From Roseospira marina (lineage in GTDB: Bacteria > Pseudomonadota > Alphaproteobacteria > Rhodospirillales > Rhodospirillaceae): a stretch of 64,000 nucleotides of DNA. The translations under genes were made by a program, and so were the position numbers. Below the pieces are notes generated by a model, which made no database searches, was not told the origin of the DNA, and worked only from the letters and a program-made list of their open reading frames with translations. The stretch spans positions 1-64,000 of the forward strand of contig NZ_JACIGJ010000013.1 of NCBI RefSeq assembly GCF_014197855.1. Reading direction: 5' to 3'. Shown in pieces: positions 1-64,000 of this stretch; position 1 is the stretch's first letter; every line of letters starts with the position of its first letter.

Positions 1-205
1 GCCGATACATGAATATGGAGCCGCTCCACGCGATGCAGGCCTCCTCATCCGGAGCCGTCGCGTGACGAAATGTGCGAAAGATCCTGGACGGTACCCCCTG
101 CCACTTTTTGGCGCGCGGCTGAACTACGGCGACTTCATAATAAAATTTTTGGACAGATTCCAGTGACTTATCAAATATTATAAATAAAAATAAACGAGGC
201 GCCAC
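1..205. other. Left-edge intergenic DNA, AT-rich leader
   Basis: No gene can be supported here. A short open frame runs in from the window edge and stops at 63-65, too short to identify. From about 130 to 200 the DNA becomes markedly AT-rich compared with the rest of the window and ends in a GAGG ribosome-binding site for the next gene, so this is probably its promoter. No clear -35/-10 pair was assigned. Confidence 0.4.
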
Positions 206-502
206 ATGAAACGGTTCACTCAAATTACATTTCACTTTATTTCTTTAGCAGCGGTCATCGTTTTATTTTCTCTACCAGGCAATGAATACGCCTGGATGCT
301 CGATATGGCACCGGATCTGCCGGCCGTGCCGGAGGATCCCGGTGCGGGGGACCGCGTGGTGGCCGGCACCGCGCTTGTGGGTCTCGTCATCCTGTGTCAG
401 GCCATCGCTATAAGGCTGTCCAAGCGGTGGGTGAGTCGCATGTTCTCTGTAGGTCTGATCGCCGTGGCCGTCGTGGGCTGGGCTGGAGCGTCATGGGTCT
501 GA
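206..502 (+). CDS. Small hypothetical membrane protein (98 aa)
   Basis: I do not recognise a family. The protein begins with Lys/Arg and then a hydrophobic stretch at about residues 8-24, which could be a membrane segment or signal anchor. Two further hydrophobic segments lie at about 52-69 and 80-97, with a short basic loop between them (KRWVSR). An acidic, proline-rich loop separates the first two segments. The ATG follows a GAGG motif with six-base spacing, and the region before it is AT-rich, as expected of a promoter. The N-terminal part uses AT-rich codons and the rest is GC-rich. It is isolated, with a chemoreceptor gene converging on it, so context gives no function. The coding call is fairly good; the role is unknown. 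Confidence 0.6.
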   Translation: MKRFTQITFHFISLAAVIVLFSLPGNEYAWMLDMAPDLPAVPEDPGAGDRVVAGTALVGLVILCQAIAIRLSKRWVSRMFSVGLIAVAVVGWAGASWV

Positions 503-668
503 CGTACCACACATCGTGCGCCCCCTGCTCATCCTACGAGTGTGCCGGTGCCCCTACCCCTGGAGCGTGGTCCGAGAGGAGGCAGAGTCCGGCGCCACGG
601 TCAGACATCCCCCCGGAGGACTCACCTGGCCGCTGGACCCGCTTTGGAGGCAGGGTCCGTCGGGGGTC

Positions 669-2219
669 TTACATGGCCCGGACATTCGTCAAGAAGTCAT
701 CGACGCGCGCCTGCAAGTCCGCCGACCGCTCGAAAAGGTCTTTTGATACCTCCAGCACGGACGCGGACGATTGCCCGGTCTCGCTGGCGGCCGCCTGGAC
801 AGCCATGATATTTGAAGACACTTCGCGCGTCGCTGCGGACTGTTCCTCAACCGCGCCAGAAATGGCGGTACTGATTTCGTTGACCTGCTCGATAATGGCC
901 GCGATCTTCTTTATGGTGCTTGCCGTTTCTTGACTGACGTTCTGAATGCCATCGATTTGGTTCGAAATCTCGTTGGTCGCCTTGGCGGTTTGTCCCGCCA
1001 GCGACTTGACCTCCGACGCCACGATGGCAAAGCCCTTTCCGGCATCGCCGGCCCGCGCGGCCTCGATGGTGGCATTCAACGCCAACAAGTTGGTTTGGTC
1101 GGCGACATCCGAGATCAAACGGGTGACATCGCCGATTTTCGAGGCCGCCTCAAGCAGGCTTGCCACGAGGTCTTCGGACCGCCGCGCCTCTTCGACCGCA
1201 TCGCCAACAATGCGCACCGAATGGGTGACCTGATTCGATATTTCATCGACAGAGACGGAAAGCTCTTCCGTGGCGGAGGCGACGGCACTGGATTTCGCGC
1301 TGTTCTCTTCCGCCGCGGCCGCCAAGGTGTGGGCCGTGTTCTGCATGTCCTGCGTTGATGACGACAGCACCTGCACAAGCGAGGACACGTTTTCCTCGAA
1401 ATCACGGGCGATCTCCCGGTTCTGCTCCTTGCGTTCTGTCAGGTCTGTCGCGACTTTGACGACCTTGAACGGTTTGCCGGTCATGTCGAAGATCGGGTTA
1501 TAGGAGGCCTCGATCCAGACTTCCTTTCCGCCCTTGCCAAGGCGCATGAATTGCGCCGCCTGATACTCACCGGCGTTGAGCTGCGCCCAGAAATTCTTGT
1601 ACTCCTTGCTCGCGGCAAAGACAGAATCGGTGAAAATCCGGTGATTTTTCCCCTTAATCTCCGGAAGTGAGTATCCCATGAGCTTCAGAAAGTTCTCATT
1701 AGCATCAATAATGGTTCCATCCATCTCGAATTGAATGACCGCCTGAACGCGGTTAATTGCCTTAATAAGTCCGTCTTTTTCAGCCGATGAAAGGGACTTT
1801 TTCGTAATATCTGTCGCGTATTTTATAATTTTGTAAGGCTTGCCGTTCTTTCCAAAGACCGGGTTATAGGAGGCCTCGATCCATACTTTCCTTCCGCTCT
1901 TGCTCATGCGCAGGAACTGTGCCGATTTGTACTCACCCCGATTCAATGCATTCCAGAATTCTCTGTACTCCGGACTGGCCGCAAGGGCGGCATCAACGAA
2001 TATGCGATGATGCTTGCCGCGGATCTCCGGCAATGTGTACTCCATCAGGTCGAGAAATCGGTCGTTGGCCGTCAGGATTGTCCCATCCGTCGTGAATTCG
2101 ATGATCGCCTGCGACCGATTAAGCGCGGAGAGAATATCGGACATTTCGCGCGAAGATTTTTTTGCCCCTGGCCGGCTGAGACCCACGACATTTGATATAA
2201 AATTCAGAACCATTCGCAT
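669..2219 (-). CDS. Soluble methyl-accepting chemotaxis protein with two PAS domains
   Basis: This is a chemoreceptor of about 516 residues with no transmembrane segment, so it probably senses a cytoplasmic signal. Two PAS domains (about residues 28-138 and 150-261) are near copies: both start with an (N)R-QA-I-F motif and both contain WIEASYNP and a PAC-like ending ATD(I/L)T. The rest is an MCP signalling domain with the conserved hairpin tip [15 protein letters not shown] at its centre. It should control CheA through CheW. The longest frame begins with a TTG at 2285. I prefer ATG 2219 or 2213, because the extra residues look like leader sequence, but no strong ribosome-binding site decides between them. 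No PAS haem or flavin ligand can be assigned by eye. Confidence 0.93.
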
Positions 2220-2610
2220 CTTCCGCGTCCCAAAAACAAAGGGCAAAACAATGGTTGTGAACTTCGCGCTCAGAACACACCGCAATCAAAAAGCGATCCC
2301 AGCACAAACATTTTTCGCCGCCCGGCGCTGCAACTCATATAGGCTACAGGGCTTCCATGGCAAACGCGAATATTTCCCTGGTCGGCCTTATAGCGGCCAC
2401 CCCTCCTTTTTTCATATCTGAACGTACGACGTTTGGCCTGGGCTTGCTTGAAATGTGCCCCCAGACTGCAGACTTTTGGGAACCATCGGCCACAGTCCCT
2501 CTATACGCGCGCACCGTCCGGATTGGATGCACCGGGCGCATTAAAACCGCCGAAAGGCGCAGAGGGAGCCCGCAGCCCACTCCCCCGCGCCCGGTCGGAT
2601 GCCTCGCGGG
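2220..2610. other. Intergenic region between chemoreceptor and aldo/keto reductase
   Basis: About 390 bases, with the promoter side of the chemoreceptor gene at the left end and the 3' end of the reductase gene at the right. The part from 2220 to 2420 is moderately AT-rich and may hold the chemoreceptor promoter. Small frames are present on both strands, but none has a good start or recognisable protein. I saw no hairpin terminator. Confidence 0.4.
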
Positions 2611-3657
2611 TTATGCCCGCCGAGGCGTGCTCAACGCCGTTCGGTAGTCGCCCTGCCGCTCCATCATCCAGCCGGGATATTCCGGCGTCAGGCGGCTGGC
2701 CTCGTCCAGGGTGGCAAGCTCTGCCTCGGACAGGTCGAGATCACTGGCGGCGATGTTGTCCGTCAACTGATCCACCCGCTTGGCGCCCACGATCACGCTG
2801 CTCACGGCAGACTGATGCAGCAGCCACGACAGCGCGACCTGTGCCACGCTGACGCCATGGGTCTCGGCAATCGGCCGCATGACGTCGATGATGTCGAAGG
2901 CGCGGTCCTTGTTCACCGGCGGGAAGTCGAAGATGGCGCGGCGCGCGCCCTCCTCGCCCCCAGCGCCGTCGCGGCTGTACTTGCCGCTCAGCAACCCGCC
3001 GGCCAGCGGGCTCCAGACCATCAGGCCGAGCTGCTCCGACCGCAGCATGGGCACGATCTCGCGTTCCAGGTCGCGGCCGGCGATGGTGTAGTACGCTTGC
3101 AGCGAGCGAATCTTGGCGAAGCCGCGTCGCTCGCAGATGCCAAGGCCCTTGGCGATGTGCCACGCGGCCCAGTTCGACACGCCGATGTAGCGGACATAGC
3201 CCAGCCGGACGAGATCGTTGAGCGCCTCCAGTGTCTCCTCAATGGGGGTCACCGGATCGAAGCCATGGATCTGATACAGGTCGATGTGGTCGAGCTGCAA
3301 GCGCTCCAGGCTGGCCCGGCACTGGTCCAGGATATGGCCGCGTGACGCGCCGGCCCCGTTCGGATGATCGGAAAAGCGGCCGTAAACCTTGGTGGCCACG
3401 ACCACCTCGTCGCGGGGGACACCCAGGTTTTTCAGGGCCTGGCCGGTGATCTTCTCGGACAGCCCCTTGGAGTACACATTCGCGGTGTCGATGAAGTTGA
3501 TCCCCGCATCCAGCGCGGTGCGGACCAGGGCATCGGCATCGGCCTGCGGCACATGGCCGATCTGGCCCCACATGCCGTCGTCGCCGCCGAAGGTCATGGT
3601 GCCCAGGCACAGCTCGGAGACCATAAAGCCGGTCTGACCCAAAGTGTTGTATCGCAC
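2611..3657 (-). CDS. Aldo/keto reductase
   Basis: A 348-residue NAD(P)H-dependent oxidoreductase of the aldo/keto reductase superfamily, (alpha/beta)8 barrel. It begins with the typical YNTLGQTGFMVSELCLGTMTFGG, carries the catalytic Asp-Tyr region (FIDTANVYSKG), an active-site Lys (VVATKVYG), the barrel motif IDLYQIHGFDP with its His, and the C-terminal nucleotide-binding stretch SSVIVGAKRVDQL. It belongs to the YajO/Tas-like group that reduces aldehydes and ketones; the substrate is not known. The start is GTG 3657, preceded by AGGAG at six-base spacing. The frame is open further upstream to 3723, but that extension looks like leader. It is divergent from an AraC-type regulator 205 bases away, which probably controls it. 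Confidence 0.92.
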   Translation of the reverse strand: MRYNTLGQTGFMVSELCLGTMTFGGDDGMWGQIGHVPQADADALVRTALDAGINFIDTANVYSKGLSEKITGQALKNLGVPRDEVVVATKVYGRFSDHPNGAGASRGHILDQCRASLERLQLDHIDLYQIHGFDPVTPIEETLEALNDLVRLGYVRYIGVSNWAAWHIAKGLGICERRGFAKIRSLQAYYTIAGRDLEREIVPMLRSEQLGLMVWSPLAGGLLSGKYSRDGAGGEEGARRAIFDFPPVNKDRAFDIIDVMRPIAETHGVSVAQVALSWLLHQSAVSSVIVGAKRVDQLTDNIAASDLDLSEAELATLDEASRLTPEYPGWMMERQGDYRTALSTPRRA

Positions 3658-3862
3658 GGTCGGCTCCTGTCGGTTCGGGAAAGAGGAGGCGCGCCGGGGT
3701 CCCCGGCGGCGCCCCACTGACATAGCCCGCCCCGCCCCGGATCCTGTAGCCGATTGCTTTCGGATTCTTGCCTGATCCTTTCATTTCGGGATCATCGGCG
3801 CTGGCGCGGCCTCGCCACCCGTGTACAGTACGCGCCAGCCCCACGATGGAACGGATCACGGC

Positions 3863-4765
3863 ATGACGGCAACCCTTGATGATCTGCTCGCCCGGATCGA
3901 CCGGCATTGCGGACCTGGACGCACCGACACCCCCGTTCCCCGGGTGCGCCTAATGCGGGCCACCAAGCCCACGGTTCCGGCGCGCACGCTGTATGAACCG
4001 TTGCTCTGTCTGGTCGCACAAGGCAGCAAGCGGGTGATGATCGGCGATCAGGAACTGCGCTACGGGGCCGGCCACCATGTCGTGGTCTCGCTGGACCTGC
4101 CCGCCCGCACCGAAATCGACCAGGCCAGCCGGGAAACACCGTATCTTGCGATGGTGCTGACGCTGGACCGCGCCCTTCTGGCCGATGTGCTGTTGACCCT
4201 GCCCGCGCCGCCGCCCGACGTCGCGGAAGCGGTCGCCTTCCAGGTCTGCCGGACGGAGCCGGCCTTGCTCGATTCTGCCGTGCGGCTTCTGGACCTGCTG
4301 GACCACCCGACCGACATTCCCGCGCTGGGACCGTTGATCGAGCGGGAGATCCTGTACCGCCTCGCCGCCGGCGAACAGGGCGCCATGCTGCGCCAGATCG
4401 TGACCACGGGCAGCCGGCTGGCCCAGATCAGCCGCGCCACGGCCTGGATCCGCGCCCACTATAGCGAACCCTTGCGCGTGAACACCCTGGCGCGGCACGT
4501 CGGCATGAGCCCCACGACCTTTCACCGCCACTTCAAGGCGGCCACCGCCATGAGCCCATTGCAGTTCCAGAAGCAGATCCGATTGCAGGAAGCCCGGCGT
4601 CTGTTGGCCGCGCAGGCGGGTGACGCGGCCGGAATCGGTTTTCAGGTCGGCTATGAAAGTCCGTCCCAGTTCAGCCGGGAGTACAGCCGTCTATTCGGGG
4701 CGCCCCCGCTGCGCGACGCCACCTTTCTGCGCGCCCACGGGTTCGACCCCGACCCGCCCCCGTAA
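3863..4765 (+). CDS. AraC family transcriptional regulator
   Basis: A 300-residue DNA-binding regulator. The N-terminal half is the AraC-N type cupin-like domain (about residues 25-180), including the typical EPLLCLVAQGSKRVMIG motif. The C-terminal hundred residues form a double helix-turn-helix, with LARHVGMSPTTFHRHFKA in the first helix pair and GFQVGYESPSQFSREYSRLFG in the second. The ATG at 3863 was chosen because the upstream in-frame GTG at 3821 adds residues unlike the family. The gene is divergent from the aldo/keto reductase gene, the usual arrangement for a regulator and its target, so it probably responds to an aldehyde, alcohol or related compound. That target is inferred from position only. 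Confidence 0.9.
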   Translation: MTATLDDLLARIDRHCGPGRTDTPVPRVRLMRATKPTVPARTLYEPLLCLVAQGSKRVMIGDQELRYGAGHHVVVSLDLPARTEIDQASRETPYLAMVLTLDRALLADVLLTLPAPPPDVAEAVAFQVCRTEPALLDSAVRLLDLLDHPTDIPALGPLIEREILYRLAAGEQGAMLRQIVTTGSRLAQISRATAWIRAHYSEPLRVNTLARHVGMSPTTFHRHFKAATAMSPLQFQKQIRLQEARRLLAAQAGDAAGIGFQVGYESPSQFSREYSRLFGAPPLRDATFLRAHGFDPDPPP

Positions 4766-5072
4766 CCGGCGAAGAGACTCGAGCTCGCGTACGGGTCGGA
4801 CACCGGGGGGCCGCTCTCAAGCCCATGCGAACGCGCCGCATCCGCAGAAAACGGCGGGATTTTTCCACAGGAGTGTCATCAAGTCCGTGACATTGACACG
4901 CCAATGTGTCAATTTTGCTTGACTAATGGAGGCGCCCGCCGTGAGGTGATCGCCGTCGTCCGATGATCCAGCGCGCTGTTCGACCGACGCAATCGACCGA
5001 CCGGGCGCGGCGTGGTTTTTTGATCGAAATGATGGCGAAGCCAAGGGCTCCTGTCCGGAGTATAGTCCTGCA
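4766..5072. other. Intergenic region upstream of aminotransferase gene
   Basis: 307 bases without a gene. It contains the perfect inverted repeat at 4893-4912 listed separately, followed by an AT-rich stretch (TTTTGC) at about 4913-4920. A TATAGT element lies close to the aminotransferase start, at about 5059-5065. This is probably the promoter and operator region of the aminotransferase gene. Confidence 0.45.
4893..4912. promoter_or_regulatory. Perfect palindrome, candidate operator
   Basis: TTGACAC and GTGTCAA form exact 7-base arms around a 6-base centre. The left arm also resembles a -35 hexamer (TTGACA), so a bound protein could block polymerase. It lies 161 bases before the aminotransferase start and after the AraC-type gene. 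The identity of the regulator is unknown. Confidence 0.5.
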
Positions 5073-6464
5073 ATGACTCAGGTTCCGCGTCCCAACTCGG
5101 CTGCCGCCCGCGATGTCCGCAGCCAGTTGCACCCCTACACCAATCCTCTGGCGCTGGAGGCCGACGGCCCGGTGATCGTGACCCGCGGCGACGGCGTCTG
5201 GGTGGAGGATGAAGCCGGCGAACGCTACATTGAGGGCTTGGCCGGCCTCTGGTGCACGGCCCTCGGCTTTTCGGCGGAGGAACGTCTGGCCCGCGCCGCC
5301 TATGACCAGATGCGCGCGCTGTCGTTCTACCACCCGTTCGGCCAGAAAGCGCACGTTCCCGGCATCGACCTTGCCGAGAAGCTGTTGGCCATGGCCCCGG
5401 TGCCCATGTCCAAGGTGCTGTTCTCGACCTCCGGGTCGGAAGCCAACGACACCGCCATCAAGCTGATCCGCTTCTACAACAACGCCCTCGGCCGGCCCGA
5501 GAAGAAGAAGATCATCAGCCGCATCAAGGGCTACCACGGTGTCACGCTCGCCACCGCCAGCCTGACCGGCCTGCCGAACAATCATCGCGATTTCGATCTG
5601 CCGCTGCCGGGCATCCTGCACACCACCTGCCCACACCACTACCATGGCGCGGTCGAGGGCGAGAGCCCGGAGGCCTTCGCCACCCGCTGCGCGGAAGACC
5701 TGGACGCCCTGATCGAGGCCGAGGGGCCCGAGACCGTGGCCGCGTTCTTTGCCGAGCCGGTGATGGGCGCCGGCGGCGTGCTGGTGCCGCCGCCGACGTA
5801 TTTCGAGAAGATTCAGGCGGTGCTGAAGAAGCACGACGTGCTGTTGGTCGCCGACGAGGTCATTTGCGGTTTCGGCCGCACCGGCAACGTGTGGGGCAGC
5901 CAGACCTTCGGCCTGCAACCCGATCTGCTGACCTGCGCCAAGCAGTTGTCCTCCGGCTACATGCCGGTGTCCGCGCTGATGCTGTCGGAGGCGGTCTACC
6001 AGCCCATCCGGGACAACGCCGGCCGTATCGGGATCCTCGGGCATGGGTACACCTATGGGGGGCACCCCGTGGCCTGCGCGGTCGCCAACGAAGTGCTGAC
6101 GATCTACGAGGAACGCGAGTTGTTCGCGCACGCCGCCACGGTCGGACCGCACATGCAAGCACGCCTGCGCACCCTGGCCGACCATCCGCTGGTCGACGAG
6201 GTACGCGGTGTCGGCCTGATCGCCGGGGTGGAGATTGCCCGCGACAAGGCCAAGCGCCAGCCGTTCGAACCCGCCCAGGGCGTGGGCGCGGCCCTCGGAC
6301 GGCACCTGCACCGGCGCGGGGTCATCACCCGCGTCATTGGTGATACGATCGCCTTCTCGCCGCCGCTGATTATTACCGACGAGGAGGTTGACGCCATGGT
6401 CGAGCGAGTTGCCTTGGCCCTGGATGACACTCTGGCCTGGTGCAGGGCCGAGGGTCTCGTGTAA
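5073..6464 (+). CDS. Class III PLP-dependent aminotransferase (omega-transaminase type)
   Basis: A 463-residue fold-type I aminotransferase of the amine/omega-amino acid:pyruvate group. Family marks are the N-terminal LHPYTNP and GLAGLWC, the glycine-rich cofactor-phosphate loop TSGSEAND, the substrate motif GYHGVT, and the PLP-ring aspartate D261 in VADEVICGFGRTG. The Schiff-base lysine is K290 in CAKQLSSGYMPVSA, and GYTYGGHPV follows. It probably moves an amino group from an omega-amino acid or amine to pyruvate or a keto acid; the substrate cannot be read from sequence. It lies 222 bases upstream of hemA on the same strand. An amino-group role around 5-aminolevulinate or 4,5-dioxovalerate is possible but is only an inference from position. 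Confidence 0.93.
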   Translation: MTQVPRPNSAAARDVRSQLHPYTNPLALEADGPVIVTRGDGVWVEDEAGERYIEGLAGLWCTALGFSAEERLARAAYDQMRALSFYHPFGQKAHVPGIDLAEKLLAMAPVPMSKVLFSTSGSEANDTAIKLIRFYNNALGRPEKKKIISRIKGYHGVTLATASLTGLPNNHRDFDLPLPGILHTTCPHHYHGAVEGESPEAFATRCAEDLDALIEAEGPETVAAFFAEPVMGAGGVLVPPPTYFEKIQAVLKKHDVLLVADEVICGFGRTGNVWGSQTFGLQPDLLTCAKQLSSGYMPVSALMLSEAVYQPIRDNAGRIGILGHGYTYGGHPVACAVANEVLTIYEERELFAHAATVGPHMQARLRTLADHPLVDEVRGVGLIAGVEIARDKAKRQPFEPAQGVGAALGRHLHRRGVITRVIGDTIAFSPPLIITDEEVDAMVERVALALDDTLAWCRAEGLV

Positions 6465-6605
6465 CGCCCGGCTGTCGCATCTCCGGATCGGGTGCGGGGC
6501 GGTTTCCAGCCCCGCGGGGGACCTGGCCCGGCCGGATCGACAGCCCCTTGCTTCCGTTGTTCCGTTTGCCGAACTCCCCCCGCCTGGCGATGGGGTGACC
6601 TCTGG

Positions 6606-6624
6606 GACACAGACATCCTGTGTC
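6606..6624. promoter_or_regulatory. Palindrome upstream of hemA, candidate operator
   Basis: GACACAG and CTGTGTC are exact 7-base arms around ACATC. The centre lies about 70 bases before the hemA start codon, a position suited to an operator or promoter element. The 5-base core arms GACAC/GTGTC also occur in the palindrome at 4893-4912, but with different spacing (9 versus 6 bases). The binding protein is unknown. Confidence 0.45.
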
Positions 6625-6686
6625 GAAGGGACAGGGTCACAGGTCATCGTGGATCGGGGCATCGTCTGACCAAGAGGACGTGACCG

Positions 6687-7901
6687 ATGGATTATCAGAC
6701 CTACTTCGCGAGCCGTCTGCGTGATTTGCGCGACGAGGGGCGGTATCGCGTCTTCTGCGACCTGGAGCGTCGCACCGGCAAATTCCCGATGGCCGTCAAT
6801 CACCGCGACGGCGAAACCCATGACGTGACGATCTGGTGTTCGAACGACTACATGGGCATGGGTATGAACCCGGTCGTGACCAACGCCATCGCGGAAGCGG
6901 TCCAGGCGGTCGGCGCCGGCGCCGGCGGCACCCGCAACATCTCGGGCACGACGCACGAGCATGTCCTGCTGGAAAATGAACTGGCATCCTGGCACGGCAA
7001 GGAATCGTCCCTGATTTTCACCAGCGGCTATGTGGCCAACCTGACCACGCTGATGACGCTGGGTCAGCAGATCCCGGATCTGGTGATCTTCTCCGACGCG
7101 CTGAACCACAACAGCATGATCGAGGGTGTGCGCCACTCCCGCGCCCCCAAGAAGATTTTCAAGCACAATGATCCGAAGGACCTGGACCGGCTGCTGTCCG
7201 AGTATCCGAAGGACACGCCGAAGCTGGTGGCGTTCGAATCCGTGTACTCCATGGACGGCGACATCGCCCCCATCGCCGACATCTGCGACGTCGCCGAGAA
7301 GCACGGCGCGCTGACCTTCCTCGACGAAGTGCACGCGGTCGGCATGTACGGTGAGTTCGGGTCGGGTGTGGCCGAGCGGGACGGCGTCGCCGACCGCATC
7401 GACATCATCCAGGCCACCATGGGCAAGGCCATCGGCTGCATCGGTGGCTACATCGCCGGCTCGGCCGACATGGTGGACTTCGTCCGCAGCTTCGGCGCCG
7501 GCTTCATCTTCACAACGTCGCTGCCGCCGGGCATCGCGGCCGGCGCGCGCGCCAGCATCCAGCACCTGCGCCAGCACAACGAGCTGCGCATCCGCCACCA
7601 GGAGCGCGCCGCCACCCTGAAGCGCCGCCTGCGCGAGCTGAACCTGCCGGTGATGGACTCGGTCAGCCACATCGTGCCGCTGCTCGTCGGCGACGCGACG
7701 CAGTGCAAACAGGCCTCCGACCTGCTGCTGCGCCGTCACAACATCTATGTGCAGCCGATCAACTACCCGACCGTGCCGCGCGGCACGGAGCGTCTGCGCA
7801 TCACCCCGACCCCGCTGCACGACGACGCGCTGATGGACCAGTTGGTCGCGGCGCTGCTCGACGTCTGGAGCACGCTGGAAATCGACCAGCAGGCGGCCTG
7901 A
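6687..7901 (+). CDS. hemA: 5-aminolevulinate synthase
   Basis: Condenses glycine with succinyl-CoA to make 5-aminolevulinate, the first step of the C4 (Shemin) route to haem, cobalamin and bacteriochlorophyll. The 404-residue length is standard for alphaproteobacteria. It has the N-terminal substrate region, CSNDYMGMG, the glycine-rich GAGAGGTRNISGT, HNSMI, the PLP aspartate in FLDEVHAVGMYG, and the cofactor lysine K247 in TMGKAIGCIGGYIAG. The start ATG follows AGAGGA at good spacing. A class III aminotransferase gene lies upstream, and a strong hairpin terminator at 7972-8004 ends the unit. A palindrome at 6606-6624 may carry regulation. Confidence 0.98.
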   Translation: MDYQTYFASRLRDLRDEGRYRVFCDLERRTGKFPMAVNHRDGETHDVTIWCSNDYMGMGMNPVVTNAIAEAVQAVGAGAGGTRNISGTTHEHVLLENELASWHGKESSLIFTSGYVANLTTLMTLGQQIPDLVIFSDALNHNSMIEGVRHSRAPKKIFKHNDPKDLDRLLSEYPKDTPKLVAFESVYSMDGDIAPIADICDVAEKHGALTFLDEVHAVGMYGEFGSGVAERDGVADRIDIIQATMGKAIGCIGGYIAGSADMVDFVRSFGAGFIFTTSLPPGIAAGARASIQHLRQHNELRIRHQERAATLKRRLRELNLPVMDSVSHIVPLLVGDATQCKQASDLLLRRHNIYVQPINYPTVPRGTERLRITPTPLHDDALMDQLVAALLDVWSTLEIDQQAA

Positions 7902-7971
7902 TCCAAGGTCCCGGCGCGGGCGGAAACCACCCGCGTCGGCCGTTCTGCCGTCGTCATCGTTCGCGTTGTCG

Positions 7972-8004
7972 CCCCCCGTCCGCACCGGTCGGGGGGTGTT
8001 TTTT
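7972..8004 (+). terminator. Rho-independent terminator after hemA
   Basis: A C-run of six with the following G pairs with a C and a G-run of six across a short loop, and the stem is followed by TG and a run of six T. It is 70 bases past the hemA stop codon and in the right orientation for it. Confidence 0.8.
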
Positions 8005-8025
8005 CGGGCGCCACATGGGTCCGCC

Positions 8026-8047
8026 CCCTCCCCTGGATAGGGGAGGG
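8026..8047. repeat. GC-rich palindromic element, probably a dispersed repeat
   Basis: CCCTCCCCT and AGGGGAGGG are exact 9-base arms around GGAT. A second C-rich/G-rich block of similar look, in the opposite sense, lies at about 8098-8122. The pair resembles the short palindromic repeats scattered between genes in many alphaproteobacterial genomes. Only this copy is visible in the window, so the dispersed nature is an inference. Confidence 0.5.
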
Positions 8048-8143
8048 ACGGGGTGGGGTTGATGCGGAGATCGGTGTGCCCATCGAGCGCCACACCTACC
8101 CCCTCCCCCCGCCGGGGAGAGGAGATGCACAGCGAACCACACC

Positions 8144-9328
8144 CTACCGATTCAGCTCGCCCATCGCACGGTCGAGGCCGTCCAGGGTCAGCGGGAACAT
8201 GCGCCCGCCCATCACCCGTTCCAGCATCTGGATCGACTGGGTGTAGCGCCAGTGCGCCTCCGGCACCGGGTTCAGCCACGCGGCGTGGGGGAACTGGTCC
8301 AGCAGGCGGGTCATCCAGAGTTGCCCCGGCTCCTCGTTCCAATGCTCGACCGCGCCGCCGGCGTAGGCGATCTCGTACGGGCTCATGGACGCATCGCCCA
8401 CGATCACCAGCTTGTAGTCCTTGGGGTAGGTCCGCAGCACGTCCCAGGTGGGGATCTGCTCCTGCCAGCGGCGGCGGTTGTCGCGCCACAGCCCCTCGTA
8501 GACGCAGTTGTGGAAGTAGTAGTGCTCCAGGTGCTTGAACTCGGAGCGCGCGGCCGAAAACAGCTCCTCGCACACCCGGATGTGGTCGTCCATCGACCCG
8601 CCGACGTCGAGCAGCAGCAGGACCTTCACCGTATTGTGCCGTTCCGGCACCATTTTCAGGTCGAGCATGCCGCCCTGGTGCGCGGTCGAGCGGATGGTGT
8701 CGTCGAGGTCCAGCTCCGTCGCCGCGCCCTGACGGGCGAAGCGACGCAGCCGGCGCAGCGCGACCTTGATGTTGCGGGTGCCGATCTCCACCGAGTCGTC
8801 GAGGTCGCGGAACGTCCGCTTGTCCCACACCTTCACGGCGCGGCGGTGGCGGGAGCGATCCTGCCCGATACGGATGCCTTCCGGATTGTAGCCGTAGGCG
8901 CCGAACGGCGACGTGCCCTTGGTGCCGATCCACTTATTGCCGCCCTCGTGGCGCCCCTTCTGCTCCTCCAGGCGCTGGCGCAGGGTGTCCATCAGCTTTT
9001 CCCAGCCGCCCAGCGCCTCGACCTCCTTTTTCTCCTCCTCGGTCAGGAAGCGTTCGCCGAGCGCGCGCAGCCACGCCTCGGGGATCGCGGCGGTCTCGCC
9101 CGCCTCGCCCTCGGGCGCCTCCAGGCCCTTGAAGACCTGCGCGAACACCCGGTCGAACTTGTCCAGATTGCGCTCGTCCTTCACCAAGGTGGCGCGCGCC
9201 AGATAATAGAAGTCGTCCACGCTGTGTCCCGGCACCTGGGCCGCCGTCGCCTCCAGCAGCGTCAGATACTCGTTCAGCGACACCGGCACCTTGGCCTTGC
9301 GCAGATCGTAGAAGAGCGTGAGGAACAT
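8144..9328 (-). CDS. vWA domain protein, CoxE-like
   Basis: A 394-residue protein of the CoxE-like von Willebrand A family. The N-terminal half is the family-typical helical region (FLTLFYDLRKAKVPVSLNEY, YLARATLVKDERNLDKFDRVF). The C-terminal half is the vWA fold, with a metal-binding motif written DVGGSMD, so the first Ser of the usual DxSxS is Gly, as is common in this family. Such proteins usually work with a MoxR-type AAA ATPase to mature metalloenzymes or remodel complexes. No such ATPase is adjacent here. ATG 9328 was chosen because the family begins there; the frame remains open to 9457. Function in this cell is unknown. Confidence 0.88.
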   Translation of the reverse strand: MFLTLFYDLRKAKVPVSLNEYLTLLEATAAQVPGHSVDDFYYLARATLVKDERNLDKFDRVFAQVFKGLEAPEGEAGETAAIPEAWLRALGERFLTEEEKKEVEALGGWEKLMDTLRQRLEEQKGRHEGGNKWIGTKGTSPFGAYGYNPEGIRIGQDRSRHRRAVKVWDKRTFRDLDDSVEIGTRNIKVALRRLRRFARQGAATELDLDDTIRSTAHQGGMLDLKMVPERHNTVKVLLLLDVGGSMDDHIRVCEELFSAARSEFKHLEHYYFHNCVYEGLWRDNRRRWQEQIPTWDVLRTYPKDYKLVIVGDASMSPYEIAYAGGAVEHWNEEPGQLWMTRLLDQFPHAAWLNPVPEAHWRYTQSIQMLERVMGGRMFPLTLDGLDRAMGELNR

Positions 9329-9531
9329 GGGCGACGGATCCCGCTGCGTGTGACGCCTACGACGGACATGGGGACCAGTGTACGGGCCGCAAGGGCGGGC
9401 GGCAAAGGGGTGGGGGCAAAGGGGCGCGCACCGCCGACCGCGCGCGTCACGCCTCACCCTTTACGCTCCGGGTCAGGGGCACTATTGTCCCCCTCCCGTT
9501 TTGAAACGCTCAGAAGGACGGAGTTTTCGCC

Positions 9532-10657
9532 ATGCGCGCCGAAGCGCAAACCTTGGTCGACCAGATCCAGCAGTCAATGGCACTGCTGAGGAGGCATCTT
9601 TGACTGGGACAACGCTCTCAGACGCCTGGACGAACTGAACGCCCTCGTCGAGGACCCTACGCTGTGGGACAAGCCCGACGCGGCGCAGACCCTCATGCGC
9701 GAACGGACCCGGCTGGAGAACGCCGTGGCCGGCTTCCGCGCGCTGGAAACCGGGGTCGAGGACGCCATCACCCTGATCGAGTTGGGGGAGGCCGAAGACG
9801 ACGAGGAGTCCATCCAGGAGGGTGAAAACCAACTGCGCGCCCTGCGCGAGGACGCCGCCCGCCGCGAGCTGGAAAGCCTGCTGTCCGGCGAGGCCGACGG
9901 CAACGACTGCTACCTCGAAGTCCACGCCGGCGCCGGCGGCACCGAGGCGCAGGACTGGGCGCGCATGATGCAGCGCATGTATGCCCGCTGGGCGGAGGCC
10001 CAGGGCTACAGCGTGGACTACATCGAAGAAAGCGAGGGCGAAGAAGCCGGCATCAAGTCCTGCACCATGCAGATCAAGGGCACCAATGCCTACGGGTGGC
10101 TGAAGACGGAAAGCGGCGTGCACCGGCTGGTGCGCATCTCGCCCTACGACAGCTCGGCCCGGCGGCACACCAGCTTCGCCTCGGTCTGGGTCTATCCGGT
10201 GATCGACGATTCCATCGACATCGTCATCGAGGACAAGGACTGCCGCATCGACACCTATCGCGCCTCCGGCGCCGGCGGCCAGCACGTCAACCGGACCGAC
10301 AGCGCGGTGCGTATTACCCACTTGCCGTCCGGCATCGTGGTGCAATGCCAGTCGCAGCGGTCGCAGCACCAGAACAAGGCGTTCGCCTGGGACATGCTGC
10401 GGTCCCGCCTGTATGAGGCGGAATTGCAGCGGCGCGAGGCGGAAGCGCAGGCGCTGGCCGATTCCAAGTCGGACATCGGTTGGGGCCACCAGATCCGCTC
10501 GTACGTGTTGCAGCCCTATCAGATGGTGAAGGACCTGCGCACCAACGTGGAGACGTCCGACACCCAAGGCGTGCTCGACGGCGACCTGGACCGCTTCATG
10601 GCGGCCGCGCTGGCGGCCCGGGTGGAGGCAACCACGGACGCAGCGGCGTCGGCCTGA
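9532..10657 (+). CDS. prfB: Peptide chain release factor 2, programmed +1 frameshift
   Basis: Recognises UGA and UAA stop codons and releases the finished peptide. The gene is read in two frames: 23 codons from ATG 9532 to CTT at 9598-9600, an in-frame TGA at 9601-9603, then +1 to GAC at 9602 and on to 10657, giving about 374 residues. The site CTT-TGA-C and an internal AGGAGG three bases before CTT match the classic RF2 autoregulatory frameshift. The catalytic GGQ is at about 248-250. The stop-codon recognition tripeptide, SPF in E. coli, reads SPY here (about 203-205) in [16 protein letters not shown] simple frame finder would wrongly start the gene at 9695. Confidence 0.97.
9589..9604 (+). 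promoter_or_regulatory. RF2 programmed frameshift site
   Basis: AGGAGG at 9589-9594 acts as an internal Shine-Dalgarno sequence. It is followed after three bases by the slippery CTT and the TGA stop, then C. When RF2 is scarce, the ribosome pauses at TGA and slips +1, so RF2 controls its own synthesis. Motif order and spacing match the E. coli prototype. Confidence 0.95.
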
Positions 10658-10675
10658 TTTGGGGGCGGACGCGCG

Positions 10676-11545
10676 ATGAACAGCCTGATCGTCGGCGCCG
10701 CCACGGTTTTGGTGGCCACCTATGTCGGCGTCGGCGCGCTGCTGTACACGTTCCAGGACCGGCTGATGTTCCAGCCGGGGCCGCCCCCGCCCCCACCGTC
10801 CGAGACCCCCGCGCCGGAACTGACCCCGGTCACGGTGACCACGGCGGACGGGCTGGACCTGATGTCCTGGTACGCCCCACCGCCGCCGGACGGGCGCGGC
10901 CGGGTGGTGGTCTACTTCCACGGCAACGCCGGAACCCTCGCCGACCGTGCCCACAAGGCGCGCGCGCTGCTCGATCGGGGGCTCGGCGTGATGCTGGTCG
11001 GGTACCGGGGCTACAACGGCAACCCGGGCGATCCCAGCGAAGCGGGGTTCCGGGAGGACGGCCGCGCCGCCCTCGCCTTCCTGGAGGCGCAGGGGTTCGG
11101 CCCCGAGCAGCGCGTGCATTACGGCGAATCCATCGGCTCCGGAACCGCCCTGCCCCTGGCGGTGGAGGCCGGCGCCGCTGCCGTCGTGCTGGAGGGCGGC
11201 TTCACGTCCATGCGCGCCGTCGCCCAGGGCCAGTACCCGCTGTATCCGGCCGGGCTGCTGGTCCGGCACCCCTTCGACAACGTGGCGGCGGTTCAGAGCC
11301 TGAAGGCGCCGCTGCTGGTGCTGCACGGCGAGCACGACGATCTGGTGCCCGTCGCCATGGGCCGGCGCCTGCTGGAGATCGCGCGCGCGGCCGGCAACCC
11401 CCGGGCGGAAGGGGTGTTCTTCCCCGACGGCAACCACGTCGACCTGATCGAGCACGGCGCCATGGAGCGGCTCGTGCGGTTTCTGGACACCCTGCCGCCT
11501 CCACCCGCCTCGGCCCCAGTTATTCCGGGCGGGGTGGCGCGCTGA
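10676..11545 (+). CDS. Membrane-anchored alpha/beta hydrolase
   Basis: A 289-residue serine hydrolase related to the BEM46/YfhR (ABHD13-like) group. A hydrophobic N-terminal segment (about residues 5-25) is a probable membrane anchor or signal, followed by a proline-rich linker. The fold shows the oxyanion-hole motif YFHGNAG, the nucleophile elbow GESIGSG, an Asp in LVLHGEHDDLVP and the catalytic His in PDGNHVDL. The substrate is unknown; peptidase, esterase or thioesterase activity are all possible. It starts 18 bases after prfB, so the two may be cotranscribed. Its 3' end overlaps the convergent threonine ammonia-lyase gene by 26 bases. Confidence 0.88.
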   Translation: MNSLIVGAATVLVATYVGVGALLYTFQDRLMFQPGPPPPPPSETPAPELTPVTVTTADGLDLMSWYAPPPPDGRGRVVVYFHGNAGTLADRAHKARALLDRGLGVMLVGYRGYNGNPGDPSEAGFREDGRAALAFLEAQGFGPEQRVHYGESIGSGTALPLAVEAGAAAVVLEGGFTSMRAVAQGQYPLYPAGLLVRHPFDNVAAVQSLKAPLLVLHGEHDDLVPVAMGRRLLEIARAAGNPRAEGVFFPDGNHVDLIEHGAMERLVRFLDTLPPPPASAPVIPGGVAR

Positions 11546-12773
11546 TGTGCCAGACCCGATAGCCGGCGTCCCGGATCGCCTGGGCGATCTCCTCCAGGTG
11601 GGCGCGGCCCTGAGTCTCGACCGTGAACGACAGGTCCGTGCACTTCGCGGACATTGTCGGAAGTAGCCGGTTGTGTGCCAGCTCGATCACATTACCGTCC
11701 TTGGCGGCGATGATCGCGGCGACGGCGGCAAGCTGCCCCGGCGTGTCGGTGGCCTCCACGGACAGCGTGCCCAGCCGGCCGTCCTGGGTCAGACCGCGCA
11801 GGATCACGGACGCGAGCGTCCGCGGATCAATGTTACCGCCCGACAGCACCAGCCCGACCCGCCGGCCGCGGAAACGCTCCGGATCGGCCAGGATGGCGGC
11901 CAGACTGGCCGCGCCAGCCCCTTCCGCCACGGTCTTTTCGACGTTGAGATACAGGTTGATGGCACGTTCGATCACCTTTTCGCGCACCACCACCACATCG
12001 ACCCCGTGCTGGGCCAGGATCTGGCGCGCCGCCGGACTGGGCGTCTTGACCGCGATGCCCTCCGCCACGCTTTGCCCCCCGACCAGGGAGGGCCGACCCG
12101 CAAGAGCATCGGCCATGGCGGGATAGAACTCCGTCTGCACCCCCACGATCTCGATGTCCGGCCGGATGGCGCGGGCCGCCGTGACCATACCGCCGATCAG
12201 GCCGCCGCCCCCCACGGGCACGATGATGACGTCAAGGTCGGGCACCTCTGCCAGCATCTCCAACGCCACCGTGCCCTGCCCCGCCATGATGCGCGGATCA
12301 TCATAGGGATGGATGAAGGTTAAGCCCTCTTCCTCCATGATCTCCCGGCCCCGGGGCATCGACTCGGCCAGAGTGTCGCCCGCCAGGGCGACGCGCGCCC
12401 CCAAGGCCCGGGTGTTTTTGACCTTCACGAACGGCGTGTTGACCGGCATCACGATCACCGACGGCACGCCCAAACGGCTCGCGTGGTACGCCACGCCCTG
12501 GGCGTGGTTGCCCGCCGAGACGGCGATCACGCCCGCCTTGCGCTGCGCCTCCGTCAGGTCGAGCAGCCGATTCAGCGCCCCCCGGTCCTTGAACGCGGCG
12601 GTGAATTGCAGGTTCTCGAACTTAATGAAAATCTCGGCCCCCGTCACATCGGACAGCGTCCGCGACGGCAGGAACGGCGTCGGCGGGACCGCGTCCGCGA
12701 TCCGCGTGGCGGCGGCGCGCACATCGTCCACGGTAATGGTCCACGGCTGGGCGTCCGGGGGGGTGTCGGGCAT
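11520..12773 (-). CDS. Threonine ammonia-lyase with C-terminal ACT domain
   Basis: A 417-residue PLP enzyme that deaminates threonine to 2-oxobutyrate, feeding isoleucine synthesis or threonine breakdown. The catalytic domain has the cofactor lysine in FTAAFKDRGALNRL, the substrate loop SAGNHAQG and the phosphate-binding PVGGGGLIGG. From about residue 335 there is one ACT-type regulatory domain (LGTLSVEATDTPGQLAAVAAI). This is the medium form, shorter than E. coli IlvA, which has two ACT-like units. ATG 12773 is preceded by GGAGAG; the frame remains open far upstream, but that extension is not family sequence. It could be called ilvA or tdcB; the sequence alone does not decide whether it is biosynthetic. 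Confidence 0.93.
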   Translation of the reverse strand: MPDTPPDAQPWTITVDDVRAAATRIADAVPPTPFLPSRTLSDVTGAEIFIKFENLQFTAAFKDRGALNRLLDLTEAQRKAGVIAVSAGNHAQGVAYHASRLGVPSVIVMPVNTPFVKVKNTRALGARVALAGDTLAESMPRGREIMEEEGLTFIHPYDDPRIMAGQGTVALEMLAEVPDLDVIIVPVGGGGLIGGMVTAARAIRPDIEIVGVQTEFYPAMADALAGRPSLVGGQSVAEGIAVKTPSPAARQILAQHGVDVVVVREKVIERAINLYLNVEKTVAEGAGAASLAAILADPERFRGRRVGLVLSGGNIDPRTLASVILRGLTQDGRLGTLSVEATDTPGQLAAVAAIIAAKDGNVIELAHNRLLPTMSAKCTDLSFTVETQGRAHLEEIAQAIRDAGYRVWHISAPPRPE

Positions 12774-13056
12774 GGGTCGAGTCTCTCCGATGACAGAACG
12801 AACGGCCGGGAAGAGTACGAAGGCGGCGGGGGCGTTGAAAAGGCTGGGCGCGACATGCGCCCCCTGAAAACCCCGCATGGGAGCCCCGACCGACGGCTGA
12901 CCGACGCGCGATTGCCGCCGAGCATACCCCTGGACAGTTGCCGCGGGGGTGGCAAGACCTTTAGACAGACAGTGATACACAACGGCGCGTGTCCGTCCCG
13001 GGCCCGCGTCCCCTGCCACTCTAGCGGCATCGGCCGCAGGAAAGGTCAATGGGACA

Positions 13057-14403
13057 ATGGACATTTCAGAATTTCTTGGACAGGTAAGCGGGTTTGTCTG
13101 GGGCCCCGTGATGCTGGTCCTTCTTCTGGGCGCGGGCCTGTACCTGACGCTCGGCTTAGCATTTCTTCCCCAGCGCAAACTGTTCTACGGCTTCCGCCTC
13201 ATGGTGGGCGGCCGCAAGGTCGCGGCCGGCCACGAGGGTGAAATCACGCCCTTCCAGGCTCTGACCACCGCGCTGTCCGCCACCATCGGCACCGGCAACA
13301 TCGCCGGTGTCGCCACCGCCATCTTCCTGGGCGGCCCCGGCGCCGTGTTCTGGATGTGGCTGACCGCCCTGGTCGGCATGGCGACGAAGTACGCCGAGGC
13401 CGTGCTCGCGGTGCGCTACCGCGAAACCGACGCGAACGGGCGCTACGTCGGCGGCCCGATGTACTACATCCGCAACGGCCTGGGCCGACGCTGGGCCTGG
13501 CTGGGCTGGCTGTTCGCGCTGTTCGCCACCATCGCCGCGTTCGGCATCGGCAACACCGTGCAGTCCAACTCGGTCGCGCAGGCGCTGGAAGGCACCGTCG
13601 GCATTCCGACGCTGGCCACCGGCCTTGTCCTGGCCGCGCTGACCTTCATGGTCATCATCGGCGGTGTGAAGCGAATCGGCAGTGTCGCCGAGCATCTCGT
13701 GCCCCTGATGGCCGTGCTCTACATCATCAGCGCGCTGACGATCCTGGGCGTCAACTACGCCGATGTTCCGGCCGCCCTGTCGCTGATCTTCACGGACGCC
13801 TTCACCGGAACGGCAGCCGCGGGCGGTTTCGCCGGCGCCGGCGTCATGGCCGCCATCCGCTTCGGTGTCGCACGCGGCGTGTTCTCCAACGAGGCCGGCC
13901 TGGGCAGCGCGCCCATCGCCCATGCCGCGGCGAAGACCAATGACCCGGTGCGTCAGGGCTGCGTGGCCATGCTCGGCACGTTCATCGACACCATCCTGGT
14001 CTGCACCATGACCGCCCTCGTCATCCTGACCACGGGCGCCTGGACCAGCGGCCAGACGGGGGCCGAACTGTCGGCGCTGGCGTTCGACACCGGCCTGCCC
14101 GGCGGCGACTGGATCGTGACCATCGGGCTGGTCGTGTTTGCCTTCACCACCATTCTGGGCTGGAGCTACTACGGCGAACGCGCGGCGCAGTTCATTTTCG
14201 GCCCGAAGGTCGTGCTGCCGTTCCGCCTGCTGTGGGTCGTGGGCGTCGTTGTCGGCGCCGTCGGAAACCTGGGCCTGATCTGGACCGTGGCCGACATCAT
14301 GAACGCGCTGATGGCGATTCCGAACCTGATCGCCCTGATCGCCCTGAGCGGCACCGTGTTCGCGGTCAGCCGCACCTACTTCAAGTCTCTGCCGGAGAAG
14401 TAA
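13057..14403 (+). CDS. Sodium:alanine/glycine symporter (AGCS family)
   Basis: A 448-residue inner-membrane carrier with about ten to eleven hydrophobic segments. It takes up alanine or glycine with Na+. Family signatures are clear: LSATIGTGNIAGVATAI after the first segments, the MWLTALVGMATKYAEAVLAVRYRE region, and FSNEAGLGSAPIAHAAAKT in the middle of the protein. The gene is divergent from threonine ammonia-lyase across a 283-base gap, so shared amino-acid-related control is possible. A GC-rich hairpin follows the stop codon. Confidence 0.94.
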   Translation: MDISEFLGQVSGFVWGPVMLVLLLGAGLYLTLGLAFLPQRKLFYGFRLMVGGRKVAAGHEGEITPFQALTTALSATIGTGNIAGVATAIFLGGPGAVFWMWLTALVGMATKYAEAVLAVRYRETDANGRYVGGPMYYIRNGLGRRWAWLGWLFALFATIAAFGIGNTVQSNSVAQALEGTVGIPTLATGLVLAALTFMVIIGGVKRIGSVAEHLVPLMAVLYIISALTILGVNYADVPAALSLIFTDAFTGTAAAGGFAGAGVMAAIRFGVARGVFSNEAGLGSAPIAHAAAKTNDPVRQGCVAMLGTFIDTILVCTMTALVILTTGAWTSGQTGAELSALAFDTGLPGGDWIVTIGLVVFAFTTILGWSYYGERAAQFIFGPKVVLPFRLLWVVGVVVGAVGNLGLIWTVADIMNALMAIPNLIALIALSGTVFAVSRTYFKSLPEK

Positions 14404-14413
14404 GCGGACGCGG

Positions 14414-14451
14414 CGGACCCGGGGCGCGGCCAGCCGCCGTCCCCGGGTCCG
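14414..14451. terminator. GC hairpin between convergent genes, probable bidirectional terminator
   Basis: An exact 11-base stem (CGGACCCGGGG with CCCCGGGTCCG) around a 16-base loop lies between the stop of the symporter gene and the stop of the convergent CheZ-like gene. There is no T-run, so it may act with Rho or simply protect the 3' ends. Confidence 0.5.
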
Positions 14452-14465
14452 TCGGACGGCTTGGC

Positions 14466-14948
14466 TCACCGATTGTGCAACAGGCGATCGACGTCCGCCT
14501 GGGTCAGCCCCTTCTCGCCGTCCTCCCCGGCATCCGCGCCATCCCCAGCGTCGCGGGCCGGCACGGGTGTCGGACGGGGACTGGTGGGGGCGCTGGAGCG
14601 CGGCCCCAACCGGAACGGCCCACCGCGCAGCGTCGTCAGGCGGGACAACAGGCCCCGCACGCGCCGGATCCGTTGCCCGGTCACGTCCTGAAACGCGCAG
14701 GTCTCCATAATCGCTTCGATGCGCAGCCGCGTCGCGGCATCCGGCGCATGCGCCATCAGCAGTTCGGCCAGCCCGAGAATGCGGTTGGTTGCACTTTCCT
14801 GCTCCGCCAAGACGGACTCGAGTTGAGCCACCGCCGCATGCAACGCGGCGTCCACCGCCCGCGGATCGTCGAGCGACGGCGGCCGCCGCCGTCCCGATCG
14901 CGTCAGGCTCCCGGACCCCGACCTTGAGCGGCCCGCCCTGTCAGCCAT
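14466..14948 (-). CDS. CheZ-like protein phosphatase, short
   Basis: A 160-residue protein with the CheZ catalytic signature: ETCAFQDVTGQRI contains Asp88 and Gln92 with the four-residue spacing of E. coli D143/Q147, which remove phosphate from CheY. The last residues, TQADVDRLL, look like the CheY-P-binding peptide found at the C-terminus of CheZ and the N-terminus of FliM. Between them is a proline- and acid-rich linker, and the N-terminus is basic and disordered. It is shorter than E. coli CheZ (214 residues), having lost part of the helical hairpin. Its ATG overlaps the last codons of rodA (ATGGCTGA), so it should be translationally coupled to the rod-shape operon. The motif match is strong; activity is an inference. 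Confidence 0.82.
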   Translation of the reverse strand: MADRAGRSRSGSGSLTRSGRRRPPSLDDPRAVDAALHAAVAQLESVLAEQESATNRILGLAELLMAHAPDAATRLRIEAIMETCAFQDVTGQRIRRVRGLLSRLTTLRGGPFRLGPRSSAPTSPRPTPVPARDAGDGADAGEDGEKGLTQADVDRLLHNR

Positions 14949-16104
14949 CGTCGTAGGCTCCGCGCCGTCCGATCTGCACATCCCGGTGGACCCAGACGCT
15001 CATCAGCAGGCCGAAGGCGATCATCAGGGTCAGCATGGCCGTACCGCCATAGGAGACCAGCGGCAAGGGCACCCCGACCACCGGGATCAGCCCCATCACC
15101 ATGGCGACGTTGATGAACACGTACAGAAAGAAGGTCGAGGTCACACCGATGGCCACCAGCCGCCCGAACTGATTGCGCGCCCGGATGGCGATGCCCATCC
15201 CATAGGCCAGCACCAGGACGTACAGAACCAGCAAGCCCATGCCGGCAAACATGCCGAATTCCTCGGCCAGCATGACGAAAATAAAATCCGTCTGCTTCTC
15301 CGGCAGGAAGTTCAGGTGGCTCTGGGTCCCTTGAAGGAAGCCCTTACCCATCATTCCGCCAGAGCCCAACGCGATCTTGGACTGAAGGATATGGTAGCCG
15401 GCCCCCAACGGATCGCGCTCCGGATGGATAAAGGTCAGGACCCGGTCCTTCTGGTAGTCATGCAGGAATTGCCAGGCGACCGGGATCGTACCCAACCCCG
15501 CGACCAGAACCACGCCGAACAGCCACAGCCGCACCCCGGCGGCGAAGAACAGCACCCCCCCGCCGGCCAGCAGCATCAACGCCGTGCCCAAGTCCGGCTG
15601 CTTCAGCACCAGCGCCACCGGCGCCAGCGCCAGCAGGGCCGGCCCGATCAGGTACAAGGGCCGCGCCACATCCTGAAGGTCCGCGCCGTGGAAAAACCGC
15701 GCCAGCGCCAGCACCAGGGCCACCTTCATCAGTTCGGACGGCTGAAGTTGGAAAAAGCCCAGGTCGATCCACCGCTGGGCGCCCATCCCGATGGTGCCCT
15801 TGATCTCCACGGCCACCAGCAGGACGAACGCCAGCGCATAGAGCCAGTAGGCGTAGCGCATCCACTGCCGGATATCGACCAGAGCAATGGTCACCAGCAA
15901 CACCAGCCCAACCCCGAAGCGCGCGATATGCCGCGACGCCCAGGGCTCCATGTTGCCGTTGGCGGCGGAGTACAGCATGAGGACGCCGATCCCGGCGAGA
16001 GTGCCGATCAGGAACAGCAGCGACCAGCTCATCTGCCAGAGCTTTTCGCCCAGCGTCATTTCGCCCCGGCGCAAACGCGCCGTCATCAAGCCGTCGTTGA
16101 TCAT
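14941..16104 (-). CDS. rodA: Peptidoglycan glycosyltransferase RodA
   Basis: A SEDS-family enzyme of 387 residues that polymerises lipid II into glycan strands for the elongating side wall, in complex with PBP2. About ten membrane segments are visible. Family marks include the GAQRWI motif, FQLQPSELMKV with the conserved region near the catalytic site, the loop Asp/Glu-containing segment EFGMFAG and the C-terminal GLIPVVGVPLPLVSYGG. The ATG overlaps the mrdA stop by four bases (ATGA). The downstream CheZ-like gene overlaps its 3' end. Also known as mrdB. Confidence 0.96.
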   Translation of the reverse strand: MINDGLMTARLRRGEMTLGEKLWQMSWSLLFLIGTLAGIGVLMLYSAANGNMEPWASRHIARFGVGLVLLVTIALVDIRQWMRYAYWLYALAFVLLVAVEIKGTIGMGAQRWIDLGFFQLQPSELMKVALVLALARFFHGADLQDVARPLYLIGPALLALAPVALVLKQPDLGTALMLLAGGGVLFFAAGVRLWLFGVVLVAGLGTIPVAWQFLHDYQKDRVLTFIHPERDPLGAGYHILQSKIALGSGGMMGKGFLQGTQSHLNFLPEKQTDFIFVMLAEEFGMFAGMGLLVLYVLVLAYGMGIAIRARNQFGRLVAIGVTSTFFLYVFINVAMVMGLIPVVGVPLPLVSYGGTAMLTLMIAFGLLMSVWVHRDVQIGRRGAYDDG

Positions 16105-18083
16105 TCCGTGCGCTCCCCCGTCGGCGCCCCACCGCCCCCGTCCGGACCGGCCGCCGCACCGTCGGCGTTCGCCTCGGCGGCCTGGCGTTCCGCCGGGGTC
16201 GGCGGCGGGTTGTCCACGATGGCCGCGAGTTCTTCGGGGGCGCGGCGGCGCGACGGATCCAGCCGCAGGGTTTCCATCATGACGTCGTGGGCGATCGGCG
16301 CAGCGTAGCGCGACCCGCCTCCCGCATGCTCAACGATGACCGAAATGGCGTAGCGCGGCGCCTCCGCCGGGGCGTAAGCGACGAACAGGGCGTGATCGCG
16401 GTATTTCCACGGCAGTTCGTCGTTGCCGCGCACGCCGCTCTGACGCTCCTGCATGCTGATGCGGCGGACCTGCGATGTCCCGGTCTTGCCGGCCATGGTG
16501 ATCCCATCGAGATCAATGGCCGAGGCCCGTGCGGTGCCGCGATTGCCGTTGAGCACCCGCCACATCGCGTTCCGGACCACCGCCAGCGAGGAGCGGGAAA
16601 TGCCCAGGGTCTCGAACGCCGGGGTCGGCTGCTCCTGAAGGCTGCCATCGACCATGGCCTGACGCGACAGCGTCGGGCGCACGGCCAGGCCGTCGTTGGC
16701 GATGCGCGCCGTCATGACCGCCAACTGAAGCGGCGTGGCCAGGACATAGCCCTGCCCGATGCTGGCCACCAGGGTCTCGCCCTGCACCCACGGCTGGCCG
16801 AGAGTCGCCGACTTCCACGCCTTGGTGGGGATCAGCCCCGCCGCCTCGCCCGGCAGTTCAATGTTGAGCGGGGCTCCCAGGCCGAGGCGGTTCGCCATCT
16901 CTGCGATACGCTCGATCCCGATGCGTCGCGAAACCTCGTAGAAATAGACGTCGCAGGATTGTTCGATGGCCGAGGTCAGGTTCATGTGCCCATGCCCCCA
17001 CCGCTTCCAGCAATGGAACCTATGGTTGCCCAGTTGCAGGAACCCGGGGCAGTAGACGGTTTGCTCGGGCGTCATGATGCCGCTTTCCAGAGCCGCCAGC
17101 GCCACGACCATCTTGAAGGTGGAGCCGGGGGAATACTGCCCCGCCAGCGCCTTGTTGCGCAGGGGGGCGCGCGGGTTTCCGGCCAGTTCCCCCCACTCGG
17201 CGTTGCTCAGGCCCCGGGCGAAGGCGTTCGGGTCGTAGGCCGGCATCGAGGACATCGCCAGCAGTTCACCCGTGTGCACGTCCATCACCACGCAAGCGGC
17301 GCTTTCATCGCCCAGACGGCGCGAGACGTAGTCCTGCAACCGCATGTCCAGGGTCAGTTGGACCTCGTGGCCGGGCTCCCCATCCTCGCGACGCAGCTCG
17401 CGGATCATGCGACCGACCGCGTTGACCTCCACCTGGCTGGTGCCGCTGGTGCCCCGCAGGGGCAGGTCGTACACCTTCTCGATGCCCGCCTTACCGATGC
17501 GGAAGTCCGGCAGTTGCAGCAGCGGATCGTTGCCGGCGTCGATGTCCTCCTCGGACACGGAAGCGACGTAACCGAGAATGTGCGAGGCCATATCGGCGTA
17601 GGGGTAATCGCGGGTCAGGCCCTCGTCGATGGACACACCGGGCAGATCGGGCGCGTGCACCTGCACGATCGCCATCTGCTCCCAGGTCAGGTTCTCCCGC
17701 ACGGCGACGGGCACGAAACTGCGGCGACGCTTGATTTCCTTGATGACCCGCTGGCGGTCATAGTCCGTCAACGGCACCAGCCGGCCGAAGGTCGCGAGCG
17801 TTTGCTCCAGATCCCGGGTCCGCTCCGCGATGACCAGGGCGCGGAAGTTCTGCCGGTTGACCGCCAGCGGCACCCCGTGGCGATCGACGATACGCCCGCG
17901 CGGCGGGGGAATCAGCCGCATGTTGATGCGGTTTTCCTCGGCGAGGGTGCGGTACTTCTCGGCCTCCATGACCTGGAGGTAGTACATCCGCGCGCCCAGC
18001 AGCGTGACCAGCAGCGCCTTGCCGCCGGCCAGCAACACGACCCGGCGGGTGAACACCTTTGACCGATCACCGTCCTTCTGCAT
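16101..18083 (-). CDS. mrdA: Penicillin-binding protein 2 (elongasome transpeptidase)
   Basis: A 660-residue class B PBP that crosslinks peptidoglycan during rod elongation, working with RodA and MreBCD. It has one N-terminal membrane segment (about 13-32), a pedestal/dimerisation domain with RGRIVDRHGVPLA, and a transpeptidase domain. The active-site serine is S321 in SPGSTFK. The second motif is SCD in IEQSCDVYFYE and the third is KTGT in MAGKTGTSQV. The C-terminus adds a proline- and glycine-rich tail of about 40 residues, likely disordered. It lies 12 bases after mreD and overlaps rodA by four bases. Confidence 0.96.
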   Translation of the reverse strand: MQKDGDRSKVFTRRVVLLAGGKALLVTLLGARMYYLQVMEAEKYRTLAEENRINMRLIPPPRGRIVDRHGVPLAVNRQNFRALVIAERTRDLEQTLATFGRLVPLTDYDRQRVIKEIKRRRSFVPVAVRENLTWEQMAIVQVHAPDLPGVSIDEGLTRDYPYADMASHILGYVASVSEEDIDAGNDPLLQLPDFRIGKAGIEKVYDLPLRGTSGTSQVEVNAVGRMIRELRREDGEPGHEVQLTLDMRLQDYVSRRLGDESAACVVMDVHTGELLAMSSMPAYDPNAFARGLSNAEWGELAGNPRAPLRNKALAGQYSPGSTFKMVVALAALESGIMTPEQTVYCPGFLQLGNHRFHCWKRWGHGHMNLTSAIEQSCDVYFYEVSRRIGIERIAEMANRLGLGAPLNIELPGEAAGLIPTKAWKSATLGQPWVQGETLVASIGQGYVLATPLQLAVMTARIANDGLAVRPTLSRQAMVDGSLQEQPTPAFETLGISRSSLAVVRNAMWRVLNGNRGTARASAIDLDGITMAGKTGTSQVRRISMQERQSGVRGNDELPWKYRDHALFVAYAPAEAPRYAISVIVEHAGGGSRYAAPIAHDVMMETLRLDPSRRRAPEELAAIVDNPPPTPAERQAAEANADGAAAGPDGGGGAPTGERTE

Positions 18084-18095
18084 GGCGCGCCGTCC

Positions 18096-18611
18096 TCACG
18101 ACTCCTTGGTCAGCAGGAAATGGGTCCGATCAAAGCCCCAGGCCAGGATCGGATACAACAGCAGGGTCAAGCCGTAACTGGTCGCCAAGGGCGCGGGGGC
18201 CACGACATAGCCGGACAGCAGCGCCACCGCCAGCGCCTTCAACAGGATCGCCCCGAGCGCCACCAGCGCCAGCGCCCACCAGGTGATCAGGAACGGCTTG
18301 CCCACGAAAAAGCGGTACTGGGTCAGAACCACGAACTGGGTCAGCATCAGCACCAGCGAACTGACGCCCAGCGGGGTGTTCATCAGGATGTCCTCCAGCA
18401 AACCCAGGAGGAAGCCCCCAAGATACCCCATCATGTCCGGCCGGTGGACCGCCCAGTAGTACACGCACAGCAGCGTGACCATCGGGCCGGCCCGCATGAA
18501 GCCGGGGCTCGTCATCGGCGCGATCGCCAGCAGCAGAAGCAGAAGCGACAGCGCGAACGGCAGCAGGCGCCGCGCCGTCTGGTCCAGGATCTGCCATAGC
18601 GTCGGCCGCAT
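18096..18611 (-). CDS. mreD: Rod shape-determining protein MreD
   Basis: A 171-residue inner-membrane protein with five to six hydrophobic segments, the usual size for MreD. It links MreC and the PBP2/RodA pair to MreB filaments. Sequence conservation in this family is low; the call rests on size, hydrophobic pattern, the motif MGYLGGFLLGLLEDILMNTPLG and its position between mreC (six-base gap) and mrdA (12-base gap). Confidence 0.93.
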   Translation of the reverse strand: MRPTLWQILDQTARRLLPFALSLLLLLLAIAPMTSPGFMRAGPMVTLLCVYYWAVHRPDMMGYLGGFLLGLLEDILMNTPLGVSSLVLMLTQFVVLTQYRFFVGKPFLITWWALALVALGAILLKALAVALLSGYVVAPAPLATSYGLTLLLYPILAWGFDRTHFLLTKES

Positions 18612-18617
18612 GGCCGT

Positions 18618-19493
18618 TTACTCCGTCGCGTCGGGGGGCGTCCCCGGCCCGGGATCGGCCACGATGCCCTCCGTGCCGAAATCCAGGATGCGCACCAGCT
18701 CCAGGCGGCCTTCCTCGATGAACAGCTCAACCCGGATGTGGCCCTCATCCACCGAGGCGACTACCCCCACCGGTATCCCGGGCGGAAAGGCCCCCGCCAC
18801 CCCCGAGGTGACGATTCGGTCCCCGGGCGAGATGCCGGTCTTGGCCTTCAAGAACGCCAACTCCGGCTGGTTGTCGTTGGTGCCGAGCAGGATCGCCCGC
18901 GCGCGGCTTTCCTCCATGATGACCGGTACCCGCGAATTGATGTCGGTCAGCAGCAGCACCCGACTGGAGCGGTGCCCGACCTCCGTCAAGCGCCCCACCA
19001 GGCCCTCCGCCGCGACCACCACCTGCCCCTTGCGGGCGCCGTCGCGGGCGCCGGCCGTCACCAGCAGGCTGCGGGCGAACACACCGCCCGTGTCCGCCAC
19101 GATCCGGCCCGTGATGTAACCAGGGCGCGGATCCGGCACGAGATTCGACAGCTCGCGCAGCCGCTGGTTCTCCACCTGGAGCTGGCGGGCCAGGGTCTGC
19201 CAGCGCAGCAGGCGCTGGTTCTCCTCACGCAGACGGGCGTTCTCCTCGCGGATGGCGGCGAGTTCACGGATGTTGTTCATCACCGCACCGACGCTGGCGG
19301 CCGGTTTCGACATGACCTCCAGCACCGGGGCCAACGCATCGGTCACCGTGTGGCTCAGGCGCGCGACCAGCACCGTGTCGGCCTTCCCCAGGAGCATCAG
19401 GCCGAACGCCGCCACCACCAGCACGACGAAGGCGAGCCGGTGCAAGGCCACCTTCATGGCCCCGAAACGGGACATCTGGCCGTTGGGCTGCAT
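18618..19493 (-). CDS. mreC: Rod shape-determining protein MreC
   Basis: A 291-residue bitopic protein whose periplasmic part activates PBP2. The membrane segment is at about residues 18-40, followed by a coiled coil (EENARLREENQRLLRWQ) and the two-barrel MreC domain, with GLVGRLTEVG and SRVLLLTDINSRVPV as typical motifs. ATG 19493 was chosen; it has a GAGG element upstream, while the frame also offers a GTG at 19580. The acidic, proline-rich C-terminal tail is short. It follows mreB after about 150 bases. Confidence 0.94.
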   Translation of the reverse strand: MQPNGQMSRFGAMKVALHRLAFVVLVVAAFGLMLLGKADTVLVARLSHTVTDALAPVLEVMSKPAASVGAVMNNIRELAAIREENARLREENQRLLRWQTLARQLQVENQRLRELSNLVPDPRPGYITGRIVADTGGVFARSLLVTAGARDGARKGQVVVAAEGLVGRLTEVGHRSSRVLLLTDINSRVPVIMEESRARAILLGTNDNQPELAFLKAKTGISPGDRIVTSGVAGAFPPGIPVGVVASVDEGHIRVELFIEEGRLELVRILDFGTEGIVADPGPGTPPDATE

Positions 19494-19646
19494 TGCGGGC
19501 TGCCTCGTCGCCGACACAAGCGGGCGGGTGCGCGGTTTTGGGTCGATCGTCGATCCGCGCGCTCCCGAAAGGGCGGGCACGGCAGGTACGCCGACACCTC
19601 AAACGGATGGATCGGAACCGCGCGGTCCCGGACCGGATGCCCGGAC

Positions 19647-21161
<1,515 letters not shown>

Positions 21162-22244
21162 ATGGCCGGCGAAGGACTGATACGCACACTGACGGGCATT
21201 CTGTGGTTCGGCGCCGTGGTGCTGCTGGGCGCCCTATTGATCGTCGGCAAGGACATCCTGGTGCCCTTCGCGGTGGCGGTCATCGTCTGGTACTTCATCA
21301 ACGCGCTGGCGGAGGGGATCGGCACCCTGCCCCGGATCGGCCCGCGCCTGCCGGGCAAGGTGTGCATGGCGCTGGCGCTGGGCGTCATCACGCTGTTGCT
21401 CATTCTGTTCGGGCGCATGGCGAGCCAGAACATCGCCGACGTTACGGAGGCCGCCCCCGAATACCAGAAGAACCTGCGCTCGCTGCTGCATGATACCGCG
21501 ACGCTGTTCGGGTTCAACGGTCCGGTCAATATCGAGGACCTCATCCAGCAGATCCAGATCGCGGATCTGGTCCCACAGATCGCAAGCGCGGTGTCGAGCT
21601 TGGTCGGACAGGCCGGGCTGATCCTGGTCTACACCCTGTTCCTGCTGGTGGAACAGCGGCGGTTCGGCGCCAAGCTGCACGCCCTGTTTCCCGACCCGGA
21701 GCGGGAAAACTGGGTCCGGACCCTGCTGAGTCGGATCCAGGTGGACATCAAGACCTACGTCTGGATCAAAACGCTGACCAGCCTGTTGACCGGGGCCGTC
21801 AGCTACGGGGTTCTGTTGATCGTGGGCGTGGACTACGCGCCGTTCTGGGCCGTCGTCATCTTTCTGCTGAACTATATCCCGACCATCGGCTCACTGCTCG
21901 GGGTGGCGTTTCCCGCCGTTCTGGCGCTGGTCCAGTTCGATACGCCGGCGCAGGCGCTGGTGGTCGCCGGGGTCCTCGGCAGCTTTCAGTTCTCCATCGG
22001 CAACATCCTGGAACCACGCCTGATGGGGCAGTCCCTGAACCTCAGCCCGCTGGTCGTGATCCTGTCGCTGGTGATCTGGGGCAGCGTCTGGGGCGTCGTC
22101 GGCATGTTCCTCTGCGTGCCGCTGACGGGGATCATCATGATCGTGATGTCCTACTTCCCGGCCACCCGGCCGATCGCCATCCTCCTGTCCAGCGACGGAC
22201 AATTGCGCCACGCCGAAAACCAGGAGCAGACGACCGGCGCCTGA
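21162..22244 (+). CDS. AI-2E family transporter (PerM-like)
   Basis: A 360-residue inner-membrane protein of the AI-2E exporter/PerM superfamily. It has seven to eight hydrophobic segments, including two N-terminal ones, a soluble middle part (VTEAAPEYQKNLRSLLHD), and the conserved C-terminal block NYIPTIGSLLGVAFPAVLAL with GNILEPRLMGQSLNLSPLVVILSLVIWG. Members export autoinducer-2 or other small molecules, or act as Na+/H+ antiporters; the substrate here is unknown. ATG 21162 follows AAGGAGG with ten-base spacing, favoured over the upstream alternative at 21123. Confidence 0.9.
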   Translation: MAGEGLIRTLTGILWFGAVVLLGALLIVGKDILVPFAVAVIVWYFINALAEGIGTLPRIGPRLPGKVCMALALGVITLLLILFGRMASQNIADVTEAAPEYQKNLRSLLHDTATLFGFNGPVNIEDLIQQIQIADLVPQIASAVSSLVGQAGLILVYTLFLLVEQRRFGAKLHALFPDPERENWVRTLLSRIQVDIKTYVWIKTLTSLLTGAVSYGVLLIVGVDYAPFWAVVIFLLNYIPTIGSLLGVAFPAVLALVQFDTPAQALVVAGVLGSFQFSIGNILEPRLMGQSLNLSPLVVILSLVIWGSVWGVVGMFLCVPLTGIIMIVMSYFPATRPIAILLSSDGQLRHAENQEQTTGA

Positions 22245-22358
22245 CGCCACACGGGCGCTCCGTGCCGACACGGGCGCACAACGGCCATCCCGGTTGACCG
22301 GAGGGCGGGATTGGTCTAACCCGCCGCCATCCTTCCTTTCGTTCGGACACCCTCCACG

Positions 22359-23357
22359 ATGAAGCGTATCTTCTCCGGCGTTCAGCCGACCGGTAACCTG
22401 CATCTCGGCAACTATCTTGGCGCGATCCGCAACTGGGTTCAGCTGCAGAAGGACTACGAAAGCATCTTCTGCGTCGTCGATATGCACGCGATCACCGTGT
22501 GGCAGGACCCGGCGGAACTGACTCGGACCACGCGCGAAGTCACGGCGGCCTACATCGCCGCCGGCATCGACCCCGAAGCCTGCATCATCTTCCACCAGTC
22601 CGCCGTGCCGGGGCACGCCCAACTGGCGTGGGTGTTCAACTGCGTCGCCCGCATGGGCTGGCTGAACCGCATGACGCAGTTCAAGGAAAAGGCCGGCAAG
22701 CACAAGGAAAACGCCTCGGTCGGGCTGTTCGCTTATCCGGACCTGATGGCGGCGGACATCCTGCTGTACAAGGCCACCCATGTGCCGGTGGGCGAAGACC
22801 AGAAGCAGCACCTGGAGCTGACCCGTGACATCGCCCAGAAGTTCAACAACGACTTCGGGCGCGAGGTGTTCCCGATCACGGAGCCGTTGATCCTGGGCAC
22901 CGCGACGCGCGTCATGTCCCTGCGCGACGGCTCCAAGAAGATGAGCAAGTCCGAGACATCGGATTTTTCGCGCATCAACCTGCGTGACGACGCCGACCTG
23001 ATCGCCCAGAAGATCCGCAAGGCCAAGACCGACCCGGAGCCGCTGCCCAGCGAGATCGCAGGCCTAGAGAACCGGCCGGAAGCCGCGAATCTGGTCGGCA
23101 TCTTCGCCGCCCTGTCGGACTCGACCCGCGAGGCGGTGCTGGCCGAGCATGGCGGCCAGCCCTTCAGCGCCTTCAAGCAGTCCCTGACCGACCTGTCCGT
23201 GGAGGTGCTCGGCCCCATGAACGCCGAAATGAACCGCCTGCTCGCCAACCCCGACGAGATCGACGCCATCCTGAAGCGCGGGGCGGAGCGCGCCCAGGCC
23301 ATCGCCGGCCCGATCCTGGACGAGGTCTACGAGACGGTCGGCTTCCTGCGTCCCTGA
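22359..23357 (+). CDS. trpS: Tryptophanyl-tRNA synthetase
   Basis: A 332-residue class I aminoacyl-tRNA synthetase that charges tRNA-Trp. The HIGH-type signature is [12 protein letters not shown] near the N-terminus and the KMSKS motif is at residues 194-198. The signature GVQPTG and the Trp-pocket region ([20 protein letters not shown]) fit the bacterial TrpRS subgroup. The Shine-Dalgarno sequence before the ATG is weak. It is followed by a glutaredoxin gene on the same strand. Confidence 0.98.
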
Positions 23358-23497
23358 CGGGACACGGCCGGGGTCCTTCCAAGGCGCGCCCATCGGAAAC
23401 GCGGCCATCGCGCGCGGCTCCCTCGGGCGCGCGGGTTGCGGGGGCGGGGGTGTCCGGCCTATATCGACCCCGTTCCGGTGCAAGGAGGACGACACGC

Positions 23498-23761
23498 ATG
23501 GTTCAGGTCGAGATCTATACGAAATCCAGTTGCACGTTCTGCGCCAAGGCCAAGGCCTGGATGCAGGAGCACGGCATTTCCTACACCGAGCACGATGTGT
23601 CCACCGCGGCGGCCTTCACCGAGATGAAGCAGCGGCTGCCGGACGCCAAGACGGTGCCGCAGATCCTGATGGATGGTCACCTGATCGGCGGATACGACAC
23701 GCTGAAGCAATACGAGCAGGCGCTGCTCGAAAAGCTGAAGGCCGCAGGCGCCGCCAGCTAA
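23498..23761 (+). CDS. grxC: Glutaredoxin 3 type, CTFC active site
   Basis: An 87-residue glutathione-dependent thiol-disulfide reductase of the thioredoxin fold. The active-site pair is C12-x-x-C15, written CTFC rather than the more usual CPYC, so the proline is replaced by Thr. The cis-proline motif TVPQILMDG and the glutathione-binding GGYDTL are present. ATG 23498 follows AAGGAGG; the longer frame from 23450 adds non-family residues. It lies between trpS and arfB, about 140 and 100 bases away. Confidence 0.9.
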   Translation: MVQVEIYTKSSCTFCAKAKAWMQEHGISYTEHDVSTAAAFTEMKQRLPDAKTVPQILMDGHLIGGYDTLKQYEQALLEKLKAAGAAS

Positions 23762-23860
23762 AGGGGTCGGCCGGGCCGGGAGCCGCGCCATGCGCCCCCC
23801 CGCACCGGCCCTCCCCTTTCGGCGGCGCGGCGCCCCGGCCCGAACGGAGCCCGTTCCGCC

Positions 23861-24280
23861 ATGCTGACCGTGACACCGACCCTGGCGATTCCCGACACCG
23901 AGATCGAGGAGACCTTCGCGCGCGCCTCCGGTCCCGGCGGCCAGAACGTCAACAAGGTCGAGACGGCCGTGTGCCTGCGCTTTGACGTGCGCCGCTCGCC
24001 GTCGCTGCCCGACGCGGTGCGGACCCGGCTGGAACGGCTCGCCGGGCGGCGCTTGACGCGCGACGGCGTCCTGGTCATCAACGCCGACCGCTTCCGTCAG
24101 CAGGAGCGCAACCGCGCCGATGCGCGGGAACGGTTGGCCGAGCTCATCCGCCAAGCCACATATGTGCCCCGGTCGCGCACACCGACCCGCCCCGGCCGCG
24201 CCGCGAAAGAGCGGCGGCTGGCCAGCAAGGCCCAGCGCGGCCGCACGAAATCCCTGCGCGGCCGCCCGAACCTGGATTGA
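23861..24280 (+). CDS. arfB: Alternative ribosome-rescue peptidyl-tRNA hydrolase ArfB
   Basis: A 139-residue codon-independent release factor that frees ribosomes stalled without a stop codon. The GGQ motif is at residues 26-28 in GPGGQNVNK, within the small catalytic domain. The last 35 residues are strongly basic (KERRLASKAQRGRTKSLRGR), the tail that enters the empty mRNA channel. It lacks the stop-codon recognition domains of RF1/RF2. Formerly YaeJ. GGAG lies about ten bases before the ATG. Confidence 0.95.
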   Translation: MLTVTPTLAIPDTEIEETFARASGPGGQNVNKVETAVCLRFDVRRSPSLPDAVRTRLERLAGRRLTRDGVLVINADRFRQQERNRADARERLAELIRQATYVPRSRTPTRPGRAAKERRLASKAQRGRTKSLRGRPNLD

Positions 24281-24330
24281 GCCAGAACGGATACTGGTTG
24301 GTGTCGTGATACCGGCGGGCGCCGCAGCCT

Positions 24331-24615
24331 TTACCGGCCGCGCTTCGGATCCACCGTGGGGCGCCGAACAGCGCGGCGCCGGTGAATGGCCACCGCCACA
24401 CCCACATAACACGCGCCCAGCAGAAAAAACACGGCGACCGATGTGCCGAACGCGGCTAGGTCAGCATCACGCACGCCAAGCGCAGTGTAAGCATCGTGGC
24501 TGAGATAAAACAGAAGAAAGCAGCCGACCAACGACGACATAATGTACACGCTCAGGAGGACGGTGCCTGCCATGTCAATAAAAAATTGGACTAGATATGG
24601 CATAACGCGCTTCAT
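24331..24615 (-). CDS. Small hypothetical membrane protein (94 aa)
   Basis: I do not recognise a family. Two hydrophobic segments lie at about residues 14-38 and 56-78, and the C-terminal tail is basic (HRRRAVRRPTVDPKRGR), so the tail is expected on the cytoplasmic side. The reading frame has AT-rich codons in its first half and sits at the edge of an AT-rich stretch that may be its promoter. The start at 24615 has no strong ribosome-binding site, and a second ATG (residue 5) is possible. It is convergent with arfB. Confidence 0.55.
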   Translation of the reverse strand: MKRVMPYLVQFFIDMAGTVLLSVYIMSSLVGCFLLFYLSHDAYTALGVRDADLAAFGTSVAVFFLLGACYVGVAVAIHRRRAVRRPTVDPKRGR

Positions 24616-25176
24616 TTAAGGGCGTCCCCAATTTTTACAAATGCCCACAACTTAAACTGAGATTTTACTCGATTGCGCACTATATTAAATAAATTAAGCA
24701 AGACCATTCTCTAAAAGAAAACACAAAAAATCAAGAGATTAAGCTCTCAATCTATTATATATGCTTGGATTAGTCGCCCGAAGCCTGTGCGAGGCATTCG
24801 ATGCGCGTTCAAGAACACCCTGTGCCAACACCACGCCCGCAACAGACCCAACCCCAAATCGAATTGCAAATGTTGTGATAGCCCGCGCAACCATTTTTCT
24901 TGCGATCAACGTACCAAATGTAATGTGTCAGAACCATCCCGGCTCCGAGACGGGACACCGTGCACCACCGCTTTCCCAATATCGAACAGGCGCATCCGAC
25001 ACCCTCTCCGCAATGATCGGCTCGGGCATCATTGCACGCAAAGAGGGTTGGCCAGCCGGAGCTGCGCGCTCACGCACCGTTCCGACACGCGGCCGCCCCG
25101 CGACATACCGAGACGGATAAGGCTGGGCGTGTCCGCGCTCCCAAGCAAGCGCGGGAGCGCCCCGCGCGGGGCCGGA
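24616..25176. other. Intergenic region with an AT-rich island
   Basis: 561 bases without a supported gene. Positions 24620-24780 are strikingly AT-rich for this genome and then grade into normal composition by about 25000. The left part probably holds the promoter of the small membrane protein. An open frame at 24761-25120 is present but has no recognisable product or convincing start. No RNA gene could be identified by eye. Confidence 0.4.
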
Positions 25177-26106
25177 TCAGCCGTCGGCGGTGATCCGCGC
25201 CACCAGTTCGGCCATCACGTCGCGGGCCTTGTCGTTGGCGATCTGGCAGGTTCCGGCGGCGTGATGACCGCCGCCGCCGTATTCCAGCATCAGCGCGCCG
25301 ATGTTGGTGCGGGAGGACCGGTCGAAGATCGACTTGCCGACCGCGAACACCGTGTTCTGCTGCTTCAGGCCCCACAGCGCGTGTATCGACACGTTGCACT
25401 GGGGATAGAGCGCGTAGACCATGAAGCGGTTGCCGGCCCAGATGGTCTCCTCCTGACGGAGGTCCAGGACCACCAGGTTCCCGTGCACCGTACCGCAGCG
25501 CTGGAGCTGATCCTTGAAGCGCTCCTGATGCTCCATGTACAGGTCGACGCGCTCGCGCACGTCGGGCAACTCCAGGATGGCATCGATGCCGTGATCGAGG
25601 CAGCAGTCGATCAGCGTCATCATCAGATCGTAGTTGGAGATCCGGAAGGTGCGGAAGCGGCCCAGGCCGGTGCGCGCGTCCATGATGAAGTTCAGGAGTT
25701 CCCAGCCTTTGGGATTGAGAACCTCGTCCTTGTCGTATTGGGCGGAATCGGCCTTGTCGACCGCTTCCATCATCTCGTCGGAAATGCGCGGGAACGCCGT
25801 TTTGCCGCCGAAGTGCTCATAGACGACGCGCGCCGCCGACGGTGCCAGCGGATCAATGATGTGGTTGTCATGGCGGCCAACGCGGACCGTCTCCGACAGG
25901 TGGTGGTCGAACGCGAGATGGACGCCGGGCACGTATGGCAGGTTCGTCGTGATATCGTTGCCCGTGACGTCGATCTTGCCGTCCTGCATATCCTTCGGAT
26001 GGACGAACTTGATCTCGTCGACGAGGTCGAGTTCCTTCAGCAGCGCGGCACAGACCAGACCGTCGAAATCGCTGCGCGTCACCAGTCGATGCTTGGCGTC
26101 CGCCAT
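25177..26106 (-). CDS. DHH family phosphoesterase (exopolyphosphatase-like)
   Basis: A 309-residue protein of the DHH/DHHA1 superfamily of manganese-dependent phosphoesterases, which includes exopolyphosphatases, RecJ and nanoRNases. Metal-binding motifs are RSDFDGLVCAALL at the N-terminus, the DHH triad in HLAFDHHLSE (about residues 66-70), and a later Asp in VDKADSAQYD. The C-terminal DHHA1 motif is GGGGHHAAGTCQ. The start ATG follows AGGAG at eight-base spacing. The substrate is not determined; short nucleotides, cyclic dinucleotides or polyphosphate are possible. It is divergent from a lipoprotein gene. Confidence 0.88.
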   Translation of the reverse strand: MADAKHRLVTRSDFDGLVCAALLKELDLVDEIKFVHPKDMQDGKIDVTGNDITTNLPYVPGVHLAFDHHLSETVRVGRHDNHIIDPLAPSAARVVYEHFGGKTAFPRISDEMMEAVDKADSAQYDKDEVLNPKGWELLNFIMDARTGLGRFRTFRISNYDLMMTLIDCCLDHGIDAILELPDVRERVDLYMEHQERFKDQLQRCGTVHGNLVVLDLRQEETIWAGNRFMVYALYPQCNVSIHALWGLKQQNTVFAVGKSIFDRSSRTNIGALMLEYGGGGHHAAGTCQIANDKARDVMAELVARITADG

Positions 26107-26497
26107 GCCCGTTTCTCCTTTTGTACGGCGCGTCGTACCGCCTGTTGTCCGGGCCCGTGAACCGCCCGACCGCGCGCGGAGTCCGCAGTGCACGGTCCGG
26201 TCTGGCGCGCATCGCCCAGCCGCACGCGACCAAAGCGTTTGTCGGCACCACAAAGCCCCTTTTGGGCCTCACGCCGAGCTCCGTCATACTGTAGCCTCGG
26301 GGCGGGGCGCAAGCGCGGTTGGACGACAGCGCTGTCAAACCCTGGAATGCCCCCCGCAGTGGCACACTGGCGTCATAGAGCAGGACGGACGACAGCGCAG
26401 GACGCACCCGGACCCCATTCGGGACTCCCTGCCCGGCGCTTGTTGCCGGCCGCCGAGGCCGGTACGGTGTCGCCCCCTTCAGCCAGGACCGCCTCCG
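26107..26497. other. Divergent intergenic region DHH gene / lipoprotein gene
   Basis: 391 bases that should carry promoters for both neighbours. A 16-base inverted repeat with five-base arms (GTACG/CGTAC) lies at 26123-26138, within 20 to 35 bases of the DHH gene start, and could be an operator. Frames that cross this region on either strand are extensions of neighbouring genes or chance openings. Confidence 0.4.
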
Positions 26498-27004
26498 ATG
26501 CCCCTGACCGCCTGTCGCCAGCCCCCCGCCCCCGCCGTTCGGTCCGCGCCACACCGCCGTCGGACCGTGCCGGCCGTGGCGACGGCCGTGGCCGCGGCGC
26601 TTCTGCTGACGGCCTGCGGGGCGCCCTTCGTCGATGCCCGGCGCGAGGCGGGCAGCACCCAGACCGTCGGCGCCTCCTCGCCCGACGCGCCGGTCGTCTG
26701 CTACGCCAAGGGCGAGACGTCTCCGGCCGAGGTCGCCGCCCTGGCCAACGCGGTCTGTGCCGAGACCGGCCGCGCCGCCCGCTTCGACAGCGAGGACCTC
26801 TTGCAGTGCCGCCTGATGCAGCCCTGGCGGGCTCACTTCACCTGCGTCGCGCCGGACGCCCCCGGCGCCGGCACCCAACCCCCGGGCCCCGGCGGGCGCG
26901 ACTCCGGCCGATCACCCTCTTTTCGGGGCGATTCTGGGGGGCGCAATCCTGCGGACGGCTCCGTCTATCCCGGCGGGCATCTTCCGGCACCCCCTCGTCT
27001 TTAA
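26498..27004 (+). CDS. Hypothetical lipoprotein
   Basis: A 168-residue protein with an N-terminal basic region, a hydrophobic segment at about residues 26-38 and a lipobox LTACG, so it should be lipid-modified at that Cys and attached to the inner or outer membrane. The mature part has a Cys-containing core (VVCYAKGETSPAEVAALANAVC, then LLQCRLMQPWRAHFTCV) with four Cys residues that may pair. The tail from about residue 120 is rich in Gly, Pro and Ser, and likely disordered. The family is not recognised. AGGA lies eight bases before the ATG. Confidence 0.72.
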   Translation: MPLTACRQPPAPAVRSAPHRRRTVPAVATAVAAALLLTACGAPFVDARREAGSTQTVGASSPDAPVVCYAKGETSPAEVAALANAVCAETGRAARFDSEDLLQCRLMQPWRAHFTCVAPDAPGAGTQPPGPGGRDSGRSPSFRGDSGGRNPADGSVYPGGHLPAPPRL

Positions 27005-27209
27005 GGACTCCCGCCGCCCCCGCCCCGCCGACACGGAATCGTGAACCGCCACGGAACACTTTGCCAGGGAACGAAAACACGCCTAAGATGGCGCTATGAC
27101 GAAAGGCTAGGTTCAACAGGGCTTCAGCGAGGCCCCGGCCTGAGCGAGTGAGGGACGGAGCGCGGCAAGCGTCGGCACACGGCCCGCCGCCCAGAGACAT
27201 GAGGCTCCG

Positions 27210-27938
27210 GTGAGAATTCTGATCGCCGACGATCACGGCTTGTTCCGGGACGGACTGCGCCTGGTGCTGACCGAATTGGATCCCGCGTTGGAGATTCTTG
27301 AGGCCAGCACCTTCGACGAAGCCATCACCCGGGCCTCGGAGCCGCCCGGCGTTGATCTCGTGCTGCTTGATCTCGTGATGCCCGGCATGACCTGGAACGA
27401 GGGGCTGACGGCGCTGAAGCAGCGCGTCGGGGAGACCCCGCTGGTCGTGCTGACGGCGGCCGAGGACCGGCGGCTTGTGGCCGACGCGGTGCGGCTCGGC
27501 GCCTCCGGCTTCATTCCAAAAACGTCGAGCAGCAAGGTGATGATCGGCGCGCTGCGTCTGGTCCTGTCCGGCGGCGTCTACCTGCCGCCGGCCTTGCTGG
27601 AGGACGGCGAGGTCGCCAGCCTGAAGGCCGCCCTGCCCCTCGGCATGAATTCGGCCGAGGCCATGGCCGATCCCGCCGCCACCGCCATGAACTCCCCGGC
27701 GGCCGCCAGCCTGACCCCGCGGCAGCGCGAGGTTCTGGGGTTGCTTGGGCAGGGCAAGTCCAACAAGGAGATCGCCCGTGTCCTCGACCTGTCCGAGGGC
27801 ACGGTGAAGCTGCACGTCACCGCCATTCTGAAAGCGCTGAAGGTCCACAACCGGACGGGCGCGGTGGTGGCGGCGGCGCGGTTGGGCTTCCCCACGGGCG
27901 GCGGGCCGGCGCGGGCCGGAGGCGAGCCCCTTCCGTGA
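27210..27938 (+). CDS. Orphan response regulator, NarL/LuxR type
   Basis: A 242-residue transcription regulator. The receiver domain (1-115) has the acidic pair in IADDHGLFRDG, the phosphoacceptor Asp in VLLDLVMPG, the Thr in VVLTA and the Lys in GFIPKTSS. A linker of about 50 residues, rich in Ala and Met, leads to a LuxR-type helix-turn-helix (LTPRQREVLGLLGQGKSNKEIARVLDLSEGTVKLHV). The start is GTG 27210 after GAGG. No histidine kinase is adjacent, so its partner is unknown. It overlaps zapE by four bases (GTGA), suggesting cotranslation. Confidence 0.92.
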   Translation: MRILIADDHGLFRDGLRLVLTELDPALEILEASTFDEAITRASEPPGVDLVLLDLVMPGMTWNEGLTALKQRVGETPLVVLTAAEDRRLVADAVRLGASGFIPKTSSSKVMIGALRLVLSGGVYLPPALLEDGEVASLKAALPLGMNSAEAMADPAATAMNSPAAASLTPRQREVLGLLGQGKSNKEIARVLDLSEGTVKLHVTAILKALKVHNRTGAVVAAARLGFPTGGGPARAGGEPLP

Positions 27939-29119
27939 CCCTCACCGACGGACCGCTGGCGCGTTACCGCGCCCTGCTTGAAGACGGCACGCTACGCCCC
28001 GACACCGCGCAGGAACACGTCGTGCATCGACTCGATGCGCTGGCGGCGATCCTGCCCGCGCATGACCGTAACCGCCCGGCCGGGAAGAGCGGCCCCAGCG
28101 GCGGCGGTCTGCTCGGCCGGCTTCTGCCCGGACGCTCCCGCCGAACGGCCGAGATCGACGCGGCCATGGCCCCGCGCGGGCTGTACATCCACGGCGCGGT
28201 CGGACGCGGCAAGTCCATGCTGATGGACCTGCTGCATAGCGGCGCCGCGCTGGAGCGCAAGCGCCGCGTCCACTTCCATGCCCTGATGCGCGAGGTCCAC
28301 GAGACGCTGCACGCATGGCGCCGCGCGGGTCAGGACGGCCGCGACCCGCTGGTGCGGCTGGCGGACCAGATCGCGGACGCCGTCACCCTACTGTGCCTCG
28401 ACGAGATGGAAATCCGCGACATCGCCGATGCCATGATCGTCGCGCGCCTGTTCGAGCACCTGCTGAATCGAGGGGTGGTGGTCGTGACCACCTCGAACCG
28501 GCATCCGACGGACCTGTACAAAGACGGGCTCCAACGCGAGAAGTTCATCCCCTTCATCCACCTGCTGGAGGCGCGGCTGGATGTTCTGGAACTGGACGCG
28601 CAGCAGGACTACCGCCTGGGTCGTCTGAGCGGGCAGACCGTCTATCACGCCCCCCTGAATGCAGACAGCGCGGCGGCCCTGGAGCGGATTTTCAACGCCC
28701 TGCTCGATGGTACGCCGGAAGCCCCCGACACCGTGACCGTGCAGGGCCGGACCGTGCCCGTCCCGCGTGCCGGCAACGGCGTGGCGTGGTTCGGGTTCGA
28801 CGACCTGTGCGGCCGGGCGCTCGGGGCCAACGACTACCTGGAAATCGCCAGCCTGTACGAGGCCGTCATCCTGGACGGCATTCCGGCTCTGGGGCCGCGC
28901 GACCGGGACCGCGCGCGTCGTCTGGTGCTGCTGATCGATGCCCTGTACGAGCACCGCACGGCCCTGATCTGCTCCGCCGCCGTGCCGCCGACGGAGCTGT
29001 ACACCGAAGGCGAAGGCCGGTTCGAGTTCGACCGCACCGTCTCCCGCCTGATCGAGATGCAGGCCGCCGACTACCTCGGCCGCCCGCACCTGCTGGATCG
29101 GCACGGCGCGGGGGCATAG
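27935..29119 (+). CDS. zapE: Cell division protein ZapE (AFG1-like ATPase)
   Basis: A 394-residue P-loop ATPase of the AFG1 family, which in E. coli acts on FtsZ rings late in division; mitochondrial relatives handle misassembled respiratory proteins. Walker A is GAVGRGKS (residues 87-94), Walker B is LLCLDEMEI, and the sensor region reads VVVTTSNRHPTDLYKDGLQREKFIPFI. The C-terminal signature is the WFGFDDLCGRALGANDYLEIA block. The GTG start overlaps the stop of the response regulator gene by four bases. Confidence 0.94.
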   Translation: MTLTDGPLARYRALLEDGTLRPDTAQEHVVHRLDALAAILPAHDRNRPAGKSGPSGGGLLGRLLPGRSRRTAEIDAAMAPRGLYIHGAVGRGKSMLMDLLHSGAALERKRRVHFHALMREVHETLHAWRRAGQDGRDPLVRLADQIADAVTLLCLDEMEIRDIADAMIVARLFEHLLNRGVVVVTTSNRHPTDLYKDGLQREKFIPFIHLLEARLDVLELDAQQDYRLGRLSGQTVYHAPLNADSAAALERIFNALLDGTPEAPDTVTVQGRTVPVPRAGNGVAWFGFDDLCGRALGANDYLEIASLYEAVILDGIPALGPRDRDRARRLVLLIDALYEHRTALICSAAVPPTELYTEGEGRFEFDRTVSRLIEMQAADYLGRPHLLDRHGAGA

Positions 29120-29140
29120 CGGCGAAGGGCGCAGCACCCC

Positions 29141-32815
<3,675 letters not shown>

Positions 32816-33243
32816 CGACAGGCGGTCTCCGGACGCAAACAGGAGCGAAAGCCAACGAAGCGACAGCGTGGCGTTATATCAGGTTCGCCGGAACGTGACG
32901 CGCCCGAACCGGCCCCACCGGAGAAGGCCGATAGCCGAGTCATCTGTCCACTCGCTTTGATAGACGACCCGACACCCTGAGCGACTCCGGTTTGGACACA
33001 GAAAACGCTTCAAAAACCAAACGCACCCAAACGGTCCGACACATTATACGCACGAGACCAGGGATATAAAAAATAGGAGAGGTTCATTTCTCGACCCGAG
33101 ACAGCAGACGGAATTCTATAATTGCGAGCACATCAGGGTCCCTTTTTTCTTTTCACATTTGGTTGCCCTCCGATGTCCGGTATAGATGGTATCGGACACA
33201 CAAAAAGCGTTTGCGCCAATCGCGCGGCCCGGAGGCAATGCAT
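32816..33243. other. Divergent intergenic region oxoprolinase / chemoreceptor
   Basis: 428 bases without a gene. The right part, about 33000-33160, is AT-rich and includes GATATAAAAAATAGGAGAGG at about 33061-33080. This region probably carries the chemoreceptor promoter. No known sigma-28 promoter could be assigned with confidence. Confidence 0.4.
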
Positions 33244-35424
33244 ATGGTCCGGTTCACGTCAATTCAGCTTAAGATCGCATCCCTGTCCGGTGTGTGTCTC
33301 GTCGTCTCAGCCCTTCTGCTGGTCACCACCGGTGTCATTGTCGCCAACCTCAATGCTGGGTTCGTGGCGGACGAGACAACCAATGAGATGGAAGGCAACG
33401 CCGAAGACCTTTTGCTCTCCACCGCCGAAGCGCAAAGCGGCGCGATCCGCGCCGAGTTGATCGATGCGTTGACAACCGCGCAAACCCTGGCCGATGCCTT
33501 TACCGTCATGGCCGCCGCGGACCGTGCGGTGACCACGCCGCCCGATGTGCGCCGCGCGCAGGTGAACGCAATCCTGCGACATGTCCTGCTGAACAACCCG
33601 GCCTTCAACGGCACCTATTCCGCCTGGATGCCCGACGCCATCGACGGGCGCGACGCGGACTTTCGCGGTCAACGGGACCAGGGAACCGACGACACCGGAC
33701 GGTTCCTTTCGTACTGGACCCGCCAGGATGGCAAGCTCGGACTTCAGGCCCTGGTCGAATACGACAGCGACAGTCGTCATCCCAACGGCTTGCGAAAGGG
33801 TGGGTGGTTTCTAGGCCCGCAAGAAACGGGACGCCCCAGCGTCCTCGGGCCGCTGCCCTATGTGGTGCAGGGGCGGAAAGTGTATCTGGCCACGTTCTCG
33901 GCCCCCATCATCGTGGACGACACGTTCTTGGGGGTGGCGGGGGCCGACTATGACCTGACGTTCATCGCGGACCTGGCTGAGCGGGTCAGCGCGTCGATTT
34001 TTCGGGGCCAGGGCGAAGTGGTGATCCTAAATGAAGAAGGCCTGCTGGTGGCCCACTCAAAACACCCGGACATGGTCGGCCAGTCCGCTGAATCACTCAG
34101 TCCCGACTGGTCGTCCGACCTCGCCGTGATCCGCGCGGCCGAACCGACGGTTTCGAGCGACGAGCGGTCCGATACCCTGCGCGCCTTCGCCCCCCTCCAG
34201 TTGGGCGACACCGGCATCAATTGGGCGGTGTCGATTCAGGTGCCCCGGTCTGTGGCCCTCGCGGAGGCGGCCCAGTTGGCCGAGAACCTGAGCGAGCGAA
34301 ATACGACCGCGGTGATGATCCAGATCGCCATGGGTCTGGCCGTGACGGTGGTGGGCATCGGACTTATGTGGGTTCTGGCGGGGAGTCTCGCACGCCCGCT
34401 GAAGGACAGCGCGCGCTTCGCCGAAGGCATCGCCGATGGTGATTTCGAGCGCACGCTGACCGTGACCTCGGAAGACGAGATCGGCGTTCTGGGCGGGGCC
34501 CTGATCAAGATGCGCGACGACCTGAAGGCGTCCATCGCCCAACGGCTTGAAGACCAGAAGGCCGCCGAGAGCGCCCGGCGCGCGACCATGCTTCAACTCG
34601 CGGATGACCTTGAAAGCAGCGTCAGCGATGTGGTCCGTCAGGTCGATAGTGTGGCGCAGCGCATGACCACCGCAGCCTCCGCCATGAACGAGGCGGCCAA
34701 GCGCGGGGCGGAACAGGCCACCGGCGTCACCTCGGCGGCGGAGCACGCCAGCGGCAACGTCCAGGCCGTGGCGGGGGCCACCGAAGAACTGTCGGCGTCC
34801 ATCCGCGAGATCGGCCAGCAGGTCAACACCTCCGCCGGAATCGCCAGCAAGGCCGCCAAGGCGGCCGGAGAGGCCAACGCGCAGGTGCTGGGGCTGACCG
34901 CCGCCGCAAACAAGATCGGCGCGGTCGTGCAAATGATCACCGACATCGCGAACCAGACGAACCTGCTGGCGCTCAACGCCACGATCGAGGCCGCCCGCGC
35001 CGGTGATGCGGGCAAGGGGTTTGCCGTCGTCGCTGGCGAGGTCAAATCCCTGGCGAACGAGACCGCCAAGGCGACCCAGGACATCAGCACCCAGGTTCAG
35101 GACATGCAGCGGGTCACGCAGGAAACGGCCGGCCTGATCGAGAACGTCGGAACCGTCATCGATCAGGTGAACGCCATTTCCGCCACCATCGCCGCCGCCA
35201 TGGAGGAGCAGGACGCCGCGACACAGGAGATTTCCCGCAACGTCAGCGCCGCGGCTGACGGCACCGGCAACGTGTCCTCGACCATCGGCATGATGAGCCA
35301 GGATGTGCAGGCCTCGGGCGAACAGGCGCACGCGCTGCTCGGGGTCGCCAGTGACCTGACGCAGGAGGCCAGGAACCTGGGCGCGGCCCTGCGGCAGTTC
35401 CTGGAAAAGATCCGCCGGTCCTGA
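33244..35424 (+). CDS. Methyl-accepting chemotaxis protein with extracellular Cache domain
   Basis: A 726-residue transmembrane chemoreceptor. The first membrane segment is at about residues 8-33 and the second at about 350-375. Between them is a periplasmic double-Cache-like sensor, typical for amino acids or organic acids; [16 protein letters not shown] and [15 protein letters not shown] fit this fold. A HAMP domain follows ([21 protein letters not shown]), then the signalling domain with [21 protein letters not shown]. No CheR/CheB-tethering pentapeptide is visible at the end. The start ATG 33244 has GGAGG at eight bases; another ATG at 33238 is too close to it. Confidence 0.95.
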
Positions 35425-35469
35425 GACCCACCCGGCGTCTCGCCAACCGGCACGAAAGGGACCTTTTTC

Positions 35470-35534
35470 TTAGAGCCGGCTCACGTTCAAAAGGGGGCCA
35501 CTCTGTGCGTCCGGTTTTGAACGATCGGCTCTAA
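35470..35534. repeat. Long interrupted inverted repeat
   Basis: Two pairs of exact arms: outer TTAGAGCCG/CGGCTCTAA (9 bases) and inner GTTCAAAA/TTTTGAAC (8 bases), nested and separated by small gaps of six and three bases. The structure folds into one long hairpin with a 22-base loop. It lies between the convergent ends of the chemoreceptor and PQQ dehydrogenase genes, so it may serve as a bidirectional terminator, a repetitive palindromic element or a short mobile element remnant. No T-run follows. Confidence 0.65.
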
Positions 35535-35569
35535 GCGGCCCCCCTCTCGCCCGCCAACACCGGTGGCGA

Positions 35570-37489
35570 TCAGCGGCCCTCCGGCAGGGCGTAGACCACC
35601 ACCTGATCGCCGACCTGATCCTTCAGGATCGTGTTGCCGCCCACGGCGAAGGCCACATACTCGCGGCCTTGGTGCTCATAGACGGCGGGCACCGACACGG
35701 CCGGCGCCTCCACGATGTCTTCCCACAGCTCGCGCCCGTCCGACAGCGCGTAGGCCCGCACCTTGGCGTCCATGGACGCGCCGATGAAGATCACGCCGCC
35801 GGCCGTGACCGCCGGCCCGCCAATGGTCGGTGACCCCAGGGACTCCGGCATGTAGAAGCCGTACTTCTGCGATGCGCCCATGGGCCGACGCCAGGACACG
35901 TCGCCAGTGTGCATGTCAATGGCGACCAGTTCCCCGAACGGCGGCGCCCAGCACGGCATGCCGAGCCAGTTCATGGCGACCTTCAGCGACATGCCGAAGG
36001 GCGCGCCGGTCTGCGGATAGAACCCGCTCTCGTTGCCCGACCCGCCGGTGTGCGTGTCGTAATCCGCGCGGCTGAAAAGCTGGATGTACTGCACGATGTG
36101 AGAGGTGTTCACGATCGCGGTCTGACTTTCGGGATCGAACGCCACGCCGCCCCACTGCACCCCACCCGAACTATCGGGGTAGGCCATCACGCCCGCGCCC
36201 TCGGTGGTCGGCGGACTGTACATGCCGTCGTAGTGCAGCCGATCGAACAGCGCCGAGCATTCTCCGAACCCCACCGCGTCGGCGATCCACCACACGTCCG
36301 GCTTCGTGGACTGGTCCAGCAGCGGCGCGGGCTTGGTGGGGAACGGCTGGGTCGGGGCGTACACCTCGCCGGGCACGGCACCGGACGGGACCGGCCGTTC
36401 CTCGATCGGCCAGACGTCCTCGCCGGTTTCCCGGTTCACGACAAACAAGAAGCCTTGCTTGGTCGCCTGGATCAGCGCCGGGATCGTCGTCCCGTCCACG
36501 GTGATGTCGACCAGCGTCGGCGCCGAATTGGTGTCGTAGTCCCAGATGTCGTGATGCACCCATTGCCGGGACCACACCACGTCACCGGTCTCGATATCGA
36601 CGGCGGTGGTGGAGGTCGCCAACGGAATGGATTCGGTCCGGTTGCCGCCCCAATAGTTCGGCGACGGACTGGAGATCGGCAGGTAGACCAGACCGCGCTC
36701 CTCGTCTGCGGACATGGCGGTCCAGACGTTGGCGGTGCCGGTCTTCTCCCGAATGTCCTCCGGCAGGGTCGGCAGCACCCACTCCACCTCCCCGGTCCGG
36801 GCGTTGAGCGAGAACACCGACCCAGGCGGCGCCTCCGCGAACGCCCAGTCTTTGCCGGCCCAGCCCAGCAACAGGTGATCGCCCACCACCGTCGGCGGCT
36901 GCAACAGCGACAGAGGCCAGCGCGCGTTGGTGTCGTTGAATTGGTTCAGGTCGAACACGCCGTTGTCGGCGAAGCCCGCGCAGGGCTGTCCCGTGTCGGC
37001 ATCGACCGCAAACAGGCGCGCGTCCATGGTGCCCAGGTAGACGATCTTCTGGCAGGTCTCGCCTTCAGCGGGGTCCTCCGCCGCCCAATAGGCCACGCCC
37101 CGGTTCTTGAGCGCGGGCTGGGTCAGAGCCTCCAGGCTCGAATGCGTATCAAAGCTCCACTTTTCCTCGCCCGTCGCCGGATCAAGGGCCAGGATGCGAT
37201 AGAACGGCGTACCGATGTACAGCGTCGCGTTGGCGTAAATCGGGGTGGCCGACCACACGGTCGCCGGCCGGTCGCCGGTGCCGTCCGAGATATCACCGGT
37301 GTGGATCTCCCAGACCTTTTCGAGCTGGTCCACGTTGTCGGCGGTGATCTGATCGAGCGGCGAATACTTCTGTGCGTTGAGTTGCCCGTGGAACGTATCC
37401 CAACGGGCGGTGTCCTGCGCCAGCGCGGGCGCGGCGAGGCCGGCGGTCAGCAGAAGTCCGGCGAGCCCGGCGCGATGACCGTGTCTCAT
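35570..37489 (-). CDS. PQQ-dependent dehydrogenase, mGDH/quinate type, catalytic part
   Basis: A 639-residue quinoprotein. A signal peptide (residues 1 to about 24, ending APALA) sends it to the periplasm. The rest is an eight-bladed beta-propeller with repeated blade motifs such as LALDPATGEEKWSFDT, FSLNARTGEVEW, VDIETGDVVW and IDMHTGDVSW. The region HHDIWDYDTNSAPTLVDI matches the membrane-bound glucose/quinate/shikimate dehydrogenase group. Those enzymes usually carry an N-terminal membrane domain; here that part is missing, but a separate gene coding four membrane segments overlaps upstream by ATGA. It probably oxidises a sugar or cyclic alcohol and passes electrons to ubiquinone. No PQQ synthesis genes lie in the window. 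Confidence 0.92.
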   Translation of the reverse strand: MRHGHRAGLAGLLLTAGLAAPALAQDTARWDTFHGQLNAQKYSPLDQITADNVDQLEKVWEIHTGDISDGTGDRPATVWSATPIYANATLYIGTPFYRILALDPATGEEKWSFDTHSSLEALTQPALKNRGVAYWAAEDPAEGETCQKIVYLGTMDARLFAVDADTGQPCAGFADNGVFDLNQFNDTNARWPLSLLQPPTVVGDHLLLGWAGKDWAFAEAPPGSVFSLNARTGEVEWVLPTLPEDIREKTGTANVWTAMSADEERGLVYLPISSPSPNYWGGNRTESIPLATSTTAVDIETGDVVWSRQWVHHDIWDYDTNSAPTLVDITVDGTTIPALIQATKQGFLFVVNRETGEDVWPIEERPVPSGAVPGEVYAPTQPFPTKPAPLLDQSTKPDVWWIADAVGFGECSALFDRLHYDGMYSPPTTEGAGVMAYPDSSGGVQWGGVAFDPESQTAIVNTSHIVQYIQLFSRADYDTHTGGSGNESGFYPQTGAPFGMSLKVAMNWLGMPCWAPPFGELVAIDMHTGDVSWRRPMGASQKYGFYMPESLGSPTIGGPAVTAGGVIFIGASMDAKVRAYALSDGRELWEDIVEAPAVSVPAVYEHQGREYVAFAVGGNTILKDQVGDQVVVYALPEGR

Positions 37490-37851
37490 CCCGACACCTC
37501 CGTGCGGCTGTGGGTCCGTGCCCCAATGCCGGTCAGGCTGACCAGCAGCGCCATCAGCCCGAGGGCCATGGCCACGAGCACGCCCCATTCATGCAGGAAA
37601 AAGGCAGCGATCGCCGTCCCGACGAGAGCGACAAACGCCAGCGCATGCAAGACATTACGCCAGCCGGGGCGCCGCGAGACCACAAGACCGACCGCCGAAA
37701 CAAGCACCGCCGTCGCCAAAGCAATCGCGATAGCCGCACCCGCGGTTCCGGTCACACCGGTCAATGGCGTCGCATATGTGTAAAGGGCGAGCCCCAGTCC
37801 TACGGCGGCCGCCAGACCGAGCCCGTAGGCTCCCACTCTGCCGTTACTCAT
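37486..37851 (-). CDS. Small four-helix membrane protein, probable anchor of PQQ dehydrogenase
   Basis: A 121-residue protein made almost entirely of four hydrophobic segments (about residues 7-28, 32-57, 62-84, 86-107), ending in a basic and polar tail. Its stop overlaps the start of the PQQ dehydrogenase gene (ATGA), so the two are translationally coupled. In related glucose/quinate dehydrogenases a four- to five-helix domain is fused in front of the propeller and helps bind ubiquinone; this gene would be the split-off version. The ATG at 37851 follows AAGGA. Role inferred from position and topology. Confidence 0.8.
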   Translation of the reverse strand: MSNGRVGAYGLGLAAAVGLGLALYTYATPLTGVTGTAGAAIAIALATAVLVSAVGLVVSRRPGWRNVLHALAFVALVGTAIAAFFLHEWGVLVAMALGLMALLVSLTGIGARTHSRTEVSG

Positions 37852-37961
37852 TGTAATTCCTTTGGCGCAATGAACCCACTTTCGAGTCCATTTAGCACCT
37901 ATTGGGATTACATCAAGGGCCTCACCCGACCGGCCCACCGCATCAGCAAAGGACCGCGACC

Positions 37962-38357
37962 ATGATCGAGCATGTGATGGCCCCGGGCGCCCCCACCCCC
38001 GTGGCCCCGTTCAGTCACGCCGTCCGCGCCGGGGATTACCTGTTCGTCACCGGGCAGATGCCCACCCTGCCCGGCGGCGGCCTGACCCTAGTGGCCGGCG
38101 GCGTCGAGGAACAGACCCGCCGTGTGATGGATAACCTCGCGCTGGTGCTGGAGGCCGCCGGCGCGTCCTGGCCGGACGTGGTGCAGGTGCGCGTCTACCT
38201 CACGGATTTTCCGCGCGACTTCGCCGCCATGAATGCCGTGTACGAGACGTATTTCCCGCCTGAGCTGCGCCCGGCGCGCACCTGTGTCGGCGTCACCGCA
38301 CTGGCGGTCGATGCCCTGGTGGAGATTGATTGCATCGCCTGGGTGCCGCAGACCTGA
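37962..38357 (+). CDS. RidA family enamine/imine deaminase
   Basis: A 131-residue member of the RidA/YjgF/UK114 family, cytoplasmic trimers that hydrolyse reactive 2-aminoacrylate-type intermediates. The family features are SHAVRAGDYLFVTGQMP, EEQTRRVMDNLALVLEAAG, VVQVRVYLTDFPRDFAAMN and the Arg of PARTCVGVTAL, which in active members binds the substrate carboxylate. A PLP enzyme, threonine ammonia-lyase, which generates such intermediates, is also in the window but far away. The ATG follows AAAGGA. Confidence 0.93.
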   Translation: MIEHVMAPGAPTPVAPFSHAVRAGDYLFVTGQMPTLPGGGLTLVAGGVEEQTRRVMDNLALVLEAAGASWPDVVQVRVYLTDFPRDFAAMNAVYETYFPPELRPARTCVGVTALAVDALVEIDCIAWVPQT

Positions 38358-38370
38358 GCGCGGCGCCGAT

Positions 38371-39081
38371 TTACCGCCGTTCCAGCGCATAGCGGGCCGC
38401 CAGAGCCTCGTAGGTGTCCAGGAACAGGCGCTCGGCCTCCCGCGACGGCATCGGATGCAGGGTAACGTCCGGCAGGGGCTTTTCCTTGATCCCCAACAGC
38501 GTGCGCACCTCCGTCGGCTGGAACCCGGCCAGTTGCACCGCCTCCGTCGCGCCGGCGATCAGGTCCGCGCGCTTGACGATGGCCTTGCGCTCCAGATCCA
38601 GGCGGCGCGGCAGGCCGAACCGCATATGGACCGCGACCATCAAGCGGTCCTCGACCTCCTTGAACACGTCGCCGACCACCGACTTCAGCGGCGTGATGAG
38701 GTCGTGGGTCACGTACTCCGACGCATCGTGCAGCAGCGCCGCCAGTTCAAGGCTCGTGTCGCGCCGGGGGGCCAGCAGACGGCGGACGATCTCGACCACC
38801 AGCACGGAATGCTGCGCCACGGACCATGCGTGATCCCCCGACGTCTGCCCGTTCCAGCGCGTGTTGCGGGCCAGACCCAGGGCAACGTCGGCAATCTCGA
38901 TATCCAGCGGCGACGGCTCGATCAGGTTGAGCCGCCGGCCGGACAGCATGCGCTGCCACGTGCGCGGGGCATGGGCCGCGAGGCGGGCCTGGGTCTCGGG
39001 CCGGGTGCGGGGTGGCGGCGCAGGCTCGGCCGGCGCACCGCGGCGTGGGCTGCGGCTGGATAGGGAGGGTGTGGTGGCCAT
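38371..39081 (-). CDS. HD domain hydrolase, YfbR-like
   Basis: A 236-residue metal-dependent phosphohydrolase of the HD superfamily. The metal-binding residues appear in DHAWSVAQHSVLVV (H), ALLHDASEYVTHD (HD) and a later Asp in VKRADLIAG. The group resembles YfbR-type 5'-deoxynucleotidases. The N-terminal 35 residues are rich in Arg, Ser and Pro and probably disordered. The ATG is only four bases after the stop of the upstream MFS transporter gene, so the two are cotranscribed. The substrate is not known. Confidence 0.87.
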   Translation of the reverse strand: MATTPSLSSRSPRRGAPAEPAPPPRTRPETQARLAAHAPRTWQRMLSGRRLNLIEPSPLDIEIADVALGLARNTRWNGQTSGDHAWSVAQHSVLVVEIVRRLLAPRRDTSLELAALLHDASEYVTHDLITPLKSVVGDVFKEVEDRLMVAVHMRFGLPRRLDLERKAIVKRADLIAGATEAVQLAGFQPTEVRTLLGIKEKPLPDVTLHPMPSREAERLFLDTYEALAARYALERR

Positions 39082-39085
39082 GGGA

Positions 39086-40429
39086 TCAGGCGGCCTCCCC
39101 GGCAGCAGTCTCGTCCCCGCCGTCGTCGGTCTCGTTGGCCGGTTCGGGCGGCGCGTCGAAGTTGAAGCAAAGCTGACCGTTCTCGTCCTCGGTCGGGATC
39201 AGTTCGTAGGCCATCGCGGTCATGCGGGGCATGACCTGCATGGGCGCCTGCTCCTCCATGGGCACGGACTCGCGCATCTGCATGCGGACAAAGGTGAAGG
39301 CCGCCAGCACGATCCCCACCACGACGATCATCGCGAACAGGCCGTGCGGCCCCATCAGGTCCATGATGACGGAGCCGACGATCGGGCCGATGACCGCGCC
39401 GATACTGTAGGCCAGCAGCAGCCCCCCGGAGGCCGGCACCATATCCTCCGGATCGATCCAGTCGTTGGCCAGGGCCGCCGACAGCGGATACAGCGTGGAC
39501 GCCAGCGCGCCGAACAGCGCCGCCAGGGTCAGCAGCGCGATGGTCGGGCCGAAAGCGTTCAGGTCGAGGTTGGCCAGCCCGAGCCCCGCCAGCCCGGCAC
39601 AGACGGCCGACAGGCACAGGGCCACAACAATGATGACCGGCCGGCGGTCGAACCGGTCGGAGATCCAGCCCAGCGGCCATTGCAGGATCAGGCCGCCCAG
39701 AATGATCGCCGACATGAACGCGGCCGTCCCGGACAGGTCGAGCCCGATCTGGCGGGCGAACAGCGGTCCCACGCCGTAGAACGCCCCCAGCGCGACGCCC
39801 GACGACAGACAGCCGATCACGCCCGTGGGCGAGATCGAGACCAGCGTCCGGAATCCGAATCGGCGCGGCGTCGGCAAGGCCGGCCCCTTCACCTTGGTCA
39901 GAGCCACCGGCACCAGCGCCATCGACAGCAGGATGGACACCAGGGCGTACAGCACGTAGCCGCCGGTCTGCCCGACACCGAGCAGGAACTGCGCGATGCC
40001 CTGCGACAGGTAGGTGGCGATCATGTACATCGACAGCACGGTCCCGCGCGTTTCGCGCGTCGACACCTCGTTCAGCCAGCTCTCGGTGCACATCAGCAGG
40101 CCGGCGCAGCAAAAGCCGGCGATGACGCGCAGCACCCCCCAGAAGATCGGGTCGCTGAAAAACGCATGCGCCAGCGCCGCGGCCGAGAACGTCGAGGCCA
40201 GAGCGGCGAACGCCCGGATGTGTCCGACCCGATGGATGACATGAATGGCCAGGATCGACCCCAGCACGAGGCCGAGGAAGTAGCCGGACATGACCAGCCC
40301 GCTGATCGTCGACGGCAGGTCCCGCGCGGCGAGGTTGACGCCCAGCAGGGTGTTCAGCAGACCCTGACCGAGAAACATGATGCCGACACTGACCAACAGC
40401 GCGGCGACGGAGCGGAACGACAGCCACAT
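39086..40429 (-). CDS. MFS transporter, YcaD-like
   Basis: A 447-residue major facilitator with twelve predicted membrane segments and a soluble, acidic C-terminal tail of about 60 residues (EDENGQLCFNFD, then an Asp/Glu-rich end). It resembles the YcaD/UhpC-like group of unknown substrate. Typical features are the cytoplasmic loop between helices 2 and 3 (HVIHRVGHIRAF) and CTESWLNEVSTRETRG after helix 4. ATG 40429 with GGGAG at eight bases was preferred to ATG 40444. The HD hydrolase gene follows four bases after its stop. Confidence 0.9.
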   Translation of the reverse strand: MWLSFRSVAALLVSVGIMFLGQGLLNTLLGVNLAARDLPSTISGLVMSGYFLGLVLGSILAIHVIHRVGHIRAFAALASTFSAAALAHAFFSDPIFWGVLRVIAGFCCAGLLMCTESWLNEVSTRETRGTVLSMYMIATYLSQGIAQFLLGVGQTGGYVLYALVSILLSMALVPVALTKVKGPALPTPRRFGFRTLVSISPTGVIGCLSSGVALGAFYGVGPLFARQIGLDLSGTAAFMSAIILGGLILQWPLGWISDRFDRRPVIIVVALCLSAVCAGLAGLGLANLDLNAFGPTIALLTLAALFGALASTLYPLSAALANDWIDPEDMVPASGGLLLAYSIGAVIGPIVGSVIMDLMGPHGLFAMIVVVGIVLAAFTFVRMQMRESVPMEEQAPMQVMPRMTAMAYELIPTEDENGQLCFNFDAPPEPANETDDGGDETAAGEAA

Positions 40430-40554
40430 AACACGGGCTCCCATGGGGGACGGGCAGCGACGACGGGAGACACGCGCCCGGCGCGAGCAAGGGGATCAGA
40501 ACACGGCTGGCGGCACGGACATCCGTCCACGTCCCGCGCCACGCGAAACAACGC

Positions 40555-41481
40555 TTAGGCGGCGCGATCGAGCCGGCGCGGGATCACCTGACACTCGATC
40601 CAATTTCGGACCTCGGTCAGGCGCGTGCGGGGATCGAGCACATCGGCGTCGACTCCCAGGCGCCAAGCCAGATCCGCGCGCCCCGCCGGGTCGTCGGCCA
40701 GCGCCTCGCACTCCGCAACGTGGCGATCCAACGCCTCCCGATCCGCAAACATCCCGCGGGCGATGAGGGTGTCCGCATAGCGGCGGCACAGGCGTCCGAT
40801 CTCGCGGATATCGAATTCCGGGTGGTACTGCACGCCCCAGAAGGTCCCGCCCCGATGGCGGATCTCGGCGGCCTGGACCACGCTCATCGCGTTGCCGGCC
40901 AGGACCGTGCAGTCCGGCGGCCGGCGCGTCACCTCGTCGGTGTGGATGGCGACGGCGTCGAACACCGGCGCGCGCCCCGCATACAGGGGATGCGCCCGCC
41001 CGCCGTCGGTCAGGAGAATCTTGCGCGCGAGGCCGACCTCGCGCCCGCGCGGGTTGGCGGCCACCGTGCCACCGGCCGCGACGGTCGCCACCTGAAGCGC
41101 CCAGCAGCTTCCGAAGAACGGCACACCCTGCCCGAACACCACATCGGCCAGGGCGATCTGACGCGCGACTTCCGGCGTGTGATCGTCGTAGACATTCAGC
41201 GCGGAACCGGTCCAGGCGACCGCGTCGACCTGCCCCCAGTCGATCCCGGCCGGCAGATCGCTGCCGTCCGCGTCCGTGGGGAAGACGGTCTCGACCCGGG
41301 TGCCCGCCGGGCTCAGGGCCTGAAGTGTCCGGGCATACAGCGCGCTGGCGACCTGCGCACCCGCCTGCGTCGCCGCGTCGCGCGCCTCGCGCGGGTTCCC
41401 CTCCACCAGCAGGAAGCGAAGCGGCGGGCCCTCCACGGGACGGACGGCGGTCAGGGGATCGGACACCGGGCGATCGGTCAC
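40555..41481 (-). CDS. Class I glutamine amidotransferase-like protein
   Basis: A 308-residue protein with a GATase1 fold. The catalytic Cys is C126 in FFGSCWALQ, and the His-Glu pair is in GVQYHPEFD. Such stand-alone enzymes (GuaA-type GATase homologues, including gamma-glutamyl hydrolases) usually transfer or hydrolyse glutamine-derived ammonia or gamma-glutamyl groups. The family-specific role is unclear. The GTG start at 41481 follows GGAGAG at about seven bases; the frame is open further upstream, where the sequence is not family-like. The last 70 residues are a helical extension. Confidence 0.87.
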   Translation of the reverse strand: MTDRPVSDPLTAVRPVEGPPLRFLLVEGNPREARDAATQAGAQVASALYARTLQALSPAGTRVETVFPTDADGSDLPAGIDWGQVDAVAWTGSALNVYDDHTPEVARQIALADVVFGQGVPFFGSCWALQVATVAAGGTVAANPRGREVGLARKILLTDGGRAHPLYAGRAPVFDAVAIHTDEVTRRPPDCTVLAGNAMSVVQAAEIRHRGGTFWGVQYHPEFDIREIGRLCRRYADTLIARGMFADREALDRHVAECEALADDPAGRADLAWRLGVDADVLDPRTRLTEVRNWIECQVIPRRLDRAA

Positions 41482-41603
41482 GCCAACACTCTCCACACGG
41501 CCACGCCCCAACCATGGACCCTCTGAACGGGACCTCCGGACGCGACCCAGATCATCCAAGGACCGGACGATGCCCGAGCGTCGGCACACGATCAAGCCTA
41601 CTT

Positions 41604-42002
41604 TCACGCCCGTTTTGGCCGAAACAACGCCTCGGCAGCGGCAACCGTCGGCGCCACCTCCGCCGGACCGTCCAGAACCGGGTCGTCCAGGGGAAAGCCG
41701 GGCGCCGCCGGCTCCAGATCCAGCACCCATAGGTCCGAATCGCGGGTCATGGCGCGATCCACGGCGGCATCGGCGGCGGCCGCGTCGGCATAGCCCGGCC
41801 CGCCCATCCGCATCCACCCGGCTGTCCCGTCGGGCAGAGTCGCGGGGGCGTACAGATCCACGGTGCCATCGGGCGCCCGCACGCGCAGCAGCAAATCACC
41901 GGCCGTCTCGTCGCCCCGCCGGACGACGGCACCGAATCCGCCCCGGGTCTCGATCAGGCGCAGAATGGCGCGAGCCCGCAGGCCCGCGGTCAGGCGGGGC
42001 AT
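41604..42002 (-). CDS. DUF1491 family protein
   Basis: A 132-residue protein that looks like the DUF1491 family, restricted mainly to alphaproteobacteria. Typical parts are ARAILRLIETRGGFGAVVRRGDETAG at the N-terminus and RDSDLWVLDLE near the C-terminus. No catalytic motif is known to me. The ATG follows GGGAGG and the gene begins 21 bases after the hydroxypyruvate isomerase-like gene, so they form an operon. Confidence 0.87.
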   Translation of the reverse strand: MPRLTAGLRARAILRLIETRGGFGAVVRRGDETAGDLLLRVRAPDGTVDLYAPATLPDGTAGWMRMGGPGYADAAAADAAVDRAMTRDSDLWVLDLEPAAPGFPLDDPVLDGPAEVAPTVAAAEALFRPKRA

Positions 42003-42023
42003 CGTCGTCCTCCCGAGTCGTCC

Positions 42024-42809
42024 TTACGCTCCGATACCCCAGTCTCGCGCCCAGCGCAGTCCAGTGCGCGTCTCGCTCCGAGGGTGGTAGGCGCACCCGA
42101 CCCAGCCGCCATAGCCATGGGCGTCGAGTTGGTCGAACAAATAGCGCCAGTTGACCTCGCCCAGCGCATCGGGCTCGTTGCGGCCGGGCACACCCGCAAT
42201 GCGGACATGCCCCAGGTGCGCCACGGCATCCTCCAGGGTGTCGGTCAGCGCGCCACATTCCATCTGGGCGTGGTAGAGGTCGAACAGAAGGCCGAGATGC
42301 CGGTTGCCGATCTCCTCGACCACCTGGAGCGCGTCCTCCGGCCGCGTCAGGAACGCACCGGGCACGTCCACCGGATTGACGGCGCCGATCAGCACCCGCA
42401 GGTCCCGCTCCGCCGCCGCGGCGGCCGCGTATGCAAGGTTGTCCATGAAGGTTTCGAGGGCCGGCCCCCAGTCCTCTTCCGGGACCACGCCCGCCATCAC
42501 GACCACCGCCGGGCACTCGACGAAGTCGGCCGTCTCCAGCGCGATCTCAAGGCCGTCGCGGAACTCTGACTCGCGGCCCGGTACCGCCGCCAGCCCGCGC
42601 TCTCCGGCGCCCCAGTCCCCGGGCGGCGCGGTGAGTGTCACCGCCGCCAGTTCGGCCATGGAGATCCGGTCCCCCAGCTGCTCCAGGGGCAGGTGGTAGG
42701 GCAGCCCGAGTTCCACCCCCTTAAACCCCGCCTGGGCGGCGGCGGAAAAACGGTCGGGATAGGCGACCTCGGTGAACAGCATGGACAGGTGGGCGGCAAA
42801 ACGGGGCAT
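42024..42809 (-). CDS. Hydroxypyruvate isomerase-like protein
   Basis: A 261-residue TIM-barrel sugar isomerase/AP endonuclease family protein, close to Hyi, which interconverts hydroxypyruvate and tartronate semialdehyde in glyoxylate metabolism. Family motifs are FTEVAYPDRFSAAAQAGFKGVEL, INPVD-type VNPVDVPGAFL, LFDLYHAQ and VRIAGVPGRNEP followed by DALGEVNWRYLF and GYGGWVGCAYHP. Asp and His/Glu ligands for the metal are in LFDLYHAQ and EVNW regions. Followed by DUF1491 in the same operon. No other glyoxylate genes are adjacent, so the substrate may differ. Confidence 0.88.
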   Translation of the reverse strand: MPRFAAHLSMLFTEVAYPDRFSAAAQAGFKGVELGLPYHLPLEQLGDRISMAELAAVTLTAPPGDWGAGERGLAAVPGRESEFRDGLEIALETADFVECPAVVVMAGVVPEEDWGPALETFMDNLAYAAAAAAERDLRVLIGAVNPVDVPGAFLTRPEDALQVVEEIGNRHLGLLFDLYHAQMECGALTDTLEDAVAHLGHVRIAGVPGRNEPDALGEVNWRYLFDQLDAHGYGGWVGCAYHPRSETRTGLRWARDWGIGA

Positions 42810-42982
42810 GCGCGGGGGGTCTCCCAGGAAGGGTAGCCAGAGCCAGGGGGGGCGATGGACGATGGTTCGGGTTCCCTTAGCCCACGGGACTCGACGGGTC
42901 TACGGCTTCCGTGACCGTCCCGTTCAACCGGCAAAATTCTCTCTAAGGGAGCACAACGACCAACCGAACCCCATAGCGCGCG

Positions 42983-43000
42983 TGTCAACCGCGCATGACA
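42983..43000. promoter_or_regulatory. PpsR/CrtJ-type operator candidate upstream of hemN
   Basis: The sequence TGTC, ten bases, GACA is an exact match to the TGTcN10gACA consensus of the PpsR/CrtJ redox- and light-linked repressor known in purple bacteria. It lies about 118 bases before the hemN start and 33 bases before the proposed -35 element, a plausible operator position. One site alone can occur by chance; no PpsR gene is in the window. Confidence 0.55.
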
Positions 43001-43032
43001 GACCTGTTGACCCGACTCCGGACCACTTCCTG

Positions 43033-43061
43033 TTGACCCACGAAGCGTTACGGAAAATATA
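43033..43061 (+). promoter_or_regulatory. Candidate sigma-70 promoter of hemN
   Basis: TTGACC at 43033-43038 and AATATA at 43056-43061 with a 17-base spacer. It lies in the less GC-rich part of the gap and points to hemN, whose ATG is 57 bases further on. The -35 element is part of the second CTGTTGACCC repeat. Confidence 0.45.
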
Positions 43062-43117
43062 AACCCTTTCCCATCCGTGGCGTCGTACAGTATGTCGCCC
43101 CGGCACAACACGGACGG

Positions 43118-44476
43118 ATGACGATGACGATTCAGGACCTGGCCGCCAAGTACGATCTGCGCCTGCCGCGATACACCTCCTATCCGACGGCGCCGCACTT
43201 CTCGCAGGAGGTCGGTCCGGAGACCTACGCGCGATGGCTGGGCGAACTGGATCCCGCCACGCCGCTGTCGCTGTACACCCACATCGCCTATTGCGAGGAG
43301 ATGTGCTGGTTCTGCGGCTGCCACACGAAGATCACCAAGCGCTACGACCCCGTCGCGGACTACCTGGACGCGCTGCTGACCGAGATCGACATGATCGCCG
43401 GCCTGATGCCGGCGCGCATGGGCTTCAAGTTCATGCACTTCGGCGGCGGCAGCCCCACCGTGCTGAAGGCGGAGGACTTCACCCGCCTGATCCGCCACCT
43501 GCGCGACCGCTTCGAGATGCTCGACGGCGCCGAGATCGCGGTGGAGATGGACCCGCGCACGGCGACCGAGGACTACGTCAAGGCGATGGCCGAGGTCGGC
43601 GTGACCCGCGCCAGCATCGGCGTGCAGGACTTCGAAGCCCAGGTGCAGGAGGCCGTCCACCGCGTCCAGCCCTATGAACTGGTCGCTCAGGTGGTCGAGT
43701 GGCTGCGCAAGTACGGCATCACCGACATCAACATGGACCTGATGTACGGCCTGCCGTTCCAGACCACGGAAAGCATCCAGCACACCATCGACCGCGCCCT
43801 GGCGCTGAAACCGCGCCGGGTGTCGTACTTCGGCTACGCGCATGTGCCGTGGATGCGCACCCACATGAAGATGATCCCCGAGGACGCCCTGCCCAGCGTG
43901 CCGGAACGCTGGAGCCAGTACCTCAACGGCTCGGCCCGATTCGCGCACAACGGGTACGTCACCGTCGGCCTGGACCACTTCGCCGCCCCGGACGACGAGT
44001 TGGCGCTGGCCCTGAACAAGCAGGCCCTGCACCGCAACTTCCAGGGCTATACCACCGACAGCGCCCCGGCGCTGGTGGCCTTCGGCGCCTCGGGCATCGG
44101 CTCGCTGCCGCAGGGCTACGTCGGCAACCAGGGCGAAATCGGCGCCTATAAGCGCACCGTCCGCGCCGGTACGCCGCCCATCACGCGCGGCCTCGCCATC
44201 AGCCATGACGACAAGCTGCGCCGCGCCATCATCGAGCGCCTGATGTGCGACCTCGGCGTCGATCTGGAGACGGTGGCGGCGGAATACGGCGCCAAGGCCT
44301 CGGACTTCCAGAAGGAGCTGGACCAGCTTTCCGATCTGGAGGCCGACGGTGTCGTGATCCGCGACGGCTCCCGCCTGCGCGTGACCGAGATGGGCCGCCC
44401 GCTGGTCCGCGCCGTGTGCGCCAAGTTCGACCAGTACCTGAACGTGGGCGAAAAGCGGCACAGTCAGGCGGTCTAG
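43118..44476 (+). CDS. hemN: Oxygen-independent coproporphyrinogen III dehydrogenase
   Basis: A 452-residue radical SAM enzyme that decarboxylates two propionates of coproporphyrinogen III to vinyls, the anaerobic route to haem and bacteriochlorophyll. The Fe-S cluster is held by C59, C63 and C66 in CEEMCWFCGC, with the extra Cys68 typical of true HemN. Other marks are PRYTSYPTAPHF at the N-terminus, HFGGGSPT, DLMYGLPFQTTES and the C-terminal HemN domain. Low-oxygen or redox control would fit its job; a PpsR-type site and a promoter lie upstream. A hairpin follows the stop. Confidence 0.97.
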   Translation: MTMTIQDLAAKYDLRLPRYTSYPTAPHFSQEVGPETYARWLGELDPATPLSLYTHIAYCEEMCWFCGCHTKITKRYDPVADYLDALLTEIDMIAGLMPARMGFKFMHFGGGSPTVLKAEDFTRLIRHLRDRFEMLDGAEIAVEMDPRTATEDYVKAMAEVGVTRASIGVQDFEAQVQEAVHRVQPYELVAQVVEWLRKYGITDINMDLMYGLPFQTTESIQHTIDRALALKPRRVSYFGYAHVPWMRTHMKMIPEDALPSVPERWSQYLNGSARFAHNGYVTVGLDHFAAPDDELALALNKQALHRNFQGYTTDSAPALVAFGASGIGSLPQGYVGNQGEIGAYKRTVRAGTPPITRGLAISHDDKLRRAIIERLMCDLGVDLETVAAEYGAKASDFQKELDQLSDLEADGVVIRDGSRLRVTEMGRPLVRAVCAKFDQYLNVGEKRHSQAV

Positions 44477-44529
44477 CCGGCGGACCGAGCGAAGGCGGCC
44501 CATCCGCGCCCCCTTCGGCACCGACACCA

Positions 44530-44560
44530 AACCCCGCGTCACCATGGCGCGGGGTTCACT
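44530..44560 (+). terminator. Probable hemN terminator
   Basis: A nine-base stem, AACCCCGCG with CGCGGGGTT, around a nine-base loop, 54 bases past the hemN stop. The tail (CACTTT) is only weakly T-rich, so termination may be partial or Rho-dependent. Confidence 0.55.
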
Positions 44561-44909
44561 TTGTGCGTGTACACGCAAGCGAACGCTCGGGCTGTTGGTC
44601 GATTCGCCCACAGCTGGTCCGCATACCGGCAACCGTCCTGTTGTCTTGCAACCGGAACCTTTTTTCTGCGCCGAACGCGGCGGGCGATCCCCGCCGGCCC
44701 GGATCCCGGCTTTTCGGCGCCCAGCCCCTTCTTTCGATAGCAAGTTCTGGCCCCAGAGCGCGGAAAAGACCCGGCCGACTCGGAGGGCCAGTCCGGCCAC
44801 CGCGGGGTTTTTCTCGGCCCCGGGCTTGCCAGCAACCATCGCATACCTGCATAGTTAATGGGCGCATTGGATCAGGGCGCACCGATGTTGTGCGGAGGGG
44901 AGCAAGGCT
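44561..44909. other. Intergenic region before the cold-shock/hemerythrin-like gene
   Basis: About 350 bases without a supported gene. It contains a perfect 14-base palindrome, TGCGTGTACACGCA, at 44564-44577, and otherwise ordinary GC-rich DNA. Frames on both strands are open through much of it but none is recognisable as protein. Confidence 0.4.
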
Positions 44910-45791
44910 GTGACCCAGGTTACTGTGAAGTGGTACAACCCGAAGAAAGGGTTTGGCTTCGTTCGTCCGGACGAAGGACTCCCGGACGCATTCCTACACG
45001 TGTCGGCGGTGGAGGCCCGTGGCCTGGACCGCCTGCCGGAGGGGACGCTCCTGGACTGCACTCTGATTGAGGGTCCCAAGGGCTGGGAGGTGCAGAGCAT
45101 CGACGCGGTGATGGAGGTGCCGGAGCCGGCACACGCCGCCGACCCCACCGCGATCAGCGACGCGTGCCCGGGTGTGGTGAAGTTCTTCAACGCCTATAAA
45201 GGCTTTGGATTCGTCACCCGGGACAGCGACCAGGCGGACGTGTTCGTACACGTGCGCACTCTGGAGCAATGCGGCCTGTGTGATCTGGTGGAGGGCCAGA
45301 TCGTCAGCATGGCCGTCAGCGAAGGGCCGAAGGGCCTACAGGCCGACCAGATCGCCGTGGTGGCTGAGCCGGAGCGTGCGTCCGGGCCACTGCTGCGGTG
45401 GCGCGCGGCCTACGCCGTGGAGGATGCCGACACCGATGCCGAGCACCGCGAACTGGTGACGCTGGCCAATGCCCTGCACGACCGCTGGGCCGCCAACGCC
45501 AACCGCGACGAGTTGGCGCGTCTGTTTGACCGCCTGCTCGCGAGCGCCGTCTGTCATCTGGACCGCGAGGACGCGCGGCGCGGCTTCGGCCCCGGCGAGC
45601 CGCTCAGCGCCAGCCGCTGGAACTGGATGAAGGACATGGCGGACTTCCGCCAGCGTAGCCTTGCCACGCCACGCCCGCCGCGGTTCACCGAGGATATGGC
45701 GGAGTTCCTGCGGGCCTGGGTCACCGCGCACATCCTGGCGGAGGTTGGCGGCCAGCCGCACGTCGTCGAGGTCGCGGCCGCCCAGGGGTAA
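44910..45791 (+). CDS. Two cold-shock domains fused to a hemerythrin-like domain
   Basis: A 293-residue protein. Cold-shock domain 1 (about 2-67) has RNP1-like KGFGFVRP and RNP2-like DAFLHVSA; domain 2 (about 87-151) has KGFGFVTR and DVFVHVRT, so single-stranded nucleic acid binding is expected. The C-terminal third (160-280) aligns with bacterial hemerythrins: WRAAYAVEDADTDAEHREL, CHLDRED and AWVTAHILAE. Of the usual metal ligands, His179, His216, Glu220 and His274 remain, while the two His of the third helix are replaced (around W239 and M243) and the final Asp is lost. It may therefore bind metal weakly or only keep the helical fold. The GTG start follows GGAGGGG. I do not know this combination as an established family. 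Confidence 0.85.
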   Translation: MTQVTVKWYNPKKGFGFVRPDEGLPDAFLHVSAVEARGLDRLPEGTLLDCTLIEGPKGWEVQSIDAVMEVPEPAHAADPTAISDACPGVVKFFNAYKGFGFVTRDSDQADVFVHVRTLEQCGLCDLVEGQIVSMAVSEGPKGLQADQIAVVAEPERASGPLLRWRAAYAVEDADTDAEHRELVTLANALHDRWAANANRDELARLFDRLLASAVCHLDREDARRGFGPGEPLSASRWNWMKDMADFRQRSLATPRPPRFTEDMAEFLRAWVTAHILAEVGGQPHVVEVAAAQG

Positions 45792-45911
45792 GAGGGGACT
45801 GCCCCCCCGCCTGCCCGACGAACGCAGCGGTGTCGGGCGGGCGGGCGATGGCTACGCGGGGCACGCACCGACGCGGAATCCGACGGCGGCTCCGTGTCGG
45901 CGCAAAGTGCT

Positions 45912-47594
45912 TTAGGCGCGCACCCTCTCCAAGAAGCGGCGGACCTCGTCCTTCAGCGTCTCGGCCTGTTGCGCCAAACTCGTCGCCATGTCCCGCACAT
46001 GCCCGCTGGCCGTTCCTGACTCGTTCGACGCCCGCCGCACGTCGTCAATGGTGTTCGACACGGCGCGCGTGCCATGCGCCGCCTGCTCCACATTGCGCGC
46101 GATTTCGCGCGTGGCGGCGCCCTGCTCCTCCACGGCGGCCGATATAGACGCCGCAATCTCATCGACGGACCGGATAATGCTGGTGATCTGATCGATCGCC
46201 TGGACCGCCTTCTCGGTCGAAGACTGCACGCCGCCGATCTGCGCGTCGATATCCCCGGTGGCGCGCGCGGTCTGCTGGGCCAGGCTCTTGACCTCGCTGG
46301 CCACAACGGCAAAGCCCTTTCCGGCGTCCCCGGCGCGCGCAGCCTCGATGGTGGCGTTCAGGGCCAACAGATTCGTCTGGTCGGCAATATCCGTGATGAG
46401 GTTCAGAACCTCGCCGATCTTCTGCGCCTCCCGGACCAGACCCTGCATCGTCTCGGCGACTTCGTCCGCCTTGCTGACCGCCTGAGACGCGACCTCCGAA
46501 GCGTGAGTCACCTGCTGGCTGATTTCGGAAATCGAGCCCGTCAGTTCCTCGGCGGCCGCCGAGACCGTCGCCACGTTGGACGAGGCCTCCTCGGCGGACA
46601 CCGATACGTCGGCGGACTTGGTATCGGTCTGGCGCGCGAGATCGCTGAGGGTGGCCGCCCCCTGGCTCAGATCCGCCGAGGACGACGACACCTGATCGAC
46701 AATCCGCCCCACCGACTCCTCAAAGTGGCGCGCCATCTCCAACAGCGACGCCTTGCGCTGCGCCTCCGCCTCGTGCTCCAGGCGGAGCTGATCGTCCCGC
46801 AGCCGCTCGATCTCAATGGCGCGATCGCGGAACACGCTCATCGCCCGCGCCAGATCGCCGATTTCGTTGGCTTGATCGGCATACTGAATGTCGATCGACT
46901 TGTTGTTGTCCGCCAAGCTCATCATGTTGCCGACAATGAAACCAAGGGGGCCTGTTATGCTTCTCGCCACGATCCACGCAATAGCTGAAAATAGAATGAC
47001 GATAAGAATGGCAACCAACCCAAACTCGATCAGCGAATCCCAGAACACAGCGTTGACGTCATCAATATAGATGCCGGATCCGACCAACCAGCCCCACGGC
47101 TCGTACTCCTTCGCATAGGAAATCTTGGGCGCGGGCTCCTGTTCCCCAGGATGGGGAAACGCATACCGCACGAACCCGCCGCCCGCCTTGGCGGCCGCGA
47201 TGATCTCGCGGTGGAAGAATTTTCCGTTGGCATCGCGGCTGTCACGGACATCCAAACCAATCCGCGCGGGGTTGCCACCGTGGGCTATGATCACGCCATC
47301 CAGCGTTTCGAGCCAGTAGTATTCATCGCCATCGTAGTGCATGCGCGAGACGGTGGCCTTGGCCAGCTCTTTCGCCTCGCCCTCCGTCAAACGCCCGGCG
47401 TCGACCTCTGCCCGCATCTGCTCCAGGACGCCTTGAACGACCTCGACGACATTGCGGACCTTGGCCTCACGATCCGCCATCATCTGCTGTTTTTGCGCAA
47501 GAAGCTGGTACGTCGACAGCGCGATCAGCGCCACAAAGGCCGCCAAGACCACAACCGCCAACCGGCCGCCGATTTTCATCTGAAATAGGGACAT
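45912..47594 (-). CDS. Methyl-accepting chemotaxis protein with single Cache domain
   Basis: A 560-residue transmembrane chemoreceptor. One membrane segment lies at about residues 10-30 and another at about 188-210. The periplasmic part is an sCache_2-like domain ([54 protein letters not shown]), a fold that often binds small organic acids such as acetate, propionate or pyruvate. HAMP follows and then the signalling domain with the tip [18 protein letters not shown]. The ATG follows GGAG at nine bases. The ligand is not predicted beyond fold class. Confidence 0.95.
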
Positions 47595-47797
47595 ACTTGA
47601 ATGCTCCGGCCCCGTGTGCCTCGGGCCGCATTCGTCCTAACAGACGAAGAACACCCCGGGTCGCGCGCGCCTTTTGGTTCCGTCTGCGCGATTCGGGACG
47701 GTCCTTACACGATTCCCTTACATTCAGAACAGGTTAAACGGAGCACCCTCGACGCAGGTCATACGTCTGATACAGACCTTTCTTAGAGTCCTCACAT

Positions 47798-48547
47798 CTA
47801 TACATCGGACTCGCGCTGCCAGGGCACCAACGCGCGCATCCCGGCATCGACCGCCCGGTACAACACGACCGCGAACACCGCCAACGCCGCCAGCGCGGCA
47901 AACATCAGGTCGATCTGCATGCGCGCGTTGGCGTGCAACATCAGGTACCCGAGCCCCGCGCTGGACCCGACCCACTCCCCGACCACGGCGCCGATCGGCG
48001 CGACCGCCGTCGCCACCCGCATCCCGCTCGCCAGGGCGGGCAGCGCGGCCGGCAGGCGCACATAACGCAGCATCGCCCACCGGCCGGCGTTCATCACCCG
48101 CGCCTGCTCCAGCCACAGCGGATCCGTGCGGCGCAGCCCGTCCAGAAAGGCACTCGCCACCGGGAAGTAGATGATCAGCGTGGCCATCGCGACCTTCGAG
48201 GCCAGCCCGTAACCCAGCCAGAGCACGAGCAGTGGCGCCAACGCGAACACGGGCACCGCCTGGCTGACCACCAGGACCGGCAGCAGCCAGCGACGAACCG
48301 GCGCCCAGGACACCAACGCCAGCGCCGAGGCCACGCCCAGCGCCGTCCCCAGTCCCAAGCCCAGCAGGATCTCGCCGTAGGTCACCAGGGCGTGGTGCAC
48401 CAGCGTGTCGAACCGCTCAATGGCGGTGCGCGCGGTCTGCTCGGGCGACGGCAGCAGGTAGGACCGCCGGCCGTTCATCACATAGGCCAGATGCCACAGC
48501 GCAAGCAGCCCCGCGACGGTGACCACGCCCCGGACCAAGCCCTTCAT
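47798..48547 (-). CDS. ABC transporter permease, ThiX-like
   Basis: A 249-residue inner-membrane permease of the nitrate/sulfonate/taurine (SsuC/TauC) superfamily, with six membrane segments. The segment VVSQAVPVFALAPLLVLWLGYGLASK and the EAA-type loop region (QARVMNAGRWAMLRYVRLPAALPAL) resemble the ThiX permease that imports the thiamine pyrimidine precursor, from memory of the family. The ATPase gene upstream overlaps by four bases (ATGA). No substrate-binding protein lies beside it in the window and no TPP riboswitch was seen, so the substrate remains a guess. Confidence 0.86.
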   Translation of the reverse strand: MKGLVRGVVTVAGLLALWHLAYVMNGRRSYLLPSPEQTARTAIERFDTLVHHALVTYGEILLGLGLGTALGVASALALVSWAPVRRWLLPVLVVSQAVPVFALAPLLVLWLGYGLASKVAMATLIIYFPVASAFLDGLRRTDPLWLEQARVMNAGRWAMLRYVRLPAALPALASGMRVATAVAPIGAVVGEWVGSSAGLGYLMLHANARMQIDLMFAALAALAVFAVVLYRAVDAGMRALVPWQRESDV

Positions 48548-49284
48548 GAGCCGGCCCCCGCATGGTGTTCGCCCGTCAGGCGCCGCACCAGATCCGCCTG
48601 GCGGGCGAGTAGCGCCGGATCATCGGCCGCACGCGGCGGCGCCCCCGGCGGCTCCAGCGGCGCGTCGAGGTTCGCTGGCCGGCCGTGCAGCACATGGATG
48701 GCGTCGCCGAGGCGCAGCGCCTCCAGCGGATCGTGCGTGACAAGCAGAACGGTGCGCCCGGTCAGCAGGCGGGCGGTCAGATCCTGAAGGCGCAGGCGGG
48801 TCAGGAAGTCGAGCGCGGAAAACGGCTCGTCCATCAGGATCACCGGCCGGTCTTCCATCAGCGCGCGGGCCAGGGCGACGCGCTGCCGCATACCGCCGGA
48901 CAAGCGGCCCGGACGGTCGTGGAGGCGGTCACCCAACCCCACGTCGGCCAACATGGAGGCCGCTCGTTTGCGCGCTGGGCGAAGAGGCTCGCCGCGAAGC
49001 CGGGCGCCGAGCGCGACGTTGTCGAGGGCGCTGGCCCAGGGCAGCAGGGAGTCCCGCTGCGCCAGATAGGCCACCCGCCCCGCCAACGGACCGCCATCGT
49101 CGCAAACGACCGTCGCCCGCACATGGTCGCCGACCTCCAGGCCCGCGATCAGACGCAGCAGGGTGGACTTGCCCACGCCGCTCGGCCCGAGCAGCGCCGT
49201 CGTCCGCCCGGCCCGAAGCTCCAGCGCCAAGTCCGCGAACAGCCTCACACCGTCATAGCTGAGCGTGGCCTCGGACAGCCGCAC
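48544..49284 (-). CDS. ABC transporter ATP-binding protein, ThiZ-like
   Basis: A 246-residue ATPase that powers the adjacent permease. Walker A is GPSGVGKST, the Q-loop is AYLAQRDSLLPW, the signature is LSGGMRQR, Walker B is VILMDEPFSALD and the switch His is in LLVTHDPLEAL. The start is uncertain: no ATG gives a family-like N-terminus, so I chose GTG 49284, which begins right at the domain (RLSEATLSYDG). Ribosome-binding support is weak. The frame continues upstream toward the histidine kinase gene with low-complexity sequence. The C-terminus is rich in Pro and Ala. Confidence 0.85.
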   Translation of the reverse strand: MRLSEATLSYDGVRLFADLALELRAGRTTALLGPSGVGKSTLLRLIAGLEVGDHVRATVVCDDGGPLAGRVAYLAQRDSLLPWASALDNVALGARLRGEPLRPARKRAASMLADVGLGDRLHDRPGRLSGGMRQRVALARALMEDRPVILMDEPFSALDFLTRLRLQDLTARLLTGRTVLLVTHDPLEALRLGDAIHVLHGRPANLDAPLEPPGAPPRAADDPALLARQADLVRRLTGEHHAGAGS

Positions 49285-49477
49285 GCCAAGGCCCGGCTGG
49301 ACTCCCGGCGCCGGACCACACGCGCGCGCCACCGCGAGCCGGCGCCCGCCCCTCAAGACGCGCCGCCCGCGCGGGGGCGGGATGCACGCGAACCAGGGGC
49401 CAGACACGGAACCGGAGCCAGACCATGGCGCGGAAACAGGATACGGGGCGCGCTGAGATAGGCACCGGCGCGGTCGG

Positions 49478-50629
49478 TCATGCCGCGACCTCGTCGGGTC
49501 CAATCGGCTGCCCTGATCGGGGCAGCACGAGGGTGAACCGAGCGCCGTGCCCCGGCTGGCTGTCGGCTTCGATCCGCCCCCCCAGACGCTGGATCATCTC
49601 GGTGCAGACCAAAAGGCCAAGGCCTGTCCCAGGCTCATTCTGGGTACCCAGGGTCGAGACGGGGTCCCCCGCCTCCATGATCCGCCGCAAGACCTCCGCC
49701 CGGACCCCCACGCCCGTATCGATCACGTTCAGGCGGACGACCTCGGCCTCCTGTTCCACGGTTACGGACACTCGGCCCCCTTCCGGCGTAAACTTCAGCG
49801 CGTTGCTCAGCAGATTGCGCAATGCGGTCGTCAGCATGTAGGCGTCGACGCGAAGCGTGACGGTCGCGTCGGCCATGACGACGACCTCGATACGTTTGCG
49901 CTCTGCGACAGCGGCCAGATTGTGGACGGCATCGTCGATCACGGGCAGCAGAGCCTGCTCGGTGGGCACAACCGGCCGCGCCTCCACATGCAAACGCGCC
50001 CAGTCCAGAAGGTTGTCGAGCAGCGCCAGCGCGTGGCCGGCGGCCTCCTGGATGTTATGGGCATAGCCCAGCGCCTGATCCACCGTCAGCGATGTGCCGA
50101 GGTTTTCCATCAGATCGGCATAGCCGAGGATAGGGCTGAACGGCCCACGCAGATCGTGGCCGATAATCGAAAACAGGCGATCCTTGTCGCGGTTGAGCTG
50201 TTCCAGGCGGGCGTGGCTTTCCGCGGCCGCCCTCTCCGCCATCTTGCGCGCGGTAATGTCCTCGACCGTCGTCACTTTAAACGGGTCGCCGTTGCGATCG
50301 AAGAACCGCGCCGCCCCGACGCGAACCCACACCGGCTTGCCGTCGAGCCGGCGCACCTCCCACTCCGCCGGCACTTCGCCGCCGGACTCCAGGAATTCCG
50401 CGTGCATGCGGACCGCCGCCTCGCGCGCCTCGGGCGGCACCACAACGGTGAAGGGCCGGCCCAAAACCTCCTTCGGCGTGGTGCCGTAAATGGCGCACCA
50501 GCCATTCGACACGCTGACGAGGTTCCCCGCTTTGTCGGTGATGCAGACCCCGGTGCGCAAAGCCTCGTTAATGGCCGTCAGAATCTGTGCCGGATCCCAT
50601 CCCTCCGCCAGTCCAAAGGGTCCATCCAT
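49478..50629 (-). CDS. PAS-domain sensor histidine kinase, soluble
   Basis: A 383-residue cytoplasmic kinase with no membrane segment. The PAS domain (about 15-128) has the PAC-like end FKVTTVEDITARK. The phosphorylated His is H158 in SIIGHDLRGPFSPI. The N-box is NLLSNALKFTPEGGRV, the G1 box DTGVGV and the G2 box GTGLGL. The H-box lacks the usual Glu after His and has Asp instead, as in the HPK group with HDLR. The ATG follows GGGAG. No response regulator is adjacent, so its partner is unknown; the ABC genes downstream on the same strand may be targets, but this is not supported. Confidence 0.92.
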   Translation of the reverse strand: MDGPFGLAEGWDPAQILTAINEALRTGVCITDKAGNLVSVSNGWCAIYGTTPKEVLGRPFTVVVPPEAREAAVRMHAEFLESGGEVPAEWEVRRLDGKPVWVRVGAARFFDRNGDPFKVTTVEDITARKMAERAAAESHARLEQLNRDKDRLFSIIGHDLRGPFSPILGYADLMENLGTSLTVDQALGYAHNIQEAAGHALALLDNLLDWARLHVEARPVVPTEQALLPVIDDAVHNLAAVAERKRIEVVVMADATVTLRVDAYMLTTALRNLLSNALKFTPEGGRVSVTVEQEAEVVRLNVIDTGVGVRAEVLRRIMEAGDPVSTLGTQNEPGTGLGLLVCTEMIQRLGGRIEADSQPGHGARFTLVLPRSGQPIGPDEVAA

Positions 50630-50844
50630 GTGCCGTGCTCCCTACGCGTCGGCGCCCGAGCTCTGAGCCCTCCTTGGATTTATAGAGCCCCAACCAACGC
50701 CACGCCAAGAGATCCCGGCACGTCTTAGGGACGGACCTTATACCCTGTGCCTGCGCGGCAGACCGGCGCAATGTGGTTGTCAGAACGGACCGGACGCGGA
50801 TACTGCCGGACACCGCTTGATACCGTTGTGAGAGGATTGCCCGC

Positions 50845-51450
50845 GTGTCATCCCTGGAAGTCGCCGATCCCTTCGCCCTGTTCGATGCCTGGATGAAGGA
50901 GGCCGAGAAAACCGAACCGAACGATGCCAACGCGGTTGCGCTGGCCACCGCAACGCCGGACGCCGCGCCGTCCGTGCGCATGGTCTTGCTGAAGGGCGTC
51001 ATTCCCCAGCCCGGCCCCGATGGCGGGTTCGTGATCTACACCAACATGGAAAGCCGCAAGGGCCAGGAGCTCGCCGCCAACCCGCGCGCGGCGCTGTGCT
51101 TCCACTGGAAGTCCCTGCGCCGTCAGATCCGCGTCGAGGGCCCCGTGGTGCCCGTGACCGAGGCCGAGGCGGACGCCTATTTCCAGTCGCGCGCCCGGGA
51201 CAGCCGCATCGGCGCCTGGGCCTCGTCGCAGTCCCGTCCCCTCGAGAGCCGGCTGGAGCTGGAAAAACGGATCGCCCAGTTCGCGGCCCGCTACGCCATC
51301 GGACCGGTGCCCCGGCCACCATACTGGACCGGCCAGCGAGTCGTCGCCAAGCGGGTCGAATTCTGGCGGGATCGGCCCTTTCGGTTGCATGATCGTGTCG
51401 TTTATACCTGGGACGATACACAGTGGCAGACGCAGCGCCTGTATCCCTAA
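50845..51450 (+). CDS. pdxH: Pyridoxine/pyridoxamine 5'-phosphate oxidase
   Basis: A 201-residue FMN enzyme that makes pyridoxal 5'-phosphate, the cofactor of the PLP enzymes also present in this window. Typical motifs are [10 protein letters not shown] (FMN phosphate region), [35 protein letters not shown], the [16 protein letters not shown] segment, [15 protein letters not shown] and the C-terminal RLYP. Start is GTG 50845 with GAGG at nine bases. Divergent from the PAS histidine kinase gene. Confidence 0.95.
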
Positions 51451-51502
51451 GGTTCGGTCCTTAGGGTCCCGGACCGCCCGCCCCTTACGCCGAGGCTTCG
51501 CC

Positions 51503-52504
51503 ATGACACCAGACGCCGCACCGACCCAGACCGGACTCGGCCGCGCCTTCAGCGGACCGCCGGAGAGCGAACGGCTGATGCGCTGGGCCACCTATGCCGC
51601 GGTCGGGACAGCGGTGACGCTGATCCTGTTCAAACTGGTGGCGTGGTCGCTGACGGGATCCCTGTCGCTGCTGTCCACGCTGGTCGACTCGGTGCTCGAC
51701 GCCGCCGCCTCGCTGCTGAACCTGTACGCGGTGCGCGTCGCGCTGGAACCGGCGGACCATGACCACCGGTTCGGCCACGGCAAGGCCGAGCCCCTGGCCG
51801 GTCTGGCCCAGGCGGCATTCATCGGCGGCTCCGCCCTATTCCTGCTGGTCGAGGCCGGATCGCGGTTTCTCGACCCGGTCCCGCTCGCCCACTCCGGCGT
51901 CGGTGTCGCGGTCATGGTGGTCTCGATCACCGCCACGCTGGGCTTGGTGCTGTTTCAGCGCCACGTCGTGCGCCGCACCCGATCCGTGGCCATCAGCGCG
52001 GACTCCATGCATTACGCCGGGGACGTCCTCATCAACCTCAGCGTCATCGCCTCGCTGCTGCTGACCCAGTGGGCCGGGCTGACGTGGGCCGATCCGGCGT
52101 TCGCCACCGCCATCGCCGCGTACCTTCTGTTCACGGGCTGGACCATCCTGCGCACCGCGCTGAGCCTGCTGATGGACAAGGAGTTCGAAGAGCCCGACCG
52201 CCTGCGGATCCTGGACATCGCGCGCGACCATCCCGATGTTCACGACGCCCATGACCTTCGCACCCGGTCCTCCGGCCAGCAGGCGTTCATCCAGCTTCAT
52301 CTGGAGATGGACCGCGATTTCCCGCTGTGGAAAGCCCACCGCATTGCCGAGCAGGTCGAGCGGCGGGTCCGGCATGCCTTTCCGGACGCGGACGTGTTGA
52401 TTCACCAGGATCCCACGGGCATCGCGGAAGCCCACCCCAGCCTCGCCTATGAGGACGGTACGGACCCAAACCACGCCGAACCCGGGACGTCCGCGCCAGG
52501 ATAA
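51503..52504 (+). CDS. Cation diffusion facilitator (FieF-like)
   Basis: A 333-residue metal exporter with about six membrane segments and a cytoplasmic ferredoxin-like C-terminal domain. Metal-site residues appear in helix 2 (TLVDSVLDAAAS, DxxxD) and helix 5 (HYAGDVLINL, HxxxD). The cytoplasmic loop has HDHRFGHGKAEPLAGL. The four-residue pattern D-D-H-D matches the ZnT/FieF group, which exports Zn2+ and Fe2+. ATG 51503 has CGAGG upstream; the frame extends back to 51389. It begins 52 bases after pdxH. Confidence 0.93.
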   Translation: MTPDAAPTQTGLGRAFSGPPESERLMRWATYAAVGTAVTLILFKLVAWSLTGSLSLLSTLVDSVLDAAASLLNLYAVRVALEPADHDHRFGHGKAEPLAGLAQAAFIGGSALFLLVEAGSRFLDPVPLAHSGVGVAVMVVSITATLGLVLFQRHVVRRTRSVAISADSMHYAGDVLINLSVIASLLLTQWAGLTWADPAFATAIAAYLLFTGWTILRTALSLLMDKEFEEPDRLRILDIARDHPDVHDAHDLRTRSSGQQAFIQLHLEMDRDFPLWKAHRIAEQVERRVRHAFPDADVLIHQDPTGIAEAHPSLAYEDGTDPNHAEPGTSAPG

Positions 52505-52670
52505 AAAAACAACGGCCCCGCCGATCGGGATCATCGGTGCCGAACTGCCACGCCTTACCCTCACGTCTCGGCAAAAACACGCGCCGTCCTAGAAATACCT
52601 GTAGCATTGGATACAATACGGCTAAAGTTCGCCGTAATGACCGGCGGGCCGGACGCGCAAACACGGCGGG

Positions 52671-54506
52671 ATGGGGGTACTCCGGAGCATGATGCAGGCG
52701 GGATGGATGCCCCGGCTGGGCGCATCAATTGCGATGGCGTGTGCCGTTTCTCCCGGCACGGCCTCGATCAGTTGGGCCGCGGATCTGGACTGGATTGATA
52801 TCACCAACGCGCCGAACACCACGGACGGCCGGGTCACGATCAACCTGACAGACCTCGACGCGGATTTCCGGGCCTCCGGCCGCACCAACACGGCCTTTGG
52901 CGCCGTTCGGCTGGACGATACCTTTCCGACCGGCCTCGCGCTGACCGTGGGGAATGGCCTGTTCGGCACGGCGGCCGACGTGGACGCTGCCGTGGCGACC
53001 CAGACCGGATGGACGGGCGTCGGCGATGGGTACGCCGCGATCTCCAGCGCCATCGACACCTACGGCGGCGCCTTCCGCCCGGACACCTCCCGGGTCATCG
53101 CGTTCGGCTCGGCCGAAACCTCGTTCTCCGGCAACACGAGCAACTTCACCCGACAGGTCATCGATGCGTCCGTCACCGAGGCCTCGCTGGCCCGGAAGCT
53201 TCGCGACAGTGGCGTGAAGCTGTTCGCCTTCGTCGATAGCCCGATCGGGGGCTCCGGCGACCCGATCCTGGCCGTCATTCGCAACGCCGACTCCGACCAA
53301 TACACCCTCGCCCGCCTGCGCGGTGACGCGGTGGTGTATGAAACGACGTCCGACATTTCCGGCCTGTTTCCCGAGGGCCGCACGGACTACACGGATCTCG
53401 CCCTCGAGTCCAACGGCGCGATCATGGACCGCAGCGCCGGCACCAACCTCACCGTCGACGCCGTAAACCCCATTCCCGGCGTGACGGACTCCATCCTGGA
53501 AAACCTGAGCGTCGATGAGGTCGAGGGCGCGCAACGCGAACTGGAATCCTCCGGCGTGGCCAACAACCGCTCGACCGTGCGCCGCCTGATCGGTGTGATG
53601 AACGGGCGCGCAGCCTCCCTGCTGCTTCGTGGGCAACCAATCGTCCCGTTCGTGGACCGCGAGGATCGTGACGAAACGGAAGAGGGAACCATCGCGGCCC
53701 GCGCCCCCCTGACCGGTCTGGCCGGCGGCGACCCGGAGGGCTGGACCGTCGGCCGCCTTGGCATCTGGGCCGACGCGGCCGGGTCGCTGTACAACGCCAA
53801 GGACAGACTGGGGAAACTCTGGGGCAGCCAGTACAGCGTGATGGGCGGCGCGGACTACCGCATCACCGACGAGGCCCTGACCGGCCTCAGCCTCGGGTAC
53901 GAGCACATCGACGTCGAGTTCGACAGCAACCGCGAGCGCGCCGTCGACTACGTCTTCGCCACGCTGTACGGCGCCCATCTGCTGGGCGAGGTGTTCTCGA
54001 TCGATGCCCTGATGTCCTACGGCCTGGGGTTCAACACCACCAGCGAAGCCGCGCCCCTGGTCGGCGACGGCGAGCACGATCACCTGTCGCACCGGTTCGT
54101 CGGCGCATCCAGCCTGTCGTACAACGACAGGCTCGGTGAGCGCGTCACACTGTTCGGCAGTGGTGGCGTGTCCTACAGCCACGAGATCATCGGCGATTAC
54201 GAGACCGGCGCCGGCGCGACGGTGTCGCCGGAGGATGCCGCGTTGGGCCAGCTTCATGCCTCGGGCGAGGTCGGCTACCTGCTGGAGTACGGCGCGGAAA
54301 GCCGCCTGCACCCGTTCGCCACCGCCCGCTTCGAGTATGACTACCTCAACAGCGCGGGCGGCGACCGTCTCGGCGCGCTGGTCGGCGGCGGGCTCCGTGC
54401 CCAGATCGACGATGCGTTCAGCCTGGAGGCCTTCGGCAACACCGAGGTCGCGCGCTCTGACGCGGACAGCACCAGTTTCGGGCTGACGGCCCGGTTCCAG
54501 TTCTAG
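52671..54506 (+). CDS. Type V autotransporter with vWA-like passenger
   Basis: A 611-residue outer-membrane protein. A signal peptide spans about residues 1-37 and ends near ISWAADL, with several possible ATG starts (52671, 52689, 52692, 52707). The passenger (about 38-345) has a von Willebrand A-like pattern, with DYTDLALESNGAIMDRSA and FAFVDSPIGGSGDPILAV, but no clear MIDAS motif. The C-terminal 260 residues are a beta-barrel (autotransporter domain) ending in FGLTARFQF with terminal Phe, as expected for outer-membrane insertion. It may be an adhesin or a surface-anchored protein. It precedes an RTX-type gene on the same strand. Confidence 0.85.
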   Translation: MGVLRSMMQAGWMPRLGASIAMACAVSPGTASISWAADLDWIDITNAPNTTDGRVTINLTDLDADFRASGRTNTAFGAVRLDDTFPTGLALTVGNGLFGTAADVDAAVATQTGWTGVGDGYAAISSAIDTYGGAFRPDTSRVIAFGSAETSFSGNTSNFTRQVIDASVTEASLARKLRDSGVKLFAFVDSPIGGSGDPILAVIRNADSDQYTLARLRGDAVVYETTSDISGLFPEGRTDYTDLALESNGAIMDRSAGTNLTVDAVNPIPGVTDSILENLSVDEVEGAQRELESSGVANNRSTVRRLIGVMNGRAASLLLRGQPIVPFVDREDRDETEEGTIAARAPLTGLAGGDPEGWTVGRLGIWADAAGSLYNAKDRLGKLWGSQYSVMGGADYRITDEALTGLSLGYEHIDVEFDSNRERAVDYVFATLYGAHLLGEVFSIDALMSYGLGFNTTSEAAPLVGDGEHDHLSHRFVGASSLSYNDRLGERVTLFGSGGVSYSHEIIGDYETGAGATVSPEDAALGQLHASGEVGYLLEYGAESRLHPFATARFEYDYLNSAGGDRLGALVGGGLRAQIDDAFSLEAFGNTEVARSDADSTSFGLTARFQF

Positions 54507-54578
54507 GCGCGATCACGGCGCGGCCGGCCGGGCGCGTTCCGACGGTAGGACGCCCCCGGTTCCTTGAGGGAGACGTTC

Positions 54579-56195
54579 ATGGCCACCATCAACGGGACCT
54601 TCGGCGACGATACCCTTGTCGGCACCAGCGGCAACGATGTGTTCAAAGGCGGTAGCGGCAACGACACCCTGACGGGCAACGGCGGCACGGACGTGTTCGA
54701 AGGCACGGTTTCGTACTTCGGCTATACCATTCATGTGACGGACCTGGGCCACGGGGATGCCTTCCGAATCGTGGACGCGCCTGGCGTCACGGTCACCGGC
54801 TTCAGCTACGCCACCGGCGTTCTGACCATCGACGGCGACGAAGATGGCGACCCCGTCAGCGTCGATGTCGACATCGACAACGCCCCTGCCGGCACCTTCG
54901 CGCTCACCTCTGGGGCCGGCTATGCCCTCCTGACCTTCCAGGCGGACGGCTACGAACCGCCTGTCCCGCCCGCGCCCGAAGAGCTGACCCTCTCCGTCGA
55001 GGCGGTCTCCCAGGTCCTGCCGGAAGACGACACGCCCGGCACCGTTCAGATCGTCCTGACCCCGGACACTGCGGTGTCGTACACATCCACGGTCGCCATC
55101 ACCCTCGTGGCGGGCACGGCCACCGACGCCGACTATGTCATCCTCAAGTCCGAGGTCGAAATCCCGGCCGCCTCGACTGCCCCCGTTACGGTCGACGTGG
55201 CCCGCATTGTCGACGACACGCTGTTCGAGGACAGCGAGACATTCACCGTCAGCCTTAGCGCGGTCGAAAGCACCGTCACCCTGTCGCAGACAGAAATTCC
55301 GTTCACCATCGCGGACAGCGACGCCCCCATTCCCACGGTGGTGTCGATCACGGCGGCGGGGGGCGACACCACGCCGTCCAGCGTGAAATACCCCTGGGAG
55401 CACGCGGAGACGGCGGAGAGCGTGACGTTCACCGCCACCTTCAGCGACGCCGTGGTCAACGTCGATCCCAGCGATTTCGCGCTCGCCGTCACGGGCTCGG
55501 CCGCGGGCCGCATCGCGTCCTTCCGCGCCATCGGAGCGACCACGGTCGAGATCGTCGTGGATTCTCTCTCCGGCGAGGGCACCGTCGGGCTGGACATCGC
55601 CGCCGGCACCGACATCCGCGCCCGGCTGGGCGGCCAGCCGCTGGACCCGACCGAACCGGCGACGGATGACGTCCTCTCCGTGGTGCGGAGCGCCGTCCCA
55701 TCCACGCCAGCGTCAGTCGTGGACCCTCTGCGTGTGATCGTCAGCGGGGACGAGACCGTGACCCTGGACATTCAGGGACCGGTGTCGGTGGTCTCCGGAG
55801 TGCCGTTCCAGGCCGCGTATTACCTGTACGAAAATCCCGACGTGGCCGCCGCCATTGCGGCCGGCGCGGTCCCGGATGCCGCGACCCACTTCGCCCGGTT
55901 CGGGCTGACGGAGGGGCGGGCGCCGAACCCGCTGTTCGACGAGAGCTGGTATCTGGAGCACAACGCCGACGTCGCCGCCGCCGTGGCCGCCGGATCGATC
56001 GCGTCGGGCCTCCAGCATTACGCCCTGTCCGGAGCCGGCGAGAACCGGGCGCCGAGCGCGATGTTCGATCCGCAGGCCTATCGGGACGCCAACCCGGACG
56101 TCGCCGACGCGGGTGTCGATCCGGTGCTCCACTTCCTGCTGAACGGGGCCTCGGAGGGGCGTGTCGGATACCTGGTCGACGGGTGGAGCGGTTAG
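54579..56195 (+). CDS. RTX/Calx-beta surface protein with NPDVA repeats
   Basis: A 538-residue exported or surface protein without a classical signal peptide. At the N-terminus (about 5-40) are two or three RTX calcium-binding units (GTFGDDTLVGTSGND, GGSGNDTLTGNGG). Residues about 130-260 look like a Calx-beta domain (ending FTIADSDAP), followed by a further beta-rich domain. The last 127 residues are three imperfect 43-residue repeats, each with a (Y)xxNPDVA-AAxAAG core followed by H(F/Y) and EGR-type ends. RTX proteins usually carry the RTX near the C-terminus and leave by a type I system, but no such exporter is in the window. TTGAGGGAG lies before the ATG. Confidence 0.82.
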   Translation: MATINGTFGDDTLVGTSGNDVFKGGSGNDTLTGNGGTDVFEGTVSYFGYTIHVTDLGHGDAFRIVDAPGVTVTGFSYATGVLTIDGDEDGDPVSVDVDIDNAPAGTFALTSGAGYALLTFQADGYEPPVPPAPEELTLSVEAVSQVLPEDDTPGTVQIVLTPDTAVSYTSTVAITLVAGTATDADYVILKSEVEIPAASTAPVTVDVARIVDDTLFEDSETFTVSLSAVESTVTLSQTEIPFTIADSDAPIPTVVSITAAGGDTTPSSVKYPWEHAETAESVTFTATFSDAVVNVDPSDFALAVTGSAAGRIASFRAIGATTVEIVVDSLSGEGTVGLDIAAGTDIRARLGGQPLDPTEPATDDVLSVVRSAVPSTPASVVDPLRVIVSGDETVTLDIQGPVSVVSGVPFQAAYYLYENPDVAAAIAAGAVPDAATHFARFGLTEGRAPNPLFDESWYLEHNADVAAAVAAGSIASGLQHYALSGAGENRAPSAMFDPQAYRDANPDVADAGVDPVLHFLLNGASEGRVGYLVDGWSG

Positions 56196-56231
56196 AACGC
56201 CCCCGCCCCACCACGGGCGTCGCCCCTGGGG

Positions 56232-57731
56232 TCAGCCGGTGGCGCTGGCCGTCGACGCGGGCGGGTGCGTCTTTGACGGCGCGCCGGTGGCGGCATCGGC
56301 GGCCAGCGGCAGATAGACATGAAACGTCGAGCCCTCGCCCACCACGCTTTCGGGCACGAGCAGGCCGCGATGGCGGGCCAACACATGCTTGACGATCGCG
56401 AGGCCGAGCCCCGTGCCACCCATCTGGCGGGACCGCGCGCGATCCACGCGGTAGAACCGTTCCGTTAGGCGCGGCAGGTGGTCGCGCTCGATCCCTTCGC
56501 CCTCATCGCGCACCGCGATGTGGATGCAGGGACCGCGCCGGGGACCGCGCAGAGGCGCCGGCATGCCCGCCGGTCCCTGCGACACGACGTGCCCCGAGAC
56601 GGTGACGGTGGAATCGGGCCGGCCATACTTCACAGCGTTGTCGAGCAGGTTCTGGAACACCTGGCTGAGCTGATCCGCATCCCCGACGACGGGCGGCAGC
56701 CCCGGGTCCAGGTCGAAGACGATCGCGCAGCGCTTGGCGCGGCATTTCAATTCCAGGCTGCGGGCGATCCGATGCACGAGTTCCGGTAACGGCACGGTAT
56801 CGGTGGGCGCCGCGTGCTCGTTGATCTCGATGCGCGACAGCGACAACAGATCCTCGACGAGGCGCTGCATGCGCCGGCCCTGCTCCAGCATGATCGGCAG
56901 GAAGCGGTCGTGGGCGTCCGCGTCGTCGCGGGCAGGCCCCATCAGGGTCTCGACGAAGCCGACGAGGCTGGACAGCGGCGTGCGCAATTCGTGGCTCGCG
57001 TTGGCGACAAAGTCGGCGCGCATGCGCTCCAGGCGGACCAGCTTGGAGACGTCGTGCATCGAGACCATAACCTCGGCGCCCTGGCGGTCGGGCTGGGCGA
57101 GCGGCCCCACCCGCACCTCGTAGTCCCGCTCCACCGCGCCGGGCAGCACCACCTGGACCGCGCGGCCGGGACCACCGGCCAGCACCGCCTCGACGGCCGT
57201 GAGAACGACCGGATCGCGGAGCAGCAGGGTCAGAGGCTTACCGACCCCGTCCCGGCCGAACAGGGCACGCGCCGCCGCATTGCCGCGCGTCACGGCCCCG
57301 CCGGTGTCGATCAGCAGAATCGGGTCGGGCAGGCTGTCCACCACCAGCGCGTCCGACTCGGCACGGATGGCCAGTGTGGTCAGACGGCGGTCGCAGGCGC
57401 GACGCAGGTCCTGCACCGCCTGCATCTGGCCGCGCGCCACGCGCGAATAGACGATCTCCGGCGGCCCGGGACCGAGCCGCCGGCCGTCCGCCAGGGCGCG
57501 GGCGGTGCGTTCCACAGCATGCAGGTCGCGCAAGTGCGGGAGGAGCATCAGCGCGGTCCCGCCCAGCAGGACCGGCGCCAGAGCGAGCGCCAGCCACCCC
57601 GGCGTCAGCACGCCGGTCACCGCCAGAACCGCCAGCAGCGCGACCCCCGGCGACGCGATCATGAGGGTCCCGCGCAACAGACGCCCGGGCAGTGGCGTTC
57701 GAAACCGCTGGAGGAGAGCATTACGGACCAT
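56232..57731 (-). CDS. phoR: PhoR-type sensor histidine kinase
   Basis: A 499-residue inner-membrane kinase with two N-terminal hydrophobic segments (about 24-65), a PAS domain (about 130-240) and a HisKA/HATPase module. The phosphorylated His is in NASHELRTPLSSLVGFVETL, a PhoR-typical H-box. The N-box is NLLDNAVKYGRPDS, the G1 box VRDEGEGI, the F-box RFYRVD and the G2 box GTGLGLAI. It should sense phosphate status with PstSCAB-PhoU and phosphorylate PhoB, but none of these genes is in the window. ATG 57731 follows GGGGAG at eight bases. The symbol is assigned by family resemblance only. Confidence 0.86.
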   Translation of the reverse strand: MVRNALLQRFRTPLPGRLLRGTLMIASPGVALLAVLAVTGVLTPGWLALALAPVLLGGTALMLLPHLRDLHAVERTARALADGRRLGPGPPEIVYSRVARGQMQAVQDLRRACDRRLTTLAIRAESDALVVDSLPDPILLIDTGGAVTRGNAAARALFGRDGVGKPLTLLLRDPVVLTAVEAVLAGGPGRAVQVVLPGAVERDYEVRVGPLAQPDRQGAEVMVSMHDVSKLVRLERMRADFVANASHELRTPLSSLVGFVETLMGPARDDADAHDRFLPIMLEQGRRMQRLVEDLLSLSRIEINEHAAPTDTVPLPELVHRIARSLELKCRAKRCAIVFDLDPGLPPVVGDADQLSQVFQNLLDNAVKYGRPDSTVTVSGHVVSQGPAGMPAPLRGPRRGPCIHIAVRDEGEGIERDHLPRLTERFYRVDRARSRQMGGTGLGLAIVKHVLARHRGLLVPESVVGEGSTFHVYLPLAADAATGAPSKTHPPASTASATG

Positions 57732-57833
57732 GGCCTGGTCTCCCCGACACCCGCCGTCGCCCCCCAAAACCGCGAGCGATCATCCGCCCGGCCCCAACAG
57801 ACTCAGCGTACCCAGACGGACCGCACCGCCGAC

Positions 57834-60104
57834 TCAGGTTCGACGCAGGGCGTCATACGCAGCCATGACCGCCATGTGGACCATGTCCGAGACCGTGGCG
57901 TCCATGGCCGTAATCTGCACGGGGCGTGACAGACCAATCAACATAGGACCAATAACCGTTCCACCGCCCAGTTTCTGAAGAAGCTTGTATGAAATGTTGG
58001 CCGAGTTCAGCCCCGGCGTGATCAGCACGTTGGCCGGTCCCGACAGACGCTGGAAGGGATAGACCTTCAGCAGTTCCGCATCCAAGGCGACATGCGCGCC
58101 CATCTCGCCCTCGAACTCGAAGTCGGGGTGGCGCTGCTCCAGAATGCGCACCGCCTGACGGGCCATCACCGGGTTCTCGCCCTCCGGCGCGCCGAAGGTC
58201 GAATAGGACAGGAACGCGACGCGCGGCTCATGCCCGAGTTGCCGCGCCTTGCGGGCCGCCTGACAGGCGATGTCGGCCATCTGCTCGGCGGTGGGCGCCT
58301 CGTGCACGGTCGTATCCGCGATGAACACCGTCCGGCCCTTCGCCACGACCATCGTCAGCCCCATCAGGCGATCCCCCGGGGTCGGATCGATGCACATGCC
58401 GACCTGATCGAGAATGTGATGCTGATGCCGGGTCAGGCCCGTCACCATGGCATCCGCATCGCCCATGGCGACCATACAGGCGCCGAACACGTTGCGGTCC
58501 TGGTTGACCCAGCGCTGCGCGTCCCGATACAGCGCGCCACGCCGGTTCATCCGACTGTAGACGAAATCGGTGTAATGCTTGTTATGGTAAGAGACCTTGG
58601 CGTTGTAGACTTCGATACCCTCCAGGCTGCCCAGGCCGAGGCGCGCCACCGCCTCTTCGATCTGGTCCTCGCGCCCCACCAGGATCGGCGTGCCGTAGCC
58701 GCCGTTGCGGTAAGCGATCGCGGCGCGGATGGACTTTTCCTCCTCGCCCTCGGCGAAGACGACGCGCTGCGGGTGGGCGGCCACCTCGTTGTGGATCGCC
58801 TGCAGGCTCGCCACCGTCGGATCGAGCCGGGCGGACAACGCCTGCCGGTAGCCATCCATATCGACGATGGGCATCGTCGCCACGCCGGTGTCCATGGCGG
58901 CGCGGGCCACCGCCGGCGGAATGGCGAAGATCATGCGCGGATCGAACGGCACCGGGATGATGTAGTCTGGACCATAGCGCAGCCGACGCCCAGCGTAGGC
59001 GGCCGCGACCTCGTCGGGCACGTCCTCGCGCGCCAGATTGGCGATGGCGCGAGCGGCCGCGACCTTCATTTCCATGTTGATGCTGCGCGCCCGCACGTCG
59101 AGCGCGCCGCGGAAGATGTAAGGGAAGCCCAACACGTTGTTGATCTGGTTCGGGTAGTCCGACCGGCCCGTGGCCATGATGGCGTCGGTGCGCACGGTGG
59201 CGACCTCTTCCGGCGTGATCTCCGGGTCCGGGTTGGCCATCGCGAAGATGATCGGCTTGTCGGCCATGGCCGCGACCATCTCCGGGGTCACCGCGCCCTT
59301 GACCGACAGTCCCAGGAAGGCGTCGGCCCCGGCCAGCGCGTCGCTCAGGCTGCGCATGTCGGTGTTCACCGCGTGGGCCGACTTCCACTGGTTCAGGTCT
59401 TTGCGATCCCGGTGAATGATGCCCTTGGTGTCGCACAGTATGACGTTCGCGGGCGACGCGCCCATGAACTTGATGAGTTCCGCGCAGGCGACCCCCGCCG
59501 CGCCGGCCCCGTTGATGACGACCTTGACGTCGCGCAGATCCCGCCCGGTCAGATGGCAGGCATTGATGAGACCGGCCGCGACGATGATAGCGGTGCCGTG
59601 CTGGTCATCATGAAAGACCGGAATGTTCATCAGCTCCTTCAGACGCTGCTCGATGATGAAGCATTCCGGAGCCTTGATGTCCTCCAGGTTGATCCCGCCG
59701 AACGTGGGGCCGAGGAACCGAACGCAGTTGACGAACTCGTCCACGTCCAGGGTGTCGACTTCCAGGTCGATGGCGTCCACGTCGGCGAACTTCTTGAACA
59801 GGACGGACTTGCCTTCCATCACCGGCTTCGAGGCCAGGGCACCGAGATTGCCGAGCCCGAGCACGGCGGTCCCGTTGGAGATCACCGCCACCATGTTGCC
59901 GCGCGCCGTATAATCATAGGCCGTGGTCGGATCGCGCTCGATCTCCAGGCAGGGCGCCGCCACGCCAGGAGAGTACGCCAGCGACAGATCCCGTTGGGTG
60001 GTCAAAGGCTTGGTGGGGCTGATCTCGATCTTGCCCGGGCGGCCCGAGGCGTGCATCAGAAGCGCTTCGCGCGCCAGATTGGAAATCGGTTTCGTCTCGT
60101 CCAT
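57834..60104 (-). CDS. maeB: NADP-dependent malic enzyme with phosphotransacetylase-like domain
   Basis: A 756-residue fusion. The N-terminal malic enzyme (about 1-430) converts malate to pyruvate, CO2 and NADPH; motifs are [34 protein letters not shown], the metal-site region FHDDQHGTA and NGAGAAGVA for the dinucleotide. The C-terminal part (about 430-756) resembles phosphotransacetylase but in MaeB is considered regulatory (acetyl-CoA binding). ATG 60104 is preferred; a GTG at 60113 with AGGG upstream is an alternative. It is convergent in order with phoR, on the same strand. Confidence 0.95.
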
Positions 60105-60547
60105 GCCTGTCACGTCTACCCTGGATAGTGGCCGATGATGGGAGGGGCGGTACCGAACACCGCCGTTCGCTGCGAGACCAACTCGGACGACGCTGGAACG
60201 CTTGACGACGCATCCCGTGTCACGCCTTCCGGCTGCGCCGCCGGACTGCGCCTTCGACGTGCGGACTCCGGCTCCGCCGAACGGACCAGCCGGCGCCCCC
60301 CCGAAGGACGGGACTCATAATGCCGCCTCGGGTCCCGAGTGCCCAGCGATTTGTGACCGGACCGCGCGAACGGGCCCCGCGGCGTGCGGGGATACCGAGG
60401 ACATGGCGTCGACGCGATGTGGGCGCGGGTTGGTCGATGGTCGGACACACCCTAAAAAAAAGTGCATGAAAGCTTGAGAACGCATTCCGGTTTATGTCTC
60501 ATACTAGTATTTGGCATGACATCATCCCTCGGCTTGGAGTTCGCCCC
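60105..60547. other. Intergenic region maeB / HD-GYP operon
   Basis: 443 bases without a supported gene. The right part has an A-run (CCCTAAAAAAAAGTGC) at about 60449-60464 and moderate GC, and is likely to carry the promoter of the following two genes. The left part belongs to the maeB promoter. Frames crossing it are chance openings. Confidence 0.4.
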
Positions 60548-60919
60548 ATGCCGCGCCTTAGCATGCGGTTCCCGACGTCCCGCGCCCGCCGGTACGCGCC
60601 GACAGCGACGTCCGGCCCTCCACAGCGACGACGGTCGGACGCTTGGCGCCGATGGACCGTCGCGTCGGGTGTGGCCAAACCGGCTCTGTTCGTGGCACAG
60701 ATCATCCCCGGAACCGCCCCAGGATCCGAGCGGATACCCGGCCCGGGACCGCACAACGACGCCCCGGCCGTCGCCGCGGAGGCCGTCGCACCCAACCGGG
60801 AGCCGCCCGCCGCCCCAAATCCGGTCACGCTGCACGCCTATGACCGTCCGCCCCTCCACGTCGGGGATGAACAGGGCGGGTCTTCGATCCCGCCCCTGAC
60901 GGATGGGAAGGCCAACTGA
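60548..60919 (+). CDS. Small hypothetical protein coupled to HD-GYP gene
   Basis: A 123-residue open frame whose stop overlaps the ATG of the HD-GYP gene (TGATG), and whose ATG 60548 has GGAG at eight bases. The frame is open back to 60494, but the ribosome-binding site supports 60548. The protein is rich in Arg, Pro and Ala, with a hydrophobic stretch around VAKPALFVAQIIPGT and no known motif. Composition is unusual, so it could be a leader frame rather than a stable protein. Stop/start coupling is the main support. Confidence 0.5.
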   Translation: MPRLSMRFPTSRARRYAPTATSGPPQRRRSDAWRRWTVASGVAKPALFVAQIIPGTAPGSERIPGPGPHNDAPAVAAEAVAPNREPPAAPNPVTLHAYDRPPLHVGDEQGGSSIPPLTDGKAN

Positions 60920-63405
60920 TGTTCGAAGGCCCGGCCACAGCGAACGCCGACGCGCGCCCCTCCCGGGAGGACGCCCACGGCCAGCCGACCGGCCTGGGTC
61001 CCCGCCGGTCGTTGCGGGTGAAGTTCCTGGCGATCTTCGTGCCCGTCCTGCTGATCTTCATGATGGTTCTGCTGGCAGCCCTGGAGTGGCGGGCCTACCG
61101 GGACGCCATGGGTGACCTGGAAGGCCGGCTCAACACCTTCGTCACCACAGCAAAGGGCGTGCTTGCGGCGCCGCTGTGGACCTACGACTACGGTCAGGCC
61201 CGCTCCCTGGTGCGGGTCATGGGAAACCAGCCCGATATCAGGGCCCTGCGAGTCCTGGACATCGACAGCGCGGTGGTGGCCCAGACGGGCGACCCCGCAA
61301 GCCTGACGCCTGGCGGACCGCTGCTTCGGGACGTTCTGCTCGTGCACACGGAGCGCAACGAGGCCACCAGCGTCGGCTCGTTCCAGGTCGCGTTCGATAC
61401 CACCCGGGTGTGGCGGAACCTGAAGCGCGATGTCGCGACCGACCTGCTCATCATCGTGGTTACGCTCAGCGCGCTGGTCGGACTGGTGGTGGTGGCCACC
61501 AGCCGGCTGGTGTTCCGCCCGCTGGACCACCTCCACCGGGCCATGGTCAAGGACCCGAGGCCCGGAGAACAACGGCATGTCACGCCCATGGCCAAGGACG
61601 AACTCGGCGACGTCATCGAGGCCTTCAACGCCATGGAGCGGCGCCGGGCCATGCTGGAGGAAACCCGGTCCCGCCTGATCGAACTCGGCATCCAGATGGA
61701 CGCCGAGCGCACCCCCCGCCGGCTCGCCGAAACGGTTCTGCGGTCGGCCATGGAGCTGTGCAGCGCCGACGGCGGTGCGGTACTCGTGCGGGACGAACAC
61801 AGCAACCAGCTTCAGTACGCCGTCGTCCTGGCCACGAGCATCACGCTGCGCATGGGGGGCGAGGACGGAACGCCGATGGCCCTTCGTCCCGTGCCGCTGA
61901 CCCATCCGAACGGCACGCCGCGTCTGGACCGGGTCGCGAGCCATGTCGCCATCACCGGTCGGCTGCTCAACACTCCCTCCATCTATCATGACAGCCGCTT
62001 TGACCCGCGGGAGTTCGAGGCCTTCGACCGGACCTACGGCTACAGCAGCCGGTCGCATCTGGCGGTTCCGCTGCGCACCCGCGGCGGCGAAATCATCGGC
62101 GTGCTGGAGCTGTCCAACGCCATCGACCCGCGGACCCGGAGGGTCGGGCCGTTCGACGAGGTCGATGAATCCATCGCCCAGGTCCTGGCCGCGCAGGCCG
62201 GCGTCGCCCTGGAAAACCAGATCCTGATCGAAAGCCAGCGCCGCCTGCTCGACTCGTTCATCGAACTGATGGCCGGCGCCATCGACGCCAAATCGCCCTA
62301 CACGGGCGGCCACTGCTCGCGCGTGCCGGAACTGACGCGCCTGCTGACCGAAGCCGCCTGCCGCGACACGGAGCAGTTCGCAGACTTCGACCTGACCGAA
62401 GCCGAGTGGTACGAACTGCACATCGCAAGCTGGCTGCACGACTGCGGCAAGGTGACCAGCCCGGAATACGTGGTCGACAAGGCCACCAAGCTGGAAACGA
62501 TCTACAACCGGATCCACGAGATCCGCACGCGCTTCGAAGTTCTGTGGCGCGACGCGGAGCTGGCCGAGTGCCGCGCCCGCCTGGCGGGCGCGGATCCCGC
62601 CACCGCCGCCGCCGAACGCGACCGCACTCAGGCCGCGCTGCTGGACGATTTCGGCTTCGTCGCGGCGTGCAACGTGGGCGGCGAATACATGGACGACGAC
62701 AGCATCGAACGCCTGAATGCGATCGGCGCCCGCAGCTGGACCCGTCACTTCGACGACCGCCTGGGCCTGTCCATCGCCGAGACGGAGCGTCTGCGGGGCA
62801 TTCCGCCCCGCCCGCTTCCGGCCACGGAGCGGCTGTTGAGCGACAAGGCGGAGCATGTCGTCCCGTGGCCGAACGACACCCCGCCGATCCAGGAGAACGA
62901 CCCGCGCGGCTTCACCATGGTCGCGCCGCCGAAGCAGTTTAACTTTGGGGAACTGTACAATCTGTCCATCCGGCGCGGCACCTTGACGGAAGAAGAGCGC
63001 TTCAAGGTCAACGACCATATCGTGCAGACGATCGTCATGCTGGAAAGCCTACCACTGCCCAAGCATTTGCGCCGCGTGCCGGAATACGCGGGCGGTCATC
63101 ACGAAAGGATGGATGGGTCGGGCTATCCCCGTGCGCTGATGGCCGGCAGCATGTCGATCCCGGCCCGGATCATGGCCATCGCCGATATCTATGAGGCCCT
63201 GACGGCCGCCGACCGGCCCTACAAGAAGCCCAAGGCGGTGTCGGAGGCCCTCGGCATCATGGCGAAAATGCGCGATACCAACCACATCGACCCAGACCTG
63301 TTCGACCTGTTCCTGCGCGCTGGCGTGTGGCGCAGCTACGCGGAGATGTACCTGCGACCCGAGCAGATCGACGCCGTGGACGTGTCCGCCTACCTCAAAC
63401 GATAG
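60919..63405 (+). CDS. HD-GYP domain protein with GAF sensor, large insertion
   Basis: An 828-residue transmembrane signalling protein. Membrane segments lie at about 36-56 and 174-195, with a periplasmic domain between them, and a HAMP-like region follows. A GAF domain spans about 260-440 (LAVPLRTRGGEIIGVLELSNAI). The catalytic HD pair is H507-D508 in HDCGK and the second half has HHERMDGSGYP (residues 727-737). The distance between them is about 220 residues, versus roughly 60 in typical HD-GYP proteins, so about 160 residues are inserted (FEVLWRDAELAECRARL region). The predicted activity is degradation of cyclic di-GMP. The signal sensed by the periplasmic part is unknown. Confidence 0.9.
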   Translation: MFEGPATANADARPSREDAHGQPTGLGPRRSLRVKFLAIFVPVLLIFMMVLLAALEWRAYRDAMGDLEGRLNTFVTTAKGVLAAPLWTYDYGQARSLVRVMGNQPDIRALRVLDIDSAVVAQTGDPASLTPGGPLLRDVLLVHTERNEATSVGSFQVAFDTTRVWRNLKRDVATDLLIIVVTLSALVGLVVVATSRLVFRPLDHLHRAMVKDPRPGEQRHVTPMAKDELGDVIEAFNAMERRRAMLEETRSRLIELGIQMDAERTPRRLAETVLRSAMELCSADGGAVLVRDEHSNQLQYAVVLATSITLRMGGEDGTPMALRPVPLTHPNGTPRLDRVASHVAITGRLLNTPSIYHDSRFDPREFEAFDRTYGYSSRSHLAVPLRTRGGEIIGVLELSNAIDPRTRRVGPFDEVDESIAQVLAAQAGVALENQILIESQRRLLDSFIELMAGAIDAKSPYTGGHCSRVPELTRLLTEAACRDTEQFADFDLTEAEWYELHIASWLHDCGKVTSPEYVVDKATKLETIYNRIHEIRTRFEVLWRDAELAECRARLAGADPATAAAERDRTQAALLDDFGFVAACNVGGEYMDDDSIERLNAIGARSWTRHFDDRLGLSIAETERLRGIPPRPLPATERLLSDKAEHVVPWPNDTPPIQENDPRGFTMVAPPKQFNFGELYNLSIRRGTLTEEERFKVNDHIVQTIVMLESLPLPKHLRRVPEYAGGHHERMDGSGYPRALMAGSMSIPARIMAIADIYEALTAADRPYKKPKAVSEALGIMAKMRDTNHIDPDLFDLFLRAGVWRSYAEMYLRPEQIDAVDVSAYLKR

Positions 63406-63416
63406 CGTGCCCCGGG

Positions 63417-64000
63417 TTAGGCGTCGGCCGCTGGCGACCGCGCCGCGGGCCGGGCCGCCGGGAGCGACAGTAAGCCGCGCCAAAGCCCCCGAAGGATTGC
63501 GCCCGCCTTGGCGCGCCCATCGGCCTCCCACAGCAGCACGCGCAGGATCTGCGCCAGCAGCGCGGCCATGTCCTGCAGCGCCCACCCGGGATGCACCCTC
63601 GCCCAGCCGCGCCACAGACGCGCCCGGTTGCGGGCCATGGCGTGATAGCGGAAGGCCGTGTGGTTGCTCGTCCACACGGTGCGGCCGAGCAGCCGGTGCG
63701 CGCTCTGCCGCCCGAGCGCGTGATCCAGCACGGCCGCCCCCGCCACCGCGATCCGCCCGCCGGCGCGCCGCAGACGGAAGCTGTAGTCCACGTCGAGGTA
63801 GTCGATGAAAAAGTCCTCACGCATCGGCCCGACCGCGCGCGCCGCCGCCGCCCGGATCAACGACCCGGACGCAATGACGAACACCGGATCCTCCAGCACG
63901 CCCTGGATCGGCGCCGGAGCCTTGCGCACCCGCCAGCCCAGCCCGGTCACGAACCCCGGCACACGGCCGATGTCTGGATAGCGCAGGCGCGGGGCCAGCA
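63417..64000 (-). CDS. Glycosyltransferase family 2, C-terminal part (truncated by window edge)
   Basis: The frame runs in from the right edge, so the N-terminus and the donor-binding part are missing. The visible 194 residues include the VFVIASGSLIRAAAARAVGPMREDFFIDYLDVDYSFRLRRAGGR motif region, typical of rhamnosyltransferase-like GT2 enzymes, where FIDYxDxD(Y)xxRxRxxG contacts the acceptor. The C-terminal portion is rich in Ala, Arg and Trp and lacks obvious membrane helices apart from weak ones. It is convergent with the HD-GYP gene. Likely role: adding a sugar to surface polysaccharide or LPS, inferred from family. Confidence 0.85.
   Translation of the reverse strand, partial: LAPRLRYPDIGRVPGFVTGLGWRVRKAPAPIQGVLEDPVFVIASGSLIRAAAARAVGPMREDFFIDYLDVDYSFRLRRAGGRIAVAGAAVLDHALGRQSAHRLLGRTVWTSNHTAFRYHAMARNRARLWRGWARVHPGWALQDMAALLAQILRVLLWEADGRAKAGAILRGLWRGLLSLPAARPAARSPAADA

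Follow-up and report, generated by a model that had tools for sequence, protein, structure and literature searches.

The gene at 44,910 to 45,791 of the window, the whole 64-kb stretch of Roseospira marina DNA analysed here, raises the question of what a hemerythrin-like domain is doing at the end of a protein that otherwise consists of two cold-shock domains. Fusions of hemerythrin domains to output domains for chemotaxis or cyclic-di-GMP are known. A first-pass annotation of the locus had proposed that oxygen or redox state, sensed by such a domain, could control RNA binding by the cold-shock half, and had pointed to the neighbouring hemN gene. The main parts of the gene are as follows.

44910 to 45791, forward strand: gene for the protein of two cold-shock domains and a hemerythrin fold (GTG start, 293 amino acids; orthologues in 6/6 genus genomes, its own included)
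44910 to 45113, forward strand: cold-shock domain 1, residues 1-68, with KGFGFV and DAFLHV motifs (PF00313; PDB matches)
45168 to 45365, forward strand: cold-shock domain 2, residues 87-152, with KGFGFV and DVFVHV motifs (PF00313; PDB matches)
45390 to 45743, forward strand: hemerythrin-fold domain, residues ~161-278 (NCBIfam, PDB, domain model with Foldseek, and orthologue matches)

The reading frame and residues are as first annotated, with the stop codon ending at 45791, and the two cold-shock domains are both full. The PF00313 profile matches the protein in two stretches (E 4.6e-30; 103.7 bits over the whole protein, passing a cut-off of 27), and bacterial cold-shock proteins are the best PDB sequence matches of residues 1-68 and 87-152. 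Among the six orthologues, 51 of the 68 columns of the first domain and 53 of the 66 of the second are invariant. The GFGFV and F-x-H motifs, which we take to be RNP-type motifs, are the same in each domain of every orthologue (6/6). With these motifs intact, and from what is known of the family, both domains would be expected to bind single-stranded RNA or DNA.

Assignment of the C-terminal part is less immediate, as the Pfam profile responds weakly: PF01814 reaches E 3e-4 and 21.7 bits, below its cut-off of 25.3. Two other profiles match more strongly, namely the NF033749 bacteriohemerythrin model (E 7e-12, 45.6 bits, under a curated cut-off of 84) and TIGR02481 (E 9.4e-12, 45.1 bits, under a curated cut-off of 51.75), and a sequence search finds PDB entry 4xpx at E 5.9e-6. 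All six orthologues match at E ≤ 0.1 with both PF01814 (best 3.4e-5) and NF033749 (best 1.3e-15). A six-frame PF01814 search of the R. marina genome at E 0.001 returned six other genes and not this one. Genus genomes hold 4 to 7 such six-frame matches each, and the fused gene is among them in three genomes, where it scores 22.5-23.3 bits by itself and passes the cut-off only once neighbouring pieces are counted in (25.3-27.6). The window's gene and the two remaining orthologues are not among the matches.

Structure prediction agrees with these matches. Modelled alone, the domain folds into four long helices (pTM 0.76). Foldseek ranks hemerythrins, of the 4xpx group and DcrH, in the first six places of its PDB matches, at E 2.5e-3 to 6e-2 and TM 0.59-0.65 by query length, with no PDB match under E 1e-3. 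The full-length model, built from six orthologues, is poor over the hemerythrin domain and only moderate overall (pTM 0.41), too low to place the domains mutually; the best 50 of its 577 PDB matches are cold-shock or related nucleic-acid-binding proteins, with no hemerythrins among these. We regard it as confirmed that residues ~161-278 form a hemerythrin fold, which is a real and conserved part of the protein, degenerate as the first-pass annotation had described it.

The fusion is a property of the genus. A relative spanning both parts is present in 6/6 Rhodospira/Roseospira genomes, those of Roseospira navarrensis, Roseospira visakhapatnamensis, Rhodospira trueperi and two uncultured Rhodospira in addition to the R. 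marina window. Five orthologues, that of R. marina included, are complete and open to the end; the sixth, from a metagenome-assembled genome, stops at residue 251 through a contig end and is open as far as it can be read. The full protein was searched against 60 relatives, 199 genomes of the order and 398 of the phylum, which are overlapping sets, at E limits of 1e-3, 1e-15 and 1e-20 respectively, scoring at most 12 candidates per genome in the second set and 6 in the third. Among the matches listed, both parts were spanned by genus members only (6, 4 and 1 in the three sets). No fusion was found outside the genus at the limits used, through which more divergent independent fusions could escape. 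Matches in genomes beyond the genus cover either the cold-shock pair or a separate hemerythrin; none of those on the cold-shock side extends beyond residue 197, and those passing residue 170 (G056, G033, G465 and G773) read through stops.

Of 10 loci returned by a genome-collection scan for close relatives, 5 are the fusion. The hemerythrin part alone has matches in 18/289 genomes of the class, and a cold-shock motif scan of 54 hemerythrin loci was positive only at L123, itself the fusion, with 30/30 controls positive. In a plasmid search 60 records matched, none covering 80% of the protein, and the longest among the matches listed reach residue 191. Three Mesorhizobium plasmid records (H1 to H3) carry dual cold-shock matches that extend to residue 175-191, beyond the second cold-shock domain. 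An ordinary dual cold-shock gene is also present in all six genus genomes. As a side observation, one genome (G470, contig C6) encodes a dual cold-shock protein at 104735-105199 and, ~3.5 kb away on the opposite strand, a hemerythrin of the nearest stand-alone type at 108720-109091. G470 is one of 8 genomes listing both genes; in the remaining 7 these lie on different contigs or megabases apart, and the closeness in G470 is possibly chance.

Trees of the two parts indicate where each came from. The fused hemerythrin domains make up a single clade (100/100) in a tree of 61 such domains, with a long stem that amounts to 1.88 changes per column. Its neighbours there are bacteriohemerythrins of the stand-alone type from one other family of the order (shared fork 97/93), the order within the fork not being settled by the tree. 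A smaller tree with fewer rows agrees (98/81), and the fused domain is ~32-37% identical to these nearest stand-alone relatives. A tree of 48 cold-shock pairs likewise gathers the fused ones in one clade (99/97) apart from the ordinary dual cold-shock proteins of the genus, its deeper order being unsure because long branches meet there. These relationships are consistent with a genus-specific nucleic-acid-binding protein whose C-terminal four-helix bundle would descend from a stand-alone bacteriohemerythrin and would have been fused to a dual cold-shock protein before the split of the genus members sampled.

What the bundle could do depends on its metal-ligand positions, which are these.

45444 to 45446, forward strand: His179, a retained ligand (6/6 orthologues)
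45555 to 45569, forward strand: His216 and Glu220, retained ligands (6/6 orthologues)
45603 to 45617, forward strand: Leu232 to Arg236, site of the lost HxxxH pair (register dependent on the placing of a 3-residue deletion)
45729 to 45746, forward strand: His274, retained (5/5 readable orthologues), with Val279 in place of the bridging Asp

Of the seven diiron ligands (five His, one Glu and one Asp), four are kept: His179, His216, Glu220 and His274. In sipunculid numbering, His179 is the H25 position, His216 and Glu220 are H54 and E58, the lost pair is H73 and H77, His274 is H101 and Val279 is D106; the Fe2 side would then retain two His and the Glu, and Fe1 a single His. The bridging Asp position holds Val in 4 and Thr in 1 of five orthologues, the sixth being cut by its contig end, and an alignment of the orthologues has no conserved His between Glu220 and His274. 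The loss of two metal-binding His and the final Asp, reported in the first-pass annotation, is therefore real and common to all readable orthologues. Since every readable species lacks three of the seven ligands, a standard diiron O2 site is unlikely in the fused protein, and oxygen or redox sensing through such a centre does not survive as the main reading of the idea raised in that annotation. The bundle is more probably a metal-free or single-metal interaction or regulatory module on a nucleic-acid-binding protein.

How the HxxxH site was lost depends in part on the alignment. In one alignment Leu232 and Arg236, invariant in 6/6 orthologues, occupy both His positions and the three-residue deletion lies in the preceding loop; in a second, which includes the nearest stand-alone relatives, the gap falls inside the pair instead. 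We prefer the first register because gaps fall more readily in loops. The fixed Leu and Arg would then suggest re-use of the site, where the Arg could replace the metal as partner of Glu220. Change on the HxxxH side is also seen in stand-alone proteins, as 6 of the ten nearest relatives examined have Gln for the first His of the pair, the remaining 4 keeping all seven ligands, HxxxH included. The Gln-type stand-alone bacteriohemerythrins, a six-ligand variant, are L072, L073, L093, L094, L096 and L097. The 49 'canonical' hemerythrins used for comparison (53 before removal of copies) were picked by a seven-ligand pattern, so that ligand conservation among them is circular, the pattern having demanded all seven; it also dropped the Gln-type relatives, which were later added and left the placing of the fusion unchanged.

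The reading that we favour, at roughly even chances, is that a nucleic-acid-binding protein with two cold-shock domains has put a bundle of hemerythrin origin, lacking a diiron centre, to new use in assembly or regulation. On this reading, the bundle would have lost its O2-binding centre and stayed as a folded unit, which most likely associates with itself or binds a partner and in this way tunes or positions the RNA-binding half. Against it, a purely structural module has no need to keep four ligands, among them Glu220 and both His on the Fe2 side; moreover, the Leu/Arg assignment depends on gap placement, dN/dS values are rough, and the comparison covers six sequences of one genus.

The retained ligands are the starting point of the strongest alternative, which we consider possible and hold tentatively. 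Here a single Fe, Mn or Zn would be bound by the 2-His-1-carboxylate set of His179, His216 and Glu220, perhaps joined by His274, and metal supply or oxidation state would alter the bundle and thereby RNA binding by the cold-shock half. The first three residues are invariant in 6/6 orthologues and His274 in 5/5, though about half of the domain's columns vary, with 60 of 118 invariant across the six orthologues, and all have been kept in a domain only ~32-37% identical to its nearest stand-alone relatives. However, keeping 4/7 ligands is not clearly above background conservation, and an invariant Arg near the site, as one alignment places it, would disfavour a cation. Taken further, the idea leads to an RNA-binding regulator of a new class, in which a one-metal 2-His-1-Glu (perhaps 3-His-1-Glu) bundle gates cold-shock nucleic-acid binding. 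This we think unlikely, but if it were true, metal supply or redox state would set translation or RNA stability in purple bacteria.

A second alternative would have the bundle as a passenger domain, acquired by chance fusion and now decaying. The loss of ligands fits that account, as does a rate of change above that of the cold-shock domains: pairwise dN/dS has a median of 0.24 in the hemerythrin part (15/15 pairs), 0.06 (12/15 pairs defined) and 0.10 (14/15) in the two cold-shock domains and 0.53 (14/15) in the linker, values that are rough because synonymous differences are near saturation. Yet a ratio of about 0.24 is hardly that of a decaying domain, the frame is open throughout the readable orthologues, and the helix D segment RFTE[D/E]MAEFLRAWVTAHIL is the same in 5/5 orthologues save one position. 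Over these six sequences of a single genus, the pattern points to purifying selection on a hemerythrin part that is constrained and evolves faster than the cold-shock domains without decaying, and we consider a decaying passenger very improbable.

The surroundings of the gene bear on its regulation and on the proposed tie to hemN. Two features lie in its leader.

44826 to 44855, forward strand: promoter-like site TTGCCA-18-CATAGT (1 found against a mean of 0.1 in shuffles)
44862 to 44880, no strand assigned: inverted repeat GCGYN-N10/11-NRCGC (outer position of the window's copy unpaired)

Upstream of the six orthologues, TTGYCA is kept in 6/6 and CATAGT in 4/6. In the inverted repeat (window copy plus L008-L012), 29/30 cells pair and 2/5 pairs change on both sides. 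The repeat could be a DNA operator or a 5' RNA hairpin; despite the covariation, the hairpin is not settled because shuffles match its five scores in 9, 74, 9, 471 and 9 of 500 cases and because four leaders show no unusual folding energy (z 0.17, 0.06, -0.96 and -0.14). No Rfam leader element was found at gathering score between 42.5 and 48.5 kb.

The hemN gene does adjoin the locus, as the first-pass annotation had said, and ends at 44476, 433 bases upstream, but the link drawn from this is weak. Among the five other genus genomes, in one of which only the upstream side is readable, hemN flanks the fused gene only in R. navarrensis, and different genes flank it in the other four; an operon or functional link with hemN was rejected on these differing neighbours together with the gene's own promoter-like site. 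Downstream, on the other strand, lies a chemotaxis receptor with a Cache domain. Control by FNR was also rejected, as the stretch from 38.5 to 51.0 kb contains no FNR-like palindrome even when up to 2 mismatches are allowed. The whole window holds 17 such palindromes against 7.8 expected, none of them exact. Control of RNA binding by a functional diiron centre that senses O2 or redox state, which the fold and kinship and the known role of bacterial hemerythrin domains as O2/redox sensors joined to output domains (PMC9388753, available text) would favour, is very improbable, since one of three His would be left at Fe1, Val or Thr stands at the bridging Asp position, the hemN neighbourhood is not conserved and the gene has no FNR-like site.

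The first-pass annotation knew of no described family that combines hemerythrin and cold-shock domains, and no description of such a fusion was found among open-licence PubMed Central papers, nor any paper there on the lost metal ligands. The pairing is not named in section 6 of PMC4919030, whose main text (figures and supplement apart) contains 'cold' 0 times, or in the available text of PMC9388753. The protein is small, found in cultured strains and easily tested.

Compared with known systems, the fused protein shares parts with three groups. Dual cold-shock proteins of Alphaproteobacteria likewise have two tandem domains, for example Caulobacter CspD, which is induced in stationary phase (PMC4830024, available text). 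Those of the order are ~36-49% identical to the fused protein over roughly residues 4-150, but lack the hemerythrin part in any genome listed, and the cold-shock part of the fused gene is a separate long-stemmed clade, distinct from the genus's ordinary gene. Single-domain bacteriohemerythrins (NF033749, 4xpx and stand-alone proteins of the same order) have the same fold and ~25-37% identity along the domain, unlike which the fused domain has neither the HxxxH pair nor the bridging Asp. The available text of PMC4919030 counts 56 architectures of long O2-binding hemerythrins, the commonest being with MCP, GGDEF or HAMP-MCP. Hr-MCP proteins such as DcrH, Bhr-DGC and Bhr-HD-GYP resemble the fused protein in joining a hemerythrin domain to an output domain; in contrast to these, its output is a cold-shock pair and its ligand set is incomplete. 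Kept genus-wide after the loss of diiron ligands, this fusion would represent either a post-transcriptional output for a sensor fold or the re-use of the bare fold.
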